Shown here: positions 1 through 32,285 of the stretch, in pieces
Layout: each line of letters begins with the position of its first letter
Position numbering within the stretch: the stretch's first letter is position 1
Assembly (NCBI GenBank): GCA_022447625.1
Contig: JAKVAX010000031.1
Span: 1 to 32,285 of the forward strand
Reading direction: 5' to 3'
Source of the DNA: Flavobacteriales bacterium
Lineage (GTDB): Bacteria > Bacteroidota > Bacteroidia > Flavobacteriales_D > Sanyastnellaceae
Length of the DNA stretch: 32,285 nt
Notes under the pieces: model-generated
The model's database searches: none
What the model was told of the DNA's origin: nothing
Seen by the model: the letters and a program-made list of their open reading frames with translations, nothing else
Position numbers and translations under genes: made by a program

Positions 1-14
1 AGTTTATATAAACA

Positions 15-120
15 CCCTTATACAAGGGCACAGTGACATATGCACACCCATTTTGGTGGTATATGTGTCACTGTGTTACACAATACATGCCAGTATGGGA
101 TGTATTGTGCCATGGTACAA
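15..120. repeat. Cluster of imperfect hairpins downstream of the integrase gene
   Basis: Four adjacent inverted repeats fill nearly the whole stretch. They are CCCTT/AAGGG with a 4-nt loop (15-28); a perfect 10-bp arm pair CACAGTGACA/TGTCACTGTG (29-38 and 66-75) with bulged inner pairing; a perfect 10-bp arm pair CACAATACAT/ATGTATTGTG (79-88 and 100-109) with an 11-nt loop; and the near-palindrome TTGTGCCATGGTACAA (105-120). No T-run follows on the side where the integrase transcript would end, so a simple terminator is a poor explanation. Long imperfect hairpins beside a tyrosine recombinase suggest a recombination site or the edge of a mobile unit, but this is inference. The element may continue left of the window. 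Confidence 0.6.
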
Positions 121-125
121 TATAT

Positions 126-1256
126 TTATAATAACTCGAAAGGGCTCTTTATTTCACCCAGTTTCTCACTGCTGACATGTGTGTATATTTCTGTGGTCTT
201 GCTTGATGAATGACCTAACAATACTTGAATGTATCTCAGGTCGGTACCATTTTCTAAAAGATGTGTGGCGTAACTGTGGCGAAGGGTATGGAGGGTAATT
301 TTCTTTTTCGCGGCAAACCCACATTTTGAACTTGCTCGAGATAGGATCTTTTGTAAACTCGTCGCCGAATATGGTGTACCATGCGTTATTCCTTCAAATA
401 GGTAAGTCTTTGGTTGGTATTTCTTATAGTACTCTCTTAATCTATCTAATAAAACAATAGGCAAGGGTACCATTCGGTCCTTTTTCCCTTTGCTTTGCCT
501 AATATGCAGTGTACTACGTTCCCCATCAATATCAACCAGTTGCAAATTGATCAACTCGCTTCGCCGCAATCCACAAGCGTAAATGAGTGTGATCATAAGT
601 TGATGTTTATCATTAACTATGCTGTTCAGGATTCTTTTCACTTCTTCCTTACTCAACACAATAGGCAATTTCCGCTCTTTACTGGGCCGCGCGAGTTGCT
701 CTAAATCTAATTGTGTTAATCCATTCACTCTAAAGAAATGTTTCAATGCGTTGATTAGCTGGTTGTGATAGGATTGACCGTACCCTCTTGCAAGTATTTC
801 GGTTCTGTGGTACTCAGAAATATGGTCCGCAGTGATTGCTTCTGATGTCAACGGTTGAAGAGCGCGAAGAAAATCGCTCGTGATACTTATATACGTTTTG
901 ATCGTGTTATTTGCATACCGTTTGCTTTCTAGTTGATGCTGCATCTTTTGAAGTTGTGCTTCATGTAACTTAGATAGTAGAGGTAAGTCTTGTTTCTTTT
1001 TTGACCTTTTTTTCGGAGGTTGAGTTTCCGGAGAAACTGCCTGCGCGTAGTTGACCCAGGCATTGCTTTTGAATGCGCTGAAAACTTGATTCAAGCTATT
1101 TCTTCGTTCATATATCTCCCAACATCTTTGTGAATGGTTCCAGGAAGCTCCTAGATCTTTAGCAATATTCACTAGGTCGTGATCGTACGGAAAGGTAAGA
1201 ACTAGAATACGCTCACCTCGAATCTCTCTTCTAGAAACGGTAACTGATTTTTGCAT
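126..1256 (-). CDS. Tyrosine recombinase/integrase with HARP-like N-terminal motif
   Basis: This is a site-specific DNA recombinase of the XerC/XerD-like phage-integrase family. Residues about 10-55 carry a short motif (FPYDHDLVNIAKDLGASW, then CWEIY) that resembles the HARP/SMARCAL1-type nucleic-acid-binding motif. A SAM-like core-binding domain spans about 95-190 and the catalytic domain about 200-370. The catalytic set is visible: R231 (in CGLRRSE), H323-xx-R326 (HTLRHS), H349 (LLGHSS) and the nucleophile Y358 (EIYTHV). The frame is complete and looks active. It lacks the extra helix insertion typical of integron IntI proteins. It reads toward the hairpin cluster at 15-120, which could be its target. 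No excisionase or other mobility gene is visible, so whether it is part of a larger element to the left cannot be told. Confidence 0.9.
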   Translation of the reverse strand: MQKSVTVSRREIRGERILVLTFPYDHDLVNIAKDLGASWNHSQRCWEIYERRNSLNQVFSAFKSNAWVNYAQAVSPETQPPKKRSKKKQDLPLLSKLHEAQLQKMQHQLESKRYANNTIKTYISITSDFLRALQPLTSEAITADHISEYHRTEILARGYGQSYHNQLINALKHFFRVNGLTQLDLEQLARPSKERKLPIVLSKEEVKRILNSIVNDKHQLMITLIYACGLRRSELINLQLVDIDGERSTLHIRQSKGKKDRMVPLPIVLLDRLREYYKKYQPKTYLFEGITHGTPYSATSLQKILSRASSKCGFAAKKKITLHTLRHSYATHLLENGTDLRYIQVLLGHSSSKTTEIYTHVSSEKLGEIKSPFELL

Positions 1257-1924
1257 AGGGTAGAAATAGTTTGCCCTAAGTTACCCATTCACTTGTGCTT
1301 TGAGCGGAAAACTAAAAACACATTTTATGGGTGTTGGACAATTGTTTACGATTGAAAAGAGGACGACTCATTTTAACTCACGGTAGGAGTTCTTCACCGC
1401 GAACTTTGCAATTGAGGTGATGTTCTAAAACGTCTGTTTCGTGAAAAACGGAATGAGCTGATGATGTCTAACAATTGTAAGATTCTTCAACAGAATGCTT
1501 TTGCTCTGTAATGTTCCACTGTTCTCAAGCGCAGGGTCACAGCAGATTGTGAGGAATATTTTTCTGGCAAATTTCCCCATGTAAGATTGCTCCTAGCCTA
1601 ACTTAAACCTCTCAATTGAGATTCCCCCAAACTGAAGAAAGTACCAATCCAATGACTTTCGACGCTTTTCTTTCTGCTCTTGCCGAGATTCCATTCCTGA
1701 TTCAAAAACTGACTGTACTTAGGACTACTCAAATGACCAAGGTTGATTGCGTCTGGGTTTCCAATGCTCTCCTTTTCATCGCCTGAGAATAGAAAATCTG
1801 GCTTTCCAAGCGCCCGGTGGGCAGGGCTATAGCACGCGGTAGGGTAAGTCTGTCAGCTGATTGAAATAGGTATAAGAGCTCTACCACTGCCTGCTCCTTT
1901 ACTACACAACCAAAACAACAAACC
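1257..1924. other. 668-bp region without an intact gene
   Basis: The region lies between the divergent integrase and membrane-protein genes. It holds upstream sequence for both and the remnant frame at 1598-1852. No tRNA, insertion-sequence end or copy of the composite repeat found further right is visible. A weak inverted repeat GGGTA/TACCC (1259-1287) sits just upstream of the integrase start and could be regulatory, but it is too short to support more. No convincing TAnnTTTG box was found for the plus-strand gene. Confidence 0.5.
1598..1852 (-). pseudogene. Start-less 84-codon open frame, possible coding remnant
   Basis: On the minus strand a frame stays open for 84 codons between an in-frame TGA (1855-1853) and a TAG (1600-1598). 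It has no ATG at its head. The conceptual peptide is not low-complexity and looks protein-like, with stretches such as SGDEKESIGNPDAINLGHLS and KYSQFLNQEWNLGKSRKK. I do not recognise the family. It may be the 3' end of a gene that has lost its start, or a conserved non-coding element that happens to be open. An overlapping frame at 1729-1968 has a start codon but looks less protein-like. Confidence 0.25.
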
Positions 1925-3334
1925 GTGAGAACCCTCTGTACCATTCTACTGGGGTGCCTCCTGCTCATCGATCTCGGTCACTCGGCATGGCAACACTTTT
2001 ACATGCCACTCGATGGAGATCTACCATGCGGAGTCATTCCTGACCACGACGTCCAGGCAGTGCTAGACGATCCATTTGGCTTCAAGGCCATGACCGGCCA
2101 ACGTCATGTCAATCCCAATCGATTCTTTTCCCATGCTGCACTCTTTCATTTTTACCAAGAGGTACCGGCGCACCTTCATTCCTTCGTCGAACCAACGACC
2201 ACGCCCTATCTAGCGAATGCCATACTCAAGACCATGCTACAACTGGCATTTGTCCTTGTCCTAACCCGACTAGTCATCGGTAGACAACGGTTCTTTCAAC
2301 CTTCCACCTTTGCAATTGCACTACTCATTGAATTATGCTTCGTCAATTACGATTTCGGACTCGGCCTCGGAATCATTGATACCGCGTCTAGCTATCTGTT
2401 CTTTTATTCGATTCCGCTGTTCTTTTTCCTGTGGTTTGTTTCGCCAATGGCGGAACGCTTCGCTTCCCTCAAGCGCATTCCTACCTATCGAGCAGTTTTG
2501 GGAATAATATTGATCCCTGCGCTCTTTTTGAGCGGCCCACTTAACCCAGCGATTCTATTGGTGCTCTTTGCCTCATTTGCCTTCGCGGTTATCTTTCCTT
2601 CGTTTCGTACATATCTCTTCCCTAATGGTTTCCCATACCTGTCAGGACTCGAACACTCACTTTTCTTCATTAGCGTCTTATTCGCCGCCTATTCCTTCTA
2701 TCTCGGCCTCTTTGATACCATCGCCTCCGCACAATCGATCCCTGTAAGTGAACGATACTATCGTTGGTTATTTGGGTTACAGAATCAGTTGCTGAGTCAA
2801 ACGACCTTCCATGTACTACTCGGTGGTATCTTACTCTCTTCTTTGACATTACGTTTATTCACTTCACTAGCGTGGAAGGGGTATCGTCGTTTGTGTTTAT
2901 TCCTCGGTCTATTTTCTATGCTTTATATCGTCCTACTGCCGTTGGGAGGATTCAGAGTATGGCGTCCAGAGATACTGCGCAACGATGTCCTCAGTCCAGT
3001 AACCATCGCACTGATCATTTGCCTCGCACGAGGATGCTGGCTAATCCTAACGGAGGTGAAAGCGATTCGAGTTCGAACAATCAGCACCGCATTGATCTTC
3101 CCCGCCATCCTCTGCCTAGGGTTCAATGACAAGTTGGTTACCACCTTCTATGACTGCCAACAAGAAGCACTGCAACAAATCGCCAACAGCAAAGGCCAAA
3201 TAGTCATCATCTCAGGAGACTGCACCCTTGCCCATTGGTGGCTAGTCAAAGACCCAGAAGAATCAAGAAATGCTATGCAAATGCTAGAGCTGTGGGAGAT
3301 AGCAGGGGAGGCAGAGGTGTTTGTGCAGGAGTGA
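1925..3334 (+). CDS. Polytopic inner-membrane protein of unknown function
   Basis: A 469-aa protein starting at GTG. It has one N-terminal hydrophobic segment (about residues 4-20), a polar extracytoplasmic-looking loop of about 75 residues rich in H, P, D and F, and then roughly nine or ten membrane-spanning helices between about 100 and 400. The hydrophilic tail (about 405-469) contains two Cys. The layout of a first helix, a long loop and many helices is reminiscent of membrane glycosyltransferases or thiol-linked membrane enzymes. No catalytic motif is recognised, so no function is assigned. The gene stands alone, divergent from the integrase, and a composite repeat begins about 15 bp after its stop. 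The GTG start is the only good start before the first hydrophobic segment. Confidence 0.75.
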   Translation: MRTLCTILLGCLLLIDLGHSAWQHFYMPLDGDLPCGVIPDHDVQAVLDDPFGFKAMTGQRHVNPNRFFSHAALFHFYQEVPAHLHSFVEPTTTPYLANAILKTMLQLAFVLVLTRLVIGRQRFFQPSTFAIALLIELCFVNYDFGLGLGIIDTASSYLFFYSIPLFFFLWFVSPMAERFASLKRIPTYRAVLGIILIPALFLSGPLNPAILLVLFASFAFAVIFPSFRTYLFPNGFPYLSGLEHSLFFISVLFAAYSFYLGLFDTIASAQSIPVSERYYRWLFGLQNQLLSQTTFHVLLGGILLSSLTLRLFTSLAWKGYRRLCLFLGLFSMLYIVLLPLGGFRVWRPEILRNDVLSPVTIALIICLARGCWLILTEVKAIRVRTISTALIFPAILCLGFNDKLVTTFYDCQQEALQQIANSKGQIVIISGDCTLAHWWLVKDPEESRNAMQMLELWEIAGEAEVFVQE

Positions 3335-3349
3335 GTTTCGATCTTCGAT

Positions 3350-3521
3350 CGGTAGACCGTGGACCGTGGACTGGGGAATAATGAATAATAAATAATGAAT
3401 CGTGAATTTGTAGACCGTGGACTGTGGACCGTAGACCGTGGGAATAATGAATTGATAGACGGAACTAACCATGCTACCGCCGCAGGCGGACGAATCATGC
3501 TAATCCGGCGTCCGTTTTTTT
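3350..3521 (+). repeat. Composite intergenic repeat R1 (heptamer arrays plus CCGCC hairpin unit)
   Basis: A chain of 7-bp units keeps one phase from about 3351 to 3440. It runs CGTGGAC, CGTGGAC, TGGGGAA, TAATGAA, TAATAAA, TAATGAA and TCGTGAA, and then returns to ACCGTGG-type units. A hairpin unit (CCGCC-GCA-GGCGG at 3477-3489, flanked by CATGCTA motifs) follows, and then a CCGGCGTCCG segment running into seven T. It begins 15 bp after the stop of the upstream gene. The final GC-rich inverted segment plus T-run could act as a terminator. Confidence 0.75.
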
Positions 3522-3611
3522 CTATTTCGTATCAGGTTAAACTTTTGACATACTCTTTCGAAACCAACTAACACCGTAATTGATACCTTTAGAAAAACCC
3601 GTCATCAACTC

Positions 3612-4529
3612 ATGAGAGTACTTCTGTTAGCTTCACTCACTATGCTCTTTTTCGGTTGTGTATTCAGTAATCCTCTGTCAAGAAGAGATCCTGATTTAAC
3701 CAAAGTGAATCCTCCGGGAACGCTTGAAGTTTCGCCGGGATTTTACGTAGACGACTGCGAAATCACCAATTTCTATTGGTTGGAATATTTGGTCTACCAG
3801 AAACGAGTGCATGGAAAAGAAAGTGAGCTGTATCGGAGTTGTCTGCCTGATACGAGTGTTTGGCAAGTTCATGATGATTTCAAATCATTTGGTTATCGCT
3901 ACTTGCGACATCCAGCGTATCGCGACTTTCCAGTTGTAGGTATTTCTATCGAACAAGCTAAACAATATGCCAAATGGAGGTCAGATCGTGTCATGGAAGT
4001 CTTGTTGATTAGAAATAAGAAAATTGAGCTTCACGTGGATGCTCTTCGTGATTCTATGTTCACCATAGAACGATACTTCAGTGGTAATTATAGGGATTAT
4101 GAACCTGAGCAGTCTATCACTCACTACCTTGAATACAGAATTCCGTCAAAGGAAGAGTTCGAACGGGTTATACCTGTTGCTGATTCATTGCACCAATCCA
4201 ACTATAAACCAATACAAGATGAGCCTGAAAGCCAACTGTTCTATAATTGCTTCTGTGGCATTTCAGTGAAAGATTCTGTGATCAAGGATTTTCCAATTAT
4301 CAAAGGCACACCATCAGGCAGGAAGCCTCTAATTGCAAATTTAGATTGCAACGTAAGAGAGATGACCAATCAAGAAGGTTCGTTTTTTGGCTCAAGCTGC
4401 ATCGATTCATGCGGAACCCCATCTTATCAATTCAGACAAGACAGCAATATGGTCAATTGCTACACCGGATTCCGCTGTGTAGCGGAGTGGAAACCTATTG
4501 AGGAGCTTGAATTAGCTAATCCGAAATAA
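3612..4529 (+). CDS. SUMF1/FGE-domain lipoprotein (GldJ/GldK-like fold)
   Basis: A 305-aa protein with a lipoprotein signal peptide; the lipobox LFFGC places the lipidated Cys at about residue 16. The rest matches the formylglycine-generating-enzyme/SUMF1 fold as used by Bacteroidota gliding and type IX secretion lipoproteins. Typical landmarks are the early 'DDCEITNFYWLEYL' segment, 'HPAYRDFPVVGISIEQAKQY' followed by KWRSDR, 'YRIPSKEEFE' and the closing 'GFRCVAEWKP'. It is shorter than GldJ or GldK (usually over 450 aa) and is not next to gld genes. The likely role is structural or protein-binding at the outer membrane or periplasm, not catalysis. It stands alone between two copies of the composite repeat. 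No strong promoter box was identified. Confidence 0.8.
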   Translation: MRVLLLASLTMLFFGCVFSNPLSRRDPDLTKVNPPGTLEVSPGFYVDDCEITNFYWLEYLVYQKRVHGKESELYRSCLPDTSVWQVHDDFKSFGYRYLRHPAYRDFPVVGISIEQAKQYAKWRSDRVMEVLLIRNKKIELHVDALRDSMFTIERYFSGNYRDYEPEQSITHYLEYRIPSKEEFERVIPVADSLHQSNYKPIQDEPESQLFYNCFCGISVKDSVIKDFPIIKGTPSGRKPLIANLDCNVREMTNQEGSFFGSSCIDSCGTPSYQFRQDSNMVNCYTGFRCVAEWKPIEELELANPK

Positions 4530-4547
4530 GGAGAGGGTGCTCTGAGA

Positions 4548-4730
4548 AAATAGTAAATAATGAATAATGAATCGTGATTGGTGAATTGGTTGACAATGGG
4601 AAGTGGACAGGACTAACCACACTAACCATGCTAACCGACTTGGCGGACTAATCATGCTGATTCCGGCATCCGGCATCCGTTTCTTTCAGTTAAGCCAAGA
4701 GTCGGTTAAGCACCTTTCGCCATTTAGCCC
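4548..4730 (+). repeat. Composite intergenic repeat R2 (7-mer and 8-mer arrays)
   Basis: From 4548 the 7-bp units AAATAGT, AAATAAT, GAATAAT, GAATCGT, GATTGGT and GAATTGG follow in phase. A GTGGACA word comes next, then a degraded hairpin unit (CCGACTTGGCGG near 4635-4646), then CCGGCAT twice plus CCGTTTC (4663-4683). An 8-bp-period array (TAAGCCAA, GAGTCGGT, TAAGCACC, TTTCGCCA, TTTAGCCC) occupies 4691-4730. The array begins 18 bp after the SUMF1 stop. Confidence 0.7.
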
Positions 4731-4817
4731 TTATGCAGAAAAGATTGATTTCAATACCCCTACGGAACATTCCCCCAAAATTCCTGTTCTTGTTCAATAC
4801 ACTTAATCTATTTCACC

Positions 4818-5258
4818 ATGATGAACAGAAGAGCCATTTCTACTTGGCAAGGATCAGGACTTGAAGGTAAAGGGCAATTGACCGTGACAAGCGGTGTGTT
4901 AAACGAGACTCCGTACTCATTCAAGATGCGTTTCGAAGACGAGGAAGGACGTTCTGGAACGAACCCAGAAGAGCTACTTGCAGCGTCGCACGCCGGATGC
5001 TTCAATATGGCATTGAGCTTTCAATTGGTTGGTGCTGGTTACGAAGCAGAGATGTTGGAAACGAAGTGTACCGTTACCTTGGAAAATGTGGGTGGGAATG
5101 ACTTTGGAGTAACCAAGATTGTTCTTGATCTCCAGGCGAAGGTTCCAGGTCTTGATAACGACAAGTTCATGGAACTAGCCAACAACGCAAAGAACGGTTG
5201 TCCGATCTCGAAGGCGTTGAGCTCAGTTGATATTCAAATGAATGCGGTGCTGAAATAA
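4818..5258 (+). CDS. OsmC/Ohr-family peroxiredoxin
   Basis: A 146-aa cytoplasmic protein of the OsmC family, thiol-dependent hydroperoxide reductases that remove organic and inorganic peroxides. The family's paired catalytic cysteines are present: C61 in [11 protein letters not shown] and C128 in NGCPISKAL. The conserved '[15 protein letters not shown]' run covers residues 47-61. Length and motif order fit the OsmC subfamily (osmotically induced type) better than Ohr, but I do not separate them firmly. Two ATGs occur in tandem at 4818 and 4821, and the first is used here. The stop directly abuts the stop of the convergent GNAT pseudogene with no spacer. Confidence 0.92.
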
Positions 5259-5762
5259 TTAGCTCCGAGGGTTTTTCAAAATGGAGATTAACCCACAGTG
5301 CTCATCGGCTTCAAGTGGCTGCCAGTCTCTGAAGCCTAGCTTTTCAAGCACACGAATCGATTTCACATTACTTTCCATAACGCGTCCCGCCAAGTGCGGG
5401 ATGCCTTTTTTCCAGGCCCACTCAATACACGCCTTCCCAGCTTCAGTAGCATAACCATTCCCACGATACTCCCGGAGCAAACGGAACCCTAAGTCAACGT
5501 ATCCTTCGTCGGGATGATCTTTCAATCCGCACCATCCCATCACCGCACCGTCCTCTTTCCGGACGACAGTCCATCGACCAAATCACCATTTATCATAAGC
5601 GTCATACGCCTCAATAAACGCACGTGTTGCCGCCACACTTTCAAAGGCACCATCGCCAGTGAAGCGCTGAACTTCAGGGTCATTGTTCATTTTGAAAAAA
5701 TGAGGAGCGTCCGAACTTAGGAATTCTCTGAGTTCTAGTCTTTGGGTTTGGAAAGCAAGCAT
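5259..5762 (-). pseudogene. GNAT acetyltransferase (RimJ/RimL-like) interrupted by one in-frame TGA
   Basis: Reading the minus strand from an ATG at 5762 gives a full-length 167-codon GNAT N-acetyltransferase frame, with a TGA at 5585-5583 replacing codon 60. Both sides match the family. Upstream is the N-terminal 'QTQRLELREF' strand and 'KMNNDPEVQRFTGD'; downstream are 'FGRWTVV' and the acetyl-CoA loop 'REYRGNGYATEAG', then 'NVKSIRVLEKLGF'. Codon 60 lies in a K-W-x-F-G-R-W context where relatives usually carry Gly, so a single GGA-to-TGA change explains it. No frameshift is needed. A downstream ATG (5543) could start a 94-aa C-terminal fragment that keeps the acetyl-CoA site but lacks the first strands. 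Recent inactivation, a sequencing error or readthrough all remain possible. Confidence 0.85.
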
Positions 5763-5779
5763 GATTGGGGGGACATTCT

Positions 5780-5831
5780 TAGTCCGCCTCAGGCGGAAGC
5801 ATGGTTAGTTCGCCTATGGCGGTTAGTTTTT
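5780..5831 (-). repeat. Composite repeat R3, two hairpin units in reverse orientation
   Basis: Two hairpin units in tandem: CCGCC-TCA-GGCGG (5784-5796) and CGCC-TAT-GGCGG (about 5811-5822). They are separated by the conserved GCATGGTTAGT linker and end in a short T-run. The orientation is opposite to that of R4, so together they flank the four-helix-bundle gene as inverted copies. This is the only copy lying in a divergent gap (upstream of the GNAT pseudogene and of the S23 gene). Confidence 0.65.
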
Positions 5832-5940
5832 GGGTTCATTTTGACGATCTGGACTGTGCAATCACTCGAGTATAAAGTTTTGGTTGACGACGGGAAAATA
5901 AATTTCATAAAGTCTTACCGCCGAGGCATCTTAGATAAAA

Positions 5941-6306
5941 ATGGCAAGAACATTTGAATCGTTGGTCGTTTGGCAAAAGGCACGTTCGTTAAACAAGCGT
6001 ATTGAGTTAGAGCTTGATAAAATTCCAGCCTCTAAAACTGACTACGACTTAAACCGTCAAATCAAACGCGCCAGCAATAGTGTGATGTCAAATATCGCGG
6101 AGGGATCATCCAGAGGCACCAAAGCAGACTATGTTAGGTTCATTGATATGGCATCAGGCTCCAGTTCAGAAATTAGAAGTCATCTTTACGTTTATCTCGA
6201 TTACGAGATCCTTGAACCTTCAGTAGTGAAAGAGCTCCAAGCCAAGAGCACCGAAATTAACAAGATGCTCACCGGCCTCAAGAAAACACTCAAGAATGCT
6301 AAATGA
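5941..6306 (+). CDS. Four helix bundle protein (S23 / 23S rRNA intervening-sequence protein family)
   Basis: A 121-aa, all-helical protein of the family first noted as ORFs inside 23S rRNA intervening sequences, related in fold to the Avd accessory protein of diversity-generating retroelements. Family landmarks are 'FESLVVWQKARSL' at the N-terminus and 'QIKRASNSVMSNIAEGSSRG' (about 40-59), then 'DYVRFIDMASGSSSEIRSHL'. Its biochemical role is unknown; members form basic pentameric barrels thought to bind nucleic acid. The ATG at 5941 follows an A-rich stretch. There is no ribosomal RNA here. It is instead bracketed by inverted copies of the composite repeat (R3 at 5780-5831 and R4 at 6313-6421), which hints that the gene may have moved together with these repeats. 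Confidence 0.9.
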   Translation: MARTFESLVVWQKARSLNKRIELELDKIPASKTDYDLNRQIKRASNSVMSNIAEGSSRGTKADYVRFIDMASGSSSEIRSHLYVYLDYEILEPSVVKELQAKSTEINKMLTGLKKTLKNAK

Positions 6307-6312
6307 AGAATT

Positions 6313-6421
6313 GAAAAACAATGGACGGTGGACAGCTATTACTAATCATGCTATCCGCCTCAGGCGAACTAATCATGCTACTGCCGAAGGCAGACTAATC
6401 ATGCTAACCGCCGTAGGCGGC
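6313..6421 (+). repeat. Composite repeat R4 with three hairpin units, one showing a paired change
   Basis: GTGGACA-type words near 6325-6333 are followed by three tandem units joined by ACTAATCATGCTA. They are (C)CGCC-TCA-GGCG (about 6355-6367), CTGCC-GAA-GGCAG (6381-6393) and CCGCC-GTA-GGCGG (6408-6420). In the middle unit both arms changed together, preserving the stem. The array fills the gap between two convergent genes. Confidence 0.75.
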
Positions 6422-6425
6422 CTAT

Positions 6426-7865
6426 TCAACTACTAGTCTTCACCGCGTTCGCATCTTCCGAGTACCCAAACAACCGCTTATCCTTAATAATCGTATCAAC
6501 GTAAGTCGGTACCATGTCTTCCCAGCCCTCTGAACCTTCGCGGATCATTTCAAGGCATTCGCGTGAGTAGATATCTAGGATGTCTTTATCGTAGTCTTCG
6601 ATATCAATGATACGCTTGTTGAAGATCAAGTAATCATAAAGCGGTTTCAATCGTGGGTAGATAGGAGCATTCTCAGTGATGAGTAGTTCACCAGAGTTGT
6701 TATCGCGCCATGGGTAGAGGTACATCTTAAGATCTCGAGAGAATAAGATACCGAAAGCCTCTAGAATACCTCCATTCAGGTTTCGGTAGTATTTCTCATT
6801 GAAAACATCCAAGAGGTTGTTGGTTCCCATGATCAATCCCATACGCTTCTTCGTGTATCGAGAGAAGTATTCTACCAGCTTGTAGTACTTCTGGTAGTTT
6901 GAGATCAATACTGTTTGCCCTAGTGAGCATAAAATATCTGCTCGATCAAGGAAGTCTTTTTCGTCGATGTCACCATCGGCTTTCAGGTTGTTGAGGGTGA
7001 TCTCGAATAGAACCTGGATGTTATCTGGATCAACACGATTCTCGGCCTCGAACATCTTATAACCTTTCATGATCATATCGATGTTCACCTTCGTCACAGG
7101 ACGGAAGCTTCCGCGAATCGCGAGGATATTCTTCTTGTAAAGTAGATCAGCAGCCTGAAGGTTTCGTCCGTCAGGTGAGAAGATGACCGCATCGGTCATG
7201 CCGTTCTTCACCAGCTGCAAACTCATCAAGCGGTTGTCGACGTCTTCGAAATCTGGACCTGTCATTTGGATCATGTCGATCTCAATCTGGTCGCGATCGA
7301 GGTTATCGTATAGACTCTTCAGGAGGTCTTTTGGCTTCTTGTAGAAGAAGAAACAACCGTAAATGAGGTTCACTCCCAGCACACCACCAGAGGCCTGCTG
7401 CAAGAGAGCATCATTCTCATGGAATCGAACGTGAAGAATCACAGAGTTCGCTGCCTTCCCAGGTTCTGTCTGGAATTTTACTCCAAACCAACCGTGACCT
7501 TGAATGGTCTTATGGAAGTTAATGGTAGCAACGGTGTTTGCAAAAGCAAAAAATCGCTTCGTTGGGTGCTTGTCGCGTGTTAGACGCTCCTCGATCAAAT
7601 TGTACTCGTAATCGAGCATTTTCGCCAATCGAGGCTTACATACATAGCGACCTTTGTTCTCTTGACCATAGATCGCATCACTGAAATCCTTGTCGTAAGC
7701 CGAGATCGTCTTCGCGATCGTTCCTGATGCCCCTCCAGCCTGAAAGAAATGACGCACAACTTCTTGTCCTGCTCCAATTTCAGCAAAGGTCCCGTAAAGG
7801 TCTTGATTCAAGTTTATCCGAAGCGCTTTTTGCTTCGCTGATAATACCACGCGATCTATGTCCAC
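6426..7865 (-). CDS. Conserved protein of unknown function (often mislabelled TonB receptor or NaMN adenylyltransferase)
   Basis: A 479-aa soluble protein with no signal peptide or membrane segment. The N-terminal signature (KQKALRINLNQDLYGTFAEI, then GAGQEVVRHFFQAGGASGTIA) is one I recall as strongly conserved across Bacteroidota and some other phyla. In databases such proteins carry unreliable names such as 'TonB-dependent receptor' or 'nicotinate-nucleotide adenylyltransferase'; nothing here supports either, since there is no barrel, no plug and no HxGH motif. The start is GTG at 7865, supported by a TAACTTTG promoter box at 7895-7888 about 22 bp upstream, which leaves a leader of roughly 16 nt. 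It is a single-gene unit. Its strong conservation suggests a housekeeping role that I cannot name. Confidence 0.8.
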   Translation of the reverse strand: MDIDRVVLSAKQKALRINLNQDLYGTFAEIGAGQEVVRHFFQAGGASGTIAKTISAYDKDFSDAIYGQENKGRYVCKPRLAKMLDYEYNLIEERLTRDKHPTKRFFAFANTVATINFHKTIQGHGWFGVKFQTEPGKAANSVILHVRFHENDALLQQASGGVLGVNLIYGCFFFYKKPKDLLKSLYDNLDRDQIEIDMIQMTGPDFEDVDNRLMSLQLVKNGMTDAVIFSPDGRNLQAADLLYKKNILAIRGSFRPVTKVNIDMIMKGYKMFEAENRVDPDNIQVLFEITLNNLKADGDIDEKDFLDRADILCSLGQTVLISNYQKYYKLVEYFSRYTKKRMGLIMGTNNLLDVFNEKYYRNLNGGILEAFGILFSRDLKMYLYPWRDNNSGELLITENAPIYPRLKPLYDYLIFNKRIIDIEDYDKDILDIYSRECLEMIREGSEGWEDMVPTYVDTIIKDKRLFGYSEDANAVKTSS

Positions 7866-7887
7866 GACTAATTTCTCTGTGTTTACT

Positions 7888-7895
7888 CAAAGTTA
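7888..7895 (-). promoter_or_regulatory. Bacteroidota -7 box TAACTTTG
   Basis: A perfect match to TAnnTTTG, 22 bp upstream of the GTG start at 7865. A TTTG lies about 24 bp further upstream, slightly beyond the usual -33 spacing. Confidence 0.55.
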
Positions 7896-7953
7896 GGAGT
7901 AAAAAATTGAATAGCCTGTCAAATGTGGTTTTTCTATCCGGTTCGTGGGATGA

Positions 7954-8001
7954 AGGGCGAAAGTGCGAAATAGCTAAAAGGGCTTAACCGTCTTTTAGCG
8001 T
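7954..8001 (+). repeat. 8-bp-period tandem array
   Basis: Degenerate octamers follow in phase: AGGGCGAA, AGTGCGAA, ATAGCTAA, AAGGGCTT, AACCGTCT, TTTAGCGT. The words match the octamers at 9862-9893 and, in reverse, those at 4691-4730. Confidence 0.6.
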
Positions 8002-8005
8002 ACTT

Positions 8006-8171
8006 GAAAAAAACGGAAGCTGGAAGCCGGACGCCGGGATAAGGATTAGTCCGCCTGTGGCGGTAGCATGGTTAGTCCGCCTGTGGCGGTAGCATGGTTA
8101 GTCCGCCTGTGGCGGTAGCATGGTTAGTTAGGTTCTGTCCACTGTCCACTGTCCACTGTCCACTATCCACC
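8006..8171 (-). repeat. Composite repeat R5 with a 26-bp unit in three tandem copies
   Basis: Heptamers CGGAAGC, TGGAAGC, CGGACGC and CGGGATA (8014-8041) lead into three near-identical 26-bp units at 8045-8070, 8071-8096 and 8097-8122. Each unit contains CCGCC-TGT-GGCGG. A heptamer array follows at 8134-8168 (TCTGTCC, ACTGTCC three times, ACTATCC). On the minus strand it has the same order as R1, ending in a run of T, and it begins about 6 bp after the stop of the outer-membrane-protein gene. Confidence 0.8.
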
Positions 8172-8174
8172 AAT

Positions 8175-9056
8175 CTAATTCCAAGTCTTCGGACTACCCG
8201 CCGGGCCCTCATAACTCCGGTATGCATTATCTCCAAAGATCCAGCCGAAAACCACGTTGACTTGACTGAAGCCGAATTGTTGACTGGCGCGATCACTTTC
8301 GCGGATGGTGGTGCGAATGTCAGGCATATTCATCCAACCGAGTTTGCCTTCAAATTGGACAATGAAGTGTCCTTTGATAAGCGCACGGAGCCCACCTGTA
8401 GCACCGAAACCGTAGCCGGCCCAGTGGAAGTCGTCGTAACGTTCGATGTTGAGAAGAGTGCAGTTGGTCTTTGGGTAGAGACCACCTACGCTCAAACCAC
8501 CGAAGGCACTGAAATCAAGGAACTGATTCATGTATGAAGGTGAACTGAATCGTCCTTCAATATTGATATAGTTCAATCCGTCAGTATGCTCGAACTCTAC
8601 GAATTTCGGTCCAATGTAAACTTCTTGGTTATCGTAGTTGCCATCGTAATTGCTTCCAGTACGGATATAGCCGTCGATGTTCACGATCTGTGTTCGCGCC
8701 ATGACGTACTTCATATGATCGATTCCGGCTGAAAGCTCGAAGCGGTCGGTTAGGTAGTAACCCACTCGGAAGTTGTACTGCGGGGTTGTTGCCCACTTCG
8801 GATTGAAGTAGATACGCGGGAGGAAAGTCGTTTGATTGTCACTGGCGTCTACATCGTACATCGTGAAGTCATGATCATCGCCGAAAAAGCGAATGTCTGA
8901 TTCCGTATAAGCACTGCGGTTCCACCCCCAATAGAAGTATAAACGTCCTTTATTGACCTTATTCTTCTCCCATCTGAACTGCTCTTGCGCCTGAAGTGTT
9001 GAAGTCAGTGTGAGCAATACTAAGAGTCCGATTATATTCAGCGAAGTCTTTCCCAT
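8175..9056 (-). CDS. Outer-membrane beta-barrel protein, unknown role
   Basis: A 293-aa protein with a Sec signal peptide (hydrophobic core about residues 8-20, cleavage near LQAQ). The body alternates aromatic and hydrophobic residues in strand-like runs: 'GRLYFYWGWNRSAYTE', 'YNFRVGYYLTDRFELSAGID', 'AFGGLSVGGLYPK' and 'FGFSQVNVVFGWIFGDN'. This is what an 8- to 12-strand barrel looks like. The 'YYLTDRFELSAGIDHMKYV' segment recalls OmpW/OmpA-type small barrels, but the family is not certain. The gene is transcribed divergently from the MBL-fold gene across only 42 bp. A TACCTTTG box lies just 8 bp before the ATG, predicting an almost leaderless mRNA. A GTGGACA repeat array starts immediately after the stop. 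Confidence 0.8.
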   Translation of the reverse strand: MGKTSLNIIGLLVLLTLTSTLQAQEQFRWEKNKVNKGRLYFYWGWNRSAYTESDIRFFGDDHDFTMYDVDASDNQTTFLPRIYFNPKWATTPQYNFRVGYYLTDRFELSAGIDHMKYVMARTQIVNIDGYIRTGSNYDGNYDNQEVYIGPKFVEFEHTDGLNYINIEGRFSSPSYMNQFLDFSAFGGLSVGGLYPKTNCTLLNIERYDDFHWAGYGFGATGGLRALIKGHFIVQFEGKLGWMNMPDIRTTIRESDRASQQFGFSQVNVVFGWIFGDNAYRSYEGPAGSPKTWN

Positions 9057-9061
9057 TCAGC

Positions 9062-9094
9062 CTGCAAAGGTAAATCTTTGCGCTTACCTTTACA
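9062..9094. promoter_or_regulatory. Divergent promoter region with nested inverted repeats; TACCTTTG box for the barrel gene
   Basis: The 42-bp gap between divergent starts holds AAAGGTAA (9066-9073) and TTACCTTT (9084-9091), perfect 8-bp inverted copies with 10 bp between. Nested inside is GCAAAG/CTTTGC (9064-9069 and 9076-9081). On the minus strand TACCTTTG (9072-9065) is a perfect -7 box for the outer-membrane gene. On the plus strand TACCTTTA is a one-mismatch box for the MBL gene. The symmetry gives each direction its own box and may also bind a dimeric regulator. Confidence 0.5.
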
Positions 9095-9098
9095 CTCG

Positions 9099-9860
9099 AT
9101 GAAGATACGAATGCTCGGTACGGGAACATCGCAAGGAGTGCCAGTCATTGCCTGCGACTGTGAAGTGTGTACATCCACTGATCCGCGCGATAAACGTTTG
9201 CGTTCCTCTATCCAGATTTCTGAGGGCGATACCAATATTGTAATTGATACCGGACCTGATTTCCGCCAGCAAATGCTTGCCAGTGGAATAAAGAACTTAG
9301 ATGCGGTAGTCTTCACGCACGAACACAAAGATCACATCGCTGGTCTTGACGATATCCGTGCTTTCAATTTCCGCCAGAAGAAAGACATGGATGTATACGC
9401 CACTGAACGAGTTCAAGAGGCATTGAAACGCGAATTCCACTATGTATTCGCACCAATCCGTTATCCAGGTATCCCTCAAATTGCGCTGAAGACCATTGAT
9501 TTGACGCCTTTTGAAATCAATGGTATTGAGTTCATCCCCATCGAAGTGATGCATCACAAGCTCCCGGTCATGGCTTTCCGTATCGGTGATTTCGCGTATG
9601 TCACTGATGCTAATTCTATCGCTAGCGCGGAATTCAACAAGTTGCGCGGTGTCAAAACACTCGTCATCAACGCCCTCCGCAAGGAAACCCATATCTCTCA
9701 CTTCAACCTCGAAGAGGCTCTAGAAATCATCTCTATCATCAAGCCAGAGCGTGCTTACTTGACGCACATTAGTCATCTATTAGGTAAGCACGAAGACATC
9801 TCGAAGGAATTACCAGAAGGGGTAGAGTTGGCGTATGATGGGCTTGAGTTTACCGTTTAA
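9099..9860 (+). CDS. MBL-fold metallohydrolase (PhnP-like)
   Basis: A 253-aa cytoplasmic metallo-beta-lactamase-fold hydrolase. The zinc-binding HxHxDH motif is HEHKDH at residues 74-79, inside 'FTHEHKDHIAGLDDIR'. Further metal ligands are likely in 'VMHHKLP', 'YVTDANS' and 'THISH'. The N-terminal 'GTGTSQGVPVIACDCEVC' with paired Cys resembles the PhnP subgroup, whose known members are cyclic phosphodiesterases. No phn genes lie nearby, so the substrate is open. The ATG at 9099 is preferred over an upstream TTG (9078) because the family begins right at MKIRMLGTGTS and the TTG would overlap the promoter repeats. An 8-bp-period repeat array starts one base after the stop. Confidence 0.88.
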   Translation: MKIRMLGTGTSQGVPVIACDCEVCTSTDPRDKRLRSSIQISEGDTNIVIDTGPDFRQQMLASGIKNLDAVVFTHEHKDHIAGLDDIRAFNFRQKKDMDVYATERVQEALKREFHYVFAPIRYPGIPQIALKTIDLTPFEINGIEFIPIEVMHHKLPVMAFRIGDFAYVTDANSIASAEFNKLRGVKTLVINALRKETHISHFNLEEALEIISIIKPERAYLTHISHLLGKHEDISKELPEGVELAYDGLEFTV

Positions 9861-9861
9861 G

Positions 9862-10207
9862 GGCTAACTGGCTAAAAGGCGAAATGGCTAACGGGGTTTG
9901 AGCATATGGCTGAAGGCTGAAGGCTTAAAGCCTAAGTCGGCTAAAGGGCTAAATGTGTTTGGGGTGTTCGGAGTAAAACTCATTTAAAACGGATGCCGGG
10001 CTTAGCATGATTCGTCCGCCTGCGGCGGTAGCATGGTCAGTCCGCCATAGGCGGATAGCTAATCAGGCTGGTTCGGTCCACGGTCCACAGTCCACAGTCT
10101 ACCATTTCAGAGGCTGCACTCGGTAAACCGATATCTCGTATTCTCCACGCACCACGCACCACGCACCACGCACCACGCACCCTAGCTTACGCCATAAGCC
10201 TTACGCC
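9862..10207. repeat. Composite repeat R6 between convergent genes, running into the HAD coding end
   Basis: This fills the 326-bp gap. In order it holds octamers GGCTAACT, GGCTAAAA, GGCGAAAT and GGCTAACG (9862-9893); heptamers ATGGCTG, AAGGCTG, AAGGCTT and AAAGCCT (9906-9933); hairpin units CCGCC-TGC-GGCGG (about 10017-10029) and CCGCC-ATA-GGCGG (about 10042-10054); heptamers CGGTCCA, CGGTCCA, CAGTCCA and CAGTCTA (10074-10101); and five perfect CCACGCA copies (10145-10179). The same 7-bp phase then continues through CCCTAGC, TTACGCC, ATAAGCC and TTACGCC to 10207. The last part overlaps the final codons and stop of the minus-strand HAD gene. No other gene is visible in the gap. Confidence 0.8.
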
Positions 10208-10849
10208 TGCATATGAAGAAATAACCCGTTCCGCCCCCAACGCCTTCAGCTTCCCATTCAAGTGCACGTCTACACCGATGAATTCAATTTCGAGGAGTTG
10301 GCATGTTCTATAGTCCCATGAACCGTCGCCGAAGTAGATGATGCGTTCAGGTTCTTCGCCGGTGCGTTCTTTGAGTTGATCGATAACATCTTGAGTTATT
10401 TCTGCACGTGTTTTATGGTAATCACTATTCGAGAAACACACACCTTGGATATCGATCCCGCCTGTATTCAGTTTCACCATAGCTGATAGCTCCCAAGATC
10501 CTGTAGCGACACCTAGTCCGATGTTTGGATCATTCTTCAATGAGTTGAAGTATTCTTTCGCTCCCGGTACTTCCTTGAATTTCTCAGGATGATTCTCTTG
10601 TTCAGACCTCAGTAATCGAATGAAATTGTCATGCATCCGCTGGAACTCTTCATCCGAAGGGAGCCGACCAAATTCACCTTGGAAGATTTCTTCTGTAATC
10701 CCCCAATCGGTCACATTTTGAAGTCCTTCCCAACTCTGATTCCAAGAGCCAATCTCAAAGGTTTCCTGAAAGGCACGCACAAAACAATCATCATCCACTG
10801 CAGTGGAATCTGTAAGGGTGCCGTCGATGTCGAAGATGATGAAGTGCAT
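10187..10849 (-). CDS. HAD-superfamily hydrolase (phosphoglycolate-phosphatase-like)
   Basis: A 220-aa haloacid-dehalogenase-type phosphatase. Motif I is FDIDGTLTDS, with nucleophile D7 and acid D9; motif II is ATGSW; the motif III Lys probably lies in the 'YHKTRAEIT' segment; motif IV is FGDGSWDYRTC (about 173-183). A helical cap of roughly 70 residues sits between motifs I and II, as in the PGPase/beta-phosphoglucomutase group. The substrate cannot be told from sequence. Oddly, the last few codons (GVRLMA and the TAA) are written in heptamer repeat sequence (GGCGTAA, GGCTTAT, GGCGTAA on the minus strand). The original C-terminus may therefore have been replaced or extended by the repeat. 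The ATG at 10849 is the natural start. Confidence 0.88.
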   Translation of the reverse strand: MHFIIFDIDGTLTDSTAVDDDCFVRAFQETFEIGSWNQSWEGLQNVTDWGITEEIFQGEFGRLPSDEEFQRMHDNFIRLLRSEQENHPEKFKEVPGAKEYFNSLKNDPNIGLGVATGSWELSAMVKLNTGGIDIQGVCFSNSDYHKTRAEITQDVIDQLKERTGEEPERIIYFGDGSWDYRTCQLLEIEFIGVDVHLNGKLKALGAERVISSYAGVRLMA

Positions 10850-10907
10850 GGGTTCTGGTTTGTAGTTCGTAGAGAATGCTAGATATCGGTTTCAGGCGGA
10901 AATTCTA

Positions 10908-11028
10908 CGAAATCGTAGACCGTGGTCTGTAGACCGGATTATTAGTTACGTATTCATTATTTATCCATCACTATTTCAAAAGTTCACGGTTGATTGATAT
11001 ACGCCTTAAGCCCTAAGCCATACGCCTA
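10908..11028 (-). repeat. Composite repeat R7 (heptamer arrays only)
   Basis: Heptamers CGTAGAC, CGTGGTC, TGTAGAC and CGGATTA from 10913 run into degraded AATAATG-type words (on the minus strand AAATAAT, GAATACG). A second array at 11001-11028 reads ACGCCTT, AAGCCCT, AAGCCAT, ACGCCTA and touches the stop codon of the minus-strand membrane-protein gene. No CCGCC hairpin unit is present in this copy. Confidence 0.6.
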
Positions 11029-11490
11029 TTAAAAGATTCCTCTAGCCGTCCACTCCTTCTGAATGCGAATCATTTTAAGGTAGTAGGGGATGAGGAGAAT
11101 GAATTCAAAGCGTATTCCGAATTGAACGAAATCAGTGACGAAGGGGAGGATCACCATCGATAAGAAGCAGATGATGATACCGATAATCGCATCAATTTGT
11201 GCGTATTTTACCGCCCAATCTTTTTCGAACCATAAGCCGTAAGCGACCACTCCTTTGAATGCAAAGAGCGCGCTGATACTAAGCGCAACCATGGAATATG
11301 GATCGTTAGATTCCAGTCCGTACAGTGCGTACCGACCTTGTCCAGAAATGATCCCGATGAGGTAGGCTAAAGGTGTAACGACACCCACAACAAAGCAAAG
11401 CCAAATAAAGATCTTAATCCACAAAGGGAGCAGATTTCGTCTACGTGGCAATCCATTCTCACGCGGGTTGTCAAGGATTATTTCTTCCAT
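11029..11490 (-). CDS. Small four-helix membrane protein, unknown function
   Basis: A 153-aa protein with a polar, Arg-rich N-terminus and four predicted membrane helices (about residues 24-48, 66-85, 94-115 and 122-140). The tail 'KMIRIQKEWTARGIF' is basic. I do not recognise the family. The shape suits a small integral membrane protein with both ends in the cytoplasm. It is transcribed alone. Upstream, TATCTTCG is one mismatch from the -7 consensus. Its stop codon is directly followed by a heptamer repeat array. Confidence 0.7.
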   Translation of the reverse strand: MEEIILDNPRENGLPRRRNLLPLWIKIFIWLCFVVGVVTPLAYLIGIISGQGRYALYGLESNDPYSMVALSISALFAFKGVVAYGLWFEKDWAVKYAQIDAIIGIIICFLSMVILPFVTDFVQFGIRFEFILLIPYYLKMIRIQKEWTARGIF

Positions 11491-11535
11491 AGAGGGCAGT
11501 TTTCTGGGAACTCGAAGATACGGGAGGAAGAGGAA

Positions 11536-11725
11536 TTAATGATTCGTGAATAATAAATACTGAATTCAAAACTTCTGGATTCCTGCGTCTATCCTCTGGA
11601 TTGGGCTCCGTTTCAATTCCTATTGTTGGCCTCAAAAAGACTGACCATGCTATCCGCCAGAGGCGGACTAATCATGCCATCCAGCCGAAGGCGAACGAAT
11701 CATGTTGATTATGCCGGGATAGGGA
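11536..11725 (+). repeat. Composite repeat R8
   Basis: Heptamers AATTAAT, GATTCGT, GAATAAT, AAATACT and GAATTCA (11536-11570) are followed by the hairpin units CCGCC-AGA-GGCGG (about 11655-11667) and a degraded AGCC-GAA-GGCG (about 11682-11692), with the usual AATCATG linkers. A CCGGGATAGGGATTATT segment follows. The right end reaches the TAA of the minus-strand hemF gene. Confidence 0.65.
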
Positions 11726-12628
11726 TTATTTACTCTTCCCCAGGTAATTTATCCCTTTCCTTAACCCATCAAGCGTCTCCGCTTCACGACTACCTTCTTC
11801 TGGTTCGTGCATGTATTCCCAGTTGGCAGTAGCAGGGAGGCTCATAAGGATGGACTCTGTTCGTCCGTTAGAGATGAGACCGAAGCGGGTACCGCGATCA
11901 TGGACGAGGTTGAATTCAACGTAACGTCCTCTGCGTAGGAGTTGCCATTCTTTTTCTGAAGATGTGAAAGGAAGGTCTTTCTTCTTTTCCGCGATAGCGA
12001 TATACGTAGGAGCAAAAGTTCGTCCGACGGCGCAAGCGAAGTCAAAGAAGTCTTGTTTGTTACCGCCTTCTCGTCCGAGGTCATCGAAGAAGATACCTCC
12101 GATGCCGCGTGTTTCATTGCGATGGGGAAGGTAGAAGTAGTTGTCTGCCCAGTCTTTGAATTTCGGGTAGTAGGCGTCGTCAAAGCGATCACACACACCT
12201 TTCATTTGTTCGTGGAAGAAGCGTGCTTCATCACGGTCAATGTAGTGTGGAGTCAGGTCAATTCCACCGCCGAACCAGTACGTTCCATCGCTCAATTCGA
12301 AGTAGCGAATGTTCATGTGAATGATCGGAACGGGTGGGTTGTTCGGGTGAAGTACAATGCTCACCCCAGTAGCAAAGAAGGTGTCAGAGTCGTTTTTAAG
12401 CTGGGCTTTCAGCTGAGGCGAACAGACCCCATGAACTTCTGAAAAGTTCACTCCACCTTTCTCAATGACGGCGCCATCTCGCATCACGCGTGATCGACCA
12501 CCGCCTCCACCTTCGCGATTCCATGAATCTTCCCTGAATGTTCCTTTTCCGTCAAATTCCGCTAACGCGGAACAGATCTCGTCTTGAATCGACTGATATG
12601 CCGAGGTGATCTCTTGTCTAGTGGGCAT
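11726..12628 (-). CDS. hemF: Oxygen-dependent coproporphyrinogen III oxidase
   Basis: This enzyme converts coproporphyrinogen III to protoporphyrinogen IX with O2 in haem synthesis. The 300-aa length is normal for the family. Characteristic blocks are 'FREDSWNREGGGGGRSRVM', 'GVNFSEVHG', 'HMNIRYFEL', 'WFGGGIDLTPHY', 'RGIGGIFFDDL' and 'RRGRYVEFNLVHDRGTRFGL'. The fold is that of a cytoplasmic dimer. The ATG at 12628 overlaps the end of the upstream LysM-protein gene by 11 bp, so the two are probably translationally coupled and transcribed from the guaA promoter. An oxygen-dependent HemF implies aerobic growth; the anaerobic HemN type is not in the window. Its stop sits at the edge of a repeat. 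Confidence 0.97.
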   Translation of the reverse strand: MPTRQEITSAYQSIQDEICSALAEFDGKGTFREDSWNREGGGGGRSRVMRDGAVIEKGGVNFSEVHGVCSPQLKAQLKNDSDTFFATGVSIVLHPNNPPVPIIHMNIRYFELSDGTYWFGGGIDLTPHYIDRDEARFFHEQMKGVCDRFDDAYYPKFKDWADNYFYLPHRNETRGIGGIFFDDLGREGGNKQDFFDFACAVGRTFAPTYIAIAEKKKDLPFTSSEKEWQLLRRGRYVEFNLVHDRGTRFGLISNGRTESILMSLPATANWEYMHEPEEGSREAETLDGLRKGINYLGKSK

Positions 12629-14447
12629 GGAGATTTTCCAGTTTCATTTCGTGGTGACGAAGCAGGTAGACATGTTCATTTTCATATCCGCTTTCCATTC
12701 CTGTTTTGCGGTAATCGAAGGCAATGTGAAGAAGACCGCTTCGGTCGATAGACTCGAAGTTATTTGGGAAGTTGATTCCGTATTGAATCAATCCGCAGCC
12801 ATAGAACATCATGATGTCATACCCTAGGAAGGCGTACTTGCTAGGGTCTACTTGGAACTCCTTTTGGTACGCATCAGCAAAGTGAGTTACCGAAGGGTTT
12901 TCGTAATCAAGGTATTGTGCTGAAGGAACAGCCAATTGCGTTCGATTCTTGTACGTGATTTCCAAGAAGTCGTAGTTCAACCAATCATCTGGAGCGTACA
13001 TCAAGACTTGGAATTCTTCTTCATTCAGAAGTTGAATTTTACTCTGCAAATTGGCAATCATACTGCGGCTCTGATTTCCAGCAGGCACCACAATGATATT
13101 GCGCTGCGCCTTGCTCAGCTTCGCTTCAAACTCGCCAACGAACTTGCTACTTCCTTCGATCTCCGTATACCCTTGAAGCGTCATATTCGGAGATGCTTTC
13201 AAGGCTTGATCGTAGTACTTCTTAAAGAGCTGCACCATGCGAGCATCCTTCACGTCTTTACTGTTGATGAGGATGACGTTTTCACCGGCATGCGTATTCG
13301 CTACATGCTCCGCCATGGCCTTCATTTCCGACTCCATAGAAGGGAACACCTTGCTGAGGTTTGGGTTGCTCAAGAGAACCTTGTTCGACTGCGGTACAGG
13401 ACAAACAACATGAATCCCTTTGCGTGAAGCGTAAGAAGAAACTTTCTCGATTGACTTGCGCTGAAGGGGGCCAATAATGAGGTCGGCGTTCTTCACTTCA
13501 TCGCGTTGCAGCGCTGACAATACATCGGCCTCGGTCGTCGCGTCAATGAAGGTAACGTTGAGGTTCGCACCACGCTTTTTAAGGCTATCTAAGGCGAAGG
13601 TCATTCCACGGTAGAAGCTCATTGAAATTTCTCGGAGACGTTCTGTTTTTCCTTCTCGATCGAATCCTTCTTCTCCTTCTTCAATGAAAGCGGTTTGCAA
13701 GCCAAAAGGCATCATAACCACCACGTTGTAACGTGATTTGATGAATACCGTGTCTTTCATTTCAAGATTGTATTCAATCTCCTCAGTTTGCTGCACAAAA
13801 AGCTCGTTGCGAATAGGGATCAAAATTTCTTCTCCAGCTTTCAGCCCTGCTGGCAGACCACCGTTCAACTTCTCAATTTCATCTGGGTCTACACCGTACT
13901 TTCGAGAGATACCGTAAAGGGTTTCTCCCATTTGCACGAGATGCTTTTCCCATCCGTCATTGGGTCCAGGCTCAATAACCTCCGTTGACGGCATATCGAG
14001 ATCGTTTTGAGGGATCTTCAATTCCGTGCCAGGCTGAAGGCTTAGTTCGACACCTGGATTCAGTTCTAGAATGCGGTTGATATCACAATTGTACTGACGG
14101 CTAATACCGTAAAGCGTTTCCTTTCGCTTCACGCGGTGAATCATAAACCCGCCTTCAATGCGCACAGGATTCGTCCAAACATCGCTGTTGACTTCTCCTT
14201 GAGCTGGGATGTAGAGGGTTTGACCAATTTGAAGTCCATCCTTCGCCATCGGATTTTCGGCGGTGATCGTTTCCACGGTAGTGTTATACAGCTTAGAAAT
14301 ACCGTACAGCGTATGGCCCTGCTCTACTGTATGCACGTAGTAGGTCTTACCGTCTTTCTCCATAGTCACCTTGTCACCTTGAGCTTGAAGGTCAGCGACC
14401 CATAGCAGCATCAGTGAGCAAAGTAGGTATGTCAGTAGTCTTTTCAT
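12618..14447 (-). CDS. LysM-repeat protein with periplasmic-binding (PBP1-type) domain
   Basis: A 609-aa exported protein. The signal peptide (MKRLLTYLLCSLMLLWVADL, then QAQ) fixes the start at 14447, not the in-frame ATG at 14486. Three LysM peptidoglycan-binding repeats follow, each with the 'GxTLYGISRxY' core (about residues 38-80, 100-145 and 167-212). A region of about 350 residues then resembles the type-1 periplasmic-binding fold of amino-acid receptors and LpoA ('ADLIGPLQRKSIEKVSSYA', 'VVPAGNQSRSMIA'). Domain order suggests a cell-wall-anchored sensor or a regulator of peptidoglycan synthesis rather than a transport receptor, as no ABC genes are nearby. It lies 29 bp after guaA and overlaps hemF by 11 bp. 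Confidence 0.88.
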   Translation of the reverse strand: MKRLLTYLLCSLMLLWVADLQAQGDKVTMEKDGKTYYVHTVEQGHTLYGISKLYNTTVETITAENPMAKDGLQIGQTLYIPAQGEVNSDVWTNPVRIEGGFMIHRVKRKETLYGISRQYNCDINRILELNPGVELSLQPGTELKIPQNDLDMPSTEVIEPGPNDGWEKHLVQMGETLYGISRKYGVDPDEIEKLNGGLPAGLKAGEEILIPIRNELFVQQTEEIEYNLEMKDTVFIKSRYNVVVMMPFGLQTAFIEEGEEGFDREGKTERLREISMSFYRGMTFALDSLKKRGANLNVTFIDATTEADVLSALQRDEVKNADLIIGPLQRKSIEKVSSYASRKGIHVVCPVPQSNKVLLSNPNLSKVFPSMESEMKAMAEHVANTHAGENVILINSKDVKDARMVQLFKKYYDQALKASPNMTLQGYTEIEGSSKFVGEFEAKLSKAQRNIIVVPAGNQSRSMIANLQSKIQLLNEEEFQVLMYAPDDWLNYDFLEITYKNRTQLAVPSAQYLDYENPSVTHFADAYQKEFQVDPSKYAFLGYDIMMFYGCGLIQYGINFPNNFESIDRSGLLHIAFDYRKTGMESGYENEHVYLLRHHEMKLENLHAH

Positions 14448-14476
14448 TGTCTTTGAGACGTTGCTGATCAGCTTTG

Positions 14477-16009
14477 TTACTCCCATTCGATGGTAGCAGG
14501 GGGCTTCGAGCTGATATCATATACAACGCGGTTAATGCCTTTAACCTTGTTGATGATCTCGTTCGAAACCTTTCCAAGGAATTCATAAGGCAAATGACAC
14601 CAGTCTGCGGTCATTCCATCAGTAGAAGAAACCGCACGCAGTGCTACCGCTTGTTCGTAAGTGCGTTCATCTCCCATAACACCCACACTTTGCACTGGAA
14701 GCAAGATAGTACCTGCCTGCCATACATCATCATACAAATCGTGTGCCTTAAGTCCATTAATCCATATGTGATCCACTTCTTGCAGTATTCGCACTTTATC
14801 TTCTGTGATATCACCGAGAATGCGAATTCCGAGCCCTGGACCTGGGAATGGGTGTCTTCCAAGGATGGATTGCTTGATGCCTAATGCACGTCCTACGCGG
14901 CGTACTTCGTCTTTGAATAACAGGCGAAGCGGCTCCACAACTTCCAATTTCATAAAGTCTGGTAAACCGCCAACGTTGTGGTGGCTTTTGATCGTAGCGC
15001 TTGGTCCTCCTGTTGCACTCACTGATTCAATCACATCAGGGTAAATGGTTCCTTGTCCGAGGAATTTTACGTCTGAAATCTGATTGGCTTCGTCGTCGAA
15101 GACTTCGATGAAGGTTTTACCAATGGCTTTTCGTTTTCCTTCGGGGTCTGAAATTCCCGCTAGCGCGGAATAGAATCGATTTGCTGCACGTACTCCTTTC
15201 ACATTCAACCCCATGTCTTGGTAGCTCTGAAGCACGTCTTCGAATTCATTTTTACGAAGTAGCCCGTTGTCTACGAAGATGCAGTACAGGTTCTTTCCGA
15301 TGGCTTGATGCAAAAGAACGGCAGCCACAGATGAATCAACACCACCACTCAATCCAAGAACAACCTTATCGTTGCCAATCTTATCCTTGAGTTTTCCAAC
15401 CGTTTCATCGATGAACGATTGTGGCGTCCAATCTTGAGTGCATCCACAAATCTTTACAGTGAAGTTTTCAAGGAGCGTTGTCCCTTCTTCACTGTGGTAA
15501 ACCTCAGGGTGGAATTGGATGGCGAAAGTTTCGTCAGTCGTGCTTTCAAAACCGGCATACTTGACGTCGTTGGTAGAACAAATCAAGCGGTAATCTTCGC
15601 CAATTGATTGAATAGTGTCAGCGTGTGACATCCACACTTGAGACCCCTCATTCATGCCTTGAAGTAATCGGCTATTGGAATCAATCGTTGCCAGATGAGC
15701 GCGTCCATACTCACGTGTATTGGAAGCTTCTACTGAACCTCCGTAGTTCTGAGCGATGTATTGTGCTCCGAAACATACGGCGAGCATTGGAACTTTTCCG
15801 CGGTAGCGATCAAGATCAGGAGTTGGAGATTTTTCATCTCTCACAGAAAACGGACTCCCTGAAAGAATCACGCCTTTCACAGATTCATCAAGCTCAGGCG
15901 CTTTGTTCCATGGAATGATCTCTGAATAGATATTCAATTCGCGAATTCGGCGTCCGATCAACTGAGTGTACTGTGACCCGAAGTCAAGGATGAGGATCTT
16001 CTCGTGCAT
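14477..16009 (-). CDS. guaA: GMP synthase (glutamine-hydrolysing)
   Basis: This enzyme makes GMP from XMP, ATP and glutamine. The 510-aa length is typical. An N-terminal class-I glutamine amidotransferase domain (about 1-190) shows nucleophile C79 (LAVCFGAQY) and the His/Glu of '[12 protein letters not shown]'. It is followed by the ATP-pyrophosphatase P-loop ([12 protein letters not shown], about 220-232) and the C-terminal dimerisation domain ending in IEWE. The start at 16009 ([19 protein letters not shown]) matches the family. A longer in-frame ATG at 16159 would overlap the divergent maf gene and adds unrelated residues. A TAATTTTG box lies 5 bp before the ATG. It heads an operon with the LysM protein and hemF. 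Confidence 0.98.
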
Positions 16010-16014
16010 GGGCG

Positions 16015-16022
16015 CAAAATTA
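16015..16022 (-). promoter_or_regulatory. Bacteroidota -7 box TAATTTTG for the guaA operon
   Basis: A perfect TAnnTTTG match, 5 bp upstream of the guaA ATG, in the 95-bp gap shared with maf. It predicts a very short or absent leader. No clear -33 TTTG stands at the usual distance. Confidence 0.5.
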
Positions 16023-16104
16023 CACTTTGAATCAGGCTCAGCATAACTTTTGAGGTGCTTCTTTTCAACTTTGTATGCCCAGTTTATGGACGTATTTTCG
16101 CGGC

Positions 16105-16686
16105 ATGATCTTAAGCAATCTAGAAGGGAAGCGTGTGATCCTTGCGAGCAAGAGTCCACGACGCCAACAACTCATCCAAGGATTAGGTATTGACATAGAG
16201 ATTCGTACCAAGGAAGTGGAAGAGGATTTTTCGTCGGAGCTCAAGCGTGAAGAGGTGGCGCGTTATTTGGCAGAGAAGAAGGCCAACGCTTTCCTTGAAG
16301 ATCTTAAAGAAGATGAGATTGTCATTACTGGAGATACCACCGTTTACCTCAATGGTGATATTCTCAACAAGCCTGAAGATCGCGACGATGCGGTTCGAAT
16401 GTTGAAACTGCTTTCGGGTCAAACGCATACTGTTATTACCGGGGTGTGTTTGATTTCGCTAACGCGGAAAGTGGTACTTCACGATGAGACGGATGTTTCC
16501 TTTCGAGAACTCACAGATGAAGAGATCAACTACTACATCGACGTTCACCAGCCTTTCGACAAAGCAGGCTCATATGGCGCTCAAGACTTCATCGGCTTCG
16601 TTGGAATTGAAGATATGCATGGCTCATTCTACAATGTCATGGGCTTCCCTCTCCATAAGGTCTACGCCGAATTGGCGAAGTTCTAA
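16105..16686 (+). CDS. maf: Maf-family nucleoside triphosphate pyrophosphatase
   Basis: A 193-aa cytoplasmic pyrophosphatase of the Maf/HAM1-like fold that hydrolyses non-canonical or canonical nucleotides, such as dTTP/UTP or modified pyrimidines, to the monophosphate. Family markers are '[19 protein letters not shown]' near the N-terminus with the conserved SxSPRR, 'KANAF', '[19 protein letters not shown]' and '[19 protein letters not shown]' followed by IG. The last set, with KAGSYGAQ, is typical of the YhdE-like (dTTP/UTP) branch. The ATG at 16105 is chosen over 16075 because homology begins there and the upstream residues read through the divergent promoter. The 15-bp sequence after the stop (16687-16701) forms CCCCC-ATTAA-GGGGG. 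Confidence 0.93.
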
Positions 16687-16701
16687 CCCCCATTAAGGGG
16701 G
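16687..16701 (+). terminator. GC-rich hairpin after maf, no T-run
   Basis: CCCCC-ATTAA-GGGGG is a perfect 5-bp all-GC stem directly following the maf stop. No T-tract follows, so it may only slow polymerase or protect the mRNA end. Confidence 0.3.
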
Positions 16702-16773
16702 ATGTGTAATTGACACATTTACTGGAAATTGTCCTCGTAAAAACATACCTTAAAGGAGTCTGAAATTAACTCT

Positions 16774-19404
16774 ATGAAGTCTGTAAAGGGATATCTCCAC
16801 CCTGATGCTGTGGATATGCTGTTCCGCACCTCGGAACGTGCGACCAATACCGGAACGATTCTTTGCGATATGAACGATGGCGACATCATTCTATCTTCAG
16901 GTGCCCAGCAAATGCTGAAAACCAAGTCGCGATTTCCCGAAGACCATCAAGCCACTTTTCATCGATTTGGTCAACACATCATTCAACGTATTGAATTGGC
17001 TATGCAGGATGCTATGTCGTTCAAACGTTCAACAGAACTTCTTCTTGAAGACCAGTCGCAGAAGGCGATGCAATTTTTTCGACTGGTTGTGAGTCCTTCA
17101 GAAAAATTAGAATCACAAGGTTTAGTGATTGCAACGATAGCTGATGTTACACAAGAGCGCAAAATCCGGCATGATTTCAAGCTGCAGTCTATGTTGCTCG
17201 ATCAAATCCAGGATAGCATTATCGCAGTCGACAAGTTTGGGACAATTTTCTACTGGAATCAAGGAGCTGAGCGGATTTTTAAGTTGCCTAAATCAGAAAT
17301 GCTTGGGTCACATATTGATCGACTCGGCCCTGGTTTTGATGTTGCCATTTACGAGGAGATGCATCGAACGGGTGAAGCATTCAAGCAAGCCGAATGGTGC
17401 CATGAGCAAGCCGAAGACGGTGATGTGTGGGTGCGGGTCACAACGTGCCCTATAACGGATGAGGAGGGAGAGTTCGCGGGTGTGCTCGGAGTGTCAAAGG
17501 ATATTACCGAAGAGAAACGGCTTTCAATTGAAAATGAACGTCAGCGTTCTTATTTGGAGGCAGTATACGAGGCCACCGGCTTATCTACAATCTGCCTTGA
17601 CTCGAAGCGAAAAATTCGCATGATCAACAAACAAGCAAAGCAGTTGTTTTTCCAATCTGAGGGATTAGATGTGATTCCAGGAATGAAAGCTTCAGAGCTC
17701 AAGGTTGGAGATTGCGAGCTTCAAAAGTTGATTCAGAAGTATAATCAAGAAGAAAGGAGCTCTTTCGAGTCATACGTTAAGGTCAATGGTGAACCAAAAT
17801 GGCTAAACTGTGAATTACGACCATTGAATGTTCCAGGGCAAGAGGAACAGGAACCCGACCTCGTTCTGACATTCAAGGACATCACTGAGCAGAAGAGAAG
17901 TGAAATAACACTCATAGATACTGAGTCACGCTTCAGAAAACTTTTTGAAAGCAATTCATACGGGATTGCCATATATACTTTGAATGGAGTAGCTGTTGAA
18001 GCGAATCAAGCATATCAAGAGCTTACAGGTAGAACAAATGACGAATTACGTCATACCAATGTTCAAGAAATCCTACATCCGGAAGATGTCCCAGATTCTG
18101 ATTGTGCTACGTATATCGCAAAAACAGAATTTCCTCGTCTCAAACGTTTCGTTGATAAGGAAGGAACGATCAGATATGGGAATTTACATTTAAGCCTGCT
18201 GCCGTCAGTTTCTGGAGAAGATGAGTACATTCTTGCCATGGCTCGAGACGTGAGCTTTGAAGTCGAACTGGAGCAAAGTAAACGACGATTGGAAGACCGA
18301 CAACGCGTGTTGTTGGAGGATGGATTGGATGCGGTGTTCTTAATGAATCAAGAGGGACAAGTTCAATACGCTACCTCCTCCGTTAATAATGTCCTTGGCT
18401 TAAGGGATCAACAGGTGGAGGGGAATCACATTGACTTCGTACTAGGTTTATCTCCTGGAGACTTGAAGACCTTACTGGCAGACTTGCTCAAAGTAGACGA
18501 TTCAGATTCCATTGTGTTTTACACTCCGTGTAAGCAATCAAATGGTAGAAAGTGGCTAGAAGTTCACGCATCTAATCGCATGAGCAATCCATGTGTGCAA
18601 GGGATTGTAATGGTAATCAGAGATATCAGCATTGAACGTCAATATCTCATGGATCGGTGGCAATTCACGATGAAACTGGAACAGGAGAAGGAAGCTGCCG
18701 AAGAAGTTGGAAGAATGAAAAGTGCATTCCTGGCCAACATGAGCCATGAGATTCGTACACCATTGAATGGGATCATTGGGTTGTCAAATCTTATCAATCA
18801 CGAATCAGAAGAGGATCAAATCCAGGAATACGCGAGCATACAGAAAGAATCTAGTATGCGCCTTTTGGATACAGTAAATAGTATCCTGGACATGGCAAGA
18901 TTGGAAGCTGGCAAAACACAAGCATATCAGGAAAGAACAAAACTGTTATTGAATACGGAGCGTATCATCAAACCCTTCATTTTTTCTGCGGAAGGTAAAG
19001 GGCTTGAGTTTGTTTTTGACTCTCAAGTCTCGATCAATGATGAAGTTATGATTGCCTCTGGAGTGCTCAATTTGATTCTAAATAATCTCATAGCCAATGC
19101 CATCAAATTCACGGTTGAAGGACGTGTTCATGTCATTCTTCGGGAAGATGGTCCTGCTCACTTGTCTATAGAAGTGATCGACACGGGAATTGGAATCGCA
19201 GAAGAGAATCAAGAGAGAATGTTTCAGCCTTTCGAACAAGAAAGCTCAGGGTTTAATCGTCGATTCGAAGGGACAGGTCTGGGATTGGCTATTACTAAGC
19301 GCTTCGTGGAATTATCGAACGGTACCATAGAAGTTAAAAGTACAAAAGGAGTAGGTGCAACATTCATCGTGCGCTTACCAAAGTTTATCAATAAAAAGCG
19401 ATGA
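16774..19404 (+). CDS. Soluble multi-PAS sensor histidine kinase
   Basis: An 876-aa kinase without signal peptide or membrane helix, so it senses a cytoplasmic or diffusible cue. Five PAS-like domains lie in tandem (about 15-130, 138-255, 262-378, 383-500 and 508-625). Most end in the usual 'DITEEKR'-type linker. A coiled segment leads to the HisKA dimerisation domain with phospho-acceptor H658 (MSHEIRTPLNG). The HATPase domain follows, with N-box NNLIANAIKF (770-779), G1 box DTGIGIA (D803) and G2 box GTGLGLA. It is a hybrid-type kinase lineage but carries no receiver; that is encoded by the next gene, which overlaps by four bases (ATGA). The ligand or cofactor cannot be told from the PAS sequences. 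The nearest neighbours (maf, selD) give no clue to the regulon. Confidence 0.95.
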   Translation: MKSVKGYLHPDAVDMLFRTSERATNTGTILCDMNDGDIILSSGAQQMLKTKSRFPEDHQATFHRFGQHIIQRIELAMQDAMSFKRSTELLLEDQSQKAMQFFRLVVSPSEKLESQGLVIATIADVTQERKIRHDFKLQSMLLDQIQDSIIAVDKFGTIFYWNQGAERIFKLPKSEMLGSHIDRLGPGFDVAIYEEMHRTGEAFKQAEWCHEQAEDGDVWVRVTTCPITDEEGEFAGVLGVSKDITEEKRLSIENERQRSYLEAVYEATGLSTICLDSKRKIRMINKQAKQLFFQSEGLDVIPGMKASELKVGDCELQKLIQKYNQEERSSFESYVKVNGEPKWLNCELRPLNVPGQEEQEPDLVLTFKDITEQKRSEITLIDTESRFRKLFESNSYGIAIYTLNGVAVEANQAYQELTGRTNDELRHTNVQEILHPEDVPDSDCATYIAKTEFPRLKRFVDKEGTIRYGNLHLSLLPSVSGEDEYILAMARDVSFEVELEQSKRRLEDRQRVLLEDGLDAVFLMNQEGQVQYATSSVNNVLGLRDQQVEGNHIDFVLGLSPGDLKTLLADLLKVDDSDSIVFYTPCKQSNGRKWLEVHASNRMSNPCVQGIVMVIRDISIERQYLMDRWQFTMKLEQEKEAAEEVGRMKSAFLANMSHEIRTPLNGIIGLSNLINHESEEDQIQEYASIQKESSMRLLDTVNSILDMARLEAGKTQAYQERTKLLLNTERIIKPFIFSAEGKGLEFVFDSQVSINDEVMIASGVLNLILNNLIANAIKFTVEGRVHVILREDGPAHLSIEVIDTGIGIAEENQERMFQPFEQESSGFNRRFEGTGLGLAITKRFVELSNGTIEVKSTKGVGATFIVRLPKFINKKR

Positions 19405-19778
19405 TTAGGGTATTGTATGTAGAAGATGATAAGATTAATAGACTCGTGTTGGATCGATACCTGCATGAAGACTTTGATGTAACTATGGCCGCTTCGTCGG
19501 GAGATGCATTGAAGTTGATGCAAGAACGGGAGTTCGATGTGGTGTTATTAGATATCAAATTAGGAATTGACGATTTAGACGGAATTGCGTTATTGAAGCA
19601 AATGCGTCAAGAATTTCCGTCCGTTGATTCGCGCTTTATTGCCGTGACAGCCTTTGCTGGAAGCGGTGAAGAACAAGAAATTATCAAGGTGGGCTTTGAT
19701 GCCTATCACGCTAAACCCGTAGATAAGCGGAGTCTAATCGATCAAATCAAAGCTGAGAATGCTAAGCGATCACACTGA
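19401..19778 (+). CDS. Single-domain response regulator (CheY-like receiver)
   Basis: A 125-aa stand-alone receiver domain. The acidic pocket is E8-D9-D10, the phospho-acceptor is D51 (VVLLDIKLG), the switch Thr is T83 (AVTAFAG), and the conserved Lys is K105 (HAKPVDK). It has no output domain, so it acts by protein-protein contact or as a phosphorelay intermediate. The ATG overlaps the kinase stop as ATGA, so the two are translationally coupled and almost certainly partners. Its last 17 bp overlap the 3' end of the convergent selD gene. The 'NRLVLDRYL' helix and 'KPVDKRSL' tail resemble receivers usually fused to hybrid kinases, which suggests the pair arose by splitting one. Confidence 0.95.
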   Translation: MIRVLYVEDDKINRLVLDRYLHEDFDVTMAASSGDALKLMQEREFDVVLLDIKLGIDDLDGIALLKQMRQEFPSVDSRFIAVTAFAGSGEEQEIIKVGFDAYHAKPVDKRSLIDQIKAENAKRSH

Positions 19779-20802
19779 TCTTACCTGCTTCTCCCAAGAC
19801 CATCTTTCCAATCGCTTCATGATGCAGTCCGTGCTGCTGTAATAGCGAAGCCACTTGACCTGCGCTCGAAGGATCACAGCTAACTAACAAGCCTCCACTC
19901 GTTTGAGGATCACATAAAAGATCTCTCTCAAACCCTTCATTGGCCTCAATGAAATGACCGTAGCTCGAGAAGTTTCGCTTCGTCCCGCCTGGAATAGCCC
20001 CTTGCGTATGGTAGTGTAGCAATGACTCCCGATCCAAGACGGTTGGGATGGAGACAAAGTTGATCTCCGCCTTTAAGCAAGCTGCTGTAGTTAGCTCGCT
20101 TAAGTGACCTAGTAAACCGAAGCCTGTAACGTCTGTCATGGCGTTGACGCCATCAACTTTCCCCAACTCAGCACCAATCTTGTTCAAGGTTTTCATGCTG
20201 TTCACAGCAGCTTTAACATGCTCATCGGAAGCTAATGATCGTTTTTGCGCAGTGGTGATCATGCCAACACCAAGACCTTTTGTCAAGAAGAGTATGTCAC
20301 CTACTTTCGCCTTGTCGTTCTGTTTCAGCTGATCTATCCCAACAATACCTGTTACTGCCAGTCCGAAAATAGGTTCTGGACTATCAATGCTATGTCCGCC
20401 AGCCAGTGGAATACCCGCTGCTGAACACACTTCTCGTCCGCCCTCCAATACTTGACCAGCTACTTCGGTGCTCAGTTTGTCAATCGGCCAACCAAGAATG
20501 GCGATGGCCATCATTGGCGTACCACCCATGGCGTAGATATCACTGATGGCATTGGTCGCTGCAATTCGCCCGAAGTCAGCGGCATCGTCAACGATCGGCA
20601 TAAAGAAATCAGTAGTGCTAACTACAGCTTGACCGTTTCCAAGGTCGTGAACGGCTGCATCATCCTTTGAGCTATTCCCAACGAGGAGCCCGGGGAAATG
20701 CTGGCTGCGATCTACTTTACTTAGAATATCGTCAAGAACGGCGGGTGAGAGTTTGCATCCGCATCCGGCTCCGTGGCTGTATTGAGTCAGTTTTACTTCC
20801 AT
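19762..20802 (-). CDS. selD: Selenide, water dikinase (Cys-type)
   Basis: This enzyme makes selenophosphate, the selenium donor, from selenide and ATP. The 346-aa length is normal. The active site GAGCGCKLSP has Cys14 where some orthologues use selenocysteine, plus Lys17, so no Sec decoding is needed for this gene. ATP/metal-binding blocks follow, such as 'DFFMPIVDDAADFGRIAATN', 'GGHSIDSPEPIFGLAVTG' and 'DVTGFGLLGHLSEL'. The ATG at 20802 overlaps the end of selU by 10 bp, indicating one operon. No selA, selB or selC is visible here, so the product probably feeds tRNA selenation by SelU. The 3' end overlaps the convergent response-regulator gene by 17 bp. Confidence 0.97.
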   Translation of the reverse strand: MEVKLTQYSHGAGCGCKLSPAVLDDILSKVDRSQHFPGLLVGNSSKDDAAVHDLGNGQAVVSTTDFFMPIVDDAADFGRIAATNAISDIYAMGGTPMMAIAILGWPIDKLSTEVAGQVLEGGREVCSAAGIPLAGGHSIDSPEPIFGLAVTGIVGIDQLKQNDKAKVGDILFLTKGLGVGMITTAQKRSLASDEHVKAAVNSMKTLNKIGAELGKVDGVNAMTDVTGFGLLGHLSELTTAACLKAEINFVSIPTVLDRESLLHYHTQGAIPGGTKRNFSSYGHFIEANEGFERDLLCDPQTSGGLLVSCDPSSAGQVASLLQQHGLHHEAIGKMVLGEAGKISVIA

Positions 20803-21812
20803 ATGTTTGAGGCAAGCAGCGCTTTGGCTGTTTCTTCAGGGTTTATTCCTTTGCCGTCAAAGGTCTGAACATTTTCTGCTTCTCGTTTACTAAGTCCGTG
20901 TGAATAGGTCTTATCATAGTAACGCAAACCGATAGTCGCAGCGCCTGCAAGATCTCCTTGATCGATCAGTTCTATGGCGAGCTGTACGTTTTGTCCGCCG
21001 AGTCGTTTGGTAATTCTTTCGAATCCTAACTTCAACAGATGGGGATCAATGTTACCATAGTCTTCAGCTAGAAAAGCTGCTCGCTGTTCCATGGTCCGTT
21101 CGATGAAAATCAATCGAGAATTCTTGATCTGATAAAGCAGTTCATCAGATACGTACACTCGTCCAATGGTTCTGCTTTCGTCTTCCATCCAGATCACTTG
21201 GTTGGGATCGAGTTTTCGAAGTTCGTCCCAAACTTTTACGATAAATGCTTCTGTTCCCGGCTGCTCCTCTTCGAGAAGGTTTCCAAAGGAGGACCCTTTG
21301 TGTTTGGCAATTCCTTCTAAATCAATTACCTGTGCCCCTTGTTCTTTCATGGAATGTAAAACCTGAGTTTTCGCGCTTCCGGTGAAGCCTCCCAATACTC
21401 GAAAATCAAAGTCATTTGAAATGGCGCGTCTAATTTCATTTCGGAAGGCTTTGTAGCCGCCTTCAAGAACATCCACTTGGAATCCAGCTGTAGTCAACAA
21501 CCAAGCCATCGAGTTTGAACGCATGCCACCACGCCAGCAGTACACACGTGCTTTGCCGTCTGGAGCTATTCGTTGGGCTGTACTAACAATAGAAGACATC
21601 TTAGGTCCCACGATATCCAATCCTACTTTGAGTGCTTGATCTGGACTGTGGTTTTTGTAGACCGTTCCTACCAAAGCACGTTCATTATTATCGAAAATGG
21701 GAAGGTTGATCGCCCCTGGAATATGCGCCTCTTCAAATTCTGCGGGTGTGCGGACATCCAGAATAGGCGAATTGAGCTCTTGGGCTAGGAATTCTTGGGG
21801 GGAAATCACCAT
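20793..21812 (-). CDS. selU: tRNA 2-selenouridine synthase (MnmH/SelU/YbbB)
   Basis: This enzyme replaces sulfur with selenium in mnm5s2U at the wobble base of certain tRNAs, through a geranylated intermediate, using selenophosphate from SelD. The N-terminal rhodanese domain (about 1-125) has the catalytic Cys in VYCWRGGMRS (C92). The C-terminal P-loop domain starts with GGFTGSAKT. The start at 21812 (MVISPQEFLAQ) gives 339 aa and aligns with the beginning of known rhodanese parts. An in-frame ATG at 21866 would add 18 residues without family likeness, so the 5' end is moderately uncertain. It lies upstream of selD with a 10-bp overlap and is divergent from the glgE operon. Confidence 0.95.
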   Translation of the reverse strand: MVISPQEFLAQELNSPILDVRTPAEFEEAHIPGAINLPIFDNNERALVGTVYKNHSPDQALKVGLDIVGPKMSSIVSTAQRIAPDGKARVYCWRGGMRSNSMAWLLTTAGFQVDVLEGGYKAFRNEIRRAISNDFDFRVLGGFTGSAKTQVLHSMKEQGAQVIDLEGIAKHKGSSFGNLLEEEQPGTEAFIVKVWDELRKLDPNQVIWMEDESRTIGRVYVSDELLYQIKNSRLIFIERTMEQRAAFLAEDYGNIDPHLLKLGFERITKRLGGQNVQLAIELIDQGDLAGAATIGLRYYDKTYSHGLSKREAENVQTFDGKGINPEETAKALLASNIWK

Positions 21813-21895
21813 GTGACGAAGGTAGGGTTTTTCAGAGTGCCTCAGCGAATCACCAGGACTCTTCAAATCTCATTTTCCCGTTACATTTTTGAACA

Positions 21896-21914
21896 TAGTG
21901 TCATAAGTACACTA
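21896..21914. promoter_or_regulatory. Inverted repeat TAGTGT-N7-ACACTA, candidate operator of the glgE operon
   Basis: A 19-bp site, TAGTGTCATAAGTACACTA, with perfect 6-bp arms, in the 191-bp divergent gap between selU and glgE. It ends 8 bp before the -7 box at 21923, so a bound dimer would cover the -33 region of the glgE promoter. The regulator is unknown and no transcription-factor gene is adjacent. Confidence 0.4.
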
Positions 21915-21922
21915 AGTATTAG

Positions 21923-21930
21923 TAGTTTTG
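21923..21930 (+). promoter_or_regulatory. Bacteroidota -7 box TAGTTTTG for the glgE operon
   Basis: A perfect TAnnTTTG match about 73 bp upstream of the glgE ATG, predicting a leader of roughly 65-70 nt. A TTTTTG lies upstream, but more than 30 bp away. Confidence 0.5.
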
Positions 21931-22003
21931 CCTCGATGATTCTCTCAAGGTGCTGAAGATTAGTGGGTAGAGTGTTAAATTGAGAGGACGAATCACCTGA
22001 AGT

Positions 22004-23941
22004 ATGAAAGGAATTCAAGGACAAGTACGAACTGTTGTTCGCGATGTATGGCCAACAATTGAAAGTGGTCGTTACGCAATCAAGCGCGTCGTAGGGGAAA
22101 CTGTTACCGTCTGGGCCGATGTGTTTGCCGATGGACATGACATCGTTCGCGCTGCGGTGCAATACAAACATCAGACTGAGCGAAAATGGCGTGAAGTACC
22201 GGCAAGATTAGATAATGCAGACCGTTGGACTGGAACCTTCACAGTGGAGAAGCAAGGTTGGTATACCTATCGTGTCGCTGGCTGGACAGACAGTGCTCTT
22301 TATTGGCAATATGGCATTACTAAGAAAGCCGAGGCAAGTGTAGATGTTACTGTGGAATTGATGGAAGGAATTGAGTTTATGTCATTCCTTCAGAAGAAAA
22401 CTAAAGGAGAGGAAAAGGCTTTTGTCCAAGAATGCAAAAAGGCATTTTCAGACGAAGAGAAGATGGATCATGCCATCTCGCTAGCCAAAAGCGAAAGACT
22501 CACGGCTCTTTTTGAAGCATACCCAAATCGTCCGTTCGTCGCATACAACGAAGGAGAATTTCGTATTTACGTTGACCGAGAGAAAGCGGCATTCAGCACA
22601 TGGTATGAGTTCTTCCCGCGAAGCGCAGGGAAAAAAGGACACGGTACCTTTAAGGATTGCATTAATCTTCTTCCTCGTATTGAAGAATTTGGCTTTGATA
22701 CGGTGTATTTGCCTCCGGTTCATCCTATCGGGATTACGAATCGCAAAGGAAAGAACAATACAACTACAGCGGAAGCTAGAGATGTAGGTTCATGCTGGGG
22801 AATAGGAGCCAAGGAAGGTGGGCATACTGATTTGCATCCGGAATTGGGCTCACTGAAGGACTTCAAGAAATTGGTGAAAGAAGCAAAGAAACGAGGCATC
22901 GAGATTGCGATGGACTATGCGCTTCAAGCTACACCAGATCACCCTTGGGTTAAGTCAAATCCTGAGTGGTTCAAACAACGTCCTGACGGTAGCATTCAAT
23001 ACGCCGAGAACCCTCCAAAGAAGTACCAAGATATTTACCCAATCTGGTTTGAAACAGAAGATTGGAAGGCGATGTGGCAAGAGTTCCTAGACGTCTTGCT
23101 CTTCTGGATTGATCAAGGTATTAATGTTTTCCGCGTAGACAATCCACACACAAAACCGTTCCGTTTCTGGGAGTGGATTATTGATGAGGTGAAGAAGAAG
23201 CACCCTGATGTATTGTTCCTTTCTGAGGCATTCGCGCGTCCTGCAGTGATGCAAGAATTAGGTCGTTTAGGGTTCACTATGAGCTATACCTACTTCACAT
23301 GGCGCAATAGTAAAGAGGAGATCATTGAATACATGAATGAGCTCATTACAGGTGCTACCAGCGAGAGTTTCCGTCCAAACTTCTGGCCGAATACTCCTGA
23401 CATTCTTCCATTTCCTTTGCAAAATGCCAATGAGCATCAATACGTCATGCGCTACTTCTTGGCCGCGACCTTGAGTAGCAATGTAGGTGTATATGGTCCA
23501 GTGTATGAATTGATGGTCAACACCGGTCTTCCAGGCAAAGAAGAGTATTTGGATAGCGAGAAGTTCCAAGTGTCTCACTGGGATTGGGATATGCGTACAC
23601 CTGTGACGCAAGTGTATACCGTCGTGAATCACGCGCGTAAGGCGCAACGTGCACTTCAGCGTACCAATAATATTCGATTTATCGATGTTGACAACGACCA
23701 ACTTTTGGCCTACTTAAAGACCGGTGATGACGGTAGCAAGGTGCTTTGTGTGGTTTCATTAGACGGGCACCATGCACAAGCCGGACAGCTACGACTAAAC
23801 CCTGGTGACATTGGGAAGGAAGGGCACGAAGCCATTGAGCTTCATGATCTCCGAGATGACCACCGCTATACATGGCATGGAGATTCTCATTTTGTCATGC
23901 TCGAGCCAAGTGCTCCTTACCACCTGTTTGTGCTTTCATAA
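22004..23941 (+). CDS. glgE: Alpha-1,4-glucan:maltose-1-phosphate maltosyltransferase
   Basis: A GH13 enzyme that adds maltosyl units from maltose 1-phosphate to alpha-1,4-glucan (the GlgE route to glycogen). At 645 aa it has an N-terminal beta-sandwich domain (about 1-110), a helical insert, and the TIM barrel. The nucleophile is D379 in 'VFRVDNPHTKPFRFWEW', the family hallmark, and the general acid is E408 in 'FLSEAFARP'. Other GlgE signatures are 'WYEFFPRS', 'VYLPPVHPIG' and 'HPWVKSNPEWF'. There is no signal peptide, so it acts in the cytoplasm. It is the first gene of a four-gene operon; maltokinase, which supplies its substrate, starts 9 bp after the stop. The ATG at 22004 is the first good start after the likely promoter. 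Confidence 0.97.
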   Translation: MKGIQGQVRTVVRDVWPTIESGRYAIKRVVGETVTVWADVFADGHDIVRAAVQYKHQTERKWREVPARLDNADRWTGTFTVEKQGWYTYRVAGWTDSALYWQYGITKKAEASVDVTVELMEGIEFMSFLQKKTKGEEKAFVQECKKAFSDEEKMDHAISLAKSERLTALFEAYPNRPFVAYNEGEFRIYVDREKAAFSTWYEFFPRSAGKKGHGTFKDCINLLPRIEEFGFDTVYLPPVHPIGITNRKGKNNTTTAEARDVGSCWGIGAKEGGHTDLHPELGSLKDFKKLVKEAKKRGIEIAMDYALQATPDHPWVKSNPEWFKQRPDGSIQYAENPPKKYQDIYPIWFETEDWKAMWQEFLDVLLFWIDQGINVFRVDNPHTKPFRFWEWIIDEVKKKHPDVLFLSEAFARPAVMQELGRLGFTMSYTYFTWRNSKEEIIEYMNELITGATSESFRPNFWPNTPDILPFPLQNANEHQYVMRYFLAATLSSNVGVYGPVYELMVNTGLPGKEEYLDSEKFQVSHWDWDMRTPVTQVYTVVNHARKAQRALQRTNNIRFIDVDNDQLLAYLKTGDDGSKVLCVVSLDGHHAQAGQLRLNPGDIGKEGHEAIELHDLRDDHRYTWHGDSHFVMLEPSAPYHLFVLS

Positions 23942-23950
23942 TTGGAAACG

Positions 23951-25546
23951 ATGATTTGGGATAAGCTAGAAAAGAGTAATCAAGGGTTACAGCAGCTCAT
24001 CAATAAAGAGATTTGTGACTATGTGCTTCAATGCCGTTGGTATGGAGGGAAATCTAGTAGGCACAAGACCTTCACTGCTGATCACTTATTGCCTTTGGAC
24101 GTAGAAGGCGAGCGCTTCTATTTTCTGCTGCTTGAAATCCTCTACGACAAAGGATTCATACATAACTACTTGCTTCCTATTGGTTTGGTCGATAAGAAGG
24201 ATATCGAGGATGAACGGGCTGTGATCTGCGATTTTCCAGGAACCAAAAAGGTACTCGTAGACGGAATTTATATTGACGCTTTCCGAAAAGGACTATTCGA
24301 AATGTTGTCGAAGCAGCATCGAATTCCTGCAGGAAATGGTAGTCATATTGCCATTGAACGAGGGAATGCGCTTCGTCAATACTCAAAGCCAGAAGACTTC
24401 ACTACTCAAGTCTTAAATGCTGAGCAGAGCAATACGACCATTGTCTACAATGACACCTTCTACCTAAAGTTGTACCGTCGTCTATTCCGTGATAAGAATC
24501 CTGATATCGAGATGATTCAGTTCTTATCCGAGAACTCATCTTTCAGAAATGTCCCCGCGTTTGCCGCGAGCATTATGTGGAGCAGACCCGGTGTGTATGA
24601 CATCTCGTTCGGGATGATGCAACTCAAGGTAGACAACCAAGGCGATGCTTGGCCATGGATGCTTCATCAAATGAAGGAGACTTTTGACGCTTTCCATGCC
24701 AATGGAATGAAGGTGGGAGACTTACCAGATGTCATGCCTTTCGTGCGTGTCGAAGAAGAGGAATTGCCGAGGAAGTTGAATAAGATTTTACCTGAACAGT
24801 TGATCCAAGGTGTGATCAAGATGGCACAGCGAACCGCTGAAATGCACATTAATCTTTCTGGAGACCCGATTAATCGACGTTTTCGAAAGAGCACGTACAA
24901 CAGCGACTATTCCGTTTGGTTGAAGAACCGTTTGATATATCAATTCGAAGCGAGATACGGACTCCTTGAGGATAACTTTGATAAGCTCACGCCTTATGGC
25001 CAAGAGCTTGCCAGGTATTTCCAATCTAAGAAAACGGATCTTCGAAACCATGTGTTTGCCTTTGATGAGGATCGCTTGAGCAGTCAACGTATCCGAATCC
25101 ATGGAGACTACCACCTGGGTCAAGTGTTGGTATCGGACGATGACTTTGTTATTCTCGATTTTGAAGGTGAACCAGAGAGTACAATTCACGATCGATGCGT
25201 AAAGCAGAGTCCTTTGAAAGACGTCGCTGGAATGTTTCGTTCATTCCACTATGCGATCTATTCGACGATTTTCGAATTCGATCTGGAGACCGAAGAGCGA
25301 AATGCCCTTTTTGATACCGGTGAACGAATCTACCACTGGATCACGAATCTATTCTTGACTTACTACCTAGAGGTGGTGTACGATAGCCGCTTGAATCTCG
25401 GATACAAGGGTGAAGTAGAATACCTCTTGAAATATCACCTCCTCGAAAAAGCCGTGTATGAACTCGGTTATGAATTGAATGCTCGTCCAGCTTGGGCGAT
25501 TATTCCACTTCGAGGAATCTTCACTCAAATGAACCTTGATGACTGA
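23951..25546 (+). CDS. mak: Maltokinase (maltose to maltose 1-phosphate)
   Basis: An ATP-dependent kinase with an aminoglycoside-phosphotransferase-like fold, producing maltose 1-phosphate for GlgE. It is 531 aa from ATG 23951; a TTG at 23942 would add three residues. The N-terminal cap shows the typical 'CRWYGGKS', and a phosphate-binding stretch follows with 'AEQSNTTIVYNDTFYLKLYR'. The catalytic loop is 'RIHGDYHLGQVLV' with D386, and the metal-binding DFEGEP follows. The family is often fused to trehalose synthase (TreS-Mak); here Mak is free-standing and no treS is present in the window. It overlaps glgB by 8 bp, so translation is probably coupled. Confidence 0.94.
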   Translation: MIWDKLEKSNQGLQQLINKEICDYVLQCRWYGGKSSRHKTFTADHLLPLDVEGERFYFLLLEILYDKGFIHNYLLPIGLVDKKDIEDERAVICDFPGTKKVLVDGIYIDAFRKGLFEMLSKQHRIPAGNGSHIAIERGNALRQYSKPEDFTTQVLNAEQSNTTIVYNDTFYLKLYRRLFRDKNPDIEMIQFLSENSSFRNVPAFAASIMWSRPGVYDISFGMMQLKVDNQGDAWPWMLHQMKETFDAFHANGMKVGDLPDVMPFVRVEEEELPRKLNKILPEQLIQGVIKMAQRTAEMHINLSGDPINRRFRKSTYNSDYSVWLKNRLIYQFEARYGLLEDNFDKLTPYGQELARYFQSKKTDLRNHVFAFDEDRLSSQRIRIHGDYHLGQVLVSDDDFVILDFEGEPESTIHDRCVKQSPLKDVAGMFRSFHYAIYSTIFEFDLETEERNALFDTGERIYHWITNLFLTYYLEVVYDSRLNLGYKGEVEYLLKYHLLEKAVYELGYELNARPAWAIIPLRGIFTQMNLDD

Positions 25547-27464
25547 GCAATCAATGACTATTGTCCACAGCCTTCTTACTGAGTTTGATATCGAGCTCTT
25601 TCGAGCTGGAAAGCACTATCGACTCTATGAAAAACTGGGATCTCACCCTTTGACATTAGACGGAGTAAAAGGAACCTACTTTGCAGTATGGGCCCCGGGA
25701 GCAAAGAAAGTGAGTGTTATTGGAGACTTTAATGCTTGGAACAATGAGATCCACCCACTAAATGTGCGATGGGATAGCTCAGGAATCTGGGAAGGGTTCA
25801 TTCCAGATGCTGCTCACGGTCAACGCTATAAGTATGCGATTAGCTCAGACCATGGGAAAGGATACTTTGAGAAGGGTGACCCTTATGCTCGCCTTTGGGA
25901 AAATCCCCCCAATACAGCATCGATCATTTGGAACAAAGATTATGATTGGAAAGACGATTCTTGGATGAAGGAGCGTCATCAGCATAATAGCCTGAAGAGC
26001 CCGATGACTGTTTATGAAATGCACGCGGGCAGCTGGCGCTGGAATGCTGATGAAGATCGACCGTTGACTTGGCGAGAGATGGCTGAACAGCTTCCTCCTT
26101 ACATAAATGAATTAGGTTTCACTCACGTGGAATTTATGCCTGTGATGGAGTATCCTTTTGATCCAAGTTGGGGTTATCAACTCGTTGGATACTTCGCGCC
26201 CACATCGCGCTTTGGATCTCCAGAAGATTTCAAGTTCCTCGTTGATACCCTTCACAAAGAAGGTATTGGGGTCATCCTCGATTGGGTGCCTTCGCATTTT
26301 CCTTCAGATGATCATGGATTGGCAATGTTTGATGGTTCTGCGGTATATGAACACCCCGATCCACGCAAGGGCTATCACCCTGATTGGAAGAGTATGATCT
26401 TCAATTACGGAAGGGCAGAGGTGAGATCCTTCTTGATCAGTAACGCCTTGTTTTGGCTCGATCAGTTCCACGCCGATGGTCTTCGTGTTGATGCCGTAGC
26501 AAGTATGCTCTACCTCGATTACTCTCGTGAAGATGGTGAATGGATTCCAAACGAATACGGAGGGAGAGAGAACTTGGATGCCATCCAGTTTATGAAAGAC
26601 TTGAATGTTGCTGTTTATGGGAACTACCCTGATGTACAAACCATTGCAGAAGAGTCTACGGCTTTTCCTGGCGTGACACGTCCGGTAGACCAAGGTGGAC
26701 TTGGATTCGGACTGAAATGGATGATGGGTTGGATGCATGATAGCTTGGAGTATTTCTCGAGAGATCCTATTCATAGAACTCATCACCACAACGAGATCAG
26801 CCAAAGCTTGACCTATGCCTTCAGCGAGAATTACATGCTCCCGATCAGTCACGATGAGGTGGTTTACGGTAAGAAGAGCATACTCGACAAAATGCCAGGA
26901 GATTCATGGCAAAAGCGCGCAAATCTCCGCGTTTTCTGGGCGTTGATGTATGGTCATCCTGGAAGCAAGTTGATTTTCATGGGCAGTGAATTTGGTCAAT
27001 GGGAGGAGTGGAATTTTGGAAAGAGCCTTGATTGGCACCTCACCGAATATGAGGACCACAAAGGAATTCAACGCACGCTGAGCCGATTGAATGAAATCTA
27101 TCGATCAAACTCAGCGCTGTACGGAAAAGCATATAATCCTGAGGGATACGAGTGGATAGATTGGAACGACAGTGAAAACTCAGTGATATCCTTCATCAGA
27201 ACCGATAAGCAAGGCAAGGCTGTTGTCGTTGTTGCAAGCTTGACTCCGGTTGTGAGGGAACGATATCGTCTGGGGGTTCCTGCGAATAGCACCTTAAAGC
27301 TACTACTGAATACAGACAACAAAGAGTTTGGAGGAAGCGGTTATGAAGTGGCCGAAACTCTCCAAAGTGAGGAGATAGGTTGGCATGGAAGACAGCACAG
27401 TGTGTTGATCGATCTTCCGCCGTTGGCGTGTCTATTTTTTGAATTAGAAATGAACGAAGAATAA
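25539..27464 (+). CDS. glgB: 1,4-alpha-glucan branching enzyme
   Basis: This enzyme cuts alpha-1,4 chains and rejoins them as alpha-1,6 branches in glycogen. It is 641 aa from ATG 25539 (a TTG sits one codon upstream). A CBM48-type N-terminal module (about 30-125) includes 'YFAVWAPGAKKVSVIGDFNA'. The GH13_9 barrel follows, with 'YEMHAGSWRW', 'DWVPSHFPSD', nucleophile D318 in GLRVDAVASML, acid E371 in TIAEESTAFPGV, and the substrate-stabilising Asp of LPISHDEVVYGK. The spacing D318-E371 matches that of the E. coli enzyme. It overlaps mak by 8 bp and is followed by the GH31 gene after one base. In GlgE organisms the branching enzyme works directly on the GlgE product. Confidence 0.97.
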   Translation: MTEQSMTIVHSLLTEFDIELFRAGKHYRLYEKLGSHPLTLDGVKGTYFAVWAPGAKKVSVIGDFNAWNNEIHPLNVRWDSSGIWEGFIPDAAHGQRYKYAISSDHGKGYFEKGDPYARLWENPPNTASIIWNKDYDWKDDSWMKERHQHNSLKSPMTVYEMHAGSWRWNADEDRPLTWREMAEQLPPYINELGFTHVEFMPVMEYPFDPSWGYQLVGYFAPTSRFGSPEDFKFLVDTLHKEGIGVILDWVPSHFPSDDHGLAMFDGSAVYEHPDPRKGYHPDWKSMIFNYGRAEVRSFLISNALFWLDQFHADGLRVDAVASMLYLDYSREDGEWIPNEYGGRENLDAIQFMKDLNVAVYGNYPDVQTIAEESTAFPGVTRPVDQGGLGFGLKWMMGWMHDSLEYFSRDPIHRTHHHNEISQSLTYAFSENYMLPISHDEVVYGKKSILDKMPGDSWQKRANLRVFWALMYGHPGSKLIFMGSEFGQWEEWNFGKSLDWHLTEYEDHKGIQRTLSRLNEIYRSNSALYGKAYNPEGYEWIDWNDSENSVISFIRTDKQGKAVVVVASLTPVVRERYRLGVPANSTLKLLLNTDNKEFGGSGYEVAETLQSEEIGWHGRQHSVLIDLPPLACLFFELEMNEE

Positions 27465-27465
27465 C

Positions 27466-29883
27466 ATGAATGCTGAGGAATTTTACGCGCCAGTAAGGCC
27501 GAAAGAACAGAAAGAATTTTTTCCTGGAGACATTACCTCAGTGAATCGAGATGGTTCTTCCATCTTGATCCAAAGTAATAATGGAGTACAACTAAGAATT
27601 ACTGTTGAGACTGATTATATCATTCGTTGTCGTTACGCAACAGATGGCTTTTTTCAACCTGATTTTTCATACGCTACATACAAAGGTTTTGAGGGAGGAT
27701 ATACTCTACTAGAAGTTGAGGAAATGGAAGATTGCTGGCAAATTAGAACGTCGGCAGTGAAGATTTGCGCTAAGAAGCGCAATATGAAACTCATTTTCTC
27801 AGACGCGAAAACGGGCAAAGAAATCAACCGTGACGAAAAGGGATTTCACTGGGAAGAGCACCCGAGTTATGGTGGGAATATCGTGATGATGAGCAAGGTG
27901 GTGCAGCAAGGCGAGCACTACTACGGGCTAGGAGACAAGGCCATGCAAATGAATTTGCGTGGTAAGCGAGTGAAGAACTGGGGAACGGATGAATACGGAT
28001 ATGGCAAAGAACGTGATCCGCTCTACAAAAACATTCCGTTTTACACTGCCATCCACAATGGACTATCCTACGGGATCTTCTTTGATAACTCCTTCAAGTT
28101 ATTCTTTGACTTCGCTAGTGAACGTCAAAGCACTTGTAGTTTTTGGTCGCACGGAGGAGAAATGAATTACTATTTCATCTATGGGCCTAAGCCACTAGAA
28201 GTAGTAGAGCGATATGCGAATTTGACAGGGAAACCTGAGCTCCCTCCATTGTGGGCACTCGGTTTCCATCAGTGTAAATGGAGTTACTATCCAGAATCGA
28301 CCGTACGTGAAATCTGTTCAGGATTCCGTGAGCGACAAATTCCATGTGATGCGATCTACCTCGACATCGATTACATGGATGGTTACCGCTGTTTTACTTG
28401 GGATCCAGAGCGTTTTCCGGAACCAACCAAAATGGTTGACGAACTTCTAAAAGACGGGTTCAAAACGGTGGCCATCATTGATCCAGGAATCAAGATAGAT
28501 CCGGAATACGAAGTATTCCGTGAAGGGTTTGAGAATGGATACTTCTGCAAACGCGCAGATGGTGATATGATGAAAGGTAAAGTGTGGCCTGGAGAATGCT
28601 ACTTCGTTGACTTCACCAATCCTAAGGCACGCGACTGGTGGGCAGGACTATTCAAGGGACTGATTGCCGAGAATGGAATACGCGGGATTTGGAACGATAT
28701 GAACGAACCGGCTATTTTCGATGTGGAGAGCAAGACATTCCCACCTGACGTGCGACATGATTACGATGGTCACCCTTGTAGTCACCGTAAAGCACACAAT
28801 GTCTATGGAATGCAAATGGCGCGAGCTACATTCCATGGAGTGAAGGAAAATGGTCGTCCTAACAGACCGTTTGTGATCACGCGCTCTATGTACAGCGGTG
28901 CACAGCGCTATTCTGCAACCTGGACCGGAGATAACATCGCTACTTGGGAACACCTTTGGTTAGCGAATATCCAATGCCAGCGATTGGCGATTAGTGGTCA
29001 ATCTTTGGTGGGGTCTGATATTGGTGGATTTACCGAGCATCCGGGCAGTGAGCTCTTTGCGCGTTGGATCCAACTAGGAGTATTCCACCCAATGATGCGT
29101 GTGCATAGCTCAGGTGACCACGGGGAGCAAGAACCATGGTCATTTAGTGATGAGACTACAGATATCTCGCGCAAGTTCATCGAACTGCGATATGAGCTCT
29201 TACCGTATTTGTACACTACATTCTGGCAGAATACGCGTTCAGGAATTCCAATGCTTCGTCCATTAGCTTTCTTGGATGCAAGTGATCAGAACGCGTTACA
29301 CCGCAATGAAGAATTCCTATACGGGGACCACATTTTGGCTTGTCCGATTGTGGAACCAGGAGCGACACATCGTTTTATGTACTTGCCGGAAGGGAGATGG
29401 TACCAGTACTTCCATAACACGATTCATAAAGGAGGTCGTGAAATCCAAGTGCAAGCACCACTTGACGAGATGCCAATTCTTGTGCGTGCAGGGGCAATTA
29501 TTCCAATGTATCCTGTAATGCAATACGTAGGTGAAAAGCCGGTCGAGACACTTCGCCTGCGTACCTACTTTGATACCTCGAAAACGCGAAGTGAACTCTA
29601 CGAAGATGCTGGCGATGGATACGAGTATAAAAAAGGCAAGATGAATGTGAAGACCTTCACTCAGAACAGCTCACCGGAGCGTCTCACGATTCATCAACAC
29701 GTTTCAGGAAAATTCAAGACGACATACCAGGAGTATCAATTGGAGCTCATTGGACTACCGTTTGAGCCAAAAACGTTGAAAATCGATGATTACGAAGTGG
29801 CTGCTAAGTTTGAAAAGCAAGCCGATGGTAGCTACCACGTGATTGTCGGACATGAATTTGCATCGATCAAGATCTCAGGATAA
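27466..29883 (+). CDS. GH31 alpha-glucosidase, cytoplasmic
   Basis: An 805-aa family-31 glycoside hydrolase acting on alpha-glucosides from the non-reducing end. It has an N-terminal beta-sandwich (about 20-250, with 'QGEHYYGLGDKAMQMNLRG'), then the barrel. The nucleophile is D411 in GIWNDMNEPAIF and the acid D489 in WTGDNIATW; 'FHQCKWSYYPE', 'LVGSDIGGFTEHPG' and 'PMMRVHSSGDHGEQEPW' are GH31 blocks. C-terminal beta domains follow. There is no signal peptide, so it probably works on internal glucan or maltodextrin, perhaps supplying maltose or glucose in place of the TreS step. Transglucosylation is also possible, and exact specificity is not decidable here. The start lies two bases after the glgB stop. 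The operon ends in a terminator right after this gene. Confidence 0.95.
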   Translation: MNAEEFYAPVRPKEQKEFFPGDITSVNRDGSSILIQSNNGVQLRITVETDYIIRCRYATDGFFQPDFSYATYKGFEGGYTLLEVEEMEDCWQIRTSAVKICAKKRNMKLIFSDAKTGKEINRDEKGFHWEEHPSYGGNIVMMSKVVQQGEHYYGLGDKAMQMNLRGKRVKNWGTDEYGYGKERDPLYKNIPFYTAIHNGLSYGIFFDNSFKLFFDFASERQSTCSFWSHGGEMNYYFIYGPKPLEVVERYANLTGKPELPPLWALGFHQCKWSYYPESTVREICSGFRERQIPCDAIYLDIDYMDGYRCFTWDPERFPEPTKMVDELLKDGFKTVAIIDPGIKIDPEYEVFREGFENGYFCKRADGDMMKGKVWPGECYFVDFTNPKARDWWAGLFKGLIAENGIRGIWNDMNEPAIFDVESKTFPPDVRHDYDGHPCSHRKAHNVYGMQMARATFHGVKENGRPNRPFVITRSMYSGAQRYSATWTGDNIATWEHLWLANIQCQRLAISGQSLVGSDIGGFTEHPGSELFARWIQLGVFHPMMRVHSSGDHGEQEPWSFSDETTDISRKFIELRYELLPYLYTTFWQNTRSGIPMLRPLAFLDASDQNALHRNEEFLYGDHILACPIVEPGATHRFMYLPEGRWYQYFHNTIHKGGREIQVQAPLDEMPILVRAGAIIPMYPVMQYVGEKPVETLRLRTYFDTSKTRSELYEDAGDGYEYKKGKMNVKTFTQNSSPERLTIHQHVSGKFKTTYQEYQLELIGLPFEPKTLKIDDYEVAAKFEKQADGSYHVIVGHEFASIKISG

Positions 29884-29903
29884 GGATCGGGGACAACGAA
29901 GAA

Positions 29904-29938
29904 GGCCATCTCATTCGTAAGGAAGAGGTGGCTTTTTT
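29904..29938 (+). terminator. Rho-independent terminator of the glgE operon
   Basis: The stem GCCATCTC/GAGGTGGC (29905-29912 and 29925-29932, one G-U pair) with a 12-nt loop is followed by six T. It lies about 20 bp after the GH31 stop and overlaps the last codon of the convergent PfkB gene. On the minus strand no T-run follows the hairpin, so it works one way. Confidence 0.85.
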
Positions 29939-30935
29939 ATTTGAAATCGGGATATGTTCCTCGGATCATTTGCTCTGTTTCGTCGAGTGACTTGAAGACC
30001 TCGAATGTTGGTCCTTGCGTGCGTTGGGCACCCAATGCGTTGGCGTACATAGCTGCTATGATAAAATTGTCTCCTCCGTCCTTTAGTCCGTATGCAAGAC
30101 CTCCGGCAAATGAGTCTCCGCAACCTGTCGTATCAACGACGTTGTCCATGTAAATCGAAGGAACAAAGTCTTCCTTGAGTTGGCCGTTCTCCTTTGTAAA
30201 GACCTTACAGCCGCTTGAGTCCGTCGTAACAATGACCGACTTTGGTCCTCGATCGAGCACATAGTCAGCCATAGGGGCGAGGTGCTTTTGATCTAGATCA
30301 TCCAGAACGTCAGTGAGTTCGCTTTCATCGTACTCATGTTTGTACCAAGTGCACCATGACTCTTCAAGGTTCATTTTTAGCACATCGATGTAAGGAATCC
30401 ATAGGTCTCGTTCCACCCAGAATTTCTTATGTCGATCACCTCCAATGGTCATGGTATGTGTTGGTCCGTGAGCATCAAAAATGATTGTTCCTTGACTGTG
30501 TTCTTTCAGATACTTGAGCGTATCCAGCGTGATTTCATGATCTGTAATGGGCACAAACACAAAGGCATCGCAATCTAAGTATGGCGCCATGTCTTTGGGC
30601 GTAATGGGATTCATGAAAGCCGTTTGCTTCTCCACCCTCAAGTTCTGATCTAAAAAGCGCAGGGAGATCACGTCTCCGCTGTCTTCTTCATCTGAGACTC
30701 CGGCTGTATCAATGGCAGGGTAGGGTGCAAAGATTTCTTGCACTGCAGCCATATCTACCTTACGAATATGTGTTACTGGATAGACCGTTCCTTTCCCATG
30801 AAGCAACTGTGCGAGCCCAATGGTTGGGTGTGTAATACAACCGTACTTCTCAATTACTTCACCACGATGTGTGGTAATGTGGTCTCGAGGTGTAGGGCCG
30901 ATAACGGCGATTTTGTATTGTTTTTGTTGTTCCAT
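29937..30935 (-). CDS. PfkB-family carbohydrate kinase
   Basis: A 332-aa cytoplasmic sugar or nucleoside kinase of the ribokinase/PfkB family. The C-terminal PfkB signature is DTTGCGDSFAGGLAYG with catalytic base D274, and the ATP-site helix follows. The N-terminus 'YKIAVIGPTPRDHI' lacks the usual glycine-rich GG sugar-binding pair in its standard place and carries unusual inserts (around 'HKKFWVERDLWIPYIDVLKM' and the acidic run near residues 200-215). The substrate therefore cannot be inferred from the standard subfamilies. It converges on the glgE operon, and co-function in sugar use is plausible but unproven. The ATG at 30935 is the natural start. Nothing else notable was seen in the 132 bp upstream. 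Confidence 0.88.
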   Translation of the reverse strand: MEQQKQYKIAVIGPTPRDHITTHRGEVIEKYGCITHPTIGLAQLLHGKGTVYPVTHIRKVDMAAVQEIFAPYPAIDTAGVSDEEDSGDVISLRFLDQNLRVEKQTAFMNPITPKDMAPYLDCDAFVFVPITDHEITLDTLKYLKEHSQGTIIFDAHGPTHTMTIGGDRHKKFWVERDLWIPYIDVLKMNLEESWCTWYKHEYDESELTDVLDDLDQKHLAPMADYVLDRGPKSVIVTTDSSGCKVFTKENGQLKEDFVPSIYMDNVVDTTGCGDSFAGGLAYGLKDGGDNFIIAAMYANALGAQRTQGPTFEVFKSLDETEQMIRGTYPDFK

Positions 30936-31067
30936 GATGGATCCAAGGGAAGCGGATTATACGCTTGAATTTCATCCAGTGGTCTAAGATCGTGTAGAAA
31001 ATCGAAAATTCCTATAGGGCACAAATTGCGGACTAAGTGTTTGATGTACACAGTTTGATGGAGCCTT

Positions 31068-31688
31068 TCAGTGCCATGAGTTTCGGAAATATTGGTCTAA
31101 TTCAGGAATGGCCTTCACTAGTAGCGCTAAAAAGCTAGTGTCCATCCTAAATCTGATCGCATTCGATCCGTATTGAACTAATACCTGCTCACTGTATGTG
31201 CTGTGCCCCAAATTACCTGCCAGAAGGAATTGATAGTAGCGGTCAATTCTGGCAACTTCTTCGAAGGTAATCTGGAACCGATCACCATGAATCAGCGTAT
31301 AATAGCGACCGTTTTCTTTCACGAATGCAACAGAATCCAAGACGTATGACCAACATCCGATTCCAAAAACCAGCATCTTGAGTTCTTGGTTTTCTTCAGT
31401 ATCTGAGAGAACTGGAATGAGCGTGAGTGCTGAATCCCAATGAGCAACTTCAAGCTTTTCTGTTGTCCATTCAGCATATTGACTTGGGTAACACCAAGCA
31501 CCTATGCTGTGAGTATCTATGATATACTCCATTGAGTCGATCTCGTTTAGTGTGTCGTACCATTCTTTCAGCAATCGATCCTCTTCCGATTGTGCATTAG
31601 ATAAGGTTGGTAGCACGATGGAAAGAACTAGAAGGAGCTGTGAGATCGTTTGAAAGGCGAGGCGAAAGCGTGTGAGGGAAGAGGTCAT
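31068..31688 (-). CDS. Secreted or periplasmic protein of unknown function
   Basis: A 206-aa protein with a Sec signal peptide (hydrophobic core about residues 14-30, cleavage near SNAQ). The mature part is mixed alpha/beta with scattered aromatic residues and two Cys (in 'GAWCYPSQYA' and 'FGIGCWSYV') that could form a disulfide. I do not recognise the family. It has no close operon partner: the PfkB gene follows 132 bp downstream on the same strand, and two terminators lie upstream. Probable lineage-specific periplasmic protein. Confidence 0.65.
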   Translation of the reverse strand: MTSSLTRFRLAFQTISQLLLVLSIVLPTLSNAQSEEDRLLKEWYDTLNEIDSMEYIIDTHSIGAWCYPSQYAEWTTEKLEVAHWDSALTLIPVLSDTEENQELKMLVFGIGCWSYVLDSVAFVKENGRYYTLIHGDRFQITFEEVARIDRYYQFLLAGNLGHSTYSEQVLVQYGSNAIRFRMDTSFLALLVKAIPELDQYFRNSWH

Positions 31689-31775
31689 GTGATTAGTGCT
31701 AGCGTTAGATCAAATCAACCGTTCAGGATATGGAAAGGCGCTTTATACTAACGAGCTTTTGACATCTTAGAGTAT

Positions 31776-31806
31776 AAAAAAAGGCACCTAACAAGGTGCC
31801 TTTTTT
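31776..31806. terminator. Bidirectional rho-independent terminator
   Basis: A perfect stem GGCACC/GGTGCC (31783-31788 and 31795-31800) with a 6-nt loop is flanked by A-run and T-run, so it can stop transcription from either side. It lies upstream of the secreted-protein gene. No plus-strand gene ends immediately before it within this gap. Confidence 0.8.
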
Positions 31807-31909
31807 GCGATCCCACAGGGACTGAAACCTCATCACTTAAATAATTGAAAATAAGTAAGTAAGTGAGGGGTAAATATCAGAGAGGGCATAATAAGGGGCG
31901 GGGATGCAA

Positions 31910-31936
31910 TAAAAAAGCCCCCACAACGGAGGCTTT
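31910..31936 (-). terminator. Terminator of the dockerin-like gene
   Basis: On the minus strand, AAAGCCTCC and GGGGGCTTTTTT form a stem with one or two G-U pairs and end in a T-run. It starts about 25 bp after the stop of the gene that enters from the right edge. Confidence 0.7.
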
Positions 31937-31960
31937 CTCAAACTGTAGAACTAAACGAAG

Positions 31961-32285
31961 CTAACACATTCCAGGAAGGAAGTGACGCAAGTCGGAGACT
32001 GAGATCTTCAAGTCTGAATTGAAGTCCCAATCATATGGGAAGACCATCAGATCCAGTGGCTCATAATTTTCAGGGGGAGTGGTGCTCTGAGCTGATAAAG
32101 CTGGAGTAACTCCAAGACTACTCTCACAGCTGGCAATGTCATTGAAGTCAATCCAGGAGGGCTCACTTCGACTGTAGATGATTCCTGTGTCCTTGTCAAT
32201 GATTCGCAAGGTGAGATATCCTCCTCCATCACAACTCATGTCAAACTCATTCATCTGAGGATTGAATCCGGTTGCTGCTGTGTAC
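31961..32285 (-). CDS. C-terminal part of a larger protein with dockerin/EF-hand-like end (partial)
   Basis: The frame is open to the right edge of the window, so the start lies outside. The 108 visible residues include 'CDGGGYLTLRIIDKDTGIIY', a C-rich hydrophilic linker and the last segment 'DWDFNSDLKISVSDLRHFL'. This segment fits the calcium-loop spacing of dockerin/EF-hand repeats (D-x-N-x-D-x-x-I-x-x-x-D-L). In Cryomorphaceae-type Bacteroidota, similar 'D-N-D...VSDLL' segments sit near the ends of large secreted proteins, so this is probably an extracellular protein. An ATG at 32254 would give a 97-aa stand-alone protein, but upstream codons continue in frame without a stop, so it is more likely internal. 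Confidence 0.7.
   Translation of the reverse strand, partial: YTAATGFNPQMNEFDMSCDGGGYLTLRIIDKDTGIIYSRSEPSWIDFNDIASCESSLGVTPALSAQSTTPPENYEPLDLMVFPYDWDFNSDLKISVSDLRHFLPGMC

Follow-up and report, generated by a model that had tools for sequence, protein, structure and literature searches.

The window, a stretch of 32,285 nucleotides forming positions 1 to 32,285 of contig JAKVAX010000031.1 from a Flavobacteriales bacterium (GCA_022447625.1), carries in the intergenic gaps between 3,350 and 11,725 a mosaic of tandem repeats with units of seven, and sometimes eight, bases, interspersed with small hairpins that we call P units (Table 1). Genes were approximated by open reading frames (ORFs) of at least 100 codons. 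An earlier, sequence-only reading of this DNA had described heptamer arrays of differing units in these gaps, and this description was borne out: ten period-7 arrays were detected in the gaps of the window, against a mean of 0.12 expected from 100 shuffles under a dinucleotide model, so that shuffled DNA is not equally 7-periodic. Most of the arrays it had listed were recovered; the GTGGACN array at 10913 was detected at neither threshold and AATAATG at 11536 was seen at the loose threshold only. The array at 10187, judged by eye to contain about three GCC(T/A)TAA-type units, lies outside the gap scan because it is inside the 3' end of ORF 10187-10849. Two of the three period-8 arrays that had been proposed, at 7953-7978 and 9862-9891, passed the same threshold as the heptamers (0.18 expected), and the third, at 4691-4730, was recovered only at the looser threshold, as 4715-4736 (1.0 expected), with one exact CGCCATTT. 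Rfam gave no match anywhere in the window.

Table 1. Repeat arrays and hairpin units in the gaps of the window
Position	Strand	Content	Period-7 arrays in gaps	Note
3350..3441	+	GTRGACN heptamers, then AATAATG/AATCGTG heptamers, then a second GTRGACN block	3350-3407, 3411-3441	register offset of 2 from the first GTRGACN block to the second
3466..3520	+	hairpin unit P CATGCTACCGCCGCAGGCGGACGAATCATG, then CCGGCGTCCG, then a T-run		
4545..4736	+	composite copy: AATAATG heptamers, P unit, CCGGCAT heptamers (4657-4679), spacer, octamer remnant (4715-4736)	4545-4579, 4657-4679	
6341..6419	+	three P hairpin units in tandem, period about 27		
7947..8172	-	composite copy: CTGTCCA (GTGGACN) heptamers 8135-8172, P units 8046-8128 (26-bp tandem, 3.2 copies), CCGGCRT heptamers 8015-8037, octamers 7953-7978	8015-8037, 8135-8172	
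9862..10105	-	composite copy: GTGGACN heptamers 10074-10105, P units 10003-10066, one CCGGCAT unit, GGCTNAA heptamers 9902-9935, octamers 9862-9891	9902-9935, 10074-10105	
10140..10207	+	CCACGCA heptamers (5.3 perfect copies), then GCC(T/A)TAA-type units reaching into the 3' end of ORF 10187-10849	10140-10181	
11001..11025	+	GCCNTAA-type heptamers	11001-11025	
11547..11704	+	AATAATG heptamers of degenerate sequence (11547-11567, seen at the loose threshold only); P units in tandem (11639-11704, with a period of about 28)		

The words of these arrays had been taken as unrelated and the arrays as independent in origin, a view that gives way because several of them are modules of one dispersed composite. 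This element, of about 250 bp, runs from GTGGACN heptamers through 26-bp hairpin units, CCGGCRT heptamers and a spacer to CGCCATTT-type octamers. It is found in three window gaps and takes in GTGGACN, the CCGGCAT/GGAAGCC words, all three octamer places and, in part, AATAATG; the GGCTNAA and CCACGCA arrays lie outside it. Composites of this kind are found in many places and favour one order, which is seen in five aligned copies, three at window loci and two in G002 (the genome of a close relative, a sister species); the same-strand module orders were P-C in 23 of 30, A-E in 12 of 18, A-P in 11 of 17 and C-O in 9 of 14. The related composite in G002 has nine copies of CGCCATTT (L142:4990-5100), and further heptamer families (TGAATNN, GCCTANN, CCACGNA and GCGGAWY) occur alongside the composite. 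With the arrays masked, 14 of 43 array gaps in G000, the genome of the window, shared sequence with gaps of other stretches, compared with 8 of 116 other gaps; the figures for G002 were 37 of 89 and 7 of 156, the recurring composites of L183-L184 being excluded from this distant-sharing count. Tandem gene duplication was rejected as the origin of the L183-L184 composites, as the DNA between the copies is not repeated. The P units, 26-28 bp long, tend to share gaps with arrays, at an odds ratio of 10.8 in G000 (p 3e-5) and of 26 in G002 (p 2e-9). In G001, a genome of the same genus, they occupy just 1 gap out of 109, and arrays are present there in their absence; composites are therefore not required for arrays.

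The P units are hairpins: of the 34 insert copies sampled from G000 and G002, 24 have a stem of at least 5 bp, as do 19 of the 29 distinct inserts against 1% of shuffled inserts, and the stems show paired changes (e.g. CTGCC/GGCAG and CCGCT/AGCGG). Together with the one Y1_Tnp (Y1 transposase) gene of G000, this would suit a REP-associated tyrosine transposase that moves the hairpin units and drags the heptamers along. That gene is flanked, however, by hairpins of other kinds, the ATGCCGTAGGCAT, CCCCTCTGGGG and ATCCCTCCGGGAT types, which in exact form have 0 copies in the sample of G000, and its 3.3 kb contain no P unit. As the sole Y1 transposase of G000 has different flanking hairpins, no mobiliser for the P hairpins was identified there, and we regard such transposition as very doubtful.

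The repeats had also been thought to be confined to about 3.3-11.7 kb. This is contradicted by GTGGACN alone, which as three successive units has 106 exact matches across the genome (60 forward, 46 reverse); the rest of the window, 12-32 kb, is nearly all ORF, since 10 of its 14 gaps of at least 60 bp end by 11,725. Roughly one in four gaps between genes of G000 carries blocks of 7-base (some 8-base) repeats and small hairpins. A 432-kb sample of G000 contained 75 period-7 arrays in gaps, against 0-4 in single shuffles, with periods 6 and 9 near background; of strict period-7 runs, 39 kb of gaps had 36 (0.0 after shuffling) and 394 kb of ORFs had 6 (1 after shuffling). G002 yielded 245 arrays in 700 kb, covering 15% of gap DNA. 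Six of the G000 stretches (C1, C4, C7, C8, C45 and C56) and four of those from G002 were picked in the knowledge that GTGGACN arrays were present; the 400 kb of G002 taken by coordinate alone (L166-L185) still contribute 121 arrays to the total of 245, and 39 of their 169 gaps bear them. Across the G000, G002 and G001 samples we counted 343 arrays of period 7 (10 in one shuffle), 32 of period 6 (31), 35 of period 8 (1) and 3 of period 9 (0), shuffle counts varying with seeds, sets and thresholds. These shuffle comparisons, in the window, the G000 sample and the three-genome set, rule out a chance origin of the arrays. Greedy clustering sorts the 100 distinct units of the 343 arrays into 34 clusters (10 clusters in the shuffle), a count that depends on linkage, looser linkage chaining all 100 units into one. 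The predominance of period 7 over about two dozen unit clusters in excess of chance is genuine.

The words of G001 differ from those of G000 and G002 and include many octamers, and the fixed period with varying, lineage-specific words indicates that something favours 7 and, less often, 8. GTGGACN was considered as a special word and rejected: four successive units occur in 4 of 395 genomes of the phylum, its own included, and the pattern read backwards also occurs in three (G150, G173 and G327), so GTGGACN is not privileged. The closest relatives found belong to the Flavobacteriales. Strict period-7 runs were not in excess at 79 loci of other Flavobacteriales (1 against 0 shuffled), and five Flavobacterium loci had 3-7 arrays each at a looser threshold (0-3 in shuffles). 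When 20 stretches, each of 3-20 kb, from other relatives were scanned, 16 were without arrays, L195 and L203 had one each, L207 two and L198 seven; the last, from another genus in the family, has long TAGTCAC/TAGTCGT arrays, again of period 7.

A length-controlled enzyme or polymerase process that writes steps of 7 (or 8) nucleotides whatever the sequence, with the mosaic as its direct product, would account for the predominance of period 7 over so many clusters, the second place of period 8, the near-background 6 and 9, the congeners that differ in words and keep 7 and 8, and the period-7 arrays of L198. Part of this idea, a period that stays fixed while words vary, stands, but the proposed continuity of phase across unit types does not. 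The AATAATG block is flanked by GTAGACC units whose starts, 3352 and 3410, are separated by 58 bp (8 x 7 + 2), a register shift of 2, and where GTGGAC adjoins GCCTA of like orientation the junction offsets are 1, 5 and 6. Because of this spacing and these varying offsets, a single continuous 7-bp stepping across unit types is unsupported. Three pairs did show a single offset: 0 in 3 of 3 for GTGGAC-/TGAAT- (two of them orthologous), 0 in 6 of 6 for TGAAT+/TGAAT- (one copied block) and 5 in 3 of 3 for GCCTA-/GCCTA+. The ACGC words in phase at 10145-10207 amount to a one-in-seven event. Against such a process are also the several words accounted for by dispersal of the composite, and the domain RVT_1 (reverse transcriptase), which is absent from G000 and has one match each in G001 and G002; on its absence from G000 telomerase-like reverse transcription was rejected. 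We therefore consider this direct writing of the mosaic unlikely. In a related reading, which we also judge unlikely, a sequence-indifferent duplication with a 7-nt ruler (8 as the alternative) would continually seed new arrays in this genus; the ruler would persist as words changed from species to species, and recombination among the arrays would afterwards rebuild about a quarter of the gaps. Loss of mismatch repair is not indicated, as MutS-family genes are present, with a MutS_V domain in all 6 genomes searched.

Comparison of G000 with G002 allows us to gain insight into how the arrays change, each species being represented by one assembly so that the comparison is between species. Array gaps differed in length by 3-216 bp in 15 of 15 cases; for other gaps the difference was 0 in 27 of 34 and 1 bp in another 4 (p 1.4e-7). 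Out of 53 pairs, 4 had been dropped because the G002 gap was at least 1.5 kb long, 3 of these being array gaps. The arrays are thus not fixed in length, at least between species. Array gaps are longer (median 222 vs 144 bp in G000), which helps them to vary. Unit types are swapped in place and arrays lost or swapped between the two species, and a 3.4-kb inversion, corresponding to about 4.6-8.0 kb of the window, ends in composite-bearing gaps. The G002 orientation is probably the derived one, as G001 agrees with G000, only one gene of the segment being aligned. Length differences from anchor to anchor around arrays were divisible by 7 in just 3 of 9 segments; simple unit-by-unit slippage is therefore not the main visible change. 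Among GTGGACN units, identity was 0.45 at lag 1 and fell to 0.18 at lag 5 (random pairs 0.13). CCACGAA showed a mild decay, from 0.56 to 0.41 (random 0.22), and neither CCGGCRT (0.37 at lag 1, random 0.34) nor AATAATG (0.03 at lag 1, 0.44 at lag 4) lost likeness with distance; clear decay is limited to the GTGGACN family.

Convergent gaps are the richest in arrays (16 of 32 in G000 and 23 of 48 in G002), and divergent gaps (7 of 45 and 19 of 69) are not poorer than tandem ones (19 of 106 and 44 of 199). In tandem gaps the arrays lean toward the stop of the upstream gene (mean relative position 0.39, n 146), and GTGGACN is found there in sense orientation 17 times and in antisense 9 times. This placement, along with the few variable positions per unit (e.g. 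GTGGAC plus any base), could be read as a sign of protein-binding or RNA-level regulatory sites whose 7-bp spacing is kept by selection, and a regulatory role has been suggested for the TAACTGA repeats of Beggiatoaceae (PMC4679880). The rule of few free positions, striking by eye, is nevertheless weak against a founder-allele null, which allele concentration hardly exceeds (GTGGACN reached p 0.007 with an allele cut-off of 5% and 0.053 with one of 10%; the seven other families gave 0.05-1.0 at 5%). Moreover, CCGGCRT shows no marked preference of orientation, with 10 sense and 7 antisense cases, and close species lose or swap arrays. A regulatory function is not needed to explain the arrays, and we judge selection for such sites improbable.

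Such repeats are already known from other bacteria. The likeness to the STRR heptanucleotides of filamentous cyanobacteria, pointed out from the sequence alone, is fair: both have 7-bp units in intergenic DNA, with several units per organism. Three STRR unit sequences are described in Calothrix (PMC4692102), and the function of STRRs is given as unknown (PMC2670836). In the strict sense STRRs belong to cyanobacteria; here the host is one of the Bacteroidota, unit families are more numerous and are set in composites with hairpins and octamers, and turnover between species is measured. Intergenic heptamer arrays of TAACTGA are known from Beggiatoaceae, cyanobacteria and five Bacteroidetes (MacGregor 2015, PMC4679880); in Gramella and Aequorivita they stand beside other heptamer repeats, the gaps of close relatives being shorter and without obvious repeats, in Elizabethkingia they are part of larger heptamer assemblages, and a role in gene rearrangement was suggested (PMC4679880). 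Two successive TAACTGA units had 0 matches in the G000, G002 and G001 samples; the words are different here, a module order is shown, and the arrays lean to the 3' side of genes, whereas TAACTGA repeats are mostly close upstream of start codons. The GGGAATC/GGGGAYT repeats of Xanthomonas and Nostoc, which were studied as G-quadruplex formers (Rehm 2015, PMC4692102), share conserved and variable positions, an intergenic location and lengths that differ between close relatives, but are of one G-rich word type. REP/BIME mosaics, whose stems reportedly have a GTAG or CGTC tag beside them (PMC3733652), are likewise extragenic mosaics of many short dispersed hairpins; in our case heptamer and octamer arrays are the main modules, and no cognate RAYT flanked by P hairpins was found in G000.

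We propose that the arrays probably form an STRR-like and BIME-like hypervariable intergenic mosaic that recombination spreads and slippage resizes. Many arrays are, on this view, modules of dispersed, BIME-like composites built of variable-number tandem repeats. The modules would be spread and shuffled as dispersed copies recombine or undergo gene conversion, perhaps aided by mobilisation of the hairpins, and copy number would change locally, one or a few units at a time, through slipped-strand mispairing or unequal recombination. New arrays would be born at 7 (sometimes 8) bp because slips near that length would be favoured; favoured slips of about 7 bp have already been proposed in print for bacterial heptanucleotide repeats. 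Slippage by itself leaves the near-background 6 and 9 unexplained. Heptanucleotides were reportedly noted in 2007 as the most abundant of the long simple sequence repeats of bacteria (Mrazek et al. 2007, as cited in later papers), and the literature consulted offers for this only the hypothesis of slippage set by polymerase contact; 7 predominates in both cases, here with many unit clusters in one genus and 8 in second place. In this one genus there are hundreds of arrays with many words, nearly all of period 7 and some of 8, and intergenic DNA is seen being rebuilt through module exchange, with an inversion whose ends lie in the repeats. With so many arrays and two close species that can be read gap by gap, models of slippage, recombination and a ruler become testable.

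The window lies on contig C25 of its genome (G000; 3.9 Mb, 76 contigs), and the claim of the sequence-only reading that its gaps, i.e. the intergenic DNA between ORFs of at least 100 codons, carry 7-bp tandem arrays was borne out. At a threshold of 11 matches per 14 positions we detected 10 arrays of period 7, where 100 shuffles under a dinucleotide model gave a mean of 0.12, and 2 arrays of period 8 against 0.18 under the same model; most of these places were also reported by Tandem Repeats Finder. An array proposed at 10913 was absent from the scan, and those proposed at 11536 and, with octamers, at 4691-4730 appeared at a looser threshold only. The supposed confinement of the repeats to 3.3-11.7 kb mirrors the placement of the gaps, since 10 of the 14 window gaps of at least 60 bp end by 11,725.

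The arrays extend throughout G000 and its close congener G002. Strict lag-7 runs in 432 kb of G000 numbered 36 in 39 kb of gaps (0.0 in shuffles) and six in 394 kb of ORFs. A looser definition gave 75 arrays of period 7 in G000 (shuffle 2) and 124 in 300 kb of G002 (shuffle 3), and 320 kb of a further congener, G001, held 23 of period 7 (shuffle 0) and 21 of period 8 (shuffle 1). Arrays occur in 45 of 202 gaps of G000; the 245 arrays in 700 kb of G002 lie in 92 of 337 gaps and cover 8,862 of 58,540 gap bases, with 121 of them, in 39 of 169 gaps, coming from 400 kb picked purely by coordinate. When the samples of all three genomes were combined, period 7 comprised 343 arrays and 100 distinct units in 34 greedy clusters (10 arrays and 10 clusters in one shuffle), although under looser linkage the 100 units all chain together as a single cluster. 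Neither period 5 nor period 6 showed a pooled excess beyond one array (23 against 46 shuffled; 32 against 31), and longer periods yielded 35 arrays at 8 (shuffle 1), 3 at 9 (0), none at 10 and one at 11. The preference for seven is sharp and spans many unit clusters.

The chief unit families in G000 and G002 are GTGGACN, CCGGCRT, GCCTANN, GGCNTAW, AATAATG (or TGAATNN), CCACGNA and GCGGAWY. Three successive GTGGACN units have 60 forward and 46 reverse matches in G000 and 140 forward and 85 reverse matches in G002; G001 and the 37 other relatives searched have none. Neighbouring units differ at few positions, and 137 of 177 changes in GTGGACN fall at positions 3 and 7. A null model placing few founder alleles randomly on the seven positions gave p values of 0.007 and 0.053 for GTGGACN (allele cut-offs of 5% and 10%) and 0.05 to 1.0 for seven other families; on these values we claim no positional constraint. 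Unit identity in GTGGACN falls from 0.45 at lag 1 to 0.18 at lag 5 (random 0.13), which points to local duplication of units, and decays mildly in CCACGAA (0.56 to 0.41; random 0.22). No decay with distance was seen in CCGGCRT (0.37; random 0.34) or in AATAATG, where identity of 0.03 at lag 1 and 0.44 at lag 4 points to the copying of blocks. Octamer arrays of G001 (L052, L053, L161), such as GTCCATAA and ATGGACTT, closely resemble GTGGACT lengthened by a single base.

Part of this material is organised into a dispersed composite, three window copies of which align with two stretches of G002 over about 250 bp. The five aligned copies follow one order, namely GTGGACN heptamers, a CAGAACCTAACTAACC-like link, hairpin units of 26-28 bp (P), CCGGCRT heptamers, a spacer and CGCCATTT-type octamers, and the copy number of the tandem modules varies among them. 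The three octamer places of the earlier reading represent the octamer module that closes this order. Arrays of GGCTNAA and CCACGCA lie beside or outside the composite. Among 77 gaps with at least two modules, the commonest orders, in letter code, were P to C (23/30), A to E (12/18), A to P (11/17) and C to O (9/14). The P units are hairpins, as 19 of 29 distinct inserts (34 in all) have stems of at least 5 bp, compared with 1% after shuffling, and paired changes are seen in stems. With arrays masked, sequence in common with gaps of other stretches was found in 37 of 89 array gaps against 7 of 156 other gaps in G002, and in 14 of 43 against 8 of 116 in G000. Since G001 has P units in 1 of 109 gaps yet arrays in 17 of 109, the composite is a feature of G000 and G002. 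In G002 (L183-L184), a composite with inverted TGAAT heptamers returns at steps of about 2 kb, the DNA between copies being unrepeated. The sole Y1 transposase match of G000 (C22:32596-32940, L051) has hairpins of its own on either side, of CCCCTCTGGGG, ATCCCTCCGGGAT and ATGCCGTAGGCAT types, unlike P units.

Coordinates of composite copies, inversion-associated gaps and other genes in the window
Position	Orientation	Feature	Observation
3335-3611		Gap	Next to inversion junction in G002
3612-4529		ORF, FGE-sulfatase domain (PF03781)	No match in 700 kb of G002
4530-4817		Gap	Inversion end, with composite copy
4546-4745		Composite	AATAATG mostly in place of GTGGACN
4588-7981		Segment	Inverted in G002
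5259-5543		GNAT acetyltransferase ORF	Second half of profile only (PF13302 positions 66-138); may be a remnant or frameshifted gene
5941-6306		23S rRNA intervening-sequence protein family (PF05635)	Tandem P hairpins directly after
6426-7865		479-aa protein	At least 593 related stretches; no Pfam match at E 0.001
7866-8174		Gap	Inversion end, with composite copy
7945-8176	Reverse	Composite	
9858-10110	Reverse	Composite	

The arrays change quickly between species. Of 53 orthologous gaps of G000 and G002, 35 carry an array in neither genome, 14 in both and 4 in one. Omitting four pairs with a G002 gap of at least 1.5 kb (three of them array gaps), length changed by 3-216 bp in all 15 array gaps, against 0 in 27 of 34 other gaps, 1 in four, and 26, 458 and 512 in three, although array gaps are longer from the outset (G000 medians 222 against 144 bp). 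Units are also swapped in place: GTGGACC in G000 stands where G002 has CCGGCGT (L048:9255-9584, contig C56), with octamers and CCGCAAT units either side, and TTAGGCG-type units stand against CCGGCGT at C4:20211-20439. Of 9 anchored segments, 3 differed in length by a multiple of 7. Recombination and slippage are the most likely source of this variability, and dispersal accounts for the words that arrays have in common. The inverted segment ends in gaps carrying inverted composite copies, and we infer that it arose by recombination between them; the G002 state is probably derived, because the one aligning gene of G001 is oriented as in G000. About 2.7 kb of extra DNA lies between two parts of this segment in G002.

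Arrays occupy 16 of 32 convergent, 19 of 106 tandem and 7 of 45 divergent gaps in G000 (23/48, 44/199 and 19/69 in G002), by which counts divergent gaps are no poorer than tandem ones. Within tandem gaps they lie nearer the end of the upstream gene (mean 0.39, n=146), and relative to the genes GTGGACN has 17 sense and 9 antisense cases, CCGGCRT 10 sense and 7 antisense. The idea of one phase running across changes of unit type did not hold at the places that allowed a test: the flanking GTAGACC units in 3351-3440 lie 58 bp apart, and the offset between GTGGAC and GCCTA takes three values. A single offset was seen in each of three further pairings, and at least one is a copied block; phase cannot be defined from a single junction of unrelated words.

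Across the phylum, four successive GTGGACN units occur in 4 of 395 genomes and the pattern read backwards in 3; genomes G358 and G263 have arrays 3' of stop codons, G013, from another genus of the family, has long TAGTCAC/TAGTCGT arrays, and strict runs in 79 other Flavobacteriales loci showed no excess. This distribution indicates that the words are local to lineages and period 7 is recurrent. In G013 (L198), up to about 38 units mix TAGTCAC and TAGTCGT, the two variable bases switching together. Heptamer-derived satellite families and (GATAGRA)n are among the repeats described for Chloroflexus (PMC6749651). As far as the account in PMC12699852 goes, trinucleotide and hexanucleotide repeats are enriched in most prokaryotic phyla, and therefore 7 is no universal peak. 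A literature search made without the genus name returned no paper that we recognised as describing such composites. The arrays are real, genome-wide and fast-changing, and their kind is already known: the heptamer arrays of G000 and G002 are STRR-like, and their partial organisation into composites is BIME-like.
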